From Halanaerobiaceae bacterium (lineage in GTDB: Bacteria > Bacillota > Halanaerobiia > Halanaerobiales > Halarsenatibacteraceae), in contig PWDW01000060.1 in NCBI GenBank assembly GCA_003553225.1, positions 1-64,000 of the forward strand: 64,000 nt of DNA, read 5' to 3'. Below are positions 1 to 64,000 of the stretch, piece after piece. A program made the translations under genes and the position numbers. The notes under the pieces are model-generated. The model was given only the letters and a program-made list of their open reading frames with translations, searched no databases and was not told the DNA's origin. Within the stretch, counting starts at the first letter, position 1. Each line of letters starts with the position of its first letter.

Positions 1-6
1 GGCTGC

Positions 7-102
7 ACTGCAAAAAGTCAATTTTATTTAATTTAAGAAATAATATTACTGTCATGACAGCAATCATAAACTGACAAATCTTAAAATAACCTTTTATGCA
101 GA
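7..102 (+). repeat. MITE-like palindromic repeat, copy A
   Basis: This is one of three related intergenic elements of about 96 bp (others near 6072-6173 and 57983-58078). It starts with ACTGCAAAAAGTC and ends with CTTTTATGCAG, imperfect terminal inverted repeats. The centre holds a second imperfect palindrome (ATTACTGTC/GACAGCAAT). It has no coding capacity. It ends 11 bases before the -35 box of the encapsulin operon promoter. I infer a non-autonomous mobile or folded intergenic repeat; no transposase is in the window. Confidence 0.75.
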
Positions 103-113
103 AAATCATCTAT

Positions 114-142
114 TTGACAATCATTTTTAATTAGTATAAAAT
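114..142 (+). promoter_or_regulatory. sigma-A type promoter of the encapsulin operon
   Basis: TTGACA at 114-119 and TAAAAT at 137-142 are separated by exactly 17 bases. The start codon of the ferritin gene is 38 bases further on, behind an AGGAGG ribosome binding site at 168-173. No operator palindrome is obvious. Confidence 0.75.
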
Positions 143-180
143 TATTAACAGAAATTACTATTAATATAGGAGGTATAATA

Positions 181-525
181 ATGCCTGAATATCACGAAGA
201 AGACCTGCCTGAAGAAGCAGTTGATTACCATCGTATAATAAAAAGTTTAATTGAAGAGCTGGAAGCAGTCGACTGGTATAACCAGCGAGCAGCTGCCACT
301 GATGACCCTACAGTACAGGGTATAGTTGAACATAACCGGGATGAAGAAATTGAACATGCCTGTATGGCTCTCGAATGGCTGCGCAGACGCTATCCCGCCT
401 GGAATGAAAATCTGGAAACCTTTCTTTTTTCTGAAGGAGATATCACAGAACTTGAAGAGGAAGAAGGAGAAGAAAACGAAAATTCTGAAGGTAGTTCATC
501 ACTGGGACTGGGAGATCTAAAATAA
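181..525 (+). CDS. encapsulated ferritin-like cargo protein (EncFtn)
   Basis: This 114-aa protein resembles the encapsulated ferritins known from Rhodospirillum rubrum, which oxidise Fe(II) and work inside an encapsulin shell. The iron-site residues are present: the EELEAVDWY segment (about residues 25-33, Glu26 and Glu28) and EEIEH (55-59, Glu56 and His59). An acidic linker (about 88-105) leads to a C-terminal SLGLGDLK, which matches the cargo-loading peptide that docks on the shell interior. The start is set by AGGAGG seven bases upstream. The encapsulin gene follows 15 bases later, so the pair is one operon. EncFtn proteins form ring decamers from dimers; that is family knowledge, not visible here. 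The assignment is strong because motif, tail and neighbour agree. Confidence 0.95.
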   Translation: MPEYHEEDLPEEAVDYHRIIKSLIEELEAVDWYNQRAAATDDPTVQGIVEHNRDEEIEHACMALEWLRRRYPAWNENLETFLFSEGDITELEEEEGEENENSEGSSSLGLGDLK

Positions 526-540
526 GGAGGGTGATTATTT

Positions 541-1335
541 ATGACTTTATTAAACCGTTCACTGGCTCCAATAACTGATGAAATATGGGAAGTTTTAGAT
601 GAAGAAGCCCGGGATTATCTCAGCCTGCAATTAACGGGGCGTAAAATAGTTGATGTTGAAGGTCCCCTGGGCAGTGATTTTGCTGCTGTAAATTCCGGCC
701 GCCAGACAAAACTGGAAAGTCCAGTTGAGGGTGTGCAAATGACTGAAAGAAAAGTACTGCCTCTGGCCGAAATCAAAGTTCCTTTTACCCTTGATTTAAA
801 TGAACTGGAGGCTGTAACCAGAGGAGCAGAAGACATTGAACTTGATAATCTTCTGGAGGCGGCTGACAAAGTAATAGCAGCTGAAGATGGGGCTGTTTTC
901 AAAGGAAAAGGGGCCGAACATTTTGCCGGTATTATCAATAAAGCAGAATTTAATTTAAATATTTCGGACAAACCACAGGAGTTTATTGCTGCGGCTGTAG
1001 AAGGTATCAATAACATGAAAAATGCTGGAGTAGGAGGCCCCTTCTCACTTGTATTAAGTGAAGATATCTTTAGAGTATTGTTCAGTTCTCCTGATTCTGG
1101 ATATCCACTCCATAAGAGGTTAGGGGATATAGATATTGAGAAAGTAATTGTCTCTCCCTTAATGGAAAGTGAAGGACTGCTGCTTTCCGCACGGGGAGAA
1201 GACTTCAAATTGATACTGGGACAGGACCTGACTCTGGGTTTTGAAGAAAGGAACGGCAGTAAGCTGGAATTCTTCTTTACAGAATCTTTTGTTACCCGGG
1301 TAATCAGTCCTGAAGCAGCAGTATATCTGAATTAA
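541..1335 (+). CDS. encapsulin shell protein (HK97 fold, family 1)
   Basis: This 264-aa protein has the length of the Thermotoga maritima encapsulin (about 265 aa) and shares its landmarks: N-terminal RSLAPIT, GRKIVDVEGPLG (about 33-44), the LPL.E....FTLDL segment (about 75-87), and a C-terminal DFKLILGQDLTLGFE (about 221-235). Family 1 encapsulins of this size usually form 60-subunit shells about 24 nm wide. It is co-transcribed with the ferritin-like cargo just upstream, so the pair should form an iron-storage or iron-detoxification compartment. AAGGAGG precedes the start. Nothing is truncated. The shell role is secure; shell size is inferred. Confidence 0.95.
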   Translation: MTLLNRSLAPITDEIWEVLDEEARDYLSLQLTGRKIVDVEGPLGSDFAAVNSGRQTKLESPVEGVQMTERKVLPLAEIKVPFTLDLNELEAVTRGAEDIELDNLLEAADKVIAAEDGAVFKGKGAEHFAGIINKAEFNLNISDKPQEFIAAAVEGINNMKNAGVGGPFSLVLSEDIFRVLFSSPDSGYPLHKRLGDIDIEKVIVSPLMESEGLLLSARGEDFKLILGQDLTLGFEERNGSKLEFFFTESFVTRVISPEAAVYLN

Positions 1336-1388
1336 TTTATTTTTAGCAGTGGAAATGAATGAGATCCAATGAAAAGTGAATATACATG

Positions 1389-1432
1389 AAAGAATAAATG
1401 AATGAATAAATGGATGAATAAACGGATGAATA
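1389..1432. repeat. short imperfect tandem repeat (ATGAATAAA-type units)
   Basis: Between the convergent encapsulin and LtaS-like genes there are three to four imperfect 12-13 base units of the form ATGAATAAATGG. No open frame of note or promoter is seen. It may be simple-sequence drift. Confidence 0.5.
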
Positions 1433-1518
1433 TAAGATAAATTGGTTAATTTTTATGTGAAATAAAGTAATTTAAATATGTGAAGTGAAGAAATTGAAAA
1501 GGAAAAGTTGAAAAACAA

Positions 1519-1566
1519 AAGTCCGGCCCCTGATGGTAGGTAGGATGTGGGGGCCGGATTTTTTAA
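1519..1566. terminator. bidirectional intrinsic terminator
   Basis: A perfect 8-bp stem (CCGGCCCC at 1523-1530, GGGGCCGG at 1550-1557) is flanked by an A-rich run on the left and a T run on the right. It can end transcription of the encapsulin operon on the plus strand and of the convergent gene on the minus strand. The right T run overlaps the stop codon of the minus-strand gene. Confidence 0.85.
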
Positions 1567-3428
1567 TGTCTTCTGCGGTCCATAAAAAACAGCTGTCTCA
1601 TATAATCAATGGTTGCATAAATGTCTGATTTCTGTTCCTCAGAGAAATCAACCTCCTGTTTACCGGTCTGTTCCCGGTAGCCCACTCTTATAAATTCATC
1701 CTGTTCAATTATATATAACTGATCCCGGTATAAAATCTGGGGAGCCTCATGCAGAAAAAGAACCGGCCGTTCCTTTTCTTCCAGCAGAGACCAGCCGGCA
1801 AATTCATCAGGGATATTGCGTATCCCCAGTAAATCTAAAATAGTGGGAGCCAGGTCTGTAATTGTACCGGTGGTATTAATAATCCCGGGTTCTATATCAG
1901 GATGTTTTATTATAAGAGGTATATGATGAGGCTGTTTTATATTTCTTTCCAGATTAAAATCTCTAAATGAGGTATATTCCTCTTCTTCAATGGCGGACTC
2001 ATGGTCAGAATAAATAAGAAAAAGGGTATCTTCTTTTAGGCCCCGGGCTTCCAGTTCAGAAAAAAACATCTCTAAAGCCTTATCAGTAAAAGCTATAGAG
2101 TGGAAAAAATCCTCAACCAGCTGATTATCTATATCTTTAAAAGCCTCAACCTGTTCTTCCGGGGGATAAAAATCAAAAGGGGTGTGACTGGTTACAGTAA
2201 TAAAAAAACCAAAAAAGGGCTGTTCTGTCTGATCAATGAAATCAAGGGATTGTTTGAAAAAATCATAATCATTTATACCCAGGGTGGTTTTCTCCACCTC
2301 CATATAGGTGTCTTCCAGAGAATAATCATCCCGGGCATAAAACCTGTCAAAACCAAGTTCGGGAAAAGCTTTATTGCGGTGAAAAAACTCTCTATCATTT
2401 CCGTGAAAGGCAAGGGTGCTGTAGCCCTGTTCATTTAAAATGCGCACCAGAGAAGAAAATTCTTCCAGCCGGTTTTCTCGATAGGCATAATTTCTGTTTA
2501 CGGGATAAAGAGATGTCAAAAATGAAAAATCAGCATCAAAACTGCCGTTTACATGCTGGGCATAAAAATTATTAAAATACAAACTCTCTTCCAGCAGGGT
2601 ACTGGTAAAAGGAACCGGCTTTTGTCCATTATAATCATAATTAATCAGTTTCTCATCAAGTGATTCCCACTGAATAACAATAATATTTGGTTTGCCCGAT
2701 ACAACCGACTCTCCATCCAGCCGTCTTTCTTCCCAGGGAGGAGCAGCTTTATCCGGCTGGAGCTGATAGGGTGCTAGATAGGCATACATCTCCACAAAAT
2801 ACAGGGGTATAAAACCATAAACATTTACAAAATATGCAGTACCCTCCCGGTACAGTTCTCCCGGGGTATATCCTCCCAGCAGGCTGCTGGTTATTAATAT
2901 CTGAGAAAAGATAATTACTATAACCAAAAGCAGAACAGTTTTACGTACTTTATTAAAACCGGAAAATTCTTTTTTAAAGAAATATTTTTTCTTCTTAAAA
3001 TCACTTTTAATATACAGCCCGGATAAAAGAATTATATCCAGGATGAATAAAATATCAACCAGACTTATGATGTGCCGAAAAAGCACCTCTACAATAGAAA
3101 ACCTGCCGGTTCCCTGACCCATGATCATATCACTGAAGCTTAAATAATTGCCAAAATAAGCATTATACCAGTAATTAGCCATAAAAATTATGCTGAATAA
3201 TATATACCCTATAAATACCCATCTCCTGCCTCTTTTCCCCCGGATCAGAGGTAAAATGAAAAATATTAGAACAAGAGCCAGACCTAAATTACGCAGCAGA
3301 CCTCCCAAAATAGAAGGAACATAAAAAATTCTAAACAAGAGATAGTTGTATTTAAATAAAAACCCAAAAAATACAATCAGGGCCATATATTTTTCTTTTT
3401 TGCTGAAATCAGTCCACCAGCCAAACAA
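1563..3428 (-). CDS. LtaS-like membrane phosphotransferase (sulfatase fold)
   Basis: This 621-aa protein has about five N-terminal membrane segments (residues 15-190) and a large extracytoplasmic sulfatase-fold domain (about 245-580), as in lipoteichoic acid synthases and OpgB-type phosphoglycerol transferases. Metal-site residues of LtaS are recognisable: Glu255 in QWES and Asp475-His476 in YSDHE. The nucleophile position reads NGSFDAD, giving Ser296 where LtaS has Thr. The family transfers phosphoglycerol (or phosphoethanolamine) from phospholipid to a surface glycan. In a two-membrane cell an OpgB-like or lipid-modifying role is as likely as teichoic acid synthesis. The start is TTG behind GGGGGA. 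It is followed by a shared terminator. Substrate is unknown. Confidence 0.8.
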   Translation of the reverse strand: MFGWWTDFSKKEKYMALIVFFGFLFKYNYLLFRIFYVPSILGGLLRNLGLALVLIFFILPLIRGKRGRRWVFIGYILFSIIFMANYWYNAYFGNYLSFSDMIMGQGTGRFSIVEVLFRHIISLVDILFILDIILLSGLYIKSDFKKKKYFFKKEFSGFNKVRKTVLLLVIVIIFSQILITSSLLGGYTPGELYREGTAYFVNVYGFIPLYFVEMYAYLAPYQLQPDKAAPPWEERRLDGESVVSGKPNIIVIQWESLDEKLINYDYNGQKPVPFTSTLLEESLYFNNFYAQHVNGSFDADFSFLTSLYPVNRNYAYRENRLEEFSSLVRILNEQGYSTLAFHGNDREFFHRNKAFPELGFDRFYARDDYSLEDTYMEVEKTTLGINDYDFFKQSLDFIDQTEQPFFGFFITVTSHTPFDFYPPEEQVEAFKDIDNQLVEDFFHSIAFTDKALEMFFSELEARGLKEDTLFLIYSDHESAIEEEEYTSFRDFNLERNIKQPHHIPLIIKHPDIEPGIINTTGTITDLAPTILDLLGIRNIPDEFAGWSLLEEKERPVLFLHEAPQILYRDQLYIIEQDEFIRVGYREQTGKQEVDFSEEQKSDIYATIDYMRQLFFMDRRRH

Positions 3429-3488
3429 AACAATTCCCCCTGTTATAATAATATTTTTTACCAGCGGAAGGTCGAGATGAACCTATTT

Positions 3489-3971
3489 TTAAAACATATA
3501 AGACAAAAACCAGATAAACATGATTAACTGCAGCAGCAGCTTGATCACCGAACTGCTGAATACTCCGATCACAGAAGCTGCGGCCTGTTTAAATATTTGA
3601 TCCTGATTTTCTCTATTTTGAATTAAACCGACTGCCAGTACACAAAGGAAGGGACCCAGGATAATACCCACAGGTCCCATAAGCAGAGGACCTATCAGCA
3701 AACCTGCAATCACACCAACCACCGATAATCTTGAAGCCCCATATCTGTTTGCAAACACAGAACTTACTACATAATCTGAAAGAAGTATAAAAATACTCAA
3801 TAAAACCATTCCCAGCCAGAAAGTACCGGAAAGCTGAGGTGGAGAATCAAGCAGACGGCTAATTAAAAATGCCCCCCACAGGGGTATTGTATCGGGTACC
3901 AGGGGTACAAACACCCCGGCAGCACTGATCAAAAAAAACAAAAATATTAAGATCCAGATCACTATATTCAT
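3489..3971 (-). CDS. DUF456 family membrane protein
   Basis: This 160-aa very hydrophobic protein has about four to five membrane segments and Gly-rich stretches (GVIAGLLIGPLLMGPVGIILG) typical of the DUF456 family, whose function is unknown. The chosen ATG at 3971 has a GAGG eight bases upstream; a GTG three codons earlier lies too close to that site. It follows the SEC-C/TPR gene by 20 bases and is probably co-transcribed with it. It is not clearly linked to the downstream LtaS-like gene, which has its own start 60 bases on. Confidence 0.8.
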   Translation of the reverse strand: MNIVIWILIFLFFLISAAGVFVPLVPDTIPLWGAFLISRLLDSPPQLSGTFWLGMVLLSIFILLSDYVVSSVFANRYGASRLSVVGVIAGLLIGPLLMGPVGIILGPFLCVLAVGLIQNRENQDQIFKQAAASVIGVFSSSVIKLLLQLIMFIWFLSYMF

Positions 3972-3991
3972 CACTAACACCTCAGCTCATA

Positions 3992-6010
3992 TCAGCTGGT
4001 TATTATTGTTGATCCACCTTGATCATCTCCGGTATCATTTCCGGCTGCTGATCTGCTGTTATCTTCACTCATTAAAACAGACTGCAGTATCTCCATCAGC
4101 TTTTCTAACTTATCCCGGTTAATAAATCTGCTGCCCTGCTCATTTAACCAGGAATAAATTGCCGCTGCATTCTCCAGCTGGCCCATGAGTTTTTCTGCCT
4201 GTTCATAATTATCCTGCTGTAAATGAAATATTATTTCATAAAACAGATGTTCATCCCGGTCCAGGAGCTCCCGGGGGTCTGCTATTGCTGACCACTCTTC
4301 TTGCTGCCCATATTTTAAAACAGCTTCATATTTGACCAAAAGCTCCTGTTTGAAGGAACAGGGTCTGCTCATCATTTCTTCAATTTTTTGTTCTTTCTCC
4401 TGCTGTTTAAGTTCCTCAGCTCTTAAAACAAACTCACCATATTCAAGCAGGGGAGTAAGATATGCATTTTCCTCTCCAATTTTTAAAGTTGCCTGAGCTT
4501 TTTTCTTAAGTACAGCCCGGGTTATGCCAATATCTCTATCCTCCTGTTCCACAGCATCATACAGTAACAGCAGGCGATAAAAATAATTGACATAAAGTTC
4601 TTCCTGATCAAAAATATTCAGCTCTTTATTAACCATTAATAAATTTTCTTCAGCATCCAGCAGCTGCTGAACCGGATAGCTTTCCAGACAGTTCACCACA
4701 AGCTCCAGATCATTATGCTGACTGCTGGTATTAGTTCTCAATTTTTCCAGTAATTCAGGCAGTTTTTCATGATACTGCTCATTATTTAAGACAAGCATTA
4801 AGTATTCACCAAAAATTGACCAGGGCTCCACCCGGGGAACCTGCTCTAATAACTCTATACCCTCCAGAATAGAGTCCTCGGCTGCCTGCAGCTGCTGCTT
4901 TTTCCTGAGAGCAAGGGCCCGATACCGGGCTGAAAATATTCTGGTTTCTGTATTTTCAGCCTGTAAATCAGTGAGCTCAAGCATCTGATCCCATTCTTCC
5001 AGCTCACTTAAAGCTCTAAAAATCATTCTCATAAAAATAAAATTGTCATCAGCTAAATCCTTTATCTTTTCAATCTGCTTTTCGGCTTTTTCAGATCTGC
5101 CTTCCTGTAGTGCTGTTTCAAAAGTTCTAAATCCTTCCAGGACTCCAATCAGTTTTTTCACGGATTCATCTAACTTCTCGCCCACGACCTCTTCCTCTGA
5201 AAAACCAAAACTGGACTGCAAAAGTTTCTGCAGGCGGTCTATAATTCCGGGCCCCTCTGTATCCTGATCTTTCGAGAACTGTGAGCGGTTATTATACCAT
5301 AATTTCAGTCCTTCCAGAATATATTCTCTGCTTACCAGCTCCTGGAGCAGGGAAACCCAGAGCCATTTATTGTTAACTTCCTGTTCTCTGCTGCCGGCTT
5401 GAGAAGCCAGTTTGAGAGCCTGTTCAGGATTATCTTTATATACTTTAACCATACTCAGCTGCAGCAGTAAATCCGGAGTTTTTTCCTCCCCGGTTTTTTG
5501 ATCCAGAATCTCCTCGGCAGTCTGCAGCCGGCCCTCCATTAACAGCAGTGCTGCCAGAGGGGTCACCAGCCGGGCCGACATTCTGGTTCCTATCAGCTTC
5601 CATAATTTAAGAAGCTTCTGGAGGGCCAGATCGGTGTTTCTATTTTCCAGATTATAAACCCCTAAAAGCCAGGTAAATCTGGGATTAAGAGGGTGATTTT
5701 CCTCCGCCTGCCGGGCCCGATTGTAAAGCTCCTCCATGTTTTCGGCATCCTTTAATTTGTTCAGGTAATATTCCTCAGAATGATCCGGATTAACCCGGGA
5801 ACAGCATTTTTTATATTTCTTGCCACTTCCACAGGGACAGGGGTCATTTCTTCCCACCTCTACCAGTTTTCGTACCGTGTCATCACCTTTTTTCTGCCCC
5901 CGATCTGAAAAAGCCCGCTCCATCTGTGATAGAAGCCTTCTGGTGGGTGCGGGAGCTGCCGCATCGGAGTTTACAGGCCCGGCATTATTTCTTTCTAAAC
6001 CATCCATCAT
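3992..6010 (-). CDS. SEC-C zinc-motif protein with TPR-like helical repeats
   Basis: This protein of about 672 aa carries an N-terminal SEC-C motif (GRNDPCPCGSGKKYKKCC; Cys58, Cys60, Cys69, Cys70), the zinc-binding module also found at the SecA C-terminus. The remaining 580 residues are Glu/Leu/Gln-rich amphipathic helices with TPR-like spacing, suggesting a scaffold or partner-binding protein. The ATG at 6010 is chosen because GGAGG lies eight bases before it; an in-frame ATG five codons upstream overlaps that site. The gene leads a two-gene set with the DUF456 protein. A MITE-like repeat sits about 60 bases upstream of the start. The partner and function cannot be read from sequence. Confidence 0.75.
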   Translation of the reverse strand: MMDGLERNNAGPVNSDAAAPAPTRRLLSQMERAFSDRGQKKGDDTVRKLVEVGRNDPCPCGSGKKYKKCCSRVNPDHSEEYYLNKLKDAENMEELYNRARQAEENHPLNPRFTWLLGVYNLENRNTDLALQKLLKLWKLIGTRMSARLVTPLAALLLMEGRLQTAEEILDQKTGEEKTPDLLLQLSMVKVYKDNPEQALKLASQAGSREQEVNNKWLWVSLLQELVSREYILEGLKLWYNNRSQFSKDQDTEGPGIIDRLQKLLQSSFGFSEEEVVGEKLDESVKKLIGVLEGFRTFETALQEGRSEKAEKQIEKIKDLADDNFIFMRMIFRALSELEEWDQMLELTDLQAENTETRIFSARYRALALRKKQQLQAAEDSILEGIELLEQVPRVEPWSIFGEYLMLVLNNEQYHEKLPELLEKLRTNTSSQHNDLELVVNCLESYPVQQLLDAEENLLMVNKELNIFDQEELYVNYFYRLLLLYDAVEQEDRDIGITRAVLKKKAQATLKIGEENAYLTPLLEYGEFVLRAEELKQQEKEQKIEEMMSRPCSFKQELLVKYEAVLKYGQQEEWSAIADPRELLDRDEHLFYEIIFHLQQDNYEQAEKLMGQLENAAAIYSWLNEQGSRFINRDKLEKLMEILQSVLMSEDNSRSAAGNDTGDDQGGSTIITS

Positions 6011-6025
6011 ATTATATACCTCCAT

Positions 6026-6359
6026 ACACTTTTAATATATTAAATAATTATACAGTACTGACATAATGATTCTTTGGCCAGAAATTTTATTTTAAGATTT
6101 TCAATTTGTGATTGCTTTCATGACGGTAATGTTATTTCAAAAAATAAATAAAATTAACTTCTGCAGTGCAGCCACTTAATAATTTTACTGTATTTATATA
6201 ATGATTATCCTGATGATTATCCCGGGAAAAAAGTAATATAAATTTTTTTGATTTAAGATTGATTTAAGAACACTATTATGCTCCCTGAATTTCAATAAAA
6301 TTACTTGTGAGTATTGAATTCATTGCAAATTTTTTTAAATTCAAAAGCTGAGTTATGAG
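6026..6359. other. intergenic stretch containing repeat copy C
   Basis: The gap between the SEC-C gene start and the end of the sugar-kinase gene holds repeat copy C (6072-6173). The rest is AT-rich. I see no RNA gene, convincing terminator or open frame in 6174-6359. Confidence 0.6.
6072..6173 (-). repeat. MITE-like palindromic repeat, copy C (degenerate)
   Basis: Read on the minus strand from 6173, this begins GGCTGCACTGCAG and follows copies A and B closely through the TTTTATTTA segment and the central ATTACCGTCATGAAAGCAATC. The far end is diverged (CTGGCC instead of TGCAG), so the terminal inverted repeat is broken. It is probably an older copy. Confidence 0.65.
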
Positions 6360-7295
6360 TTATATTTCATACTCATTTACGGTGACCGATTGATAATACT
6401 CATTTACCAGATCGGGAGTTACTTTTCCTGTTTTGTAATACTGTGTATTGGCCGCTCCACAGGCGGTACCCATTTTTAAGACCGCCCGAAAATCTCTTTT
6501 TTCAGCCAAAGCTGCGGCACATCCGGCCACAAAAGCGTCACCAGATCCCACCACATTTTTGACCTCCAGTTCAGGAGGCACAAATTGATAAAGAGTGTTA
6601 CCCTTAACCGTCAGGCATCCCTCAGCACCAAGGGTAATAACCGGCAGTTCAATACCCTGATTTCTAAATTTCTGCAGGGCCTCGATAAAATCCTCCCGAC
6701 CACAGCTGCTGCGTTTCAGGAAAAATTCTACCTCTTCTTTATTGGGTTTTATCATATAGGGGGCTGCTTTTATCCCGGCCCGAAAAGGATCTCCACTGGT
6801 ATCCAGTATAACTCTGGTATCCTTTTTTTGGGCCTCAAGAACCAGACACCGGTAACTGTCACGGGGCATACCCAAAGGCAGACTTCCGGAGGCAATAACA
6901 ATTTCAGCCCCGGAAATTAGTTTTGTAAAAACAGCAAAAAACTCTTCTATTTCTTCGGCCCGGACCTGAGGTCCGGGCTCCAGAATCTCGGTGGTTTCAT
7001 TTCTCACATTATCAGCCACCTTCAGACAGACCCGGGTCTGCCCCTCAATACGGACAAATTCATCGGCAATACCTCCTTTTTGGAGCTCCGAGGATATATA
7101 TTCCCCGGCCGATCCTCCCAAAAAACCGGAGGCCGCCGTACTGTAACCCAGATCTCTCAGCACCCGTGAAGAATTAACTCCTTTTCCGGCCGCATTAACC
7201 GCCACCTCTTCTGAACGAAAAATTTTACCCACCTGAAAATTGTCAATAGGATAAATACGGTCCTGGGCCGGATTAAAAGTAATGGTTAAAATCAT
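6360..7295 (-). CDS. PfkB-family hexose kinase, 1-phosphofructokinase type
   Basis: This 311-aa ribokinase-fold enzyme shows the N-terminal AAGKGVNSSRVL motif (about 32-44) and the C-terminal anion-hole and base motif VVGSGDAFVAG (about 248-258, catalytic Asp). The opening MILTITFNPAQDR is typical of 1-phosphofructokinase/tagatose-6-phosphate kinase proteins, which phosphorylate a hexose phosphate with ATP to a bisphosphate entering glycolysis. No PTS fructose transporter or DeoR regulator is adjacent, so fructose-1-phosphate versus tagatose-6-phosphate cannot be separated. It stands alone, with a gap of about 300 bases upstream in which I see no clear promoter. Length is normal. Confidence 0.85.
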   Translation of the reverse strand: MILTITFNPAQDRIYPIDNFQVGKIFRSEEVAVNAAGKGVNSSRVLRDLGYSTAASGFLGGSAGEYISSELQKGGIADEFVRIEGQTRVCLKVADNVRNETTEILEPGPQVRAEEIEEFFAVFTKLISGAEIVIASGSLPLGMPRDSYRCLVLEAQKKDTRVILDTSGDPFRAGIKAAPYMIKPNKEEVEFFLKRSSCGREDFIEALQKFRNQGIELPVITLGAEGCLTVKGNTLYQFVPPELEVKNVVGSGDAFVAGCAAALAEKRDFRAVLKMGTACGAANTQYYKTGKVTPDLVNEYYQSVTVNEYEI

Positions 7296-7591
7296 TTTAA
7301 TATCCTGCCTTTCCCCAGTATCTACCGGTAATCATTTAATCTTTACCCTTATATTACAGCCGACTGCCGTGCTGCCTATTTCCTCTATCCTGAACTATAA
7401 ACTTTTCGGGGTCCCATCCTCTTTTTCGGGTAGATATCAATTTAGATTATTAAATAACTTACCTAAAATCTCTCATCTAAAATCTCTTATTTGAAAAAAA
7501 CAACTTTTTTATAACTCTGCTGATTAAGCTCTGCTGATAAAAATAAGGTATCCGGATTTATTTCAGGTTTAAAAATTACGGCTTCTTTTTT

Positions 7592-8821
7592 TTACTGAAA
7601 ATTTTTTTCTAAAAAATAGTCCATAAGGTGGTGACCTTCTTCCAGGAAAAAACCGGTCTGAGCGGCATTTTTTTCTGAAAATGATGATACCCGAAACTCC
7701 TGTTTGCCGGGCCTATAGCTGCGATATATTAAAAAGGGAACCGGATCCCGGGTATGAGTTTTTTCAGCCACCGGAGTATAGTGATCGGGTAAGATCAGCA
7801 GAGAAAGCCGCTCTGTGGAGTCCAGCTTTGCCAAAATTTGCTTAAGGACCAGCTGATCTATTTTTTCAACTGCCCGTTTTTTGGTAGCCACATCCCCCTG
7901 GTGCCCGGCCTCATCAGCAGCTTCAAAGTGGAGAAAAACAAAATCATCACCCTCCTGAAGGGCCCTGACGGCTGCCTGAGCCTTACCTGAAAAATTGGTA
8001 TCAATCCGGCCGGTCACCCCGGGTACATCGATAACCTGCAGGCCGGCCGCCCGACCCAGGCCTTTAATAAGATCTACCGCTGAAATAACGGAGCCCCTCA
8101 GCCCATAACGCTCGGAAAACATATCCAGCCGGGGACTGGTGCCCACTCCCCACAGCCAGATGGAGTTACCCGGTAAATCTCCCCTCTCTTTTCTCCTGCT
8201 GTTAACCGGGTGTCCGGGCAAAAAATCACCGCTTTTTTCCATCATCCTGCACAGCTGTCCACTTCCCGACCCCTGAGGTAAATAGCCGCCTATAACCTTA
8301 TCTGAAATATCATGGGGTGGGGTCAGCACTATATCGTTATGCCCACCTTTCCAGACCAGAAGATGGCGATAGCTGACTCCGGCATAAAAGGTAAAGCTAT
8401 CACTGCCCAGCTGTTTTTGGCATTCAGCTATTAACTTTTGAGCCTCATTACTGTTAATCTCTCCGGCACTGTAATCTTTCATAACCCGCTTCCGGTAGGA
8501 TCGATTCTGACTGAGAGTGACCAGATTGCAGCGCAGGGAAACTTCATCTTTATCCAGGCTGACCCCCATACTCAACGCTTCAAAAGGAGAACGGCCCGTA
8601 TAATACTTTTCTGGAGCATATCCAAGTACACTCATATTGGCCACATCACTGCCCGGCTCAAAACCATCAGGCACGGTTCTTACCAGACCCACCTCAGCCT
8701 GTTCTGTAATACCATCCAAAACCGGAGTTTGGGCTTCTTCAAGAGGGGTTCTCCCTCCCAGTTCCTCTACCGGAAAATCGGCCAGACCATCGATCAGAAG
8801 CACCACAAATTTTTCGGACAT
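7592..8821 (-). CDS. apgM: 2,3-bisphosphoglycerate-independent phosphoglycerate mutase, archaeal type
   Basis: This 409-aa protein of the alkaline-phosphatase superfamily interconverts 3- and 2-phosphoglycerate in glycolysis. N-terminal LLIDGLAD (metal-binding Asp, about residue 11) and GSDVANMSVLGY (about 57-68, containing the phosphorylated Ser) are family signatures; HFEAADEAGHQGD and LPDHYTP supply further metal ligands. It is the shorter archaeal-type enzyme (about 400 aa), not GpmI (about 510 aa). The ATG at 8821 is preferred over an adjacent GTG because of ribosome binding site spacing. It lies 36 bases downstream of the aldo/keto reductase gene and is probably co-transcribed. Confidence 0.9.
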   Translation of the reverse strand: MSEKFVVLLIDGLADFPVEELGGRTPLEEAQTPVLDGITEQAEVGLVRTVPDGFEPGSDVANMSVLGYAPEKYYTGRSPFEALSMGVSLDKDEVSLRCNLVTLSQNRSYRKRVMKDYSAGEINSNEAQKLIAECQKQLGSDSFTFYAGVSYRHLLVWKGGHNDIVLTPPHDISDKVIGGYLPQGSGSGQLCRMMEKSGDFLPGHPVNSRRKERGDLPGNSIWLWGVGTSPRLDMFSERYGLRGSVISAVDLIKGLGRAAGLQVIDVPGVTGRIDTNFSGKAQAAVRALQEGDDFVFLHFEAADEAGHQGDVATKKRAVEKIDQLVLKQILAKLDSTERLSLLILPDHYTPVAEKTHTRDPVPFLIYRSYRPGKQEFRVSSFSEKNAAQTGFFLEEGHHLMDYFLEKNFQ

Positions 8822-8857
8822 CACACCACCCCATTTCGGCAGCTCATTAACTCAGAT

Positions 8858-9973
8858 CTATTTAAGTTCACGATGAGCTTCTTTTAACTTGCTGATAATC
8901 TGAATATCCTGGGGACACTGCTCAACACACTGCTCACACTCCACACATTCCAGGATACTAACTTCCTCTTCATCTTCGAGAAATTTCTGATATTCTGATT
9001 GAGCATGCTCCTCAAGTCCATATACATTTAAAAAATTATATATTTCAAAAACCCGGGGAATATTTATCTCCTGAGGACAGGGCAGACAGTATTCACATCC
9101 CGTACAGTAAAGCTCAGCCAGTTTTTTGTTCTCCTCCACCATTTGCTCTACATTTTTCTTTTCCTCAGCACTCAGAGAACCGGCCCGGGAGGCTATTTCA
9201 ACATTCTGGTCCACCATATCTTTATTCTCCATTCCGGAAAGGGCAATATCGATATTTTCACTGGCCAGAACAAAGCGGAGAGCTGTTTCCACCGAACTGC
9301 TGGAGCCCGGCATCATCTTTTGTAGTTTGGTCGAGGGGCTGGCCAGCCGTCCTCCCCCAACAGGCCCCATAACTACCACTCCCATGCCTTTCTCCCGGGC
9401 CAGTTTAATGCCTTCCTCATTATGCCGGTCCAGAAGATTATACTGTACCAGCATTGAGGAGAAATTATCGGTATTAACAATTTTTTTTAGATCTTCACCT
9501 GAGCCGTGAAAAGAAAAGGAAAGATGCTTTATCAGCCCTTCTTCCAGGGCCCGTCGGGCCTCCTCCAGGGGGCCATTGCTGACCTCGATTTTTTCCTTAT
9601 AGGTCTCCCAGTTAATACCCCACATATGATAAAAATCAATATAATCAGTATTCAGTTTTTCCAGCGAATTCTCAAGCCGCTGCCGCCAGTCTGCTCCTGA
9701 ATCATTTTCAATCGGATTTTTTGTTGACAGGTATACCTGATCTCTCCAGCCCTCTAGAGCCCGGCCGACAGCCACTTCACTCTTCCCTTCACAGTAGTAA
9801 GGGGCAGTGTCAATATAATTAACTCCTTTTTTAAAAGCCCGGTGTATCATCTCCACCGCCCGGTCATAATCCACAACTTCCTGACCATCTATTTCCACCA
9901 TCGGCAGGCGCATGGCGCCAAATCCCAGTCGTGAAACTTCAATTCCCGTATTTCCAAATTCGGTATATTCCAT
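8858..9973 (-). CDS. aldo/keto reductase with C-terminal 4Fe-4S ferredoxin domain
   Basis: This 371-aa protein has an AKR barrel (about 1-285): opening EYTEFGNTGIEVSRLGFGAMRLP, the Asp-Tyr pair in YIDTAPYY, Lys in STKNP and His in YHMWG form the catalytic set. The C-terminal part carries two cysteine clusters, CTGCEYCLPCP and CVECEQCVEQCP, expected to bind two 4Fe-4S centres. Proteins of this layout are common in anaerobes and probably exchange electrons with a ferredoxin-like partner, but substrates are unknown. It leads a two-gene operon with apgM and has an extended -10 promoter upstream. Confidence 0.9.
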   Translation of the reverse strand: MEYTEFGNTGIEVSRLGFGAMRLPMVEIDGQEVVDYDRAVEMIHRAFKKGVNYIDTAPYYCEGKSEVAVGRALEGWRDQVYLSTKNPIENDSGADWRQRLENSLEKLNTDYIDFYHMWGINWETYKEKIEVSNGPLEEARRALEEGLIKHLSFSFHGSGEDLKKIVNTDNFSSMLVQYNLLDRHNEEGIKLAREKGMGVVVMGPVGGGRLASPSTKLQKMMPGSSSSVETALRFVLASENIDIALSGMENKDMVDQNVEIASRAGSLSAEEKKNVEQMVEENKKLAELYCTGCEYCLPCPQEINIPRVFEIYNFLNVYGLEEHAQSEYQKFLEDEEEVSILECVECEQCVEQCPQDIQIISKLKEAHRELK

Positions 9974-10062
9974 AAATTAATGCCTCCTGCTGCAGTAATA
10001 AAGTCCCGTATTTTTTATTTTTTTTGCGATTTTTAAAAAATAGCGAAAAAGCTTTCTGCTTT

Positions 10063-10071
10063 ATTATACCA
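10063..10071 (-). promoter_or_regulatory. extended -10 promoter for the aldo/keto reductase operon
   Basis: On the minus strand the sequence reads TGGTATAAT, a consensus -10 hexamer with an extended TGN motif; the -35 region is poor, as often with extended -10 promoters. It lies about 90 bases before the start codon at 9973. Confidence 0.6.
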
Positions 10072-10189
10072 CATCTAATTCACATTTCCAGCCGATTTTT
10101 ATATACCGGTCCGTACTTTATTCTAACCAGGGTTACCATCCGGCAAAATAACAAAAAACAATCCAGTACCTCATTTCAGTACCTATTAA

Positions 10190-10222
10190 GAAAAAAGACT
10201 GGATAAAAATCATCCAGCCCTT
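10190..10222 (-). terminator. intrinsic terminator of the small OM-protein gene
   Basis: On the minus strand CTGGAT and ATCCAG form a six-bp stem around a seven-base loop, followed by TCTTTTTTCT. It lies about 105 bases after the stop of the 180-aa gene. The rest of the 352-base gap holds the promoter described separately. Confidence 0.7.
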
Positions 10223-10325
10223 TTTAAAAAACAAAATTATTTTTTTGAAAAAGCTCCGGTCAGGTATTAAAAACTTCATGGATATTATGACTGGTATTAA
10301 AAGTTTACAGCTTAAATTAGGTCTT

Positions 10326-10868
10326 TCAATAATTAATGCCCAGACCCAGATTAAAGCCCCGATAGCTGTTCAGGCCGGAGTAGGTTAAAGAAACAGTTAT
10401 ATTTTCAAAGAGTTTATAGGAAAAACCGGTGCGATATGACAGATTTACTCTTCCGGAATAAATCCCTGCTCTTCCTTCGGTGAGGGCCTTTAATTTTTCA
10501 TCAACCGGCCGCACCAGAGATATTCCGGTGGTAACTCCGGTATACTTTTCTGTGGTAAGCCGGTCATTAAACCAGCTGGCCCCGATTTCAAAAAAAGCTG
10601 CCGTATCCTCCAGCAAATCTTCCGGATAATCATAGATCATGACCAGATTAATATTTTCATAGATACCATCCAGACGAAATCCATCTGCCGCCAGAGACCA
10701 GCCCTCTACTGCACCAATTTTAAAATATGCCCCATAACCGGGATTACCATTCTGGCGGGCTATTTGAACACCGGCCTCACCAATTGTGTCCGCCTGTACC
10801 TGAATACCCACCACAGTTAAAAATAACACCAGCATTAAAATTATTTGAACTCTCCTGCTCATATACAA
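10326..10868 (-). CDS. small secreted, probably outer-membrane beta-barrel protein
   Basis: This 180-aa protein begins with a basic start and a hydrophobic signal peptide (about 5-26, ending VQADT). The mature part has alternating polar/aromatic strands and ends in GLGINY, with a C-terminal aromatic residue as in many outer-membrane barrels. I do not recognise a named family. It is monocistronic, with a terminator downstream and about 118 AT-rich bases upstream. A periplasmic beta-sandwich cannot be ruled out. Confidence 0.55.
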   Translation of the reverse strand: MYMSRRVQIILMLVLFLTVVGIQVQADTIGEAGVQIARQNGNPGYGAYFKIGAVEGWSLAADGFRLDGIYENINLVMIYDYPEDLLEDTAAFFEIGASWFNDRLTTEKYTGVTTGISLVRPVDEKLKALTEGRAGIYSGRVNLSYRTGFSYKLFENITVSLTYSGLNSYRGFNLGLGINY

Positions 10869-10986
10869 GCACCCGCTTTCTGAAATTTATAATTTCTGAA
10901 ATTTATACATTTAAGAAATAGTATATATTTATTATATTAAATAAAACCTTCCTTTTTCCTTTTTCTTTTTGCTGTTCTTTTTTAGT

Positions 10987-12642
10987 TTAATTCTGCTGCT
11001 CCTCCCTGATACCGGCAAAACAACGGGCTGTGTGTTCCTCACCCGGGCCCTCATCCAGCAGGCTGCCGATCACAAATACCAAAAATGAGACCGGCAGGGC
11101 ATATACAAGGGGGTCAATCACCGTCCACGGAAACTCCAGCAGGGTCTCACGCCCTACAAGAGCAGCTGCCAGGCCTATCTCCGAAGCCTCAGCGGCATGT
11201 AGAAAAAGATAACCCCCAATACTTACTACATAACCACTGACCGCACTCCACAGTGCTGCCCGGCCGCTGGCTTTTTTCCAGTATAGTGCACCCAGCAGCA
11301 GGGGCAGAAATCCGGCCGCACAGATACCAAACCAGAAGGCTGTAGCCCGGGCAATAACCCCACCAGGCAGTACATAGGCCAGCAGTACGGCCGCTCCCAG
11401 ACCGATCAAAACCCCGACCCGGGAAACAAAAGCAGCACCTGCCGGAAAATCAGTACTCCCCTGTTCCGGGGAAGCAGGCTGTGGTTGATCATCTTTTGCA
11501 TCTCTTCTCAGCAGGCTCAAATATATATCCCGGCCAAAGGCAGTTCCCTGGACATGAATCAGAGAACTTACCGTAGATATTGCTGCCGAGATCATGGTCA
11601 GCATAAATAAATATAAAAACCAGGTGGGCATGATTCTGCTTATAAAAGTTGGTATGATTAAATCAGGATTACCGTCACTAACCACCTGCTGGGCAATAGC
11701 TCCCTCCTGCTGCACAAAATATAGATTACTTATAGGCCCCACCATGTAAACAGAGCCAATAACTACAAAAATAAAAACACCACCCACTATGACCGCCTGA
11801 TAAAGTGATTTTGTTTCTCGGACCGTCATAAATCTCATGGACAGCTGGGGCTGAGCCAGCACACCAATACCCACACCAAGTACAATTGTCGAAAAGACAG
11901 TCCACCATAGAGAAGAACCAAAGGCGGGCATTGAGGTCCAGCCCTGATGGCCCATCTCCATCAGCTCTGCGGGGACCAGATCCGAAATCCGGGCCAGCTG
12001 GCGGTGTCCTGAAATAACCCCACCTACAGAGCGGTAAGCACCAATCAGCAAAAACAGCATACCCGTAAAAATAACCAGGGCACTGAAAGCATCACTGTAC
12101 ATAACCGCCTTAAGGCCTCCGGTAATTACATAAAAGCCCACAATTACTGCCAGAATAAATAAGGCAATATCAAAATTTATGTTCAGAACCTGCTGTATAA
12201 AGCGAGCCCCACCAATCAGGATAATACTCGTATAGGCGGGCATGAAAATGAAAATCATCAGCCCGGAAAAAACTGTCAGCCGTTTATTCTGATATCTCTG
12301 ACCCAGAAAGGAAGAGAAAGTATCACTGCCCAGATTGAGAGACATCCTTCTGATTCTTACTCCCAGAAAGGCAAAAGCCAGAAAGACACCCACAAAAATA
12401 TTTAAAAAAGTCAGCCACATTAGACTGAGGCCAAATTGAGCGGCAACCCCGCCAAAACCAATTATGGCGGAAGTACTGATAAAAGTTGCTCCATAGGATA
12501 AAGCCATGATTCCGGGGTGAATATCCCGGCCGGCCAGCATAAAATCTTCATCTGTTGAGGTTCTCCGGTAACCCAGATATACCAGATGTGTTATTATGCC
12601 CAGATAAATCAGTAAGATAACTGTCAGCAGCGGAAGATTCAC
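10987..12642 (-). CDS. sodium:solute symporter (SSS family)
   Basis: This 551-aa inner-membrane protein has about 13 predicted membrane segments and the SSS fold. Visible landmarks are the N-terminal YRRTSTDEDFMLAGR, the GATFISTSAIIGFGG segment and the ITGGLKAVMYSD segment (about residue 165-180). It uses a sodium gradient to import a small solute. The GTG start at 12642 overlaps the stop of the 38-aa gene upstream by four bases (GTGA), so translation is coupled. The operon sits behind a T-box leader best read as tyrosine-specific, so an aromatic amino acid is my inferred substrate; related family members carry proline, pantothenate, acetate or sugars. Confidence 0.88.
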   Translation of the reverse strand: MNLPLLTVILLIYLGIITHLVYLGYRRTSTDEDFMLAGRDIHPGIMALSYGATFISTSAIIGFGGVAAQFGLSLMWLTFLNIFVGVFLAFAFLGVRIRRMSLNLGSDTFSSFLGQRYQNKRLTVFSGLMIFIFMPAYTSIILIGGARFIQQVLNINFDIALFILAVIVGFYVITGGLKAVMYSDAFSALVIFTGMLFLLIGAYRSVGGVISGHRQLARISDLVPAELMEMGHQGWTSMPAFGSSLWWTVFSTIVLGVGIGVLAQPQLSMRFMTVRETKSLYQAVIVGGVFIFVVIGSVYMVGPISNLYFVQQEGAIAQQVVSDGNPDLIIPTFISRIMPTWFLYLFMLTMISAAISTVSSLIHVQGTAFGRDIYLSLLRRDAKDDQPQPASPEQGSTDFPAGAAFVSRVGVLIGLGAAVLLAYVLPGGVIARATAFWFGICAAGFLPLLLGALYWKKASGRAALWSAVSGYVVSIGGYLFLHAAEASEIGLAAALVGRETLLEFPWTVIDPLVYALPVSFLVFVIGSLLDEGPGEEHTARCFAGIREEQQN

Positions 12643-12755
12643 TCTTTATCACCACTGTTGTTCCATTTTATTGCCCCATAAATAATACATACCAGTGCAG
12701 AGCCCAAAGAAAGCAGCCAGGCCAGACCAATCAGCCCATCTTCCATACCCAGCAT
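12639..12755 (-). CDS. symporter small accessory protein (38 aa)
   Basis: This short gene encodes a 38-aa single-span membrane peptide: an acidic amino end (MLGMEDGLIG), a hydrophobic helix (about 8-29) and a tail starting KWN. It has a strong AAGGGGG ribosome binding site eight bases upstream and overlaps the symporter start by four bases. Tiny proteins of this type encoded directly before SSS symporters are known as symporter small accessory proteins; their role is presumed to be assembly or stability of the transporter. The coupling and T-box control argue it is real. Confidence 0.85.
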   Translation of the reverse strand: MLGMEDGLIGLAWLLSLGSALVCIIYGAIKWNNSGDKE

Positions 12756-12802
12756 ATTAAAATCCCCCTTTTTGTTAAAATATGATAATATGTTTGCTGT
12801 GC

Positions 12803-12842
12803 CAATAAAAATACCCCGCTCCTTCTCGACAAGGACGGGGTT
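12803..12842 (-). terminator. T-box regulated terminator
   Basis: On the minus strand ACCCCG-TCCTT and AAGGA-GCGGGGT form a long stem followed by ATTTTTATT. Its left arm overlaps the T-box sequence, so antiterminator and terminator are mutually exclusive. Confidence 0.9.
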
Positions 12843-13110
12843 AACCGCGGTACCACCCTGTTTAACTGAATCCAGATTCGGATCAGTTCAGCTCAGTGTA
12901 ATATGTACTGCCCGGTGTACCCGTGATAACGAACGTACCGGCCCTTTCTACTGGTCATTCAAAAGAGCAGCTCCCGGGTGTAAAAAGACAGATACTCCTG
13001 CCGGTTTTCAGCAGTACCGGTTCTCTGTAAGGAGCTGACCTCTGTCCTCTGCCCGTTCTCAGCTGTTGGTTATGCTGTTTTGAAAATCATAAATCAAAAT
13101 TAATTACTTG
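12803..13110 (-). promoter_or_regulatory. T-box leader, predicted tyrosine-specific
   Basis: The minus strand contains the conserved T-box GGGTGGTACCGCGG (about 12844-12858) just before the terminator. Stem I starts with CAGCTG at 13065 and closes with AGCTG; above it CGGG/CCCG and GACAG/CTGTC flank the specifier loop, whose 3' side reads TTTTTACA. By the usual rule that the codon is followed by A, the specifier is UAC (Tyr). The UGGU bulge fits a tRNA ending ACCA. Uncharged tRNA is expected to favour read-through into the symporter operon. The alternative reading UUU (Phe) is less likely. Confidence 0.85.
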
Positions 13111-13116
13111 CTTAAA

Positions 13117-13145
13117 ATTATATCCTATAACCTGTTTTCTGTCAA
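13117..13145 (-). promoter_or_regulatory. consensus sigma-A promoter of the T-box/symporter operon
   Basis: On the minus strand TTGACA (13145-13140), a 17-base spacer and TATAAT (13122-13117) form a perfect consensus promoter, placing the transcript start near 13110, some 45 bases before stem I. Confidence 0.9.
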
Positions 13146-13222
13146 GAATTACACACGCAAAATTTCTGACAGTTATTCTAATTTTTTCTATCTTTCTTTT
13201 AATTTAATTATACTCAAACATT

Positions 13223-13251
13223 TTGCAGTGGAATTTAAAATGATATATTAT
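13223..13251 (+). promoter_or_regulatory. probable promoter of the radical SAM gene
   Basis: TTGCAG at 13223-13228 and TATTAT at 13246-13251 are 17 bases apart, about 100 bases before the start codon, in the divergent spacer with the T-box operon. Confidence 0.5.
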
Positions 13252-13351
13252 AATAATACACTTCTGCAAAATTATGACCACTGCTGAAAATATACAGAAA
13301 ACGTTCTGGAGGAGAACCTTGAGTTTTTAAATTTCCGGGAGGCTAAGGAAT

Positions 13352-14983
13352 ATGAAAAATTCAGAGATAAAAACGGTCCTGCTCGATGGTTATCTTGATG
13401 AACCCTCCTGCCTGGGAGTACCCCCTTATATTTCCCCACATATTCGCTATCTTTACGGAGCTCTGCTGGAGGCGGGCCTGGACAAAAGAAAAATTACTTA
13501 TATTACCGTGGACCAGCTTCGTGAAGACAAAAAAATGTATCTGGAAAAAATGGAGGCCAGTAACATGGTAATTGTTCTGGGCGGTACTACAGTACCGGGT
13601 AATTATCTGGGGGGACAGCCCATCTCTCTGGCAGAGATAAAAGAACTGGGCCAAAAACTGGAGTATCCCCGAAAATATCTGGCCGGTCCTATAACCCTGG
13701 TTTACAGTAAAATGGATGGTTATGACCATTTATGTGAAGAACTCGCCGCCCGGGACCTGTATCAAATTTTAACCGGCAAAAATATTTCGCTGCAGAATTT
13801 AACCGAATATCTTACCAAATGGGCCACAAAAGGAGCTCACCTGACAGTTAACCATCCCTCTTTTCCCAATCTGATCTGTGAAATAGAAACCTTCCGCGGC
13901 TGCCCCCGGGGGACCCACTGCAGTTTCTGCAGTGAACAGCTTAAAAAAATTACCTATCAGCGGAAACCGGAAGAGATTGCAAAAGAAATAAGTGCTTTAG
14001 CCGACCGGGGCAATCACCACTATCGTCTGGGCTGCCAGACTGATCTTATGCTCTATGGAGCTCACCGAATGGATAAAAAGCTCAAGCCCAATCCTGATTA
14101 TATTGACCGACTGTACAAAGGAATTCACCGGGCAGATCCCCGGCTTAAAGTGCTGCATCTGGATAATATCAATCCCTCCAGTATTGTCCGCTATCAGAAA
14201 CAGGCAGAGGAAATTCTGCATATTATTGTCAACAACAACACTCCCGGAGACACGGCAGCCTTTGGCCTGGAATCAGCCGACCCGGCTGTACTCAAAAAAA
14301 ATAATATAGATACTGATCCCCAAAAAACCCTCCGGGCAGTCAAAATACTCAACAAAATTGGTAAAAAAAGGACCCGGGGGCTGCCCCACCTGCTGCCGGG
14401 TATCAATTTTCTGCATGGCTTAGACGGAGAGACCTCTAAAACCAAAGAATTAAACTTTCAATTTTTAAAAAATATTTTGGACTCAGGACTGCTCTTAAGA
14501 AGAATAAATATCCGCCAGGTGGTAAAGACCGGTGATTATTCCGGAACCGAAATTGATAAGTTCAGCTTCCGGAAGTACAAGAAAAAAATAAACCGGGAGA
14601 TTAATCTGCCCCTGTTAAAAAAAGTTTTCCCCCGGGGCACCATTCTGGAAAATATACTAACCGAAAAACATAAAGGAAAACTGACCTTTGGCCGCCAGCT
14701 GGGAACTTACCCCATACTGGTGGGGATTCCGGGCAAACTTGCTTTGAATCAATTTTTAACCGTCCGGGTAATCGACCACGGATATCGTTCTTTGACTGCT
14801 CTGCCCTGGCCTTTCAACCCCCACCGGGCTTCGATTGAACAGCTGACCACCTTTCCCGGAATCGGCCAGAACAAAGCAGGAGAAATATTTGTCAAACAGC
14901 CGGACAACATTGATCAGCTAAAAGAAATACTGGCCCCGGACTTTCCTTTTGAGAAATGGGCTGACTGGTTTCAATTTGATTAA
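13352..14983 (+). CDS. radical SAM protein with C-terminal helix-hairpin-helix (COG1031 type)
   Basis: This 543-aa protein opens with a cobalamin-binding-like Rossmann region (about 1-150), then a radical SAM core. The cluster motif is CPRGTHCSFC (Cys184, Cys190, Cys193), i.e. CX5CX2C rather than the usual CX3CX2C, preceded by EIETFRG. A helix-hairpin-helix (TTFPGIGQNKAGEIF, about 497-511) lies at the C-terminus, suggesting nucleic-acid contact. This combination matches the uncharacterised COG1031 radical SAM/HhH proteins. The enzyme should cleave SAM to a 5'-deoxyadenosyl radical; its substrate, possibly RNA or DNA, is unknown. AAGGA precedes the ATG. It stands alone, with the LacI promoter just after it. 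Confidence 0.82.
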   Translation: MKNSEIKTVLLDGYLDEPSCLGVPPYISPHIRYLYGALLEAGLDKRKITYITVDQLREDKKMYLEKMEASNMVIVLGGTTVPGNYLGGQPISLAEIKELGQKLEYPRKYLAGPITLVYSKMDGYDHLCEELAARDLYQILTGKNISLQNLTEYLTKWATKGAHLTVNHPSFPNLICEIETFRGCPRGTHCSFCSEQLKKITYQRKPEEIAKEISALADRGNHHYRLGCQTDLMLYGAHRMDKKLKPNPDYIDRLYKGIHRADPRLKVLHLDNINPSSIVRYQKQAEEILHIIVNNNTPGDTAAFGLESADPAVLKKNNIDTDPQKTLRAVKILNKIGKKRTRGLPHLLPGINFLHGLDGETSKTKELNFQFLKNILDSGLLLRRINIRQVVKTGDYSGTEIDKFSFRKYKKKINREINLPLLKKVFPRGTILENILTEKHKGKLTFGRQLGTYPILVGIPGKLALNQFLTVRVIDHGYRSLTALPWPFNPHRASIEQLTTFPGIGQNKAGEIFVKQPDNIDQLKEILAPDFPFEKWADWFQFD

Positions 14984-14999
14984 TATCTTTTATGAGGCC

Positions 15000-15028
15000 T
15001 TGACAAACTGCCCAAAAAAAGCTAAAAT
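15000..15028 (+). promoter_or_regulatory. sigma-A promoter of the lacI-msmX operon
   Basis: TTGACA at 15000-15005, a 17-base spacer and TAAAAT at 15023-15028. Transcription should start near 15035, so the operator at 15057-15072 lies just downstream. Confidence 0.85.
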
Positions 15029-15056
15029 AGAAATGTGGATATTTTTTTAGCATTTT

Positions 15057-15072
15057 ACGCAAGTGCTTGCGT
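15057..15072 (+). promoter_or_regulatory. LacI-family operator palindrome
   Basis: ACGCAAGTGCTTGCGT is a palindrome with perfect 7-bp arms (ACGCAAG/CTTGCGT) around a central TG, resembling operators of LacI/CcpA-type regulators. It lies about 22 bases after the predicted transcript start and 35 bases before the regulator's own start codon, so autorepression is inferred. Confidence 0.8.
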
Positions 15073-15106
15073 TATATTATTATCAGTGTCTAAAGGAGTA
15101 CCTTAT

Positions 15107-16129
15107 ATGCCGTTGACCTTAAAAGATATTGCCCGAAAAGCCGGAGTGGCCGAGTCAACAGTTTCTCGAGCCCTCAATGATAAGCCCGGGGTTAGTGAGG
15201 AAAAAAGAAAAGAAATTATCCAGATTGCCCGTAAACACAATTACCAGCCCAATCAGCTGGCTCAGGGGCTGGCCAAACAGGAAACTCATATGATTGCCTT
15301 ACTGCTTTCTCAGCTGGAAAACCCGGACTACACTGAAATAATTAAAAATATTGAAAGATCGGCCAACCGGGCAGGATATCAGATAATTCTCTGTAATACA
15401 GACGGTAAGCCACAGAAAGAAAAAAATTATTTCGAGCTTCTAAAACAGAATATAGTTGATGGAGCTATAATTGTCGGGGGCCGCTTAACAGAAAAAAATA
15501 TTCTCAATATTGTCTTAAATGAAGAAGCCCCTATTGTATTGTTAAATAGACTTTCAGAAGAAATTACTATTCCGTCTGTACTGATCGACAAAAACCGGGG
15601 TGGTTATCTGGCCGGCCAGCATTTAGTCGATCAGGGGCTGCAAGAAATTGCGGCCATAATGGGGCCGGAAGACAATTATCAGGAATCAGAAAAAATTAAT
15701 GGTTTTGAAAAAGCCCTTTATGATAATGATCTGACGGCAAATCCCCGGCTTATAAAAAGCGGTCCCCTGGAACGGGGACATGGTTATAACTCCTTTCTGG
15801 AGCTGATGGAACAGGGAGAAATGCCGGATGGTTTTTTTGTCAGCCACAGCCTTTTGGCTGCCGGACTGACTGAAGCCATAAAAATGGGAGGTTATCATAT
15901 TCCGGGAGATTTTCCGATCGTCTGTTATGGAGATAACCTGATCTCTTCAATTATTAATCCCTCACTGACCATTATCTCCGAGCCGCTGGCTGAAGCAGCC
16001 CATCAGGCCTCCAATAAAATTATCAGCCTGCTGAAGGGAGAAACTATTTCACAGCAGATCAGTGTTCTTAAACCGTCTATAAATGTGCGGGATTCTTCAC
16101 TCCCGCAGTTTAAAAATAACAAAAAATAA
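15107..16129 (+). CDS. LacI-family transcriptional regulator
   Basis: This 340-aa regulator has the LacI helix-turn-helix at its N-terminus (LKDIARKAGVAESTVSRALN, about 4-23), the hinge helix region (NQLAQGLA) and a periplasmic-binding-protein-like effector domain (about 60-330). The ATG at 15107 is chosen because AAAGGAG lies nine bases upstream and the HTH then begins at residue 4; an upstream in-frame ATG would add 24 non-conserved residues and overlap the operator. The stop is 15 bases before the sugar-ABC ATPase gene. The effector is probably a sugar or sugar phosphate, unknown here. Confidence 0.92.
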   Translation: MPLTLKDIARKAGVAESTVSRALNDKPGVSEEKRKEIIQIARKHNYQPNQLAQGLAKQETHMIALLLSQLENPDYTEIIKNIERSANRAGYQIILCNTDGKPQKEKNYFELLKQNIVDGAIIVGGRLTEKNILNIVLNEEAPIVLLNRLSEEITIPSVLIDKNRGGYLAGQHLVDQGLQEIAAIMGPEDNYQESEKINGFEKALYDNDLTANPRLIKSGPLERGHGYNSFLELMEQGEMPDGFFVSHSLLAAGLTEAIKMGGYHIPGDFPIVCYGDNLISSIINPSLTIISEPLAEAAHQASNKIISLLKGETISQQISVLKPSINVRDSSLPQFKNNKK

Positions 16130-16144
16130 AAGGAGGAAGTTTTA

Positions 16145-17290
16145 ATGGCTAAGGTTGAATTTAATAATGTTACCAAGATTTTTGATAATCCGGAAGGAGA
16201 AGTTGTTGCCGTTGATAATGCTAACTTACACGTAAGGGATAAGGAGTTTTTAGTACTGGTTGGTCCTTCCGGGTGCGGGAAAACCACTTCCCTGCGCATG
16301 ATTGCCGGGCTGGAAGATATCACCGATGGAACTATCGAGATAGGAAACACTGTGGTTAATGATATACCACCTAAAGACAGAGATATAGCCATGGTTTTTC
16401 AGAACTATGCTCTATATCCGCATATGGATGTCTTTGGTAATATGGCCTTTGGTTTGAAGCTGCGCAAATTCCCCAAAATGGAGATTGAAAAAAGAGTCCA
16501 GAATGCAGCCGAAATGCTGGGAATTAGAAATCTCCTGGACAGAAAACCCAAACAGCTCTCCGGTGGACAGCGTCAGCGGGTGGCCCTGGGGCGTGCTATA
16601 GTCCGGGAACCAAAAGTGTTTCTTATGGATGAGCCCCTCTCCAATCTGGATGCCAAACTGAGAGTACAGATGCGCACCGAGCTGAGTAAACTTCATGATG
16701 AACTGCAGACCACAGCCGTATATGTTACTCACGACCAGACTGAAGCCATGACCATGGGAGATAGAATTGTTGTACTCCGGGATGGAGTAATCCAGCAGGT
16801 TGATGACCCCCTTTCCCTTTATAATGAACCCAACAACATGTTTGTGGCCGGTTTTATCGGCAGTCCGGCTATGAATTTTCTGGATGTCCGGCTGGTCAAA
16901 GAAGAAGGGGTCTACTACTTTCTCGATGAATCACTTGAACGCGGGATGACCTTCAGAATTGCTATTCCGGATCGGGTTCTGGAAATGGTGCCCAATATCG
17001 ATGAATATCTGGGAGAAGATGTGGTCTTTGGAATCCGGCCGGAAGATCTGGTCGACTCCGCTCTGGCCCAGGAATTTGACATTACAGAAGACAACTCCTT
17101 CCAGGCCGATGTTGAGGTTGTTGAACCTATGGGTTCAGAAATTTACCTCTACCTTAAGTTTGGTGAAAATGATCTTATTGCCCGGGTTGAAGCCGACAGT
17201 GATGCAAAAGTTGGAGACAGGGTCAAACTGGGTATTGATTATAATAAAATGCACATGTTTGATGCTGTTACTGAAGAATCGGTCTTCTAG
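16145..17290 (+). CDS. sugar ABC transporter ATPase, MsmX/UgpC/MalK type
   Basis: This 381-aa ATPase has Walker A GPSGCGKTT (about 39-47), the signature LSGGQRQRVALGRA (about 138-151), Walker B VFLMDEPLSNLDA (about 158-170) and the switch His in THDQTEA, followed by a C-terminal TOBE/OB-type regulatory domain as in MalK. No permease or binding protein is nearby, so it probably energises several sugar transporters encoded elsewhere, as known for Bacillus MsmX. It is co-transcribed with the LacI regulator and ends at a strong terminator. AGGAGG precedes the ATG. Confidence 0.92.
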   Translation: MAKVEFNNVTKIFDNPEGEVVAVDNANLHVRDKEFLVLVGPSGCGKTTSLRMIAGLEDITDGTIEIGNTVVNDIPPKDRDIAMVFQNYALYPHMDVFGNMAFGLKLRKFPKMEIEKRVQNAAEMLGIRNLLDRKPKQLSGGQRQRVALGRAIVREPKVFLMDEPLSNLDAKLRVQMRTELSKLHDELQTTAVYVTHDQTEAMTMGDRIVVLRDGVIQQVDDPLSLYNEPNNMFVAGFIGSPAMNFLDVRLVKEEGVYYFLDESLERGMTFRIAIPDRVLEMVPNIDEYLGEDVVFGIRPEDLVDSALAQEFDITEDNSFQADVEVVEPMGSEIYLYLKFGENDLIARVEADSDAKVGDRVKLGIDYNKMHMFDAVTEESVF

Positions 17291-17353
17291 TATATAACTT
17301 GTATATAATATGAAGCTAATAGAAAGCTTCAAAAAAATGGAATACCATCCAGC

Positions 17354-17383
17354 AAAAAGGCGCCTTTTTAGGGCGCCTTTTTT
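17354..17383 (+). terminator. intrinsic terminator of the lacI-msmX operon
   Basis: AAAAAGGCGCC and GGCGCCTTTTTT form a long stem ending in a T run. It is nearly symmetric and could also stop minus-strand transcription from the 17438-18703 gene. Confidence 0.9.
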
Positions 17384-17437
17384 AAATATAATTTATTATA
17401 TATCTTAATATTTTCTTTTAAAATACATAAACAGAAT

Positions 17438-18703
17438 TTAATAGGAAAAACCTATATTTAAATTAACTTCTGCGGAACGTGCCCGGTTAAACACACCCAG
17501 CAGATCGGATATCTCTGTCTTTAGATGAACCGGTCCCGGTTTCAGCTCCAGACCGGCATCAAGAGTTATATCATTTCTCATTGTAGAATAGGTACCTGCC
17601 AGCTGAACGGGCAGCCACTCCACATAATCCACCACACCACCCAGAGTTATACTGCTGTCATTTAACCCATTGTGATAGGAAGTCAGAACATAATCACCAT
17701 AAATCTGATACCAGTCCTCTCTAAAGCGGACTCCAGCTTTAAACTCGGTCGGCACCTTCCACTTCAGCTCCAGATCAGGGTCATATTCAGGTTCATCCCC
17801 ATTCTCATCATTTTCATCCTGTTCTCCATTTTCCGGTTCATTGTTTTCTTCAAATGTCTCCTCCATAACATAGACCCCGGTAACACTCATAGAGCCCAGA
17901 CCTATCAGACTGATCCCGGCTGAAAATCTATCATCAATTACTGAGTACAGACCAAAGTCAAAAACATGTCCTGAAGCTAAATCACCCTCAGCCGGATCAT
18001 TATATTTCACCATTACCCAGGGATCACTCTCACTGGCCCCGGGATCAATAAAACCCTCTTCATCATACTCTATCTTCAGGTCCCCCCCGGCCTGTATCCG
18101 GGCCAGCATACCCATCATATAATGATAACTGGCTCCCAGCCACAGTTCCTGTAGTTCAAATTCCTCTTCATCAAAGAGATCAGCAGTATATTCCCGGGGC
18201 AGTTCATAGGAAAAATTGACACCTGTGTCCCCATAAACCGCAAGTGAACCTTCAGTCTCATCAAGGCTAAAATAAACATCATCCTCTTCCCAGCCTTCAT
18301 TGCCGTAGAGCAGCAATTCTCCGATTTTATAGGGCAGGCTGATCATAGAATCCTCTCTGGCCCGGACAAAACCGGTCACCGGTCCTATTCCCAGATTCAG
18401 ACCACTGTAAAAATTATTACCGGCCAGAAATCCGTATTTTTCACTCATTTTTTCTACATACCGCTCCGAATCCTGCTGTTCAATATGATCATTAAAAAAC
18501 AGGTTATTCCAGACTGACATCCCACCCTCCAGATTAAAATTTATAAAATGGCCCTCCACATTAACCGCTGCGGGGTTATTCTGGAGAGCATAAACTCCAG
18601 TTTCAGTTACAGATCCCGCTCCTGCTGTTCCATAACAGATGACAGTCAATAAACATAAAACAGGAAATAAAATTGATAAAACCCGGTTCCTTTTATTTGT
18701 CAT
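17438..18703 (-). CDS. predicted outer-membrane beta-barrel protein (FadL/PorV-like)
   Basis: This 421-aa protein has a signal peptide (about 1-29, ending GTAGAGS), then ALQNNPAAVNVEGHFINF, a NPA motif as in PorV/TraF/FadL-like barrels. The body has repeated amphipathic strands, ends in LNIGFSY with a C-terminal aromatic, and includes one very acidic loop (about 288-308, Glu/Asp/Asn). It follows the lipoprotein gene by 16 bases and is surely co-transcribed with it. The two plus the 20709-21878 gene form a surface-protein group. No function is known; a transport channel or surface scaffold is possible. Confidence 0.65.
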   Translation of the reverse strand: MTNKRNRVLSILFPVLCLLTVICYGTAGAGSVTETGVYALQNNPAAVNVEGHFINFNLEGGMSVWNNLFFNDHIEQQDSERYVEKMSEKYGFLAGNNFYSGLNLGIGPVTGFVRAREDSMISLPYKIGELLLYGNEGWEEDDVYFSLDETEGSLAVYGDTGVNFSYELPREYTADLFDEEEFELQELWLGASYHYMMGMLARIQAGGDLKIEYDEEGFIDPGASESDPWVMVKYNDPAEGDLASGHVFDFGLYSVIDDRFSAGISLIGLGSMSVTGVYVMEETFEENNEPENGEQDENDENGDEPEYDPDLELKWKVPTEFKAGVRFREDWYQIYGDYVLTSYHNGLNDSSITLGGVVDYVEWLPVQLAGTYSTMRNDITLDAGLELKPGPVHLKTEISDLLGVFNRARSAEVNLNIGFSY

Positions 18704-18719
18704 TTTTTATCCTCCTCCC

Positions 18720-20351
18720 CTATTGGTTTACTCTAACCCGCAGTGCAGCAGAAATTCGGCCCGGTTTTAAATAATCTCCTAATTTCAAAGACCTTTCACC
18801 CTTCAGAGATAACTTCAGGCCGATATATACTTCTTCTTCCTGTAATTTCAGGGCATCAGATGTGTCAAGCTTAAGCACATAATCTTCATCAAAATGTTCC
18901 CCTTTCTCAAATTCAAGAACTCCGACCCTGTTTTCTTCTGTAAACAGTTCACAGTCCTGTTCATTGCTCTCCTCATAACCTTTACCCAGATAAATTTCTA
19001 TTCGGGGCAGGAAATCAAATTTATGTGAAAAATCATTTAAATATAATCTAACATTAGCCGTTCCCCCGGTGATTAACTCCGCTTCATCTTCACCCAGAGG
19101 TTCAGCAATCTCTTCAGCTATTTTATGGACAGCACCTTCTTCTCCAAAATCAAAAGATAATCCCAGCTCCATATTTCCTTCTAATTCGATAATACTATCC
19201 TCTTTAATTTTAACACCAGAACCACTTAATTCCGCTTTCTCGTCCACTTTGATTCTCAATTCTCCTGTCCCCTGGAGAATAAAGTCCAGCACACTATCAG
19301 TAAACACATTTTCACCGAACTCAATCGTATCCAGTACTTCAAATTCATCTGCTCCGGCTTCCATTTTTTCAACAACCAGAGGAAGATCAAGCTCCAAATT
19401 TTGAGGAGGATCTGCAGCCAGCTTAAAAACCAGATCCTTAAATTGAACATCTGAGAGCTCTTCCGGAATATCCAGATCTTGTACCTCTTCTCTTAAAAGA
19501 ACAGCATCAAAATCATCTTCATTATTATCCCCATCATTGTCGGAAGTTTTCTCCCTGATAGTCTCCAGACTGACTCCCTCATCAAAATCAAGAACTACTT
19601 CTGTAAGCTGCTCAAATTCATAGTTCAAAGCAATTTTACTCTCTTCTTTATCGGAGATATTCTCATTAAATTCAATTCCAATTACATTGAGGTGCTCTGT
19701 ACCCAGTTTTTTGCCATCCAGATCAACTTCAAGCTTATCCTCCTCATCATCTGTTATCTCCCCATCAATTTCATCACCTGGAAACACATACTGATCCTCC
19801 AGGGCTGAAGAACCAAGATATATGCTTTCCACTGCATATTCTTCAGCCAGATCTTTAAACTCAATAATAATTTTAGCCTCAGAAAAAGCAACCTGTTCCA
19901 GGATTACCTCCCCCTCCAGCACCACATCGGCAAAACTTATTTCTTCAACTTCATCAAAGCCCTCTTCTCTAAAATCTATCTCCAGTTCATTCTCCTCAAT
20001 AAAATCCTTATCCTCCAGTACCTGGAATTGCAAAAGTTCTGTTTCCACATCAACATCTAATCCTTCCGCATCTTCCAGCAAAAAATCCAGATTTAGCCCC
20101 TCCAGTTCATAGGTCTCCAGCAGCCGAATAAGACCCTCTTCATCAACTTCATATTCCTCTTCAGTTAGTCCCTGATCCTGTAAAAACTCCTCATCAATCT
20201 CAAATCTGCTGTCCTCAGCCTCCGAAAAATCGGCCAGAGGTAGATGCAGGTCCGTTTCCCAGGAAGGAAGAACCTGGCTGCAGCCCGCAGCCACCACCAG
20301 AACAACCAGTACACTGAAACCCAGAAATAACAGCCTGTTTCTGCCAGTCAA
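18720..20351 (-). CDS. large acidic lipoprotein of unknown family
   Basis: This protein of about 543 aa has a lipoprotein signal peptide with lipobox VVAAGC, giving a lipidated cysteine near residue 23. The mature part is extremely acidic and made of repeated beta-type segments, without a domain I recognise. TTG at 20351 is preferred because GGGGTGA lies five bases upstream; a GTG three codons earlier would overlap that site. It is co-transcribed with the barrel protein downstream. It should sit on the inner or outer membrane facing periplasm or surface. Pairing of a lipoprotein with a barrel suggests a complex, as an inference only. Confidence 0.65.
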   Translation of the reverse strand: MTGRNRLLFLGFSVLVVLVVAAGCSQVLPSWETDLHLPLADFSEAEDSRFEIDEEFLQDQGLTEEEYEVDEEGLIRLLETYELEGLNLDFLLEDAEGLDVDVETELLQFQVLEDKDFIEENELEIDFREEGFDEVEEISFADVVLEGEVILEQVAFSEAKIIIEFKDLAEEYAVESIYLGSSALEDQYVFPGDEIDGEITDDEEDKLEVDLDGKKLGTEHLNVIGIEFNENISDKEESKIALNYEFEQLTEVVLDFDEGVSLETIREKTSDNDGDNNEDDFDAVLLREEVQDLDIPEELSDVQFKDLVFKLAADPPQNLELDLPLVVEKMEAGADEFEVLDTIEFGENVFTDSVLDFILQGTGELRIKVDEKAELSGSGVKIKEDSIIELEGNMELGLSFDFGEEGAVHKIAEEIAEPLGEDEAELITGGTANVRLYLNDFSHKFDFLPRIEIYLGKGYEESNEQDCELFTEENRVGVLEFEKGEHFDEDYVLKLDTSDALKLQEEEVYIGLKLSLKGERSLKLGDYLKPGRISAALRVRVNQ

Positions 20352-20360
20352 TGATCTCAC

Positions 20361-20708
20361 CCCTTTTTATTTTTTGTTTCTTTTTGTTTATAAATATTAT
20401 TATGTATTATTATGTATTATGTAAAATCAAAAATTATGTACAGTCAAAAATAGGGTTTTTCCGAATACAGTGTTTAACTGCAGCTTTAATTTTTTATACT
20501 CCCTAATTTGCCAAAAATTTTAATTTATTTAATATTATGCACAGCAACAAAGCTCTATACTGTACAAAATCAAGCCCAATATATAAAAATATAAAACCAG
20601 CCGGAGAAAAATGCAATATTTCCTTGCTTATCACCGGCTGGAAAACTCAATATGAAATTACTGCTTACTATATCCATTCACGCTAAATAAAAATAACACA
20701 GTTATGTT
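20361..20708. other. intergenic region with AT-rich repeats and weak promoter signals
   Basis: The 348-base spacer between the lipoprotein and PorV-like genes has a short TATTATGTA-type tandem repeat (about 20396-20425), a TTGACT box on the minus strand about 90 bases before the lipoprotein start with only a weak -10, and the hairpin at 20597-20641. I see no RNA gene or open frame. Confidence 0.5.
20597..20641 (-). terminator. long-loop hairpin, probable terminator of the PorV-like gene
   Basis: CCAGCCGG and CCGGCTGG form a perfect 8-bp stem around a 29-base loop, followed on the minus strand by TTTTATATTTTTA. It lies about 70 bases after the stop of the gene ending at 20709. The large loop makes it less typical. 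Confidence 0.55.
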
Positions 20709-21878
20709 TTAAAACTTCATGTTAGCTGATAAAGAAAAGAAAACTGATTCCGAAAAACTGTCATCCACCATCAGGGCTGTGTCCAGATTCAAAGGTAGAA
20801 AATTCAGGCCCAGTCCGGTGGTGAAAAAACGATCCTCTGCCCCCTCAACCAGTCCCCCTCTGATAGATAGGGCATTTAAGAAAATATTCTTTTCCATCCC
20901 CAAATGAAGCACCTGACCGGACTCTCCTGCCCCCAGAAGATTATCAACATCAGCGGCAATAGTAGCCGCCAGTACAGGAACATAAAACGAAGCACCTGCT
21001 CTAACTTTGCGTTCCGGTTTATAGGAACCAAAGGAATAATCATCACGGGAAATTTCAGTCCAGTGGCCCTCAGGACTCAATTCATGAACGGCTTTCTCAC
21101 CTGCTAGTTCATATTCTGAAGCCAGCAGGTTGCTCACCATTAAGCCCCCCTGAACTAAATCGGTAAATTTGATCATCAGACCGGCATCCAGAGCATAACC
21201 GATATCCTCAGCATTAATCCTGATCATCTCTGCATCCTGTTGATCCTCGTCCATAATCAGCTGATATCTGGTCAAACTGCTCTGTCCCATCCTGAGATTT
21301 ACTCCATATGCCAGAGCTCCAATATCAAGAGCCGGGGTTAATATCTCCTGGCCCATACCCAGGACACCTGTCAGATGAACTGGATTATCAATTAAAATAT
21401 CATCCTCTTGTCGCTCCTGATCAGCAAAATAAGAGCTGTGATACCTGATAGCGCCGGCAAAACTGCCCAGGGAGACTCCACCGAAAAATTGAGCTCCAGC
21501 TGTAAGCTGTGATATGTTTTCCAAATGTGATTGTATTTCTGAAAGGTCATTCTCGGGGTCATCTTCAAGTTCAGAAAGGATATACCACAGATTTTCCAAG
21601 TTTTCCGGCTGCAGGGTATACAATCCTCCACTACCGTATACATCCACAGAACTCTGCTGTCCAATACCGGCCGGATTGTACTTCAGAGCAGAAACATCAT
21701 CTGCTGTCCCCGTAAAAGCCCCTCCCATGCCCATAGCCCGGGAAGAAACATCAGGCCCGGAAAACTTAAATACATCACCTAACTCGGCTTCAGCGGGCAT
21801 ACTGTAAACAGCAGCCATGGTTAAGAAAAAAACAGTACATAATATCACCCTGAAAAATTTTCGATTACCCCAAACCAT
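20709..21878 (-). CDS. PorV/UPF0164-like outer-membrane barrel protein
   Basis: This 389-aa protein has a signal peptide (about 1-31, ending PAEAE) and the N-terminal pattern SSRAMGMGGAFTGTADDVSALKYNPAGIGQ, typical of the PorV/PorQ, UPF0164 and TraF-like barrel superfamily. The rest alternates beta strands and ends LSANMKF with a terminal Phe. These proteins sit in outer membranes; Bacteroidetes members serve type 9 secretion, but no such system is seen here. It is transcribed separately from the lipoprotein/barrel pair yet probably belongs to the same surface group. Confidence 0.75.
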   Translation of the reverse strand: MVWGNRKFFRVILCTVFFLTMAAVYSMPAEAELGDVFKFSGPDVSSRAMGMGGAFTGTADDVSALKYNPAGIGQQSSVDVYGSGGLYTLQPENLENLWYILSELEDDPENDLSEIQSHLENISQLTAGAQFFGGVSLGSFAGAIRYHSSYFADQERQEDDILIDNPVHLTGVLGMGQEILTPALDIGALAYGVNLRMGQSSLTRYQLIMDEDQQDAEMIRINAEDIGYALDAGLMIKFTDLVQGGLMVSNLLASEYELAGEKAVHELSPEGHWTEISRDDYSFGSYKPERKVRAGASFYVPVLAATIAADVDNLLGAGESGQVLHLGMEKNIFLNALSIRGGLVEGAEDRFFTTGLGLNFLPLNLDTALMVDDSFSESVFFSLSANMKF

Positions 21879-21924
21879 ATTTCCCCTCCTTAAAAGCTGT
21901 CAAATTGAAAAATTGATTATACTT

Positions 21925-23655
21925 TTATACTTCCGAAAGAATCCCCTTGATCATACTTAAAACAGAATCCTTGAACTCCTGCATCTTTTCTGCCGAGGCC
22001 TGTGCAGAAGATTCCCGCACCGAAAAATATATTTTCAGCTTGGGCTCAGTTCCCGAAGGCCGAATAGTAATAATACTGTCCTCGGCCAGATAATACTGCA
22101 GTACATCGGACTCCGGAAGATCAATCTGCTCCCGGCTGTCAGAACTGTAATCTATCGTTTCTCCCTTTTTATAATCACTGAAGCGAATCACCTGCCAGCC
22201 GGCAATTTCCCGGGGCTCTTCCTCTCGCATCCGGTTTAAAAAAGTCTGTATTTTCTGCTGGCCTTCTCTTCCTTCCATATAAATTGATTCCAGAGCTTCA
22301 CTATAATATCCATATTGTTCTCTTAACTCTGTCAGCCGCTCCAGAACTGAAGAACCCTGCTGATTATAATACAGGGCCATGACAGAAAATAAAGCAGCAG
22401 CCAGAACAGCATCTTTATCCCGGGCATAGGTCCCGGCCAGATAGCCATAACTCTCCTCAAAACCGAAAATAAATTCCCGGTCTCCAGTTTCTTCAAATTC
22501 CTTGATTTTTTCTCCAATATATTTAAAACCGGTCAGAACATCAATAGTCTCCACCCCATGGGCCCGGGCAATCTCCCTGGCCAGCTCGGTGGTAACTATT
22601 GTTTTGATCATCACCCCTTTATCCGGGACTTCCTGGCGAGATAAGAGGTAATCCAGCATCAGAACTCCGGCTTCATTACCCGAAAGAGCTTCATATTCTC
22701 CCACTCTGTTTCTCACCATTACCCCCAGACGATCACAATCAGGATCAGTACCGATAATAATTGCCGGTTTTTTATCTTCAGCTTCTTTAAGGGCCAGCTC
22801 AAATGCAGAAATATTTTCGGGATTGGGAGATTCCACCGTGGAAAAATCTGGATCCGGTTCAGCCTGGTCGGCCACAACCTCAACATTAAAACCCAGTTCT
22901 TCCAGAACATTCATCACCGGTTTATATCCGGTTCCATGCAGAGGAGTAAAAAGGATATCAAAATCTTTTCCCTTATCTGCGGCCATATCTTTATCCGGTA
23001 TCACATTTTTTACTTCCTCACGATAGCGGCTCCTGATCTCTTCCCCAACATAATTCAGCAGTCCTTCTTTTTCTGCCTCCTCTGGCTCCAGGCGGTCAAT
23101 AAGAGAAAAATCGTCAACTTCCTCAATTTCGGCCATTACTTTGTGAGCTTTTTCCGGTACAATCTGTCCTCCATCTTCACCATATACTTTATAACCATTG
23201 TATTCCGGAGGATTATGGCTGGCCGTAATTACAATACCCGTAGCCGCTCCCAGCTCCCTTACCGCAAAGGACAGCATGGGCACAGGACAGAGCTCCTCAA
23301 AGAGATAGGTTTTTATTCCATTCCCGGCCAGAACCAGGGCTGCCTCCATTGCAAACTCGGGGGAACAATGGCGGGAATCAAAACCCAAAGCTACTCCCTT
23401 TTTTTTCCCCTGATCAATATAATTTACAATATAATTGGCCAGACCCTGTGTCGCCTTATGAACCATATATTTATTCATCCTGTTGGTTCCAGCCCCAATT
23501 TTTCCTCTCATACCCCCGGTTCCAAACTCCAGATCTTTATAAAAACGATCTTCAATTTCTTTTTCATCTTCCTGAATTTCCTGGAGCTCTTTTTTAGTTT
23601 CTTCATCAAAATGATCACTTAATATCCAGTTTTTATAGCGCTGCATATAACTCAT
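21925..23655 (-). CDS. alpha-D-phosphohexomutase (phosphoglucomutase/phosphomannomutase)
   Basis: This 576-aa enzyme interconverts hexose-1- and hexose-6-phosphates. Its four family motifs are present: the phosphoserine loop TASHNPPEYNGYK (about 145-157), metal loop GTDPDCDRLGV (about 302-312), sugar-binding FGFEESYGYLAG (about 400-411) and phosphate-binding RPSGTEPKLKIYF (about 534-546). Length and the long N-terminus match PgcA-type phosphoglucomutases of Firmicutes. It probably supplies glucose-1-phosphate or mannose-1-phosphate for surface glycans; the DegT aminotransferase and LpxA genes are encoded just upstream in the same direction. Exact sugar preference is not determined. Confidence 0.9.
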   Translation of the reverse strand: MSYMQRYKNWILSDHFDEETKKELQEIQEDEKEIEDRFYKDLEFGTGGMRGKIGAGTNRMNKYMVHKATQGLANYIVNYIDQGKKKGVALGFDSRHCSPEFAMEAALVLAGNGIKTYLFEELCPVPMLSFAVRELGAATGIVITASHNPPEYNGYKVYGEDGGQIVPEKAHKVMAEIEEVDDFSLIDRLEPEEAEKEGLLNYVGEEIRSRYREEVKNVIPDKDMAADKGKDFDILFTPLHGTGYKPVMNVLEELGFNVEVVADQAEPDPDFSTVESPNPENISAFELALKEAEDKKPAIIIGTDPDCDRLGVMVRNRVGEYEALSGNEAGVLMLDYLLSRQEVPDKGVMIKTIVTTELAREIARAHGVETIDVLTGFKYIGEKIKEFEETGDREFIFGFEESYGYLAGTYARDKDAVLAAALFSVMALYYNQQGSSVLERLTELREQYGYYSEALESIYMEGREGQQKIQTFLNRMREEEPREIAGWQVIRFSDYKKGETIDYSSDSREQIDLPESDVLQYYLAEDSIITIRPSGTEPKLKIYFSVRESSAQASAEKMQEFKDSVLSMIKGILSEV

Positions 23656-23694
23656 AATAATCCTCCTTTTTGGAAAACCTATTACATGAATTAT

Positions 23695-24801
23695 TTATTG
23701 GCTGTTTTTGAAATTGCGTACACACTCCACGATTTTCCGCAGTTCGCTCTTCGTTAAAGCCGGATGAACGGGCAGGGAGATAACTTTTTGGGCTGTCTTT
23801 TCCACCACCGGTAAACTTATATTACCATAACCGCGTTCTTTATAAAGCGGCTGCCGATAAACGGGAAGCGGATAATATATCCCACATCCTATGCCTGATT
23901 CTTTAAGATAATCTGCAAATTTATCTCGTGAATTCTCCTTAAGGCTGACAGTATAAAGATGATATACATGAGACCGGTCCGCATCTTCTTTCGGTGTCTG
24001 CAGCCAATCAAGTTCCCGCAAATGTTCATTGAGAAAAGCAGCATTAGCCCTGCGTTTCCGGTTGAATTTTTCCAGTTTTTCTATCTGAGCCACACCTAAG
24101 GCAGCTTCCAGATTATTCATCCGATAATTATAACCCAAAATTTCATGATAATATTTGTAAGTTGAACCATGCCTTATTAAACTCTCCACCCTTTTTTTTA
24201 GGTCTCGGTCTCCGGTGACCACAATACCCCCCTCAGCAGTGGTCATATTTTTGGTGGGATAAAAACTAAAAACAGCCGCCCGACCAAAAGTCCCCACTTT
24301 CTTTCCCTGAAAGGAAGCTCCATGGGCCTGGGCACAGTCTTCAATTAATATCAAATTATATTTGTCCACCAGTTCCATTATCCTGTCCATGCTGCAGGGC
24401 CGGCCAAAAAGATGAACTATCAGCAGAGCTTTTATATCCGGCTCTGCCTTTAGCTTTTGTTCCAATTTTTCCGGATCAATATTATATGACTCTTCTTTTA
24501 TATCCACAAAAACGGGCCGGGCTCCACAGTAGAGCAGAGCATTTGTGGTAGCAATAAAAGAAAAAGGAGTGGTCACAACCCGATCACCTTTTTCGATACC
24601 CGCAGCTTTTAGGGCAACATGGAGTCCGGCTGTCCCACTGTTGGTGGCAACACCATGTTCTGCATTAAGAAAAGTACAAAAGGCCTCCTCAAATCTGCGA
24701 ACAAACTCACCTTCAGCCAGCATACCACTGTCCAGTACTTCAATTATATTTTCTTTTTCCTTATTATCCAGTATCGGCTGTGCTATGGGAATCATTATCA
24801 T
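23695..24801 (-). CDS. DegT/DnrJ/EryC1 family sugar aminotransferase
   Basis: This 368-aa PLP enzyme has the DegT fold: ATNSGTAGLHVAL (cofactor phosphate contact), the Asp of EDCAQAHGA (about 154-162) and the PLP lysine in FYPTKNMTTAEGG (Lys184). Such enzymes transfer an amino group to a keto-sugar nucleotide. Its start is 57 bases after the lpxA stop, and an LptD-like gene lies upstream of lpxA, so it may serve lipid A or O-chain sugars. One specific idea is a GnnB-like role making a 3-amino-GlcNAc nucleotide for LpxA, but no GnnA oxidoreductase is in the window. Confidence 0.88.
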   Translation of the reverse strand: MIMIPIAQPILDNKEKENIIEVLDSGMLAEGEFVRRFEEAFCTFLNAEHGVATNSGTAGLHVALKAAGIEKGDRVVTTPFSFIATTNALLYCGARPVFVDIKEESYNIDPEKLEQKLKAEPDIKALLIVHLFGRPCSMDRIMELVDKYNLILIEDCAQAHGASFQGKKVGTFGRAAVFSFYPTKNMTTAEGGIVVTGDRDLKKRVESLIRHGSTYKYYHEILGYNYRMNNLEAALGVAQIEKLEKFNRKRRANAAFLNEHLRELDWLQTPKEDADRSHVYHLYTVSLKENSRDKFADYLKESGIGCGIYYPLPVYRQPLYKERGYGNISLPVVEKTAQKVISLPVHPALTKSELRKIVECVRNFKNSQ

Positions 24802-24858
24802 CGTGCCTTTCCTGTAATGTAAATATTGTTTTATTGGTTATTTTATGTAGGCAAATAT

Positions 24859-25650
24859 CTAGCGGCATATGCCCCGGGTACTGCTTTTTAAAAAACGCAT
24901 CAAATGTTCAATCTCTTCACTTGTCTGCAGCTCCTGATCCATTATATCAATAGCCTGGCTGACATTATGGTCCGATCTATATAAAATATTATATGCTTTC
25001 TCAATCTCCCGCTCCAGACCTGCCGAAAATCCTTTTTTGGTCAGTCCCTCACTGTTTACTCCCTGTACCTGAGCGGGATGTCCTTCAACCATGATATAGG
25101 GCGGAAGGTCCTTAATAACCTTGGAATGAGAACATACCCGGGCCAGCTGTCCGATCTTGACAAACTGATGAATCCCCACCATCGGGGCCAGAAAAGCATC
25201 GTTTTCCACCATCACATGTCCTGCCAGATTGGTAGAATTACTTAAGGTAATATTATTCCCCAGATTGCAGTCATGAGCCACATGGGAATAGGCCTGAAGA
25301 TAATTATCATTACCCAGCCTGGTCTCACCTCCACCTTCCTCTGTACCCCGGTGAATAGTTACATATTCACGAATGACATTATTATCTCCAATATACAAAA
25401 ATGTTTTTTCCCCTCCATATTCCAGGTTCTGAGGAGGAAGTCCAATAGAAACTTCATCATAAATTGTATTATTTTTCCCAATCTGGGTCCATCCTTCAAT
25501 TTGCGTATATGCTCCTATAGTTGTTCCGGATCCAATTTCAACATGTTCCCCAATAACACTGTAGGGACCAATTTCCACCCGTTCAGCAATACGGGCCCCA
25601 CTGTGAATTACTGCTGTTTCATGGATTCTGGCAAACTCATTATACTTCAA
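24859..25650 (-). CDS. lpxA: UDP-GlcNAc acyltransferase LpxA (active-site residues intact)
   Basis: This 263-aa left-handed beta-helix protein has the usual LpxA length (262 in E. coli). It catalyses the first lipid A step, acyl transfer from hydroxyacyl-ACP to the UDP-amino sugar in the cytoplasm. The E. coli active-site histidines 122, 125, 144 and 160 correspond to His123, His126 (general base), His145 and His161 in YSHVAHDC, AGHVMV and GIHQF. GVNSEGL is also conserved. It lies outside the main lpx operon, between LptD-like and DegT genes. A second LpxA-like gene at 38809-39642 lacks these histidines, so this copy is probably the true LpxA. Confidence 0.93.
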   Translation of the reverse strand: MKYNEFARIHETAVIHSGARIAERVEIGPYSVIGEHVEIGSGTTIGAYTQIEGWTQIGKNNTIYDEVSIGLPPQNLEYGGEKTFLYIGDNNVIREYVTIHRGTEEGGGETRLGNDNYLQAYSHVAHDCNLGNNITLSNSTNLAGHVMVENDAFLAPMVGIHQFVKIGQLARVCSHSKVIKDLPPYIMVEGHPAQVQGVNSEGLTKKGFSAGLEREIEKAYNILYRSDHNVSQAIDIMDQELQTSEEIEHLMRFLKSSTRGICR

Positions 25651-25666
25651 GAACTTTCACCTCAAT

Positions 25667-27328
25667 TTAAAAATTAATGTTAAAATCTATTATATCATTA
25701 CCTATATCATAATTAAAGCCCAGCTCAAAACAATCATATTCTCTGCTGAGACCAATATTTAGTGACTCCCAGGTCCCCGATGTCTGTTCATATGCTATTT
25801 CCCCCGACAGCCGCCAGAAGGAATCAGGTTCAGGCAATTCAAAGCTTAAATTAATACCTGTACCCAGCACCATACTGTAATCGATAATTCTTCTAAAATT
25901 TTGCAGCTCTATACTGTTTTTTACCGAGAGCTGACCCTGGAGGCTCAAATCTTCACCTATGTTATAATCAGAAGCATATGTAATACCGGTACCCAGCTTT
26001 TGGGAAAGATCCACAAAAGACCATTCACTAAAATTATATCTTAAATCACCCGTAAATTCCAGAGTTAAATTATCTTTCGGCAGCCAATTCTGTTTGGTTT
26101 CCAGACCCAAATAACCTGCTCCCTGCTGGAAATTATTTTCCAATATCAATTTGTTTTCACCCGGCTCCCATTCCGTCTCCACCATTAAACGGGCCCAGGA
26201 ACGAATAATCTCATCTGTCAGTAAATAATCAATTTCTCCTTCAAACTGCCAGTTATCTTCTTTATACAATATTTCTGCTGCTAACTTTTGGTCTAAATCA
26301 TAATTTAAAAGACCGGCTGCTTTAAAATCAGCTGCCTGATATGCAGTATAAAAACGGGAGCCCCATTCCTCCCGAACTTCTAATCCATCATGGATCCGGA
26401 CCCAGTTGATCCCGGACTCAAATAACAGATCATTGGTGTATTGATACCGACCACCCTGATAGCTGCCATATACCCGGTCACCTTCACTGTTTCTGTAATA
26501 TTCCAGTTCACTTATGTAAGTCAGCCGGGGGTTTATAGGCCATCTGTTCTGCAGTTTTAGGTCAATCACACCCTGCTGTTCTAACAGCAGCGAAATCTGG
26601 CCCTGAATCTCTTCACCAACCTGATAGGGATATATTACTTCCATAGTAAGTCCGGTCTGTGAGCTGTATCCTATTGAAGGTACGGGAAAAGGGTGGCTGA
26701 TCTCATATTCACCATCTATTTCCTCATAATGAACCACATACCCGGGGAGCTGCAGCAGCCTGTTATCCCTCCACCACAGAGAAACCTCAGAACCGGTGAT
26801 TCTTTTTTCGGGATAGATGCGCACTTCAGCGGCCCTTATTGAATAATGAGGGTCATCATCAAAACGGCAGGTGGTAAACATCGCCTCCTGCAGATGCAGA
26901 GAGTATTCGCGATCCCGGTATATGTTTATTATTCCGCCCGAAAAGTTTACAGCACCAATCTCACTCTCGGCCTCATACAGCTGACCGGTCCGCTGTTCAA
27001 TGTCAAAATAAAGATAATTTCCGGTTATTTTCTGATCAGCACTTATCAGCATAACCCGTTCCCGGGCCTCGATTATACCCTCCTGAAGATCAATTATCAG
27101 ACTATCAGTCCGGACCTCAAGATCCTGATATCTAAATACAACATCCCCGGTAGTGGAAATAATATTGTTTTGATAATCATACCTTATATCATCACCTTCC
27201 AGAAGATATTCCCCACCGGCCGCAGTATTTGAATATGCTGTCAACAGGATAACAAAAAAAATAATCAAAAAGACAAGCACATTATGAAAAATTTTTGAAT
27301 GCAAAAAAATCACCCTCTGAAGTGCCAA
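25667..27328 (-). CDS. LptD-like LPS assembly protein (second copy, stand-alone)
   Basis: This 553-aa protein has a signal-anchor-like N-terminus (about 8-35), an LptA/OstA-type beta-jellyroll (about 40-150, with GDDIRYDYQNNIISTTGDV), and then LptD signatures: FTTCRFDDDPHYSIRAAEV, IYPEKRITG and PSIGYSSQTGL (about 215-225). The remainder is a beta-strand barrel ending in DFNINF. LptD inserts LPS into the outer leaflet. At 553 aa it is shorter than E. coli LptD (about 780). It shares the window with the LptD half of the 41720-45037 fusion, so the cell has two LptD-like proteins. It leads a unit with lpxA (16-base gap). Confidence 0.85.
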   Translation of the reverse strand: MALQRVIFLHSKIFHNVLVFLIIFFVILLTAYSNTAAGGEYLLEGDDIRYDYQNNIISTTGDVVFRYQDLEVRTDSLIIDLQEGIIEARERVMLISADQKITGNYLYFDIEQRTGQLYEAESEIGAVNFSGGIINIYRDREYSLHLQEAMFTTCRFDDDPHYSIRAAEVRIYPEKRITGSEVSLWWRDNRLLQLPGYVVHYEEIDGEYEISHPFPVPSIGYSSQTGLTMEVIYPYQVGEEIQGQISLLLEQQGVIDLKLQNRWPINPRLTYISELEYYRNSEGDRVYGSYQGGRYQYTNDLLFESGINWVRIHDGLEVREEWGSRFYTAYQAADFKAAGLLNYDLDQKLAAEILYKEDNWQFEGEIDYLLTDEIIRSWARLMVETEWEPGENKLILENNFQQGAGYLGLETKQNWLPKDNLTLEFTGDLRYNFSEWSFVDLSQKLGTGITYASDYNIGEDLSLQGQLSVKNSIELQNFRRIIDYSMVLGTGINLSFELPEPDSFWRLSGEIAYEQTSGTWESLNIGLSREYDCFELGFNYDIGNDIIDFNINF

Positions 27329-27382
27329 AAATAACCAGCCTTTACTTACTATCTGATATAAAAAAATGATAGATAAAATTAA

Positions 27383-27412
27383 AACCTATTTAGCACACAG
27401 GCCAAATAGGTT
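27383..27412 (-). terminator. intrinsic terminator after the 331-aa barrel gene
   Basis: AACCTATTT and AAATAGGTT form a perfect 9-bp stem, followed on the minus strand by TTAATTTTATC and further T-rich sequence. It lies about 65 bases after the stop codon at 27477. Confidence 0.65.
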
Positions 27413-27476
27413 ACCGGTAAATAATATTTATATAATATTTTTATCTGCCTGAGTCTTACTCAACCCGAAAATTGTA

Positions 27477-28472
27477 TTAGAAGTTAATCTGAAAACTGGC
27501 CTCAATATTGGAGCGAGAGGAACCATTCTCTCCTTCAGATTCCTGAATACCAACCGATTCATTAAACTGCTGGTAACCAATGGAAAGACTTGAAATGTTA
27601 TTGATATTTAAATCAAGCCCCAGATCCCAGCTGGTAGAATCTTCAAACCGTGAAAAAATATCAGGATTAAAGACCTTATAGGAAGCACTTAGAGTAACAA
27701 AATCCTGATAACCCACTTCCATACCGGTCACCGATTCTCTCTTCTGGTTTTCTCGATCAATTAAATAACTGGCCCTGATCTGGCCGGCATCTTCAAAATA
27801 TTCCAGCCCCAGGCTCGTCTGGTAGCCCCCTTCTCGCTGCAGTAAATCTCGCTGCATAAAATCAGCAGAAATAAGAAAATGGCTGGAAGCCTGGTGGCTT
27901 ATGCCTAAAGCCCCACCTGTGTCCAGGTCGGTCAGCCCCATCTCTGAGAGCAGAACCGGATCATTCTCAACAACCAGATAATCCCGGCCATCAATATTGG
28001 CCGTCAGAATAGTGTCCGAATCAAGCTGATACTCCAGGCCCATATTTTTATTTATACCTATATTATATTTATCTTCCCGGTAATCATAGTCAGCTTCCAG
28101 GGTTATACCCGGAAAAAGATCAAAATAAAATATATCATCCCGATAACCGGAATTTACATTCAGGTTATTCTGCAGGCCTAAAGATTCAATACCACTTAAC
28201 TCATCTACCACAGAATCGTCTGGGGAACCCACATCATAACGAGAGGCCAGGTCCTCCAGCTGGCTTAAACCTTCTTCGGAAAAATCCCGCTCGATATTAT
28301 CAATAAAATCCAGATTATTAAGGGATTCAAAGAAATACAAATTGTTATTGGTGATATTTAGATAAGGGTCTACAGCAGCACGGGCCGGCTGATAAAAGAA
28401 AAGAGCTGATAATATAAAAAATATTATAAGTGCAGATATATAAAACCCGGTTTTAGCCCTCATTTTTTTCAC
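27477..28472 (-). CDS. predicted outer-membrane beta-barrel protein
   Basis: This 331-aa protein has a basic start and signal peptide (about 12-33, ending PARAA), a short helical/acidic region (about 50-95) and then regular amphipathic strands with periodic Tyr/Phe, ending EASFQINF with a C-terminal Phe, as expected of an outer-membrane barrel. I do not recognise a named family. It lies between the ompM-like porin gene and the LptD-like gene, all on the minus strand, with its own terminator downstream. Confidence 0.6.
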   Translation of the reverse strand: MKKMRAKTGFYISALIIFFILSALFFYQPARAAVDPYLNITNNNLYFFESLNNLDFIDNIERDFSEEGLSQLEDLASRYDVGSPDDSVVDELSGIESLGLQNNLNVNSGYRDDIFYFDLFPGITLEADYDYREDKYNIGINKNMGLEYQLDSDTILTANIDGRDYLVVENDPVLLSEMGLTDLDTGGALGISHQASSHFLISADFMQRDLLQREGGYQTSLGLEYFEDAGQIRASYLIDRENQKRESVTGMEVGYQDFVTLSASYKVFNPDIFSRFEDSTSWDLGLDLNINNISSLSIGYQQFNESVGIQESEGENGSSRSNIEASFQINF

Positions 28473-28625
28473 CTCTTTAGATAAAATTCTAAATTACCAG
28501 CCGTGCAAAAATATCTGAAAAAAACCACCAGAAGCTGTAAACAAATTTTCGGCTGTTTTATATTAGACCGATAATAAACCAAAACTTTGCAAAAATTTTA
28601 ACTACAGTCTAAAAATAAAAAAGGA

Positions 28626-28653
28626 AGGGCCCGGGGAAAATCCCCGGAACCCT
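28626..28653 (-). terminator. intrinsic terminator of the ompM-like gene
   Basis: AGGG-CCGGGG and CCCCGG-CCCT arms form a GC-rich stem with a short AAAAT loop. On the minus strand it is followed by TTCCTTTTTTATTTTT. It lies 25 bases after the porin stop codon. Confidence 0.9.
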
Positions 28654-28677
28654 GTGATTCATGATTGGGAGGCTCTG

Positions 28678-31260
28678 TTAGAATTCAACGGACAGGCCAC
28701 CACTTACTCTTCTGATTTCATAGTCTGCCAGATCGTCACTGCCTTCAAAGGCTTCAAACTTAGTGTCTTCCAGACTGAGGTCAGCGTTAATACCTTCTAC
28801 TACTTCATAATCCAGACCTACATTGTATTCATGCAGAATACCACCGGACTGGAAGATTTCATAGGAACTGTCATCAAAGACAGTGTGACCGAATTCCTTG
28901 TTACCATAGCGGTAACCACCGGTCATGGTCAGGCTGTCAGTCATTGCCTTTTCAGCATCGATACCGGCTTCCATGGCTGTACCCATTTCATCTGCAAAGT
29001 CACCCTGGTCTGTTATAATACCATAGTAAGCATAGGGCATCAGATCCAGGCCAAAGGGTGAGAGCAGCACATCTTTGTCCATATTAACGGTACCGAATCC
29101 AACAAGTGCATTATCAAGCTGATTCAGATATTTGATGGCGGTAACTCCAAAGATTCCCGGAGTAAATTCTCCACCATATTCATGCAGAATAGCATCGGGA
29201 TCAGCATCTGCATGGAAGTCCCGGGACAGATCAGCCCAGGCCTTCATGTCACCAACTGCATACTGGGCAAACAGAGTACCCAGAATTTCGTCTGTGGTAT
29301 AACCTGCACCTTTGATATCATCATCAGGATCTACTTCCAGGTCACCAGGTGCAAAGTCATCTCCGCGGTTCACATAATTCAATCCGGTTTCTACGGTCAG
29401 ATTGGTGATTAAATCCCAGCTTCTAAAGAGATTATATCTGAGATAGGAAGCATCATCATAGTCAACCTGGTTTTCATAAACCAGGGTGTTTTCAAAACCG
29501 AATAGTTCTTCATAGGCACCAAATGCCAGATGCATGCTGGTAGCTTCAGGTTCATAATCCTGCAGCATCATTTCGATATTCAGAAGATTCAGCCCACCAT
29601 AGATGTCATATCCGGTATTCTGATCAAAGGGATCGGATGGATGAACTCCCACCAGATCCTGATTGTTGTGATAGTTAAATTCCAGAGCCTGAATGGGGCC
29701 AAAGGCATCACGGGCCACATTAAGGTGCATATAGTACTCGGCAAAACCGATATCACTGACGGCAAAGGTCGGTGTAATGTCAAAACCGGCCAGCTCAATC
29801 AGGGTATCCATTCCTACTACACCGTTAAATTGATCAATTCCTGGTTCATTTACTCCATCTTCAACGGCAAAGAGATACTCCGCACCAAAGTTAATATTCA
29901 GCGGGTTCTGGAAGGGTGAAATGCCCAGCAGCTGTCCCATGGTGGTCTGACCACCAATTGCATTTTCATGCAGGGCATAGGTGTAATCTTCATCATAAAC
30001 AGCGGTAACACCATCTACAGGATCGGTGAAAAGATAATCGGTCATACTAATTTCCTGACCAGAATCAATTACGGCGGTTAAGTTATCAGTGGTAATTTCA
30101 CCTTTAATATAGTCACCAATAAAACCATCAGAAGTATCAACTGCGATTAAATCTTCTAAAGTAACCAGTAAGTCCAAGTTGGCAGCAAAGCTGGGTCTCT
30201 GCAGCAGTACATTGACTCCAACTTCATGATTGAAATGGTCATCTGTAGAAATTAAGAAATCACCAACTTCATCCATATCTATGCCAGAATTATAGGGATC
30301 TACAAAATAATATCCACCTTCATCTACCCAGCCATCCCACCTGTAATAACTGGCAGAATAGGAAGGATCAACAAACTGAACAGTTGGTTCTTCAGCCAGT
30401 TCTTCTTCTATGGCTGTAATTTCAGCACCCAGATCTTCAATAGCATCATTCAGGGCGTGATAGCGCATCTGCTGCAGTCTGCCGGCAGTTTCAACATCAA
30501 CTTCCAATCTATTCAGACGGTTAACTAAATTATCAACATCGGTCTGAATCTCCTGCAGAGCTTCCATCTGGGCCTGCAGTTCATCAACATCATCCAGCAG
30601 TCCACCCAGGCGGGCCATATTGGAGCCCACATGACCCTGAACATTTTCCAGCTGAGTTTCCAGAATTCTTATATCAGTCTGCAGCTCGGCCAGATCATCT
30701 TCAGTTACTTCCGGATCTTCGGGAAGCTCATCCAGAGTGGCCTCTATGTCTTCTATAGTAGCAGTCAGTGTATCATAACGCATCTGGCTCATTCTGGAGA
30801 CTATATCCAGCTCAACTTCCATTCTGTCAACCTGTTCCTGAAGATCGGAAGTCATCCGCTCAACCAGCTGAGCTATTTCTTCTTCATCAACAGTTTCTAC
30901 TTCATCGAGCATGGCATTTACTATAGATTCTACAGCTTCTGCCTGCTCAACTGTCAGTCCTGCTTTTAATCTATCAACATCATTCTGCAGATCCATCAGA
31001 ATATCATAAAGATCATCATTATCTTCCTGGATCCTTACCCAGGCCCGCTCAAAAGCAACAGCAAATTCGTAACGAGTAAAGGCCTGATCACCTTTGTATT
31101 CACCATCCGGATAACCTTCAATTACTCCGGTTGCTGCGAGTTCCTGAATAGCGTCATAGGCCCAGTGATCGGGGTCTACATCAGGAAAAGTTCCGGCTAC
31201 AGCAGAAAAAGAGAGTGTAAACACGAGCGCCAAAGCCAACAATATACTTAATTTCTTCAT
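28678..31260 (-). CDS. ompM: OmpM-type porin: SLH domain, coiled coil, beta-barrel
   Basis: This 860-aa protein has a signal peptide (about 1-22), one SLH domain (about 24-75; FPDVDPDHWAYDAIQELAATG, then FTRYEFA), a coiled coil of roughly 200 residues (about 85-290) and a long C-terminal beta-barrel ending SGGLSVEF. This layout is the OmpM family of diderm Firmicutes, where the SLH domain grips the peptidoglycan-linked polymer and the barrel sits in the outer membrane, tethering the two. The coil has two similar copies of a segment with MRYHAL/MRYDTL, hinting at internal duplication. It is monocistronic, with a strong promoter, a leader of about 355 bases and a strong terminator, as expected for an abundant protein. 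Confidence 0.92.
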   Translation of the reverse strand: MKKLSILLALALVFTLSFSAVAGTFPDVDPDHWAYDAIQELAATGVIEGYPDGEYKGDQAFTRYEFAVAFERAWVRIQEDNDDLYDILMDLQNDVDRLKAGLTVEQAEAVESIVNAMLDEVETVDEEEIAQLVERMTSDLQEQVDRMEVELDIVSRMSQMRYDTLTATIEDIEATLDELPEDPEVTEDDLAELQTDIRILETQLENVQGHVGSNMARLGGLLDDVDELQAQMEALQEIQTDVDNLVNRLNRLEVDVETAGRLQQMRYHALNDAIEDLGAEITAIEEELAEEPTVQFVDPSYSASYYRWDGWVDEGGYYFVDPYNSGIDMDEVGDFLISTDDHFNHEVGVNVLLQRPSFAANLDLLVTLEDLIAVDTSDGFIGDYIKGEITTDNLTAVIDSGQEISMTDYLFTDPVDGVTAVYDEDYTYALHENAIGGQTTMGQLLGISPFQNPLNINFGAEYLFAVEDGVNEPGIDQFNGVVGMDTLIELAGFDITPTFAVSDIGFAEYYMHLNVARDAFGPIQALEFNYHNNQDLVGVHPSDPFDQNTGYDIYGGLNLLNIEMMLQDYEPEATSMHLAFGAYEELFGFENTLVYENQVDYDDASYLRYNLFRSWDLITNLTVETGLNYVNRGDDFAPGDLEVDPDDDIKGAGYTTDEILGTLFAQYAVGDMKAWADLSRDFHADADPDAILHEYGGEFTPGIFGVTAIKYLNQLDNALVGFGTVNMDKDVLLSPFGLDLMPYAYYGIITDQGDFADEMGTAMEAGIDAEKAMTDSLTMTGGYRYGNKEFGHTVFDDSSYEIFQSGGILHEYNVGLDYEVVEGINADLSLEDTKFEAFEGSDDLADYEIRRVSGGLSVEF

Positions 31261-31327
31261 TATCTAATTTCCCCCTTGCTTGTTTTAAATCTCGATTGTT
31301 TTGTTTTTGATGTTTATCAACAAACCC

Positions 31328-31373
31328 GGGGAACCGAACTATGAGTATCCTAGTTTCCTCAAGTTCTATCCCC
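31328..31373 (-). promoter_or_regulatory. leader hairpin upstream of ompM
   Basis: On the minus strand GGGGA, GAACT and TGAG pair in turn with TCCCC, AGTTC and CTCA across a 12-base loop. The hairpin lies about 70 bases before the ompM start and lacks a T run, so it may stabilise the mRNA rather than terminate it. Confidence 0.55.
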
Positions 31374-31452
31374 TGAGCAGAGTTAACAAAACATCATTAA
31401 TCAGAAACCCTGTCTCAATTACAGTTATGTGTATTGAGTGTATAGGTTCCCT

Positions 31453-31521
31453 ATTATCTCCTTTCGCTCTGCGGTTCGGGGGTTCACCTCCTTTCTCCCA
31501 CGGTTTAGCTTTGGAGATAAT
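31453..31521 (-). promoter_or_regulatory. structured RNA element in the ompM leader, class unknown
   Basis: On the minus strand ATTATCTCC (31521-31513) pairs perfectly with GGAGATAAT (31461-31453), closing a 69-base element. Inside are GC-rich segments that could form GGAGG/CCCCC and GCT/AGC pairings and purine-rich joints (GAGCGAAAGG). The closing helix and position in a long leader suggest a regulatory RNA or an mRNA-stabilising fold. I could not match it to a riboswitch class. Confidence 0.5.
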
Positions 31522-31624
31522 AAGACTTTTGACGGTATTCTTTTACATATCACCTGCAGAAACAGCCCACAAATACGGTAAATATGTAAATGAAACAGGT
31601 AAATACTAATTTCAGCTAACATAT

Positions 31625-31653
31625 ATAATATAGATAATTTCCGAAAATGTCAA
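31625..31653 (-). promoter_or_regulatory. sigma-A promoter of ompM
   Basis: On the minus strand TTGACA (31653-31648), a 17-base spacer and TATTAT (31630-31625) predict a transcript start near 31617 and hence a 5' leader of about 355 bases. The 31654-31861 stretch behind it is AT-rich with nothing recognisable. Confidence 0.8.
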
Positions 31654-31861
31654 ATTTAAATCACCAAAATATTTCATGACCTGTTTACATGATTTATATA
31701 TTTTTATAAACCAGGGCAAATCAGGGCATAATATATAACCGGTATCTTTATTATTCGAGACAAAAACATTAATTCCTGCAAATAAAACAAATTTTTATGT
31801 TTTTTGTATCCATTAATTGTAATTCAAGACTTCCCGGAAAATTCCTCCCTGAAATTGAAAT

Positions 31862-32290
31862 TTATTTTTTCTTTTGCGGACTGCTTAAATTATTTTTTAT
31901 ATATTCTCGGCCCAAAATCACCGCTGTTAGGTCATCTAGCTCCTGATCCGGCCTCCAGGACACAATCTTGAAAAGTAATTTTTTCAAAAAGGAACTGTGC
32001 TGCTGCCGGTATAATTTTTCAGCCCTGCGGGTTGAGCCCTGTTCTTCAATAAGCTCTTTTTCTATATCCCTAAGCTGGTCATCAGCTTTCAGCAGCTGCC
32101 AGATATTTTCACTGGAGGTACCATCTCCTACAATGATAAGATCAACTTCAAAGTTCTGAACTGTTTCTTTTAATACCCGATCAATATGCGGAGTTTTTAT
32201 AATATCTTTATAAAGAACAGCAGCATCTTTTTTTGAAATTACAGCAATTCCTGATTTTTCCCGTCCGGGATCAACGGCAAGCAGAGACAT
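31862..32290 (-). CDS. RuvX/YqgF-like RNase H-fold protein
   Basis: This 142-aa protein opens with LLAVDPGREKSGIAV, the RNase H-fold strand with catalytic Asp, has a middle DLIIVGDGTSS strand and a C-terminal DDLTAVILGREY helix with acidic residues. This matches YqgF/RuvX-like nucleases, some of which process pre-16S rRNA. It diverges from canonical YqgF (no PLNMNG-type motif), so it may be a paralog with another role. It starts 6 bases after the DUF3084 stop and is co-transcribed at the tail of the OM supercluster. Confidence 0.75.
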   Translation of the reverse strand: MSLLAVDPGREKSGIAVISKKDAAVLYKDIIKTPHIDRVLKETVQNFEVDLIIVGDGTSSENIWQLLKADDQLRDIEKELIEEQGSTRRAEKLYRQQHSSFLKKLLFKIVSWRPDQELDDLTAVILGREYIKNNLSSPQKKK

Positions 32291-32296
32291 GTTTAA

Positions 32297-33571
32297 TCAC
32301 TCATTCTCTTTTCGTTTTATTTCAAAAGTCAGGTTTGAAGAACCAAGGTTATCCTGACGCCAGATATCTTCGGAGGCATAAACCCCAACTTCAACCAGTT
32401 CTTCCCGGTCATCAATCCTGTTCAGCAGCCGATAATACTCAGTAAAATCCAGGGTGCCCACATCTCGCTCTCCATCATTCAGCAGGCCCTGATGTACTGC
32501 CTGTTCACTGATCTGGTTTAACAGCTCCTGGAGATGCTCTTCAATCTCCTCCGGGGATAGGGTGGCATCAATAATTTTTGCGGCAATTTTCTCTCCGGAC
32601 TCAAAAACCACCCTGTCCTCAATTAAATTCATGAAATCTGCCAGAAGCCAGTCTCCGGGAGAAACATTCACCCGGGCCACCAGCCGGACAATCACCCTCC
32701 GGCCTTCTTCCATATTATACATTACCCGGGCAATATTAAATATCTCTTCTTCTCTGAGCCGCAGGGCCATACCGGTCTCATCATCTACCCTTATGGGGCG
32801 CCTTGAAGCTTTTTGGTCAGCTTCATTAAGAAACTCTTCTATGGCAGCAATAGTTTCTCTTTCCGAACGCCCACCTTCAAGCACATCGGAATGAATGACA
32901 TCTCCTTTTTGATAAACCAGATTTTCTCCCCGGTAAGATGAATAAAGATCACTATAGGTAGAATATAAACTGCCCAGCAGCTCAGCATCCTGCCGCAGCA
33001 GATCATAACGTTCTTCCAGTTCAGCAATATCCTGGTTTAACTCCCTGATGGTAAATTCCAGATTATCTCTTTCATCTCTTAGTTCCTCAACCAGGCTGTT
33101 TAATTCCTGTCTCTCCACTTCCAGTCTTTCTATATCGTCTCGAGCTTCAGACAAACTCTGCTCAGCCCGGCCCAGCTCCTCCCGGGTGACAGATAGCTCT
33201 TCTTCAAGTTCATTCTTGCTGTCCTGAAGTTCAGACAGCTCAGCCGTTTTTTCTTCTATTTCCAGTCTCCGGGCCTCCAGTTCAGCATCCCGTTCCTCAA
33301 GCTGCTCATTTAAATTATCCAATCTATTAAGAACCTGATTAATATTGAAAAGAGCCTGACGTAATCCACTGTAAGTAACCAGTAAAATAGTAATGGACAG
33401 CCCGGCAATTAAAATACCTGTGACCACAGTAATAATAATAGAAGAGTAACGGGGCCGGAGGCCAAAAATTGACAGGCGTTTTTTCCCCGCCTTCATACCT
33501 ATTTGATCACCCAGATAAGCTATTAATCCACTAAGAATAATAACAAGTCCAATTAAAAGACCTCCATTCAT
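32297..33571 (-). CDS. DUF3084 membrane-anchored coiled-coil protein
   Basis: This 424-aa protein has two membrane segments (about 5-22 and 44-68) with GDQIGMKAGKKRLSIFGLRPR between them, a DUF3084 signature, then a Glu/Leu-rich coiled coil (about 85-205) and a C-terminal domain (about 210-420). Function is unknown; the family is common in cyanobacteria and diderm Firmicutes and often neighbours envelope genes. ATG at 33571 is preferred because GGGGAGG lies eight bases before it; a GTG three codons upstream overlaps that site. Confidence 0.85.
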   Translation of the reverse strand: MNGGLLIGLVIILSGLIAYLGDQIGMKAGKKRLSIFGLRPRYSSIIITVVTGILIAGLSITILLVTYSGLRQALFNINQVLNRLDNLNEQLEERDAELEARRLEIEEKTAELSELQDSKNELEEELSVTREELGRAEQSLSEARDDIERLEVERQELNSLVEELRDERDNLEFTIRELNQDIAELEERYDLLRQDAELLGSLYSTYSDLYSSYRGENLVYQKGDVIHSDVLEGGRSERETIAAIEEFLNEADQKASRRPIRVDDETGMALRLREEEIFNIARVMYNMEEGRRVIVRLVARVNVSPGDWLLADFMNLIEDRVVFESGEKIAAKIIDATLSPEEIEEHLQELLNQISEQAVHQGLLNDGERDVGTLDFTEYYRLLNRIDDREELVEVGVYASEDIWRQDNLGSSNLTFEIKRKENE

Positions 33572-33707
33572 GGCCTCCACCTCCCCTGTTTATGATTTCT
33601 GAAAACAAATAAGTTAATAATCCTTTGATCAATTCAATACCCATAGCTGCCGAAAAGATCCTGCAGCCCGGTTAGCACATTTCTGTATTCCAAAGTGAGC
33701 TGTCCGG

Positions 33708-34805
33708 TTAACGGCCCACCCGGATCAGCATCAGGCTGCCAGCGGCAAAAAACACCAAATTCTGCATCCAGGCTCCCAGCCAGGGAGGAATAGTTCCTCC
33801 GGTCCCCAGGGCTTCTCCCACACTCATCAATATATAGTAAAGAAAAATAACAATAATACTGATCCCCATGCCCACTGCTGAGCCCCCGGATCTCCTCCTC
33901 TTAATTCCCAGGGGAGCGGCCAGCAGTACAAATATAAAATTGGCAAAAGGAATAGAAAGCCGCATATGCCATTCAACTTTTTGTTCAGCAGTATCCTGAC
34001 CCTGTTCCTCTTTTAGGGCTATAAGCTCTGCCAGTTCACCCAAATTCATGTCTTCTGTATCTTTGCTCATCTGGGAAATTCTATCCGGTTCAGCGGTAAT
34101 CTGACCGGCCTCCCAGCGGGAAAAACTGATCTCCGGAACTCTGGCCCCCGGTTCCAGATGATAAATAACCCCTTCGTGAAAATACCAGGAAGCATCAACC
34201 CAGCGGGCCTCCTGGGCCTTAATTAAGGTGGCCGGACGATCCTGATAATAATCATGGAAGAATACATCGCTCATAATTCCCGTATCAGCATTAAAATGAC
34301 CGGCATAAAGAACATAATCAGGATAACCGGTTTCAGAATCAATAGGAGTCCAGAACAGATCACTCTGAGTTCTTGGTCTAACCTCACCCCGCCTTATTTC
34401 GTGCATCATCTGATTAAAGATATAATTAGCCCGGGGAACCACAGCTTCATTTATTCCGATAGTTAAAAAACTCATCAACAGCCCCAACAGCAGAGCCGGG
34501 ATTAATATTCTGTATATGCTGACTCCCCCAGCCCGGAGGGCCACGATCTCACTATCTCCGGCCAGACGATTATAACACATTATTGTAGCCAGAAGGGTGG
34601 CCATAGGAAATGTAAAAACAATCACTGAAGGTAAAGATAAAATCAGCATTCTGATAACACTTATGATCCCAATTCCATATTCTATATATAAATCGGTTAG
34701 ATCAAAAAGGAGATCAGTACCGATGAAAATTGCCGTAAAAGCAGCAACTCCAAACAAAAACGGAATTAATAATTCCTGTGTGAGATAGCGATAAATAATC
34801 TTCAT
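33708..34805 (-). CDS. lptF: LPS export permease, LptF/LptG family
   Basis: This 365-aa inner-membrane protein has about six membrane segments (three before residue 125, three after about 285) around a periplasmic jellyroll (about 135-260). Family landmarks include TFPMATLLATI, the MRLSIPFANFIFVLLAAPLGIK segment and GGTIPP near the end. LptF and LptG form the channel of the LptB2FG exporter that lifts LPS from the inner membrane. It is directly downstream of lptB. A second family member is the N-terminal third of the 41720-45037 fusion, so the pair would make LptF/LptG. Which is F and which G is not certain. Confidence 0.88.
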   Translation of the reverse strand: MKIIYRYLTQELLIPFLFGVAAFTAIFIGTDLLFDLTDLYIEYGIGIISVIRMLILSLPSVIVFTFPMATLLATIMCYNRLAGDSEIVALRAGGVSIYRILIPALLLGLLMSFLTIGINEAVVPRANYIFNQMMHEIRRGEVRPRTQSDLFWTPIDSETGYPDYVLYAGHFNADTGIMSDVFFHDYYQDRPATLIKAQEARWVDASWYFHEGVIYHLEPGARVPEISFSRWEAGQITAEPDRISQMSKDTEDMNLGELAELIALKEEQGQDTAEQKVEWHMRLSIPFANFIFVLLAAPLGIKRRRSGGSAVGMGISIIVIFLYYILMSVGEALGTGGTIPPWLGAWMQNLVFFAAGSLMLIRVGR

Positions 34806-34875
34806 TAAAATGCTGACTCCTTACAGTACAAATTATACAATAAAAATAATATAATACCAAATACAGCTGTTAACA

Positions 34876-35595
34876 TTACATCCTGAATTTTTCACCCAGA
34901 TAGAACTTTCTGGCCAGCTTGCTATCCGCTATTTCCCGGGAATTCCCGGATAACAGGATTTGTCCTTCATGCATAATATATGCTCTATCGGTTATGGAAA
35001 GAGTTTCCCGGACACTATGATCGGTGATTAGTACTCCCAGCCCCCTGTCTTTTAAAAACTGTATTATTTCCTGTATATCTTCAATCGCAATAGGGTCCAC
35101 CCCTGTAAAGGGCTCATCCAGAAGTATAAAATCCGGTTCTGTGGCCAGAGCTCGCGCAATTTCAACTCTTCTTCTTTCCCCTCCCGACAGCTGATATCCT
35201 ATTCTATCACGAATATGCTCTATTTGAAAATCCTGGAGGAGATTTTCCAGACTATTCTGCCGCTCTTCGGCAGTCAGATCCTGGGCCTGAAGAATGGCAA
35301 GTATATTATCCTGAACAGACATTTTCCGGAAAATAGAGGCCTCCTGAGCCAGGTAACCAATTCCTCTGCGGGCTCTTTTGTGCATGGGTAAAGAGGTCAA
35401 ATCATCTCCATCCAGAGTTACATACCCTTCATCGGGCTGAATAAGGCCCACCACCATATAAAAGGTAGTTGTTTTTCCCGCACCATTGGGACCCAGCAGC
35501 CCAACAATTTCGTTTCTCTGAACACTGAGGTCAACCTGATCCACTACCCGCTGCTTGTTATATATTTTCACCAGGGATCTGCAGTTTATGGTCAC
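34876..35595 (-). CDS. lptB: LPS export ABC transporter ATPase LptB
   Basis: This 239-aa ATPase has Walker [18 protein letters not shown] (about 35-51), signature [15 protein letters not shown] (about 137-151), Walker [16 protein letters not shown] and the switch His in ITDHSVRET. Length and the FTGVDPIA extension are typical of LptB. It powers LPS extraction by the LptFG permeases. Its GTG start overlaps the lptA stop by four bases (GTGA), so translation is coupled. Confidence 0.95.
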
Positions 35596-36257
35596 TGCTC
35601 ATCCTCTCCAGTAAAAATTAGACTGGCATTGCCCTGCAGATTAATTACTTCCTCCTGAGTATCAACATCTACCCGATCCGCAGAAAACTCCTGATTATTT
35701 CTTGTACCCTCTACCTGTTCTTCCAGCCGGGCTCTTCCGCTGGCCAGATAATAAATCAGACTTCCGGCCCGGGCAGTAAGATCCAGATGCTCAATCTCAA
35801 CTGCACCCTGCATTTTGACTATTTCCTCTCCCATACTGTAATTCATCCGGTTTCCAACGGCCCATATATCCGGTCCCCTGAACTCCAGGTCCTCATAAAT
35901 ATCCGCTGCTTCTTCACCCAGATTACCTTCCAGACGTCCTCCAGAGAGCACATAATCACCATATTCAATCCGGAGGTTTCCTTCCATCATCAGGTCTTCG
36001 GTGTCAAATAAATAATCCAGAATATCACCGAAAAAAACCATATCCCGGTATTGAAAAAAAACACTGCCCCGGGCATTAACACTTTCCTCTGATAATTTTA
36101 TTTCTTCAGCCTTTAATTCACCATCAAGGCGGGCCTGAGCTTCATTCCCGGCCAGACTGCAGATAGAAAAAACAATAAGCAGTAATGAAAAAAATCCCAG
36201 CAAAATTTTGCGATAATTTTGAATTTGGCTTCTCTCCCGATTTATAAAAAATCTCAC
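35592..36257 (-). CDS. lptA: LptA/OstA-family periplasmic LPS transport protein
   Basis: This 221-aa protein has a cytoplasmic basic start, a membrane signal segment (about 20-42) and an OstA-type beta-jellyroll (about 45-215) made of short repeated strands such as [20 protein letters not shown]. LptA-like units bridge the periplasm between the inner-membrane Lpt complex and LptD. It is encoded between lptC and lptB, the classic order, with four-base overlaps on both sides. The GTG start is supported by GGAGGG. Two other OstA-type proteins are in this window (41057-41689 and the N-terminus of 25667-27328). Confidence 0.88.
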
Positions 36258-36850
36258 TCTGTTCCCTCCTTAAACTTAAAATTAGCCCTTTTGTCTCCAC
36301 CTGTAATCTCCAGTTCTTCCAGTGAAGAGTCACTTTTAAACTCCCTGCCGGTCATCACAAATCTGGGGGTTTCAAAAACGAATCCTCCCCTGCCCTGCAG
36401 GGTATCATCTTCCTGATTCCAGGTTATTTTTTGTGTTTTTATAATATTATCACCATGATGTATCTCAATATCTCCTTCAATCTGTAAAAATTCTCTATCC
36501 AGATAATAATCACCACTGCCGGCCCACAGATAATATATTACATTATTTTCCCGGGTACTGTCATACACATCTATTTTTACCGGAGAAAACTGAATTTTTC
36601 CTGTTGTTCTATCTATGGAAAAATTATCGGATTCCAGAACCCATTTTCTTGTTTTGTTATCATTATATAATTCAAAACTGGTGTTTTCGAGCAGCATAAG
36701 CTCCTCAGAATGCTCCTGTTGGGGATGTCTTTCCTGTTCTTCGGAGATAAAAAAATAATCATAAAAAAGCATTACAGCTCCCCCGGCAGTTATCACTAAA
36801 ACCATTATGATTAATAATATCCGGTTAATCTTTATACCCCTGATTCTCAC
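36254..36850 (-). CDS. lptC: LptC-like LPS transport protein
   Basis: This 198-aa protein has one N-terminal membrane anchor (about 10-32) and a periplasmic OstA-like domain with DNKTRKWVLESDNFSIDR, typical of LptC, which passes LPS from LptFG to LptA. Its end overlaps lptA by four bases and its start overlaps the lpxB end by 26 bases. The GTG start at 36850 has a weak ribosome binding site; an ATG 15 codons in would cut into the anchor, so the exact start is unsure. Confidence 0.85.
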   Translation of the reverse strand: MRIRGIKINRILLIIMVLVITAGGAVMLFYDYFFISEEQERHPQQEHSEELMLLENTSFELYNDNKTRKWVLESDNFSIDRTTGKIQFSPVKIDVYDSTRENNVIYYLWAGSGDYYLDREFLQIEGDIEIHHGDNIIKTQKITWNQEDDTLQGRGGFVFETPRFVMTGREFKSDSSLEELEITGGDKRANFKFKEGTE

Positions 36851-37982
36851 CTGTAATCGCCCCTTTTTTCAATACCAGATGGGCGGTTCTTTCAACAGCC
36901 CCCTTTTTACCCAGCATGCGGGCAATCTGTTCCAGGTCATGCCTCATATTCTTCAGAAGATAAGGCTTCTGCAGATAGGAATCAACTGTTTTGAAAATTT
37001 GAGCCGGACTGACTTCTTTTTGAATAAGTTCCGGGACAATCTCCCGGGAAGAAATTAGATTGGGCAGCCCGATAAAATCAACATTCAGCAGTCTTTTACC
37101 CAGCCTGTAAGTCAAAGTACTGGTTTTATATATAATTAGCATAGGTGTTTTTAAAATAGCAGCCTCAAGAGAGGCAGTACCTGAAGCAATAATGGCAAAA
37201 TCTGCCGCCTGAAGTGCTTCCTGAGTTAAACCACGGACAACCTTCAGGACCACATTGCTATCTGTCACTAAAGGCAGAACAGCTTCTTCAGGAATATTTT
37301 CCGCCAGTGGGAGCAGTATCTGCAGCTCCTGATTTTTGTTTTTAAGGTGAACAGCAGCTTCCAGCATTGAAGGTAAAAGTCTGTTGATCTCCGCCCTCCG
37401 GCTGCCGGGCAGTAAAGCAATTGTCTTTTTTTCAGGTGAGATCTCCAGCCGGGAAAAAACATCCTGCTCCTGTTTTCTGTTAATCACATCCAGCAGGGGG
37501 TGGCCCACAAATTCTACTTCCGCTCCTGCCCTCCGGTATACATCAATCTCCATGGGGAAAACAGCGGCAATTGTGGCCTCAGTACGAGCCATCCACCGGG
37601 CCCGCCAGCGTCCCCAGACCCAGGCGGAAGGAGGAAAATAATTAACCACCGGAATATCAAGTTTGGCCCCCAGCCGGGCCATCACCATGTTAAATCCCGA
37701 ATAGTCAACCAAAAACATTACATCCGGCCGTTCTTTGCTTATATAATCTTTTAATACCCGGTAATGTTCAAGATGAACCGAAAAATTACTTACTGCTTCC
37801 TGCAGTCCTATGGAATTCATTGTGGTGGGGTCCAGTAAAATTTCAGCCCCGGCCTCTTTGAGTTTTTCAGAACCCATCCCTGAAACTTTAACCCGGGGTT
37901 TTAACTTTTTAATATATTTGATTACCCGGGCCGCATGCTGGTCCCCGGATGCTTCTCCGGCAGTAACCAGTATTTTACCCAT
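36825..37982 (-). CDS. lpxB: lipid-A-disaccharide synthase LpxB
   Basis: This 385-aa GT19 glycosyltransferase joins UDP-2,3-diacylglucosamine and lipid X to make the tetra-acyl disaccharide-1-phosphate at the inner membrane. Signatures: GEASGDQHAARVI (about 8-20), YFPPSAWVWGRWRA (about 116-129), LLPGSRRAEI (about 189-198) and ASGTASLEAAIL (about 265-276). Length matches E. coli LpxB (382). It follows lpxI directly and precedes lptC. Confidence 0.95.
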   Translation of the reverse strand: MGKILVTAGEASGDQHAARVIKYIKKLKPRVKVSGMGSEKLKEAGAEILLDPTTMNSIGLQEAVSNFSVHLEHYRVLKDYISKERPDVMFLVDYSGFNMVMARLGAKLDIPVVNYFPPSAWVWGRWRARWMARTEATIAAVFPMEIDVYRRAGAEVEFVGHPLLDVINRKQEQDVFSRLEISPEKKTIALLPGSRRAEINRLLPSMLEAAVHLKNKNQELQILLPLAENIPEEAVLPLVTDSNVVLKVVRGLTQEALQAADFAIIASGTASLEAAILKTPMLIIYKTSTLTYRLGKRLLNVDFIGLPNLISSREIVPELIQKEVSPAQIFKTVDSYLQKPYLLKNMRHDLEQIARMLGKKGAVERTAHLVLKKGAITGENQGYKD

Positions 37983-37983
37983 A

Positions 37984-38799
37984 TCATCGCTCCTTTATTT
38001 CACGGGCGGCGACTGTAATCCCTGCCTGTTCAGCTCGACTGATAAACTCTTTTTGATCCAGTAAAAAGGTTTTTTGAGCTTCCAGAATTAATCCTGAGGC
38101 CTTAATCTCAGCTAATTTTTTCACCGTCTCCAGACCTACCACCGGAAGATCAAATCTCAAATCCTGTTCCGGCCGGGTAACTTTTGCCATAACAGCCCCT
38201 GATCCACCATATTCCCCGGCCCGCAGGATAGTTTGGTCAGTCCCTTCCACAGCCTCTACAGCAAGTACAGACCTGTTTTTGACCAGGACAGTTTGCCCTA
38301 TGTCCAGTTCTCCCACTTTTTGGGCCAGAGAAAATCCATATTCCATATCCTGTTTAAGTGAATCTGAAGGCTCCCCTGTGGTAAGTATACCCCGCCCCGG
38401 AAGCAGTTTCTCCATAAAAGTGGTCTGGGGCAGTACCTCAAATCCTTTGTTTTCAAAAAAATCCATCAATTTTTTTAGAATTATTTCATTACTAAATTCG
38501 GGAAGTGAAGCCATAAGCTTCTGCATCATTAAATCGGGCTCAAAATTATTAAAAAGCCTGCTTTTCTCTACTTTACCCAGCATTATTATCTTTTTGACAT
38601 TTTTCTGCTGAAGAAAATTTATTAGCTCGCCCAGAGCTCCCAGATTAATATCTTTTATTTCAGCTGCATAATCTTTTAAACCTGAAGTCTGCTCTTCAAT
38701 TATCGGACAGGCCACCACCCTGTGACCCTTTTGAGCAGCCCTTTTGGTCCATATCCCTGGAAGCCGACCCTTTCCGGCAATTAAAACTATTTTTTCCAT
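37984..38799 (-). CDS. lpxI: UDP-2,3-diacylglucosamine pyrophosphatase LpxI
   Basis: This 271-aa protein of the former DUF1009 family hydrolyses UDP-2,3-diacylglucosamine to lipid X and UMP, replacing LpxH. Signatures are LIAGKGRLPGIWTKRA (about 5-20), the KKIIMLGKVEKS region, GILTTGEPS and GSGAVMAKVTRPEQDLRFDLPVVGLETV. The ATG at 38799 has AGGTGAT seven bases upstream; a GTG three codons earlier overlaps it. It is located between the LpxA-like and lpxB genes, the common order in organisms with LpxI. Confidence 0.93.
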   Translation of the reverse strand: MEKIVLIAGKGRLPGIWTKRAAQKGHRVVACPIIEEQTSGLKDYAAEIKDINLGALGELINFLQQKNVKKIIMLGKVEKSRLFNNFEPDLMMQKLMASLPEFSNEIILKKLMDFFENKGFEVLPQTTFMEKLLPGRGILTTGEPSDSLKQDMEYGFSLAQKVGELDIGQTVLVKNRSVLAVEAVEGTDQTILRAGEYGGSGAVMAKVTRPEQDLRFDLPVVGLETVKKLAEIKASGLILEAQKTFLLDQKEFISRAEQAGITVAAREIKER

Positions 38800-38808
38800 G
38801 ATCATCAC

Positions 38809-39642
38809 CTAATCTGATTTATTTCTTACTATTCCCAGCTGCGATTTTTTTAAAAAAGCAATAAAATGATTTATTTCCGGTCCAAAATCACTGCTGTCAA
38901 TCTGCTCCTGTATATTAGAAATAGATTCTTCAATATTATAGTTCTGGCCAGAGCGATAGACTATTTTATATAATTTTTTTACCAGTTTTCTCAAATGGGG
39001 GTCAAATTCATTACGGCGCAGCCCAATGATATTAACCTTTATTCTCAGGGGGTTATGCCCATCAACCAGCATATAAGGAGGTACATCTTTGTCCACCCGA
39101 GAATGTCCACCCACCATGGCTATTTTACCAATTCTAACCTGTTCTTTTACCGTACACAAACCGGCAATAACAGCTCTGTCTTCTACTATAACCCCGGAAC
39201 CAAAACAGACTGCATTGGAAATTATTATATTATCACCCAGCTGGCAGCCTTCTGCAATCCGGCAATAGGCCATAATAAAATTATCAGAACCAATACGGGT
39301 AACTTCATTTTTACCCCCGGTATAAATGGTAACATTTTCTCTGATAATATTATTATCACCTATCTCCAGACTAACCCCCTTATTAGTTTTTGTGTTTTGG
39401 GAATTAACCCCCAGCACAGCTCCGTGATATATATGGTTATTTTTGCCCACCGTAATATTGCCCTGTAATACAACATGAGGCCCTATTTCGGTATCAGAAC
39501 CGATCTTAACCTCTTCACCTATTATGGTATAAGGGCCAACTTTTACATTGCTGCCAATCTCGGCCTCCGGATGAATGGTGGCTGTATCATGTACATGGGC
39601 CATGTGCAGCAGGTTATCCTGTGCATTATTACTGGATTTCAC
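38809..39642 (-). CDS. LpxA-like acyltransferase paralog lacking active-site histidines
   Basis: This 277-aa left-handed beta-helix protein lies exactly where lpxA normally sits (fabZ-lpxA-lpxI-lpxB) and keeps LpxA features (ATIHPEAEIG, GSDNFIMAY, DVPPYMLVDG). Yet the four catalytic or contact histidines of LpxA are replaced: by alignment with E. coli His122/125/144/160 they read Arg128, Glu131, Gly150 and Lys166 (RIAEGC, GSGVIV, TVKEQV). It may have another acyl or sugar substrate, be a regulator, or be non-catalytic. GTG at 39642 is chosen, with AAGGAG nine bases upstream. The complete LpxA is at 24859-25650. Confidence 0.85.
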   Translation of the reverse strand: MKSSNNAQDNLLHMAHVHDTATIHPEAEIGSNVKVGPYTIIGEEVKIGSDTEIGPHVVLQGNITVGKNNHIYHGAVLGVNSQNTKTNKGVSLEIGDNNIIRENVTIYTGGKNEVTRIGSDNFIMAYCRIAEGCQLGDNIIISNAVCFGSGVIVEDRAVIAGLCTVKEQVRIGKIAMVGGHSRVDKDVPPYMLVDGHNPLRIKVNIIGLRRNEFDPHLRKLVKKLYKIVYRSGQNYNIEESISNIQEQIDSSDFGPEINHFIAFLKKSQLGIVRNKSD

Positions 39643-39664
39643 AACTATCGTCTCCTTTCCTGAT

Positions 39665-40102
39665 TTACTTATCCTGTAGTACAAAAGTTAATATTGCTTC
39701 TGCTGCCAGCTCATCCTGAACATAGCTTTGACCCTGAATGCGAGCCAGTGTTCCTCTCAGCCGCAGAAGTTCTCCTTTAATTACCAGGGTATCACCCGGA
39801 ACCACCGGACGCCGAAATTTGGCCTTATCAACTCCCGTAAAGTAGGGCACTTTACCTTCCGTATCCTCAACACTTTGATATAACAAAAAACCACCCACCT
39901 GGGCCATAGACTCCAGAATTAGCACCCCCGGCATAATTGGATGTCCGGGAAAATGGCCCTGGAAAAATTCCTCATTAATGGTCACATTTTTAATCCCGGT
40001 AACCTTCTCCTCCGGTTCAAGTTCACGGATACGATCAACCAGAAGAAAGGGATAGCGGTGAGGAATTATAGATTTAATCTCATTAATATCTAGCTTTCCC
40101 AT
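39665..40102 (-). CDS. fabZ: 3-hydroxyacyl-ACP dehydratase FabZ
   Basis: This 145-aa hot-dog-fold enzyme dehydrates (R)-3-hydroxyacyl-ACP in fatty acid elongation and competes with LpxA/LpxD for hydroxyacyl-ACP. Signatures: IPHRYPFLLVDR (about 14-25) and the active-site helix GHFPGHPIMPGVLILESMAQ (about 51-70) with catalytic His and Glu. It lies between lpxC and the LpxA-like gene, a widespread lpx arrangement. Length matches E. coli FabZ (151). Confidence 0.95.
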   Translation of the reverse strand: MGKLDINEIKSIIPHRYPFLLVDRIRELEPEEKVTGIKNVTINEEFFQGHFPGHPIMPGVLILESMAQVGGFLLYQSVEDTEGKVPYFTGVDKAKFRRPVVPGDTLVIKGELLRLRGTLARIQGQSYVQDELAAEAILTFVLQDK

Positions 40103-40130
40103 TTTTTCACTCCTCCGGTGCTAAATTAAC

Positions 40131-40982
40131 TCACCCATATAATTTATAAATCTGCTGGGCCAGTTTAACATTTAAAGAATGTCCCGATCTTACGGCCAGC
40201 AGGTGACCCTGCAGCTCCCCACACAAAGCGATATCACCTATTAGATCAAGCAGCTTATGCCGGACCGGTTCATTATCAAAACGAGAACCATTTACCGAGC
40301 TCTCACTATCATAGAGCAAAACATTATTTAGACTGCCTCCCAGAGCTATATCATTGTTATGCAGCTGCTCAATATTTTCCTTAAAACCAAATGTTCTGGC
40401 CCGGGCTAGTTTATCCACATAGGAGTCAATATTTTTTTCAAATTCCATAAATTGAGTTCCTATCTGAGGATGATCATAATCAAAAATAAAACTGGCTTTA
40501 AAACCATTATAGGGAAAAACAGCCAGAAATCTCTCCTGGTTTTCCCTAACCCACAAGGATTGCTTTATCTCAATAATATTTTTATCTGCTTTTTGGCCGG
40601 TAATTCCCGATTTTTTTAACAAATCATAAAAAGGAGCAGCACTACCATCTCCAATAGGTACCTCCGAACCTTTAAGCTCAATGATAATATTATCTATTCC
40701 CAGACCCCATAAAGCAGAAAGGAGATGCTCCACAGTAGCTGCTTTTATGAGCTTCCCTCTGTATTTTTTCCCCAGTACTGTACATCTTTCTGTTGATACT
40801 ACAGAGGTGGGAACAGCTTTTATTTTCACAGCCGGGTCTCTATCAAGTCTGTGAAAAACAATCCCCGTATCCGGGTCAGCTGGTTTAAATCTTACTTCGG
40901 TATTTTCACCTGAATGCAGTGTTTTTCCAGAATAAACCGTTTCTTTTTCTATTGTTTTTTGCTTTCCCAGGTTAACGGACAA
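40131..40982 (-). CDS. lpxC: UDP-3-O-acyl-GlcNAc deacetylase LpxC
   Basis: This 283-aa zinc enzyme carries out the committed step of lipid A synthesis. Zinc-ligand motifs are present: ATVEHLLSALWG (about 77-88, His) and RHKLLDLIGD (about 233-242, His and Asp), followed by the catalytic His in RSGHSLN (about 264-270). GKTLHSGE near the N-terminus is also family-typical. It is a little shorter than E. coli LpxC (305). It starts the fabZ-lpxA-like-lpxI-lpxB run. Confidence 0.95.
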   Translation of the reverse strand: MSVNLGKQKTIEKETVYSGKTLHSGENTEVRFKPADPDTGIVFHRLDRDPAVKIKAVPTSVVSTERCTVLGKKYRGKLIKAATVEHLLSALWGLGIDNIIIELKGSEVPIGDGSAAPFYDLLKKSGITGQKADKNIIEIKQSLWVRENQERFLAVFPYNGFKASFIFDYDHPQIGTQFMEFEKNIDSYVDKLARARTFGFKENIEQLHNNDIALGGSLNNVLLYDSESSVNGSRFDNEPVRHKLLDLIGDIALCGELQGHLLAVRSGHSLNVKLAQQIYKLYG

Positions 40983-41056
40983 TATGAATCCAGCTCCTTA
41001 AAAAATCCCATTGAATATCATTTTATACTATATCACTCCATAGGCCTATTTGCAAA

Positions 41057-41689
41057 CTATGATGAGATATCAATCTCCAGTTCAACATCACCTTCTACTT
41101 CAAACCGATCCTCTTCTGCTCCTGTAAAAAACACGGCCCTGTTTCCTCTGATCCAGTCCCCATCTTCCTCTTCAATAAATACATCCTCTGTAAGCACCAT
41201 TTGTTCTGTTTCTTCGTCAAAATCAGCCTCTCTTGATCTTAGTTTGCGCTGATCATAGTCAATTTCGACTCCATCACGGGCGGCAAAAGTTTTGGCCTCT
41301 TCATTCAGCTCCAGAAAAGGAGAACGTATAATGATTAATCTATCCTCCTGTTCACGAGTGAACTCAACATTTTCCCGGAAGATGTAGCGGTTGCTTTCCA
41401 GCAGAGCGTTTAATCGGCTGCTGGTAATATTACCATCAGCAAAAATCATTTCCACTTCCTGTTCCAGCTCAGCCTCCCTGGATTCCCGGAAATATTCTCC
41501 CCGCAGAGCAGTAATTGTCACCTCACCCCGGATAATGGTTACTCCTTCTCTCAATTCTATTCTTTCATCAAGGTAATTTAAAAAACCCGCTTTCAGCTGT
41601 ATGGTATCCTCAGCCCGTACTGTGCTCCCTGCAGCTATAAACAGGAAGATCAACAGGCCCAGCAGTATAACAGCAAATTTTTTGCTCAT
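41057..41689 (-). CDS. second LptA/OstA-like periplasmic protein
   Basis: This 210-aa protein has a signal peptide (about 5-26, ending VRAED) followed by an OstA-type jellyroll of short repeated strands with pattern VTITALRGEYF and SRLNALLESNRYIFRENVEF. It resembles LptA but is distinct from the copy beside lptB. It is encoded 30 bases after the LptF/G-LptD fusion, so it may be the bridge unit for that protein. The protein is very acidic. A general LPS-transfer role is inferred from fold and context. Confidence 0.8.
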   Translation of the reverse strand: MSKKFAVILLGLLIFLFIAAGSTVRAEDTIQLKAGFLNYLDERIELREGVTIIRGEVTITALRGEYFRESREAELEQEVEMIFADGNITSSRLNALLESNRYIFRENVEFTREQEDRLIIIRSPFLELNEEAKTFAARDGVEIDYDQRKLRSREADFDEETEQMVLTEDVFIEEEDGDWIRGNRAVFFTGAEEDRFEVEGDVELEIDISS

Positions 41690-41719
41690 TAATTAAACCT
41701 CCTTTTTTAGGATATCGGT

Positions 41720-44700
41720 CTATTCCAGAAGTTCTGTAATACCCAGATCAAAGCTCAACTCTCTATCTTCACCAAGTCCAAATTCAAAGCCATGTTCGGG
41801 CAGCAAATTTATAACATATTCGACAGTAAATTGTCTTTGGGCATGATTATAGCTAAACCACAGCTCCCGACAGTGAAAATTGCGTTTAACAACCGTTTCC
41901 AGGTCATATTCAGCTCCCCAAAACTCGTTTTTTTGGCTGTGTAAAATTTCTACATACCAGAGATCCTCAACTTCATATATAAACTGATTATCCCATTCTT
42001 TTAATTCATCCCGCAAATATTCATATTTTAAACCACTCTGGAATCTCCAGTTATAATCACTTTCATACTGGCCCTGCAGGGCAATAATTCCTTCCGGAGA
42101 AGAGGTGAAATCTCTCTCCAGACCCAGGTTCAAATTCCAGTTTTCCCTTTCCAGCTCTGAGCTTAATTCAAAACTCTGGTAGGCTGCTTTGTAAAAATCA
42201 TATTCCAGACTGCTTTCAACAGCCCAACCACCCCGTTTATAATCGGCAGCTAAAATTAAATCTTCAGGATGACGGTCTTCAATATTATATGAAGCTTCTG
42301 CTCCCAGATTTAAATGGGGCGTAACCTGGTATAGGGCCTCTCCCAGCAGAGGTAAAAATTGTCTGTTCAGAATATCATATCCTGTTTCCAGTTCTAAATC
42401 AAAATCGGATGGACTGTAATTATACGCTGCCTGAAGTTCATGTTCCCGATAAATGCGGTCAAAACCAAGAGGGCTTTCCCGGCCCAGATAATTACTGTAG
42501 AAATGATCTAATCTACCTGTAGAATTTGCCCCCCATCTGTATTCAAGACCGGTTTCTCCGGTAAAACCAAGCTGATAGGACACAGGTTTTTCTTCTCTTT
42601 CCGGAAGGCGAAAAAAATTATTGCTGATATTATAATTTGTGTTTAAATATATATTTTCAGCAGGTGAAAATCTGGTATCATATTCCAGCCCATGGACCAT
42701 TTTTTCAGCTCTTTCATCCACTCCTTCTTCCCGATAACGGCCCAGGGAAAAATGGTAAATAAAATCAAAAGGTAGATAGTGCTCATAATTTATTTCTGGC
42801 CAGCGGTAATAGGTAGTATCAGCACCATTATCAGTGCTGTTAAACTCGGGATCATATCTTTCCATAATCAACCTCAGTTCTCCGGAAGGACTTCTTCTCC
42901 TGATAAAATTATTGGTCTCCCAGCGAAAAACTGCCTCCTGTTCGGGCTCCAGGAGGTACTCTCGACCATACTGAAAATTGATCAACCAGTAATCACCCAG
43001 GTAGCGCTGATATTCAAAATCCAGCTCCAGTTCCTGTATATCATCAGCTGTTGAATCATCATAATCCTGTCCGGCAAAATCACTATGTAAGAATATCGTT
43101 TCTCTCCGCTCCTGATCACTATAATCCAGGTTTGCTCTCCCTTCAACCTCCCGGTATTCATCATATCTGGTGTATTCTGCTTCAATATCTGTATCCCATT
43201 CTTCTCCTTCGGTCAGATATGTAAAACGGGTCTGGTAATCAAACAGGCCCCTGAGATTTATTTTATTCTGCTGATTGTAAAAATAGAGATAACTTTCCCG
43301 GCCCTCTTCCCGGATAAAATAATGTTTAAACCCCGCAGCAGCACCGGTACGGGTGAAATAATCCAGATATAAACTGCCCGAATTTCCATCTTCTAAAATA
43401 TAATTGTAAATTATTTTTACAAACCAGCCCCGGCGTTCATTATAACCAACACTGGGAATAATACCTTCATCTTCTTCTTTTAGAGAAAGATAAAGATAGG
43501 GCCAGTAAAAAAGAGGCAGACTGCCGCCCAGCTCATAAAAGACAACATGCCGGGCCGTAAGATAATCCCCGGGATATATTGTAGCTTCCCGGGCCTGAAA
43601 ATAATAATGGAACACTTCTTCATCACAGCCGGACATTTTACCGGTAGTTATGTCAATTCTTAAAGGCCCTTCCAGCTCCTCTGTTTCTCCATCTTCCCGG
43701 ACCACATTTATCCGGTCTGCCTGTAAAAAAACATTTTTGTGTCGGCCCCTGATGGAGCCGCTTAATTCTATTCCCTGTTCACCATAAGTCACTTTATCAG
43801 CTTCCAGATTAAGACGCTGTTCGGCAAAAACTGAAAGGCTAAAAACAGAGCTGAAAAGAAACATAAAAATACAGCTAAAAAATAAAGTTGATTTTAATAA
43901 TTTAAAAAGGCCTCTCAGCTTATTTAGTTTTGTCTGTACCCTCTGATGTGCGGTACGGAAGTAGATCAAAACCAGACCGGCCAGGGCAAATACTATATTG
44001 GGAGTCCAGGCTGCGGCCAGAGGCGGGATCATGCCATTGCGGCCCAGCGAACGGAGCAGAGACTGCATAAAATAATATAAAAATATTATTACAATTGTAA
44101 ACACAATTCCTGCCGCCCGACTGCTGTTTTTACCCAGGCTTAAGGGAGCCCCGATGAGTATAAAAATCAGAGGTATAAAAGGGGTGGCCAGTTTAAGGTG
44201 ATAATCAACGACCAGGGAAACCACTGAAATTCCGCTTTTTTGAAATAGCTCAATCTCACTTTTCAGTTCCCGGCGGCTCATTTCCCGGGGGGTCCTCTGC
44301 CGCCCATAAAGGGAGCTTATATCCCGGGCCACCTGGATCTCCATGTCTTCAAAATCACCTGCAAGCTCGAGCTGACCATGTTCATCATAGGAATGAATAA
44401 CCCCTTCGGACAGAAACCAGATATTTTCTCTTATCTCACCCCGCTCAGCTGTGATAATTTCGGGGTACTTGCTCTGAGAACTCTTATTGAAAATAACAAT
44501 ATTAAAGACCCTGCCCAGCTCTTCATTAAACTCATTGACAAAAAACAGCCGCCCTTCAGGGCCTTCAAAAAAAACATCCTCCTGTACATCAGGAGCAGCC
44601 TGTTTTAAAATTGAGAGCCGAATAATATTCTGGGCCCGGTGATTGGCCCAGGGAACAACCCTTTCATTTAAAAGAAAGGTCAGCCCACTTACTAAAACAC

Positions 44701-45037
44701 CCAAAATAACGAGGGGAATTACCAGCCTGTATAAACTTACTCCTCCCATCCGCAGAGCCGTAAATTCATTATCACGATTAAGCCGGCCCAATCCATATAT
44801 GGTCCCAAACAAAATTGCCATAGGGAAAGTTTCCACAATAATTTCGGGCAGCTGATAGATTAACAGCTCCACGACCTCAGCCACCGGTATCTGTTCAATT
44901 ATAATCAAATCCGCCATTTCATATAAAAAACCGCTCAACATAATTACTTTTATTAGCAAAATACCAATCATGAGCGGATACAGAACCTGTTTAAAAATAT
45001 ATAAATCAATCAATTTTTTGTTCCAGCTGGGGATCAT
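41720..45037 (-). CDS. LptF/G permease fused to LptD outer-membrane protein
   Basis: One uninterrupted 1105-aa frame. Residues 1-361 are a complete LptF/LptG permease: membrane segments at about 15-40, 60-82 and 103-124, a periplasmic jellyroll, then 285-360 with TPFIPLIFILIGAPLSLGK and GMIPPLAAAWTPN. A basic linker (362-380) leads to a signal-peptide-like segment (about 381-405, ending SVFA/EQ). Residues 406-1105 are LptD-like: OstA strands, then EEVFHYYFQAREATIYPGD, LPLFYWPYLYLSL and PSVGYNERRGWF, then a strand-rich barrel. The halves belong to opposite membranes, so signal peptidase cleavage near 405 is likely. No internal start codon with a ribosome binding site is seen at the junction. 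It sits between lpxD and an LptA-like gene. Confidence 0.9.
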   Translation of the reverse strand: MIPSWNKKLIDLYIFKQVLYPLMIGILLIKVIMLSGFLYEMADLIIIEQIPVAEVVELLIYQLPEIIVETFPMAILFGTIYGLGRLNRDNEFTALRMGGVSLYRLVIPLVILGVLVSGLTFLLNERVVPWANHRAQNIIRLSILKQAAPDVQEDVFFEGPEGRLFFVNEFNEELGRVFNIVIFNKSSQSKYPEIITAERGEIRENIWFLSEGVIHSYDEHGQLELAGDFEDMEIQVARDISSLYGRQRTPREMSRRELKSEIELFQKSGISVVSLVVDYHLKLATPFIPLIFILIGAPLSLGKNSSRAAGIVFTIVIIFLYYFMQSLLRSLGRNGMIPPLAAAWTPNIVFALAGLVLIYFRTAHQRVQTKLNKLRGLFKLLKSTLFFSCIFMFLFSSVFSLSVFAEQRLNLEADKVTYGEQGIELSGSIRGRHKNVFLQADRINVVREDGETEELEGPLRIDITTGKMSGCDEEVFHYYFQAREATIYPGDYLTARHVVFYELGGSLPLFYWPYLYLSLKEEDEGIIPSVGYNERRGWFVKIIYNYILEDGNSGSLYLDYFTRTGAAAGFKHYFIREEGRESYLYFYNQQNKINLRGLFDYQTRFTYLTEGEEWDTDIEAEYTRYDEYREVEGRANLDYSDQERRETIFLHSDFAGQDYDDSTADDIQELELDFEYQRYLGDYWLINFQYGREYLLEPEQEAVFRWETNNFIRRRSPSGELRLIMERYDPEFNSTDNGADTTYYRWPEINYEHYLPFDFIYHFSLGRYREEGVDERAEKMVHGLEYDTRFSPAENIYLNTNYNISNNFFRLPEREEKPVSYQLGFTGETGLEYRWGANSTGRLDHFYSNYLGRESPLGFDRIYREHELQAAYNYSPSDFDLELETGYDILNRQFLPLLGEALYQVTPHLNLGAEASYNIEDRHPEDLILAADYKRGGWAVESSLEYDFYKAAYQSFELSSELERENWNLNLGLERDFTSSPEGIIALQGQYESDYNWRFQSGLKYEYLRDELKEWDNQFIYEVEDLWYVEILHSQKNEFWGAEYDLETVVKRNFHCRELWFSYNHAQRQFTVEYVINLLPEHGFEFGLGEDRELSFDLGITELLE

Positions 45038-45085
45038 TATTAATCAACACCTTAAAAGATAAAACTAATACCACATCTGCTTTTT

Positions 45086-46144
45086 TTATTTATCCGAATT
45101 TTTTTCTTTTAGTTTCTGTACTTCCTGTTCCAGTTCCTTAATCCGTTCTTTCAGCTCCGGAAGCCGCCTCAGGCTGGCCCTCTCCTTTAACTCCTGTCTG
45201 TGCTTTTGAGCCGGAATACCGGAATAAAAACCCTTTTCCTGCAGATCTTTGGAGACCATACCTTTACCCCCTACAGTAATCTCATCACCCAGGGAAACAT
45301 GATCAACTACTCCCACCTGCCCGGCGGTTGTGACTCGGTCTCCGGTTTTAGAACTGCCGGCAATTCCGGTCTGACCAGCAATTAGATTATCTTCTCCCAG
45401 GCATACATTATGCGCAATCTGAACCAGGTTATCTATTTTTGTCCCCTTTTTAATAACTGTTGTGCCGGAGACAGCTCGATCAATACACACACAGGCCCCT
45501 ATTTCCACATTATCTTCAATTTTTACTTTTCCCAGCTGAGGTATTTTTACATTTTCTGTTCCGGACCAGACATAACCAAAACCATCACTGCCGACAACAC
45601 TTCCGGGACCAATCTCCACTCTACAGCCCATACTGGTCCCATGACCGATGACTGCCCGGGGATGTATAACAGAAAAATCACCAATTTCAACTTCTGCCCC
45701 CACATAAACACCGGGCGCTAAAATAACTTCATCCCCAATAATAGCTCTATCATCAACCACTACCCCGGGATGAATACTAACCTCATGGCCCAGTGAAGCT
45801 GAATTGGATACTTCTGCACTGTCATCTACACCGGGGTTATAGTAAGGCCGGGGAGCAAAAAATCTGGCTGCCCGGGCATAGGCCAGCCGGGGATTATCAA
45901 CTTTAAGAACATCTATTTCATAATCCTCTTCCGAAATCTCTTCCGGGATAATTACCAGTCCCGCTTCCGCCTGAACCGCTTTCTCCAGCAGCTGTTTGTT
46001 TTCGGCAAAGGTAAGAATTCGGGGCCCGCTGTGCCCTATTCCGGCAGCTCCTGTAATTTTTTTTTGGGGGTCTCCCTTTAGGGAACCGGAAACAATCTCG
46101 GCCAGTCGAGAAGCTCTTATAAATTTCGGATCATTTTCATTCAT
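45086..46144 (-). CDS. lpxD: UDP-3-O-acylglucosamine N-acyltransferase LpxD
   Basis: This 352-aa hexapeptide-repeat acyltransferase adds the N-linked hydroxyacyl chain in lipid A synthesis. It has an N-terminal uridine-binding domain (about 5-100), a left-handed beta-helix (about 110-300) with GSDGFGY and the catalytic His in NLVQIAHNV, and a C-terminal helix predicted to form a coiled coil (about 320-350). The ATG at 46144 overlaps the preceding stop (ATGAATGA) and has GGTGGGGGA upstream; an earlier in-frame start would add ten residues inside the upstream gene. Confidence 0.95.
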   Translation of the reverse strand: MNENDPKFIRASRLAEIVSGSLKGDPQKKITGAAGIGHSGPRILTFAENKQLLEKAVQAEAGLVIIPEEISEEDYEIDVLKVDNPRLAYARAARFFAPRPYYNPGVDDSAEVSNSASLGHEVSIHPGVVVDDRAIIGDEVILAPGVYVGAEVEIGDFSVIHPRAVIGHGTSMGCRVEIGPGSVVGSDGFGYVWSGTENVKIPQLGKVKIEDNVEIGACVCIDRAVSGTTVIKKGTKIDNLVQIAHNVCLGEDNLIAGQTGIAGSSKTGDRVTTAGQVGVVDHVSLGDEITVGGKGMVSKDLQEKGFYSGIPAQKHRQELKERASLRRLPELKERIKELEQEVQKLKEKNSDK

Positions 46145-46562
46145 CTCCCCCACCATCCTCCAGGTGCTTTTCATCCAGAATATTTATCGTTTCCTCAGTT
46201 ATGTCATTTCCGCCATGAAAAATACTTTCCTGACTGACAATAATATCCAGGTTTTTCTTTTCCTTTATTACCTGCAGAACATCCTCAATTTCTTGATCAA
46301 AATCTTTTTCCAGAGCCTCTTTTTGGGACAAATACTGCTGATAGGCTTCATCCTGTTCATACTCATCTGAAAAGTCATCCTGAAGCTCACTGCTTAATTC
46401 AGCAAGTCTATCCGAATAATGCCGGGCCCTGCCGCTTTCTTCAAGCAGATAATCCATATCCAGAACCCCAATCAGGTGTTCTTCTTCTGAACCACAGGCA
46501 CTTAATAAAATAAAAGCTGTCGAAACCATTACCACCAGAACAATTATTCTCAATAACTTCAT
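46137..46562 (-). CDS. OmpH/Skp-like lipoprotein
   Basis: This 141-aa protein has a lipoprotein signal with lipobox LLSACG (Cys near residue 23), then HLIGVLDMDYLLEESGRA and a charged coiled coil (about 45-105) ending in LDIIVSQESIFHGGNDITEE, the Skp/OmpH pattern of a helical hairpin with a beta end. Skp-like chaperones hold unfolded OM proteins. Lipidation would fix it to a membrane, unlike soluble Skp. It sits in the bamA-ompH-lpxD run and overlaps the lpxD start. Confidence 0.82.
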   Translation of the reverse strand: MKLLRIIVLVVMVSTAFILLSACGSEEEHLIGVLDMDYLLEESGRARHYSDRLAELSSELQDDFSDEYEQDEAYQQYLSQKEALEKDFDQEIEDVLQVIKEKKNLDIIVSQESIFHGGNDITEETINILDEKHLEDGGGDE

Positions 46563-46600
46563 CTCCCCCGGCCCCCATTTGCATAATTACAGCATAATTA

Positions 46601-47530
46601 TCAAAACTGCTCCATCTCTTCTATTAAATTATGACTTATATCAAGTCCGGTATTTATGTTTTTAGTTATTTCTTTTATTTTATTGGCAATTTCTCTTTCT
46701 TTAAGTCCTGTTTTATCCTGGCGAACATTATCCTGTCTCAATCTTATCTCTTCATTTTTTGCTGCTATTTCTGAAGAAATTTGGTTTAAAATCTGATCTT
46801 CATATTCAGAAATGCGCCTTTCGTATTCAGCCTCCATGGCAGCAATCTCATCTTCGAGATCTCCTTTTAATTCCGACTCTCTCTCCTGTACTTTATCCTC
46901 TATTTTCTGTTCTATTTCTGCAAGCTCATCACGCAGAACATCCCTCTCCTGAGGAGTGAGGTCAAGAACCTCCAGTTTAAGACTAATTTTGAAAATTTCT
47001 GTATAATAGTCTTTTAACAGTTCCTGTTCCAGTTCTTTTAGTTCAGGAAAATTAATATTTTTAAGCTCTGAAATTTCCTCCTCTAAAACAGACAGCAGTT
47101 CTTCTCTTTTCTGTTCAATCTTCTGGTTTCTTTCCTGTTCTTTTTTTTCTCTAAATGCTTTTAACTCCCGGGCCAGCTCCTGCTCTTTGTCTTCTATAAT
47201 TTGCTCATATTTCTGATGAATTTTATTTTTTTCCTGTTCAATTAGCCTTTGTTTTTTTTCTTCTGCTGTTTGAATATTCTCTTCTTCTCTTGCAGCATGA
47301 ACTGGAATAAACTCTCTTTGAAATTTAGCAGCAATCATATCCTCAATTCTTTGTCCTGAAGTCTCAACTTCATCAAATTCGGCCTTTAATTCTGGTAAAG
47401 AAACCTGTAATTCAGGTTGATCTGAAGGAGGGACCAGGCCAAAGAAAATTATTATAACCAGCAGCACAAAAATCAAAACAGCAGCTGTAAAAATTAAACT
47501 AATACTGCTTTTAAATACTTCTTTCAGCAT
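46601..47530 (-). CDS. membrane-anchored periplasmic coiled-coil protein
   Basis: This 309-aa protein has one N-terminal membrane segment (about 13-34, ending in GLVPPSDQPE) and then a nearly unbroken, highly charged helical region (about 75-300) rich in Glu, Lys and Gln. A continuous helix of that size could span roughly 30 nm. I see no catalytic motif. It is encoded between two OmpH-like genes, so it may be a diverged Skp relative or a spacer/tether in OM assembly. Family not recognised. Confidence 0.6.
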   Translation of the reverse strand: MLKEVFKSSISLIFTAAVLIFVLLVIIIFFGLVPPSDQPELQVSLPELKAEFDEVETSGQRIEDMIAAKFQREFIPVHAAREEENIQTAEEKKQRLIEQEKNKIHQKYEQIIEDKEQELARELKAFREKKEQERNQKIEQKREELLSVLEEEISELKNINFPELKELEQELLKDYYTEIFKISLKLEVLDLTPQERDVLRDELAEIEQKIEDKVQERESELKGDLEDEIAAMEAEYERRISEYEDQILNQISSEIAAKNEEIRLRQDNVRQDKTGLKEREIANKIKEITKNINTGLDISHNLIEEMEQF

Positions 47531-47547
47531 GCTAATCCCTCCTTTTC

Positions 47548-48006
47548 TTATTTCTGTCCCTGTAGCTCTTCAGCTTTTTTTAACACCCCGGGAGTGAGAT
47601 CATAACCCCCAACCCAGACTTCCTCTTCTTTAAAGACCAGATCGACTTCCTTTTCAGCAGCGGTTTTTTCAATTATATCATATATCTCCACCAGCAGCTG
47701 GTCTATGAGCTCCTGCCTCTGCTGATTCATTTCCTCCTGATATTCCTTTATTAGCTGACGGTGTTTTTGGGGATCAGTATCAGAAAGTTTTTCATTAAGC
47801 TCAGCTTCCTTTGCCCTGAATAGTTCAGCCAGTTTATCTTCTGCTTCTTTTCTGCCGGGATACCGGGAAAAGATTTCTTCCACACTGACATATGCCGCCG
47901 TAAATTCAAGCTCGGAATTCTCTTCTGTAAAATGATTTATCCCGTATACAGAAAAAGAAACAATCAGCACCAACATGATTATCAATATAATATATTTTAC
48001 CGACAT
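47548..48006 (-). CDS. OmpH/Skp family periplasmic chaperone-like protein
   Basis: This 152-aa protein has an N-terminal membrane/signal segment (about 5-22), AAYVSVEEIFSRYPGRKEAEDKLAEL (about 39-64), a helical arm (about 60-115) with KHRQLIKEYQEEMNQQRQEL, and a terminal beta element VDLVFKEEEVWVGGYDLT. This is the OmpH/Skp layout; such trimers carry outer-membrane proteins to BamA. It directly follows bamA, the classic position. A second, lipidated copy is at 46137-46562. Confidence 0.88.
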   Translation of the reverse strand: MSVKYIILIIMLVLIVSFSVYGINHFTEENSELEFTAAYVSVEEIFSRYPGRKEAEDKLAELFRAKEAELNEKLSDTDPQKHRQLIKEYQEEMNQQRQELIDQLLVEIYDIIEKTAAEKEVDLVFKEEEVWVGGYDLTPGVLKKAEELQGQK

Positions 48007-48057
48007 AACCGGCCTCTCCTCTCAATCACTTGAGTATCTGTATGTTTTCTCAAAAAA

Positions 48058-49788
48058 TTAAAATGTCTGTCCTATACTGAAGTGAGGTTTCCCCTGAAAA
48101 TCATCATTCCATCCAAAATCAAAACGCAGCTGACCCACCGGGGTGTCCATTCTAACACCCAGACCGGCCGCAAATCTTAAATCAGAGATATTAATTGCTT
48201 CATTGTAATCCCAGACATAACCGGTATCAGCAAATAGTACTCCGGTGAAATTATCTTCCAGCAGGAAACGATATTCAAGGTTGGTTAAAAATAAGTGCTC
48301 ACCTCGAAATTCTCCAAAATCAAAACCACGCAGGGTCTCTGAACCACCCAGAGAAAATTTTTGTCCGGACGGCAGAATCCCATTTGAGGTTCCGGCTCTC
48401 GTGCGTACAGCCCAGGCCTGGTCTTCTTCAAAGCCGGGAATATACCTTCTAATATCGGCATCCAGTTTGGTGAATTCCTGGTCACTGCCCAGAATTGGCC
48501 CTGCATATTCAAGAGAAAAATCATCCAGACTACCTTCCCGGGGATTGAAAGCATGATCCCGGGTATCCTGACTAACATTGAAGGTTAAACTGCTAATTCT
48601 ATTTTCACTTATTAGATCATCTTCTGCAGTATATTCTTTAGAATTGAACAGTCTATATCTTAAACTACCATCCCAGATATCAGTAATAGGGTGCCCCAGA
48701 GTAAGAGAACCACCTCGCTCATGCCTGTAGGCAATTTCTTCTTCTTCACTGTAATGATCTTTTTCACGATCATATATATTGGCCCCTACAGAAAGATGTG
48801 AACCGAGAAAACGCGGTTCCTGAAATTCCAGAGAGAGATCCCGGACTCCTCCAAATTCCCAGAGAAAAGAGATTCTTTGTCCATAACCCAGCAGATTCTG
48901 TTCACGAACATTTATTCTTCCGATCCAGCCCTCTTCACTGCTCCAGGAACCACCTACATTAAGCACACCTGTCTGGCGTTCTTTAATATTAAGCACAATA
49001 TCAATATCACTGCTGCCGGTCTCAGTCTGGACAGGTTCCGGATTTATTTCTTCAAAAAATTCCAGCATATATAAATTCCTGATATTTTCCTGAAGTTCAG
49101 GTATTCTAATAGGCTCACCCTGCTGTAATGTTATTTCTCTCAGAATAACAAAATCCTCGGTTTTGGTGTTTCCCTCAAGCATTAATTCATTAAGCACACC
49201 AACGGACAGGGGTACTGTTAGTTCACCATCTCTGGTAATCTCAACATTATCAAAATCGATAAAGTGATTGGAACCGGAATACCCATAAACCGGTAGATAA
49301 CCTTCCTGATTCATATGATCTTCGATATTTCTCAAGCCCTGACCGATCTGGCCCATATTAATTACCTCACCCAGCTCAATGTTCATTATATCCAGGAGAG
49401 TTTCTTTATCATAAACTGTTTCTCCAATAAAATTAACCTCCTGTAAAACTGGATTTTCTATAACATTTATTACAAGTTCAACACCCTGTTCATACTCCCT
49501 GAGATCAGGTGCAACCCTCTGAAAATAATCAAGATCAAAAATGCTCTGCAGATCCTGACGAAGAAGATCTTCATCCAGTTCATCACCAGGCTCAATTTGC
49601 ATAACTTCCCTGATCGTTTCCTCAGATATATTCTCATTTCCCGAAAAAGTTATTTTTTCAATTACAGGTTCTTCTCTTTGAATTGTTATGTCCTCTTCTA
49701 TTTCCTGGTCTGGCAGCTGAGCTGATGTAAAATTAGAAAAAACAAACAAAAGAAGAATACATAACACCATAATATTTATTTTTTTCAT
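48058..49788 (-). CDS. bamA: outer-membrane protein assembly factor BamA
   Basis: This 576-aa Omp85 protein has a signal peptide (about 1-23), three POTRA domains (about 43-115, 116-190, 195-265; first one opens IEKITFSGNENISEETI) and a C-terminal 16-strand-type barrel (about 275-576) with YGQRISFLWEFGG, GSETLRGFDFGEF and terminal HFSIGQTF. BamA folds and inserts OM proteins. E. coli BamA has five POTRA domains and about 810 aa, so this is the short three-POTRA form seen in diderm Firmicutes. It lies between tamB and ompH. No TamA gene is visible, so it may also serve TamB. Confidence 0.93.
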   Translation of the reverse strand: MKKINIMVLCILLLFVFSNFTSAQLPDQEIEEDITIQREEPVIEKITFSGNENISEETIREVMQIEPGDELDEDLLRQDLQSIFDLDYFQRVAPDLREYEQGVELVINVIENPVLQEVNFIGETVYDKETLLDIMNIELGEVINMGQIGQGLRNIEDHMNQEGYLPVYGYSGSNHFIDFDNVEITRDGELTVPLSVGVLNELMLEGNTKTEDFVILREITLQQGEPIRIPELQENIRNLYMLEFFEEINPEPVQTETGSSDIDIVLNIKERQTGVLNVGGSWSSEEGWIGRINVREQNLLGYGQRISFLWEFGGVRDLSLEFQEPRFLGSHLSVGANIYDREKDHYSEEEEIAYRHERGGSLTLGHPITDIWDGSLRYRLFNSKEYTAEDDLISENRISSLTFNVSQDTRDHAFNPREGSLDDFSLEYAGPILGSDQEFTKLDADIRRYIPGFEEDQAWAVRTRAGTSNGILPSGQKFSLGGSETLRGFDFGEFRGEHLFLTNLEYRFLLEDNFTGVLFADTGYVWDYNEAINISDLRFAAGLGVRMDTPVGQLRFDFGWNDDFQGKPHFSIGQTF

Positions 49789-49827
49789 TTTTTAATCCTC
49801 CCCAAAACTCTTTTTTTAAATAAATAA

Positions 49828-52800
49828 TTAAAACTCAATAATTGTTTCCAGTGATATTCGATATTCATCATCTCCATACCAGGTTCCATCCAGATAAGTA
49901 TTAGCACCCAGGCGATATTTGAATGAAAACTCATCTTCCCTGTAATCCGGTGTGATTGAAGCCGAGTATTCCATGTAAAGTCTGTCCGACAGATCCTTAC
50001 CCATTATTACATCAACTCTGTTATCCAGCCCTATATCATAGGCATCAATGGTAAAGGTATCCAGTTCCAGATATTCCCTTACATCCCCGGCAACCCGTTC
50101 AACAAAATCCAGCTGAAATGTTTCCTGCAGAAAACGAATAAATTCTCTATTAATCGCCTGCATAATACTGGGATCTTCTTCTGCAAATTCACCCAGTCCA
50201 CCCCTTCGGACAAGAAGTGACAAAATTTCATCTTCAGCCAGTGGTGGTTGGGATTCAAAAGAAGTCTGCATATTATCTGCCGGACCACTAACCACAGCAT
50301 ATATCCGGTTACCATCAACCACTGTAGAAGCCCGGGCATGGATTCGGGGAATATAATCAAGATGCCGCTGAAAGTTTGCAGAAGCCTCCTGGAGATTAAA
50401 ACGATTATTATAATAAGCAAAGGTTCCTTCAGTACTGGAAAGATTTCCGTCTATGGAAACATCACCTTCATAATATTGAAGATTGATACTTCCCTCTTCA
50501 ACTAATATGCGAAGCCGATCATTGCTGGTAAAATAAACTTCGGAACCGGGGTATATATTAATATCTACCGCCGGACTAAATATAGTTTCACTCTCATCAG
50601 TGGGCCAGTCAAAGGGAGTACTTACAGTAAAGTTTTTTGTGGTTATATCACCGGCAAAAACAGGCCGGTAAAAGGAACCACTAATTGTTATATCCGGATC
50701 AATAAGACCTTCATAGGAACCACGGGCAAAAGGAATATTTTGACCGTAAAGAACCAGGTCCCAGAAATCATCAAAATCAAATATATTAATTTGTCCGGAA
50801 AGATTTACCTCTTCCTCCCCATAAACTCCCAAAAAGTCTTCAAAAATAATAGCCTGTTCGGAAAATCTCATAACACCTTCCAGCTGACTTACTGTTTCCG
50901 GAAAACCCAGTTCCATATCTCGTCCCTCAAGTTCAACCAGCCCCTCCAGCTGAGGTTCCCGGCGGGTACCGGTCAATTTTATGCTGCCGGTTAAATCACC
51001 TTCAAAAATTTTCAGCTCTTCCATTTCTCCGGCTAGAAAATTCAGGGGAACACGATCTAAGTTCACCTCAAAATTCAGCTCCTGAATATCCGCCAGATGA
51101 ACATCTCCGGTAATATCCAGCTTCCTATCTTCATCAAAATCGATACTCTGTTCCACCGAAAGAGTCCTGTCTGAATTTAACTGCAGATTGCCTTTTATTA
51201 AAGGTATGTTAAACTGCATAAAGTTTATATCATTAATTTCACTCTCTATATTTAAGTTAGGTTCTCTGATATCACCATTTACCCGGCCGGAAAAGTTTGC
51301 CCGGCCGGAAACAGGTACCTCTCCACCTTCCAGAGCTAAATGATGTTCTATATAAAGGTTATCACCATTTATATCAAGACCAAGCTCTCTACCGATAGAA
51401 CCCTGAATAATAATTTCTGCTCCCCTCTCTTTACTCTGTTCCTCATCTGCCGGGAGCTCACTTCTGCCTTCACCACCTCTAAAATCCAACTCAGCCCGGG
51501 GCTCATTCCAGGGCCCCCTCAGCTGGGCCTCTCCCACCAATAAAAAATCATTCTGGAAATCCTGGAAAAATAGATCTATGTCCAGTAGCCGGACAAAAGA
51601 ATTCAGATTTCCGTTTTCTGTTCTCATATCCAGAAATAATTCGGGAATATCACTCAGGGAGTGTATTTCACCCTCAACATTATATTCTCCTCCTCCAAAT
51701 CTTCCTTCAAGCTGCTGAACTGTGATCTCATCTGCTTTATATAAACCTGTTCCCGAAATAGATTTTACAGATATATTCTCATATTTTAGCTCCTCAGAAT
51801 TTAATTCAAAATCAATTTCCGGATTATCCAGAGTACCTTCCAGTTCACCTCTGGCCTGTACTGTACCCTGCAGATCATATTGATTTATATAATCTCCGGG
51901 AGCAAAATTGTCAAGTTTAAAATTGCCTGTAATCATTTCCTCAGTATACAATCCTGTCCCCTGAAGAACTGTGTTCTTTTTTAATGCCTCAAATTTATTG
52001 ATTTCAAAAACCTTATCCCGGGAGGACAAAAAAGAAAACTGGAGATCATCTATCTCATAATTTTCTCCAAAAATAAGAATAGTTTCTGCCGAATACACCT
52101 CACCCTCAATTAGTGGATTATCCGGTTCACCACTGACCTTAAGATCCATATCAAAATGTCCTGCCGCCGGTATATTGATCCCCATAAGCTCCTGTATATT
52201 ACTATATTTTAGGTCAGACAGGGACAGCACAGCTTCTATCTGATTCCCGGTATCAGCGGTGTTAATCCACCCCTCTCCCGATACATGGCACTCCGACCAG
52301 TAAAAACCCATCTTTTTTACTTCTACTTTCTGCTGTTCATATACAATGTTTGCAGTTAAATCCTCTATCCTGTGTTCATTATAATAACCCCGGGATAAAT
52401 CTATATCCATTGTTACCCGGGGCTGGTTCCAGGCCCCCTTAAGCTGACCTGAAAAAGAGGGACTGCCCTCCAGGCTGTTAACCTCAAACCAGGATAAATT
52501 ATTATTATCTAAATAATATTCAACCAGAGCAATATCCATTTCAGATGACCGGAAATCTATATTCCACTTTTGGTCACCGGTATTTAAGGTACCATCAAAT
52601 AAAATATCACCCCGGGGAGTGCTGACTTCTCCTGCACTAAAGTAAAGACTATTTTCAGAAAAAAGCAGATCCGTACTGGCCTCCTGAACGGGATGCTTTA
52701 GACCTTTTATATCATATATATTTACATCTCCCATTACCATCATATTTTCCAGATTCATCTGCTTTCCAGTCAGTTTTAAATCCAGATCAGCTTTTCCGTC

Positions 52801-54450
52801 CAGCTGCTGCAGATAATCATTTCCAGTATAATCTTTAAAAAAATCTAATTGTAAACTGTTCCCTGAAACACTAAAACTGTATTCCTGAGTTCGGGGCCTG
52901 TAAACCCCCTCCAGAAAAGCATGACTGTCCACACCCCTGTATAAATTCATATATTCCAGAAAAACCAAATTGTCTTTATATAACATTTCCAGCTCCAGGG
53001 AATCCACTTGTTCATCTCTTATCAATACCTGATTAAGGTCTGCGGTAAGGTGAATATCCGGGTTTTCAATTAAACCCTGCAGATAAAGTTCCATTTCACC
53101 GGTTCCCCTGATCTCAAAAAGACCATAATTTTCCAGCTGAAGTCCTCTTTCGCCCAGTACCAGATTTTCTGTGGCTAAATTAATACTATACCGGGGTTTA
53201 TCAGAAAAAATTTCCCTAACTGCACCTTCCATATTTAATCTGTTATTTTGATATATAAGATCTATATTTTCTAAAATAGCAGTCTCCAGTCCGGAATCAA
53301 ATAAAAGCCGGCCCTGAATGTCTTCCAGTGAATGACTGTCTATGCTGTCCCGGTAACTAAAATTTAGTCCCACCTGCTGAAACTCTGCTGTACCCCGATA
53401 CTCAGAAGCTTCAAAACCACTCCCTCTTAACAAAAATCTTAAATCGGTGGTCCCTTTTAAATCTGTCACCTGAATGCTGTCACCTATGATAAACTCTTCT
53501 TCAGCAATAATATCGGCCACAAGATCTACAGCAGCAGATTCAAGGGCAAAAACACCCTCCCAGCCCTCATTATGCAGGGCAAAATTAAAGGAAATGTTAT
53601 CTAAAGATAAATGGGATATTTCCAGATCATTGTATGCAAAATTATCCAGCACTAAAGAAGAACCAAGATTGATATCCACTTCCCTATCCCTGATCTCAAT
53701 TATACCTTCTGTATTAGTTAGTAAAATTTGGCTTTGTACCTCTTTCTGGTGCAGATGATAATTCAGCCTGCCATCCTTAATATAAATATTCAGACTGCCC
53801 AGCCGGGATAAAATATCATCTTCTCCTGATTCAGAAAAAAAGTTTTCTCCCGTATCAGACACTGGCTGGAGATCAGGGCCTTTTAAAGCAATATAATTAA
53901 TTTCATGCAGCCAGTTATCCGGAGCACGGAGCAGATCCAGAAAATTATAACTTACGGCCAATTCATCGGCCGTAAGAACATTTCCCTCCCAGCCAATTTC
54001 TATATCATGAAATACAATTTCATTAAGCGGCCAGTAGTCAACTTCCTGGAATACCAGTTCCAGATCAAGCTCCTGTTTTAAATCTTCAATGAAATTTAGC
54101 CTCAGCTCTTCCAGAGGCTCTCTGAGATAATTTTCTATAAATTCTGGTATTTTATCTGAAGCCTGAAAGGAGGGTATTTCTATTTCCTTGAGATCAGCAG
54201 TATAGCCAGCGGCTTTTTCCCGCAGGTCAGACCATAATTCCGTCCGGGAAAAGTCAAAAGACAGGTCCAGAGAAAAATCAATGTTCTCCGGGGAAAAATC
54301 TTCCTGCACTGCCTCCCACATACTGGAGACATCCTCTCGAGCCTCAGTAACCATATTCATTAATAACAGGCCACCTTCTCTTATTATAAAGAATCCGGCC
54401 CCACTTATTATAAAAAATAAAATTACCAGTACAGCTATTCTCCACTTCAT
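49828..54450 (-). CDS. tamB: TamB/AsmA-like lipid transfer protein
   Basis: This 1540-aa protein has one N-terminal membrane anchor (about 7-27), a short helical region and about 1100 residues of repetitive beta strands (L.G...G...P.....), the beta-taco groove of bridge-like lipid transfer proteins. The C-terminal TamB (DUF490) domain has PDITISGSFYRPVFAGDITTKN, EGTFAYYNNRFNLQEASA, the SQPPLAEDEILSLLVRR motif and a C-terminal SLETIIEF. It should span the periplasm and move phospholipid or help OM assembly. The gene is immediately upstream of bamA (40 bases), its usual partner. Confidence 0.92.
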   Translation of the reverse strand: MKWRIAVLVILFFIISGAGFFIIREGGLLLMNMVTEAREDVSSMWEAVQEDFSPENIDFSLDLSFDFSRTELWSDLREKAAGYTADLKEIEIPSFQASDKIPEFIENYLREPLEELRLNFIEDLKQELDLELVFQEVDYWPLNEIVFHDIEIGWEGNVLTADELAVSYNFLDLLRAPDNWLHEINYIALKGPDLQPVSDTGENFFSESGEDDILSRLGSLNIYIKDGRLNYHLHQKEVQSQILLTNTEGIIEIRDREVDINLGSSLVLDNFAYNDLEISHLSLDNISFNFALHNEGWEGVFALESAAVDLVADIIAEEEFIIGDSIQVTDLKGTTDLRFLLRGSGFEASEYRGTAEFQQVGLNFSYRDSIDSHSLEDIQGRLLFDSGLETAILENIDLIYQNNRLNMEGAVREIFSDKPRYSINLATENLVLGERGLQLENYGLFEIRGTGEMELYLQGLIENPDIHLTADLNQVLIRDEQVDSLELEMLYKDNLVFLEYMNLYRGVDSHAFLEGVYRPRTQEYSFSVSGNSLQLDFFKDYTGNDYLQQLDGKADLDLKLTGKQMNLENMMVMGDVNIYDIKGLKHPVQEASTDLLFSENSLYFSAGEVSTPRGDILFDGTLNTGDQKWNIDFRSSEMDIALVEYYLDNNNLSWFEVNSLEGSPSFSGQLKGAWNQPRVTMDIDLSRGYYNEHRIEDLTANIVYEQQKVEVKKMGFYWSECHVSGEGWINTADTGNQIEAVLSLSDLKYSNIQELMGINIPAAGHFDMDLKVSGEPDNPLIEGEVYSAETILIFGENYEIDDLQFSFLSSRDKVFEINKFEALKKNTVLQGTGLYTEEMITGNFKLDNFAPGDYINQYDLQGTVQARGELEGTLDNPEIDFELNSEELKYENISVKSISGTGLYKADEITVQQLEGRFGGGEYNVEGEIHSLSDIPELFLDMRTENGNLNSFVRLLDIDLFFQDFQNDFLLVGEAQLRGPWNEPRAELDFRGGEGRSELPADEEQSKERGAEIIIQGSIGRELGLDINGDNLYIEHHLALEGGEVPVSGRANFSGRVNGDIREPNLNIESEINDINFMQFNIPLIKGNLQLNSDRTLSVEQSIDFDEDRKLDITGDVHLADIQELNFEVNLDRVPLNFLAGEMEELKIFEGDLTGSIKLTGTRREPQLEGLVELEGRDMELGFPETVSQLEGVMRFSEQAIIFEDFLGVYGEEEVNLSGQINIFDFDDFWDLVLYGQNIPFARGSYEGLIDPDITISGSFYRPVFAGDITTKNFTVSTPFDWPTDESETIFSPAVDINIYPGSEVYFTSNDRLRILVEEGSINLQYYEGDVSIDGNLSSTEGTFAYYNNRFNLQEASANFQRHLDYIPRIHARASTVVDGNRIYAVVSGPADNMQTSFESQPPLAEDEILSLLVRRGGLGEFAEEDPSIMQAINREFIRFLQETFQLDFVERVAGDVREYLELDTFTIDAYDIGLDNRVDVIMGKDLSDRLYMEYSASITPDYREDEFSFKYRLGANTYLDGTWYGDDEYRISLETIIEF

Positions 54451-54627
54451 AAATTAGTCCTCCATGAAACCTGTTATTAATGATATTATAGATTTATTAT
54501 TTCTGCAAATAAAATAGGGCTCTATAAACTATCTTAACCAAATATTAATATTTATTAATAATTTTTAAATCAATAAATCAAAGTATGTTTTTTGCTGGTT
54601 TTTTTGTTTTCTATTATTGCCCCTTTT

Positions 54628-56463
54628 TCATTCCCCGGTTTCTTGATTGTTCTGTTTATTCTCCTGATCATTGGCTCCTTTTTCAAAGTTTTCCTCAAAA
54701 TTCTGTGGTTCTTCTATATCATCTGTCTTTTGATTTTCATCTTCATCAGGAGATAATATTTCTAAATCCAGCTGCAGACTGCCTTCCATCACAAAATCAG
54801 TTTCGATAATTTCAATAATATCATCCTCAAAAAAATCAAAAACTTCCGGCTCCTCTTCATTTTCATCTCTATGATCAAGGGGCATGGAACCATAACGGGG
54901 TGCTAACTGCACAATTATTTCATCATTTCTGGGCAGTTCCAGGAAATCATTCAGCATTTCTGATAGGTTTCTATAACCCTCCCGAAATACTTCATAATCA
55001 TTTTCTTCACCATTATCATCCGGTATATTATAAAAATCACCATAGGGTATTGTATAACCCCCATCAATCATTAAAATCATCGAACCAGGTTCGATATTTT
55101 TGGGCAGCTGAAGCTCAATATTTTTTGATATCTGTTCCCGGCGATAGGGCAGAAAATCAATTTCAATATCCAGTGTATCCCCCGGATATATTTCTCTATT
55201 TAAAACTTCAGCCCTTTGTAAAATGGCATTTCTCTTTTCCCTGTAAATATCAATATCAACTTTTATATCAAAAATACGCACCCGGGAAAAGGGATTAAAA
55301 CTGATTAAATTTAATAACTCAGCTGCATCATAAAGACTGGCAGCTGCAATATCATTCTGACTAAAATACACATTTTCTTTCCTGATTCTGTTATTCGGAA
55401 GTCCTGTACCCAGTATTTCTATTTCAACCCGGGAGGTACCGGCTCCAATGCGGTCAATTGTGTTATCCATACCCTGAAGCAATACACTGGTTCCCAGGGA
55501 AGTTAAATAATCCTGGTCATTAATAAGATTCATTTTCATCTGCTGATCTATCCCCCGGCTCATATCTTTAATATCCAGCCGCAGGGGGATTATATGGGGA
55601 AAATTATTTATTTTACCGGCCAGACCGGCCCTTCGGTCCTCCTGAACTACACCAAGCAAATCAGGCAGAGGAGCCCCCAGCTTAAAGGGAATTGAACCAT
55701 TTCCGGGTATAATTTGATTAATTTTAGCTCCACTTAACATTAAATTAACCACTCCCCGGTTGGTAAAAGGATGTCCCAGGGCTAATATCCGGTCTTTTTG
55801 GAGATGGGTCAGAGTTCCCAGAGCCGAAACATTAATATCCCCTTTAACCAGCTGAACGGCAACTGCACTACCGGGTACAGCCTCATAATTGGCTCCAGAT
55901 TGGCCATCACTCCTGCTCCCGGAGATGACTTTATAATCCTGGAACTGCAGAAAATCAATTTCTTCTCTGAATTTTTCCAGAGCACGTCCCTCAAGACCAT
56001 CGACCAGCAGAGGGGTGCCCAGGGGCTGAGCATCTTCAGGTGTATCCTGTCCGGGCCCTAAACCGTTTTCTTCGGACAGTAGATTCAGCATCTGCTTAAT
56101 TGGTGTTACCAGGGCATATTCAGCACCTGTTTCCCAGCCATAACTGATTGCTCCAATTAACTCATCTTCAATATAAACCGGGCTGCCGCTCATGCCGGCA
56201 GCTATACCACCAATCTCATCTATTTTTTCTCCGGATGCTTTAATAAGAATTAAATCATTTTCCATGTCTCCGGCCACTGTATCAACTACTTCCAGTGGAA
56301 ATTCTTCTACTTCTGTGCCCGAAAATACAGTCCGAGAATAGCCTTCAGCACCGGATTCTATCTCATCAGCTGCTCTCATTGTTATATTTTCCGCTGCTGC
56401 TGTAATGGGAAAAAATAAAATTAACACTAATAAAAGAACCGCAAATCTGTTCTTGTTAATCAA
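54628..56463 (-). CDS. SpoIVB-type S55 peptidase domain protein
   Basis: This 611-aa secreted protein has a signal peptide (about 7-25), an S55 peptidase domain (about 30-260) with GIAAGMSGSPVYIEDELIGAI (Ser of the GMSGSP motif near residue 94) and ALGHPFTNRG, and a long C-terminal part that includes an acidic tail. SpoIVB itself is a sporulation protease; here the gene is at the head of the OM cluster, so a periplasmic quality-control or processing role is inferred. It could act on proteins such as the LptF/G-LptD fusion, but that is speculation. Start is TTG behind GGAGA. Confidence 0.82.
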   Translation of the reverse strand: MINKNRFAVLLLVLILFFPITAAAENITMRAADEIESGAEGYSRTVFSGTEVEEFPLEVVDTVAGDMENDLILIKASGEKIDEIGGIAAGMSGSPVYIEDELIGAISYGWETGAEYALVTPIKQMLNLLSEENGLGPGQDTPEDAQPLGTPLLVDGLEGRALEKFREEIDFLQFQDYKVISGSRSDGQSGANYEAVPGSAVAVQLVKGDINVSALGTLTHLQKDRILALGHPFTNRGVVNLMLSGAKINQIIPGNGSIPFKLGAPLPDLLGVVQEDRRAGLAGKINNFPHIIPLRLDIKDMSRGIDQQMKMNLINDQDYLTSLGTSVLLQGMDNTIDRIGAGTSRVEIEILGTGLPNNRIRKENVYFSQNDIAAASLYDAAELLNLISFNPFSRVRIFDIKVDIDIYREKRNAILQRAEVLNREIYPGDTLDIEIDFLPYRREQISKNIELQLPKNIEPGSMILMIDGGYTIPYGDFYNIPDDNGEENDYEVFREGYRNLSEMLNDFLELPRNDEIIVQLAPRYGSMPLDHRDENEEEPEVFDFFEDDIIEIIETDFVMEGSLQLDLEILSPDEDENQKTDDIEEPQNFEENFEKGANDQENKQNNQETGE

Positions 56464-56598
56464 TATCTCCGACCTCTCTTTCTAATACAAAACAGGACCT
56501 CTGCCTGTTCTCCTTTTTATTATTATAGCATACATTTCTTTTTGAAAAAAAATAATCCGTAGGCCAGAATATTGTTTACCCTGTTTTTCAAATTTTAT

Positions 56599-57879
56599 TT
56601 AGCTCCCGGTTTCCTTTTTTTGATTATTATGTAGACTGACCTTCTGTATATCCGCTCCCAGCCCGGACAGTTTATGCTCTATATTTTCATAACCTCGCTC
56701 TACATGCTGAATATCATTGATTATGGTTACTCCCTCACCTGCCAGTGCGGCTAATATCAGAGCTGCCCCACCCCTGAGGTCAGTAGCTGTAACTTCAGCA
56801 CCACTTAAGTTTCCGGGTTTTATTAATGAACTGTGACCATCTATTTTGATATCGGCTCCCAGCCTCTGCAGTTCGTCAACATGCATAAATCTATTTTCCC
56901 AGACCGTTTCAATGACCAGGCTGGTGTCATCGGCCTGAGTTAACAGCACCATTATCTGGGGCTGAAGATCAGTGGGAAAACCCGGGTAGGGTAGAGTCTT
57001 TATATCCACAGATTTAAGCTGATCCTTCTTTTCCACTTTTATACCGGTGATATCCTCCTCTACATCAACATTCATCTCCTTCAATTTAGCAATAAGGGGT
57101 TTGACATGTTCGGTTAAAACATTTTCAACAAAAACTTCCCCTTCGGTAAGGGCTGCAGAAATCATAAAGGTGCCCGCTTCTATCCTGTCCGGTATTATTC
57201 TGTGTTCAGCCCCTTCAAGCTGATCAACACCCTCAATTTTGATTGTATCAGTACCAACACCCTTAATATCAGCTCCCATGATGGTAAGATAATTGGCCAG
57301 ATCAACCAGTTCCGGTTCCCGGGCTGAATTTTCAATTACTGTCTGACCTTCAGCCAGAGTTGCGGCCAGCATTATATTTATCGTAGCCCCTACACTGGGG
57401 TAATCCAGATAAATTCGGTCTCCAGAAAGAGAGTCAGCTTTTACTTCCACAATACCATGATCCATATTAACCTCAGCACCCAGAGCTTTAAAACCCTTTA
57501 AATGTAGATCAATTGGACGATTACCTATATTACATCCTCCCGGTAAACTTGTCCTGGCAAATCCTTCCCGGCCCAGCATTACACCCAGTACATAATAGGA
57601 AGCCCTGAGTTTACGGGCCAGTTCAAAATCCACGATCGGATTATTAACAGAAGAAGGGTCGATATATACCTGACCATCTTCTCTCTTTACTTCTGCGCCC
57701 ATTTTAGCAATGATTTGACATAGATTATCGACATCTCTAAGTTCGGGAATATCCTTTAAAGTACTTGGTGTCTCAGCCATTAAAGAAGCGGCTAAAATGG
57801 GTAAAGCAGCATTCTTGGCTCCACTTACCTTAACCACGCCCTCCAGTTTTTTGCGGCCTTTTACTCTAAATTGAGTCAA
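56599..57879 (-). CDS. murA: UDP-N-acetylglucosamine 1-carboxyvinyltransferase MurA
   Basis: This 426-aa enzyme transfers enolpyruvate from PEP to UDP-GlcNAc, the first committed step of peptidoglycan. Signatures: VSGAKNAALPILAASL (about 18-33, catalytic Lys), LRASYYVLG (about 90-98) and the fosfomycin-target Cys in LPGGCNIGNRPID (about 111-123). Asn in GGCNIG replaces the more usual Ala, a mild variation. TTG start. Peptidoglycan and OM genes thus adjoin. A MITE-like repeat and an AT-rich repeat lie upstream. Confidence 0.95.
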   Translation of the reverse strand: MTQFRVKGRKKLEGVVKVSGAKNAALPILAASLMAETPSTLKDIPELRDVDNLCQIIAKMGAEVKREDGQVYIDPSSVNNPIVDFELARKLRASYYVLGVMLGREGFARTSLPGGCNIGNRPIDLHLKGFKALGAEVNMDHGIVEVKADSLSGDRIYLDYPSVGATINIMLAATLAEGQTVIENSAREPELVDLANYLTIMGADIKGVGTDTIKIEGVDQLEGAEHRIIPDRIEAGTFMISAALTEGEVFVENVLTEHVKPLIAKLKEMNVDVEEDITGIKVEKKDQLKSVDIKTLPYPGFPTDLQPQIMVLLTQADDTSLVIETVWENRFMHVDELQRLGADIKIDGHSSLIKPGNLSGAEVTATDLRGGAALILAALAGEGVTIINDIQHVERGYENIEHKLSGLGADIQKVSLHNNQKKETGS

Positions 57880-57917
57880 CTTTTTAAAGCCCCTTTCCCG
57901 GTGTTTTAACTTTAGTT

Positions 57918-57970
57918 TTATACTTATTTTATTCTTATTTTATTCTTTTTTATACTTATTTTATACTAAT
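57918..57970. repeat. AT-rich short tandem repeat upstream of murA
   Basis: Units of the type TATACTTATTTTA/TTCTTATTTTA repeat about four times between murA and repeat copy B. On the minus strand this gives several AATAAGTATAAAA boxes that could include the murA -10 element, but no clear -35 partner. Confidence 0.55.
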
Positions 57971-57982
57971 AAAGATGGCTGC

Positions 57983-58078
57983 CCTGCAAAAAGTCAATTT
58001 TATTTAATTTTAGAAATAAGATTACTGTCCTGAAAGCAATCATAAATTATAAAATCTTATAATAACACTTTTTGCAGG
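57983..58078 (+). repeat. MITE-like palindromic repeat, copy B (best preserved)
   Basis: CCTGCAAAAAGT at 57983-57994 and ACTTTTTGCAGG at 58067-58078 form a perfect 12-bp terminal inverted repeat. The interior contains ATTTTAGAAATAAGATT with its near-complement and the central GATTACTGTC/GAAAGCAATC palindrome. It matches copies A (7-102) and C (6072-6173). Whole-element folding as a long hairpin is likely. Confidence 0.8.
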
Positions 58079-58090
58079 ATAACCAAAGAT

Positions 58091-58210
58091 ATGAAAGATA
58101 AAAAATTAATAATAAATATTCTTTTCTGTATATTTATTCCTGTGCTGCTAATAATATACTCAACATTAATATTTATATATTATTATATCCTCTGCTCAAA
58201 GGCATGTTAA
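58091..58210 (+). CDS. possible 39-aa hydrophobic peptide
   Basis: ATG at 58091 opens a 39-codon frame: a basic start MKDKK, a continuous hydrophobic stretch rich in Ile/Leu/Tyr (about 6-34) and a tail ending KAC. It begins 13 bases after repeat copy B; the only ribosome-binding-like site is AGGAT about 11 bases upstream, inside and just after the repeat end. The very AT-rich codons may simply reflect intergenic composition. It looks like small membrane toxins in shape only. Weakly supported. Confidence 0.25.
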   Translation: MKDKKLIINILFCIFIPVLLIIYSTLIFIYYYILCSKAC

Positions 58211-58234
58211 TAGTCCTTTTTAACCTTTAATGTT

Positions 58235-58801
58235 CTAATCGTCTCCCCGGCAGACACATTTGACTCCGGCTATTTTATCAAAAATATTCATTTTCTTATA
58301 ATTCCTGAGTTCTTCTGGAGCCTTTTCTTTTAGTTCACTCCAGCATTGATCACATAACTTACTGCCAACATTCTTGATAATTTTATCAGATATACCCTGT
58401 TTTTTCAATTTCTCTCTTCTATCCATCACTTGAATTTTATCGGTCTTTACGGCCTCACCACTGACCACAACCAGACCCACATCTCCTTTAAAATTTGGGG
58501 AATCAATTCTTTTAAATTCCAGGCCATTTTTTAGGGCCAGGTCTATATAATCACGGGCTCTTTCATCATTAACTTCCCGGTCAATAATAAGTTTATCTGC
58601 CTGAGGATGATTTATAGCATCCAGTATTTCGGAATAGGTACCGGGTTCAACAACCTGTTCATAAGTCAGGTAACGAATGACCCGTTCCTTAAATTCCCCC
58701 AGAAAACGATTTTTTTCATCTTTTTTTATCTCCGGAGGTCCACTTACCCCCTGTTCTACAGCTTTTTCAAGTTCGCTTTTTCCTCTTTGTTCTTCAGACA
58801 T
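58235..58801 (-). CDS. YueI/DUF1694 family protein
   Basis: This 188-aa cytoplasmic protein matches the YueI (DUF1694) family, with NRFLGEFKERVIRYLTYEQV (about 32-51) and a central alpha/beta region (KADKLIIDREV..., GDVGLVVVSGEAV). The C-terminal tail has CDQC and CVC cysteines that may bind a metal; this tail seems unusual. Function is unknown. The ATG at 58801 is supported by AGGTGG. It lies between murA and the ATP synthase operon. Confidence 0.75.
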   Translation of the reverse strand: MSEEQRGKSELEKAVEQGVSGPPEIKKDEKNRFLGEFKERVIRYLTYEQVVEPGTYSEILDAINHPQADKLIIDREVNDERARDYIDLALKNGLEFKRIDSPNFKGDVGLVVVSGEAVKTDKIQVMDRREKLKKQGISDKIIKNVGSKLCDQCWSELKEKAPEELRNYKKMNIFDKIAGVKCVCRGDD

Positions 58802-58865
58802 TATATCACCACCTAAAAACACCACACTACTTTATTTATATTTTAACAGATAATCAAATATAAAT

Positions 58866-58897
58866 CCAAAAAAATTTAACCCCTGGATACCCAGGGG
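58866..58897 (-). terminator. intrinsic terminator of the ATP synthase operon
   Basis: CCCCTGG and CCAGGGG form a seven-bp stem with a tiny loop (58880-58897); on the minus strand it is followed by TTAAATTTTTTT. It lies about 190 bases after the atpC stop. No gene is seen in 58898-59085. Confidence 0.8.
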
Positions 58898-59085
58898 CCG
58901 GCTGCAGTCGATAATTTAATTAAATATAATTGAATAACTTCTACTTCCATTGATGAAAAATGGATGGGGAAGAAAACTAAATAATTTCAGCCACAGCAAA
59001 ACATACATCTGAGTTTGGTTACTTTATCAGCCGATAACACTCCAGCTGATATTTTAAATATTGTCATCCTGAAGAATACTGCTTA

Positions 59086-59502
59086 CTATATACCTGAATA
59101 ATTTTCAGCTGCTTCAATACGGGCCTCTGCCCACTCCAGGTCTTCTTCAGCCTGCTCCCTGTCTTCATCATTGTTCTGTATAATTTCTTCAGCTTTTTCC
59201 CGGGCCGTTCGGGCTTCTTCCAGATCAATATTATCCGGTAAAATTGCCTTTTGAACAACCACATTGATAATATCTGGTTTTACCTCCATAAAACCCGAAT
59301 CCACGGGGATGGAAAGCTCTGTATCCACAGCCTTAACTTTAAGTAATCCGGTTTTAAGAGCTGTTACCAGAGGTGCATGCCGGGCCCAGATCCCTATCAG
59401 ACCATCAACAGCAGGGGCCTCAAGTGCTTCAATATCCTCATTGTAGGTCACTCCGGCCGGAGTCACAACCTCCAGCCGGATTGTGTTCTTCTTTTTTGCC
59501 AT
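59086..59502 (-). CDS. atpC: ATP synthase epsilon subunit AtpC
   Basis: This 138-aa protein has the N-terminal beta-sandwich of epsilon (IRLEVVTPAGVTY, GLIGIWARHAPLVTALKTG about 36-54) and a C-terminal helical hairpin (about 90-135) rich in Glu, as in epsilon subunits that regulate F1. It is part of the central stalk. Length is normal. It is the last gene of the operon and starts five bases after atpD. Confidence 0.93.
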   Translation of the reverse strand: MAKKKNTIRLEVVTPAGVTYNEDIEALEAPAVDGLIGIWARHAPLVTALKTGLLKVKAVDTELSIPVDSGFMEVKPDIINVVVQKAILPDNIDLEEARTAREKAEEIIQNNDEDREQAEEDLEWAEARIEAAENYSGI

Positions 59503-59507
59503 ATTTA

Positions 59508-61034
<1,527 letters not shown>

Positions 61035-61042
61035 TTATATTC

Positions 61043-61900
61043 CTATTTTAAAGCTTCTGCGCCCCCGACAATTTCTGTTATTTCCTTGGTTATTTCCGCC
61101 TGCCGGGCTCGATTATATTTGAGGGTAAGATCCTCTATCATCTCCTCAGCATTATCTGTAGCAGAATCCATGGAAGTCATCCGAGCCCCAAATTCACTGG
61201 CCTTAGATTCCAGCAGAGCTGAATACAGTAAATTATTAATATACCTGGGAAGTACCCTGTCCAAAATATCAGCAGGAGAAGGTTCATATATATAATCAAC
61301 CTGTTCTTTCTCTTCATCATATCCTTCCGGAAGACTAACCGGCAGTAAAGTTATCATTCTGGTTTCCTGGCTTATTGCCGAATTAAAGTAAGTATATATG
61401 AGATTTATCCGGTCCACTATCTCCTGTCTAAAGAGTGAGATAACTTCTGATCCTATCCGGCGGGCAAAATCAAAATCTGGATAATCTTCCAGATCTATAT
61501 ATTCCGAAATTATATTATAACCATTTTTACGGGCAAAATTTCTTACTTTACCCCCGACAGCCATTACCTTTTCCTGTTCTTTATTTTCAATTTCCAGGGA
61601 CAATTTTTTGTTAATCCGGCTGTTATAGGCACCACACAGCCCCCGGTCTCCGCTGATAGCAATGTACAGTGTTTTTTCACCCTCTCTTTTTTGAACCAGA
61701 GGATGATCCTGAGCATCTCCACTAAAACGAGAAATATCTGCCAGAACCTCACGGGTCTTATTGAAAAAGGGCCTTACTTCCTCGGCCCGGTCCTGGGAAT
61801 TTCTCAACTTAGCAGCAGCCACCATTTTCATAGCCCGGGTAATCTGCTGAGTGTTTTCAACACTTTCAATTCTCCGTTTTATATCCTTCATGTTTTGCAT
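61043..61900 (-). CDS. atpG: ATP synthase gamma subunit AtpG
   Basis: This 285-aa rotor-shaft subunit has the N-terminal helix MKDIKRRIESVENTQQITRAMKMVAAAKL (split here at about 4-32), GDRGLCGAYNSRINKK (about 85-100) and the C-terminal SMDSATDNAEEMIEDLTLKYNR (about 246-267). Length matches E. coli gamma (287). AGGTGAG precedes the ATG, 11 bases after atpA. Confidence 0.95.
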   Translation of the reverse strand: MQNMKDIKRRIESVENTQQITRAMKMVAAAKLRNSQDRAEEVRPFFNKTREVLADISRFSGDAQDHPLVQKREGEKTLYIAISGDRGLCGAYNSRINKKLSLEIENKEQEKVMAVGGKVRNFARKNGYNIISEYIDLEDYPDFDFARRIGSEVISLFRQEIVDRINLIYTYFNSAISQETRMITLLPVSLPEGYDEEKEQVDYIYEPSPADILDRVLPRYINNLLYSALLESKASEFGARMTSMDSATDNAEEMIEDLTLKYNRARQAEITKEITEIVGGAEALK

Positions 61901-61911
61901 ACTTTCTCACC

Positions 61912-63510
61912 TCAAACCTCGACTTCTTCTTCTATGTCCTCTTCTATCTCTTCTTCTGATAACTCATCTTCTTCTATATTTTCCACTATACTCGTTTCTT
62001 CAACTTCAAACTGATCAACAAATTCAGCAATCACTGCCTGCAGTTCTTCTGCTGTCTGTTCAGTAAGCTCCTGTTCTTCTTTTATGTTTTTACCTATTTC
62101 TTCATAACTGGCATCCACATACTGCAGAAATTCTTTTTCAAATCTCTGCAGATTATCTACAGGGATATCATCCAGATATCCATTGATAACTGTATATATA
62201 ATCATTACCTGTTCCTCAACAGGCATGGGAGAATACTGGGCCTGTTTCAGAATTTCCACAATTCTTTCTCCCCGGGCCAGTTTCTCCTGAGTCGCCTGAT
62301 CGAGATCAGAACCAAACTGGGCAAAAGCTTCCAGCTCTCTGTACTGAGAAAGATCAAGCCTCAGAGAACCGGCCACCTCTTTCATAGCATTGATCTGAGC
62401 CGCACCCCCCACCCGGGATACGGAAATACCAACATTTATAGCCGGTCTCACCCCGGCAAAAAAGAGCTCCCTCTCCAGATATATCTGTCCATCAGTTATG
62501 GAAATAACATTGGTCGGTATATAGGCGGATACATCACCGGCCTGAGTTTCAACTATCGGCAGAGCGGTCAGGGAGCCACCACCCAGATCATCATGTAGAC
62601 GGGCCGCTCTTTCTAACAGACGAGAGTGCAGATAAAATACATCACCGGGATAAGCTTCTCTGCCCGGAGGTCTTCGTAAAAGAAGAGACATGGCTCGATA
62701 GGCCACCGCATGTTTGGAAAGATCATCAAAAACTACCAGTACATCGCGATCTTCTTTATACATAAAATGTTCTCCCATCGCACATCCGGCATAAGGGGCA
62801 ATATAACGAATTGGAGCCGGATCACTGGCCGTAGCCGAAACAATTGTAGTATATTCCATAGCCCCTTCCTGTCGCAATTTTTCAGCTATCCGGGCCACAG
62901 ATGAAGCCTTCTGGCCGATAGCAACATATATACAAAGTACATCAGTGTCTTTTTGATTTATAATAGTATCAATCCCAATAGCAGTCTTACCCGTCTGACG
63001 GTCACCGATGATAAGTTCCCGCTGACCTCTTCCAATGGGTATCATTGAATCAACTGCCTTGAGACCGGTCTGTAAAGGAGTATCAACCGGCTGTCTTTTC
63101 ACCACTCCCGGGGCCTTATTTTCAACCGGACGAAATGTATCACTCTCTATACTGCCTTTTCCGTCAAGAGGCTGGCCCAGGGCATTTACCACCCGGCCCA
63201 GCATATTCTCGCCTACGGGAACTTCCACAACCCGGCCGGTTCTTTTTACCGTATCTCCTTCTTCTATCTCAGTCTCATCCCCCAGCAGCACACAGCCAAT
63301 ATTATCCTCTTCCAGATTCAGTGCCATGCCATAAACATCACCGGGAAATTCCAGCAGTTCACCGGACATGGCATCCTCCAGTCCATAAACATGTGCTATT
63401 CCATCTCCCACATCCAGAACAGTTCCCACACCCACTGATTCAACTTTTTGTTCATAATTTTCAATTTCATTTTTGATAACTGAGCTAATCTCTTCCGGCT
63501 TAATTTGCAT
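61912..63510 (-). CDS. atpA: ATP synthase alpha subunit AtpA with acidic C-terminal tail
   Basis: This 532-aa subunit has the P-loop [15 protein letters not shown] (about 169-183) and the alpha signature [17 protein letters not shown] (about 363-379). Standard bacterial alpha ends near 502; here about 31 extra residues (502-532) are almost all Glu, Asp, Val and Ile. Such a tail is not required for the fold. Its stop overlaps nothing; its start overlaps the atpH stop by one base. It is noncatalytic in the F1 hexamer but binds nucleotide. Confidence 0.95.
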
Positions 63511-64000
63511 TATAATTCCACCCCTAACTCACTTACTGGAATTCGTTTTATTCTGTTTTTCATGGATTCCAGCCCATTTTTTAAACTACCATCAATAACC
63601 TGATCTCTTATTTTCAATTTAAGACCTCCGATCAAACCGGGATCACATTTATTGTTCAGAATAATTTCGTAATCCAGCAGCCCATCCAGCTTTGCACGAA
63701 GTTTATCCTGCATATTTTCACTCATTTCTATGGCTGATAAAACCTCAACTTCCAGAACTCTCCTGTCCTCATTAAGCAGCCTGGTGTACTGTTTGATGAT
63801 CTTTTTGATTATGAAAACTCTGTGTTTATCAATCAGCAGAAACAAAAAGTTTATGATATATTGGTCCAGTTGCCCGGAAAGTATTTTTTTAATAACCTGT
63901 TTCTTCTCTGCAGGAGATATTTTCTGGTGCAGCATTACCTTTTCAAAATCAACATTTTCTGACATCAGATCTTCTATTGTGTCCAGATTATCCCGGAAAA
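63510..64000 (-). CDS. atpH: ATP synthase delta subunit AtpH (5' end outside window)
   Basis: At least 163 residues of the delta subunit, which joins F1 to the peripheral stalk. [18 protein letters not shown] (near the window edge) and the C-terminal domain with [22 protein letters not shown] and a basic [17 protein letters not shown] are typical. An internal ATG at 63965 could be mistaken for the start, but the frame stays open to the window end with [15 protein letters not shown], and delta is usually about 180 aa, so the true start lies beyond base 64000. Confidence 0.9.

Follow-up and report, generated by a model that had tools for sequence, protein, structure and literature searches.

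In the window analyzed here, a stretch of 64,000 nucleotides from a Halanaerobiaceae bacterium (contig PWDW01000060.1), a single minus-strand gene joins an inner-membrane LptF/LptG permease to a predicted outer-membrane LptD, and this fusion is conserved in many Halanaerobiales. We consider it quite likely that the product is a polyprotein which signal peptidase I cleaves after Ala405; this would provide a 1:1 co-translational supply of both proteins to a second Lpt line. The 1105-codon frame contains no internal stop, in agreement with the sequence-only reading that preceded this analysis and that had described the permease and LptD as joined without stop or frameshift; the frame is intact, also in 20 relatives, and the residue numbering of that reading was right, the strand (minus) being absent from it. 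The relevant features are:

41720..45037, minus strand: fused lptF-lptD gene, with ATG at 45037, 1105 codons and a stop ending at 41720
43952..45037, minus strand: permease half, LptF/LptG, residues 1-362, with six hydrophobic segments (PF03739, hydropathy)
43883..43951, minus strand: predicted basic cytoplasmic linker, residues 363-385
43823..43882, minus strand: residues 386-405, core and c-region of a putative internal signal peptide, with the predicted cut at 405/406
43478..43822, minus strand: predicted LptD periplasmic jellyroll, residues ~406-520, with Cys471 (AlphaFold strands, LptA/LptD profile matches, invariant columns)
41723..43477, minus strand: predicted LptD outer-membrane barrel, residues ~521-1105, with the nearly invariant Cys1056 (AlphaFold model, Foldseek)
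45086..46174, minus strand: lpxD, next upstream, 48 bases from the fused gene
41057..41689, minus strand: LptC/LptA-like periplasmic protein, next gene downstream (PF06835/PF03968)
36254-36850, 35592-36257 and 34876-35595: LptC, LptA and LptB genes, respectively, beside the core permease
33708..34805, minus strand: core LptF/G permease (PF03739)
25667..27328, minus strand: core LptD2, 553 aa (LptD profile, fold)

The ATG of the fused gene is preceded by a Shine-Dalgarno-like AGGTG with a spacing of 10. The codirectional genes downstream of the fusion are those for the LptC/LptA-like protein, lpxC, fabZ, lpxA, lpxI, lpxB, lptC, lptA, lptB, and the separate LptF/G, and an orthologue of the LptC/LptA-like gene lies downstream of nearly every fused gene whose neighbourhood was examined. 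Two LpxA-like acyltransferase genes (24859-25650 and 38809-39684, both on the minus strand) occur within one cluster, and the LpxA proteins of relatives are mostly closer to the former. An OmpM-like porin of 860 aa, with an SMC-like coiled-coil stretch at approximately residues 86-290, is encoded at 28678-31260 on the same strand.

In the permease half, the PF03739 (LptF_LptG) model matches residues 13-359 with E 6e-94 and 315.4 bits, the cut-off being 27.9, and is covered from position 2 to 352 of 353. Hydrophobic peaks near residues 14-40, 66-80, 97-124, 281-302, 305-328, and 344-363 follow, by hydropathy only, the six-TM layout in which a large periplasmic domain follows the third segment. 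The coupling-helix-like glutamate E91 is invariant in all 21 fused sequences. Since both NCBIfam equivalogs, TIGR04407 and TIGR04408, score under their cut-offs (LptG, 204.6 versus 240 bits; LptF, 168.7 versus 230), the permease is not assignable to either LptF or LptG.

By its modelled fold and by profile, the C-terminal half of the fused protein is LptD. Pfam LptD models gave no match to this half of the window protein at cut-off, and PF03968 matches weakly in four of the 21 fused members. A phmmer search of PDB sequences with the single LptD half produced only weak unrelated matches, and a scan of the genome collection with this half alone retrieved nothing; an alignment used as the query did retrieve relatives. 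Further, a profile of 21 relatives matched nine chains among the PDB sequences, all of them LptD or LptA (best E 0.012). The AlphaFold model of the LptD half (41723-43822) is of moderate quality (pLDDT 76), and the first 37 PDB matches found with it by Foldseek are all LptD, the best having an E-value of 2.8e-17 and the best non-LptD barrel in the list one of 3.0e-6. The TM-scores of the model to known LptD are only about 0.3, so the geometry of the barrel is not settled; the model has about 34 barrel strands, at low alignment depth, versus 26 in Escherichia coli LptD. The motifs IYPGD, YWPYLYLSL, and GYNERRGWF, named by the sequence-only reading as hallmarks of LptD, are all present in the protein. 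Among the 21 fused sequences, Cys471 in the N-domain is invariant and Cys1056 near the C-terminus is conserved in more than 90%.

The junction has the same layout in all 21 fused sequences, namely, basic residues after the last permease helix, an uncharged stretch of 17-25 residues, and an [AVSGT]xA site. In the window protein this segment ends in ...SLSVFA/EQ at residues 405/406, where SVFA/EQ had been noticed before. Our signal-peptide test is a motif rule of our own definition rather than a trained predictor; a looser -3/-1 rule is satisfied at most helix ends (19-21 of 21) and is uninformative, therefore the strict [AVSGT]xA rule alone was used. As a control, the strict motif occurs at the ends of TM1-6 in 0, 1, 4, 6, 3, and 0 of the 21 sequences, and its background is 12% of any 18-residue windows; because the fused sequences share kinship, these motif counts are not independent trials. 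On average, sequence pairs are 59% identical in the permease, 41% in LptD, and 25% in the junction, and such quick drift around a fixed cut site would be the behaviour of a signal peptide. A single signal peptidase I gene is present in the genome.

Beside the cut polyprotein, the sequence-only reading had considered a covalent trans-envelope link, in which uncut LptD would remain permanently tethered to the inner-membrane permease. The single stop-free frame, long kept in the clade, is what such a tether would need, but we regard it as very improbable: the cut site has stayed intact amid the fast-drifting junction, fission has been repeated in evolution (see below), the single short jellyroll, only a few residues past the site, cannot plausibly span to the outer membrane by established envelope dimensions, and a separate bridge-protein gene is retained next door. 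Of the two, cleavage by signal peptidase appears the likeliest. It is just as improbable that LptD is translated separately from an internal start codon of the long frame, an outcome that the same reading had set against its own proposal. Some relatives do have GTG, TTG, or ATG codons in the junction, and in one of them (L013) an AGGTG stands ahead of a TTG; however, no conserved internal start or Shine-Dalgarno sequence was found at the junction among the 21 sequences, and three relatives (L018, L019, and L021) have no start codon whatsoever there. The only start-type codons in the junction of the window gene are TTG357 and ATG392, the latter lacking a Shine-Dalgarno sequence and lying within the hydrophobic core.

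The uninterrupted fusion is present in 20 genomes from other families, namely f3, f5, f6, f7, and f8, with lengths of 1041-1138 codons stop to stop, and both halves align along their full length among the relatives. In one genome of family f4 (G010), a same-frame fusion reaches a contig end. Named carriers, taken from a second genome collection that partially overlaps with the 20 genomes, include Halanaerobium saccharolyticum, H. kushneri, Fuchsiella alkaliacetigena, and Candidatus Frackibacter, with cultured species among them. Related families contain split pairs in the same frame, as close as one stop from a fusion, so that two adjacent genes could in principle have become fused through decay or through an error in sequencing or assembly; however, a frame error is rejected because relatives share the fusion, and with 20 further genomes and an independent clade carrying it, both halves being conserved, we assign this explanation a negligible probability. 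Relatives with a stop and a start at the junction had been foreseen as the sign of such an error, and the fusion-bearing genomes have neither.

The trees of both halves fit a single fusion in this clade, with fissions as the probable later events. In the permease tree, the fused genes fall into a single clade (97/93) together with the solo permeases of families f1 and f2 and two of f8, and in the LptD tree the separate LptD proteins of two genomes (G003 and G008) are nested among the fused set (93/96). The solo permeases terminate within the former linker, the second permease of G038 terminates within the hydrophobic segment, and LptD of the split relatives begins with an ordinary signal peptide at the place equivalent to the fusion junction. 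Since the split f1/f2 genes lie inside the fused clade in both trees, the two halves can work as separate chains. The window gene groups as sister of the split permeases of f1 with support of only 93/66, and some branches on which the count of fissions depends lack full support, hence the exact number is uncertain.

In family f10 and in Halobacteroidaceae MAGs, the permease and LptD genes lie next to each other, mostly in one frame, the spacer consisting of a stop, GAGGAR, usually a second stop, and then a GTG or TTG start. Only one stop separates the two genes in L095, and in L096, from the same family, they overlap in a different frame. Stop-codon readthrough was considered for the same-frame split genes of f10 and rejected, as a Shine-Dalgarno sequence and a start come after the stop, for which ordinary re-initiation is enough. 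In three other loci (L168, L172, and L173), the permease and LptD are in the same frame with a single TGA or TAG between them and no clear Shine-Dalgarno sequence right after it; re-initiation and readthrough are candidate explanations there.

A second fused set was found in eight genomes of families f47, f72, and f82 of the same phylum (L163-L167 and L169-L171; 1049-1140 codons; support 99/97), and it too has a hydrophobic segment and an AxA-type site. The permease of L171 starts in another frame, thus this copy may be broken or misassembled. Split lineages lie between the second fused set and the first, and parsimony, with a total of five changes, indicates that the fusion arose independently at least twice.

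The window encodes another permease (33708-34805) and another LptD-like protein (25667-27328), and both are indeed real separate genes by domain and fold matches, as the sequence-only reading had stated. The former is better regarded as a candidate partner of the fused permease, as it occurs without the fusion in ten relatives, and the latter, called a second LptD there, is near-universal. All 59 genomes of the class have a PF03739 match, the fused genomes mostly two; 58 of the 59 match the LptD profile, and LptD2, whose top PDB fold matches are LptD, is matched in 35 of the 38 genomes of the order. The core permease and LptD2 are almost universal in the class, and LptD2 is better read as its core LptD and the fused LptD half as an extra one. 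In ten genomes of the order (G002, G009, G014, G019, G020, G026, G028, G032, G034, and G035), the core permease is the only one above the family cut-off, together with LpxC and LptD2, and two of these (G014 and G019) are single contigs. These ten relatives keep the core permease alone, so it works without a fused partner; with LptD2 near-universal, the fused gene represents an additional module, usually accompanied by its own LptC/LptA-like neighbour, and is probably a second, dispensable Lpt line. One genome (G047, on L092 and other contigs) has six matches to LptF/G and ten to the LptD profile, several of them forming adjacent pairs; this multicopy set could be a mixed assembly.

An alternative, which competes only with the second-line part of our explanation, accepts the cleavage and proposes that the fused and core permeases form an LptF/LptG heterodimer, with one Lpt line served by two LptD barrels. 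Its probability is considerable, if somewhat short of even: most fused genomes carry exactly two LptF/G genes, both permeases of the window are in one LPS gene cluster, and the window genome contains only one close LptB, the next ABC ATPases being ~31-34% identical. Against the heterodimer stand the ten LpxC-bearing relatives with the core permease alone and family f11, where LptD neighbours its own tandem permease pair and a separate core permease is located elsewhere.

We suggest the following course for the polyprotein with a second line. The permease half would enter the inner membrane with both ends cytoplasmic, and the basic linker with the next hydrophobic segment would act as an internal signal peptide initiating export of the LptD half. 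Cleavage after Ala405 by signal peptidase I, as judged from the motifs, would then release mature LptD (residues 406-1105) to fold in the outer membrane and leave the permease with a short C-terminal tail. Since one chain carries both proteins, the output would be 1:1 per translation event, and the barrel, forming the end of a multi-pass membrane protein, would probably be delivered co-translationally. The fused pair, the adjoining LptC/LptA-like protein, and presumably a shared LptB would make up a second, dispensable lipid-export line beside the core one. Whether all this amounts to a dedicated second Lpt line, with permease and translocon made as one chain in a co-translational 1:1 ratio, evolved at least twice and possibly carrying a non-LPS lipid, is a more speculative proposition, which we put forward tentatively and hold to be rather less probable than its opposite.

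Halanaerobiales were reported to have a single LptF/G and no clear LptD/E (Antunes et al. 2016, PMC5007114), and lptD was never found in atypical diderms in a 2022 study (PMC8871954); LptD of Veillonella was later found outside the cluster (PMC5491611). The fused gene and LptD2 provide two LptD candidates for Halanaerobiales, LptD2 being a candidate for the LptD missed by earlier surveys. No description of an LptF/G-LptD fusion was found in the literature searched, largely outside subscription papers, in line with the sequence-only reading, whose author knew of none. If cut as proposed, the fused protein would be a natural example of one chain supplying two membranes, and an outer-membrane barrel could be supplied in a fixed ratio with its inner-membrane pump.

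Like LptF and LptG of the LptB2FG complex, the fused permease has a full-length PF03739 domain and six hydrophobic segments, and its E91 corresponds, with positional equivalence judged by motif only, to the coupling-helix glutamates E84/E88 that contact LptB in E. coli (PMC5082905). The usual LptF and LptG proteins stop after the sixth helix, whereas the fused one adds a putative signal peptide and a whole LptD at the C-terminus. With the LptD translocon, the fused half shares the jellyroll and the barrel, and it differs in having no N-terminus of its own, a short N-domain, and a model with more strands than E. coli LptD, which has 26. An inter-domain disulfide pair is known for the E. coli protein, and the fused half may resemble this arrangement, having one cysteine in its N-domain and another close to the C-terminus. 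Split lptF-lptD pairs of other diderm Bacillota (e.g., L079-L085 and L175-L181) encode the same two proteins in an unchanged order, and their genes often overlap or have a stop and a Shine-Dalgarno sequence between them; unlike the fusion, such pairs have two frames or an intervening stop, and LptD has its own start. Finally, FbcH of Bradyrhizobium japonicum is a cytochrome b-cytochrome c1 polyprotein separated at an internal signal sequence. Its one chain joins an exported partner to a multi-pass inner-membrane protein, as proposed for the fusion, but both FbcH products belong to one inner-membrane complex, whereas the LptF-LptD products would go to opposite membranes.
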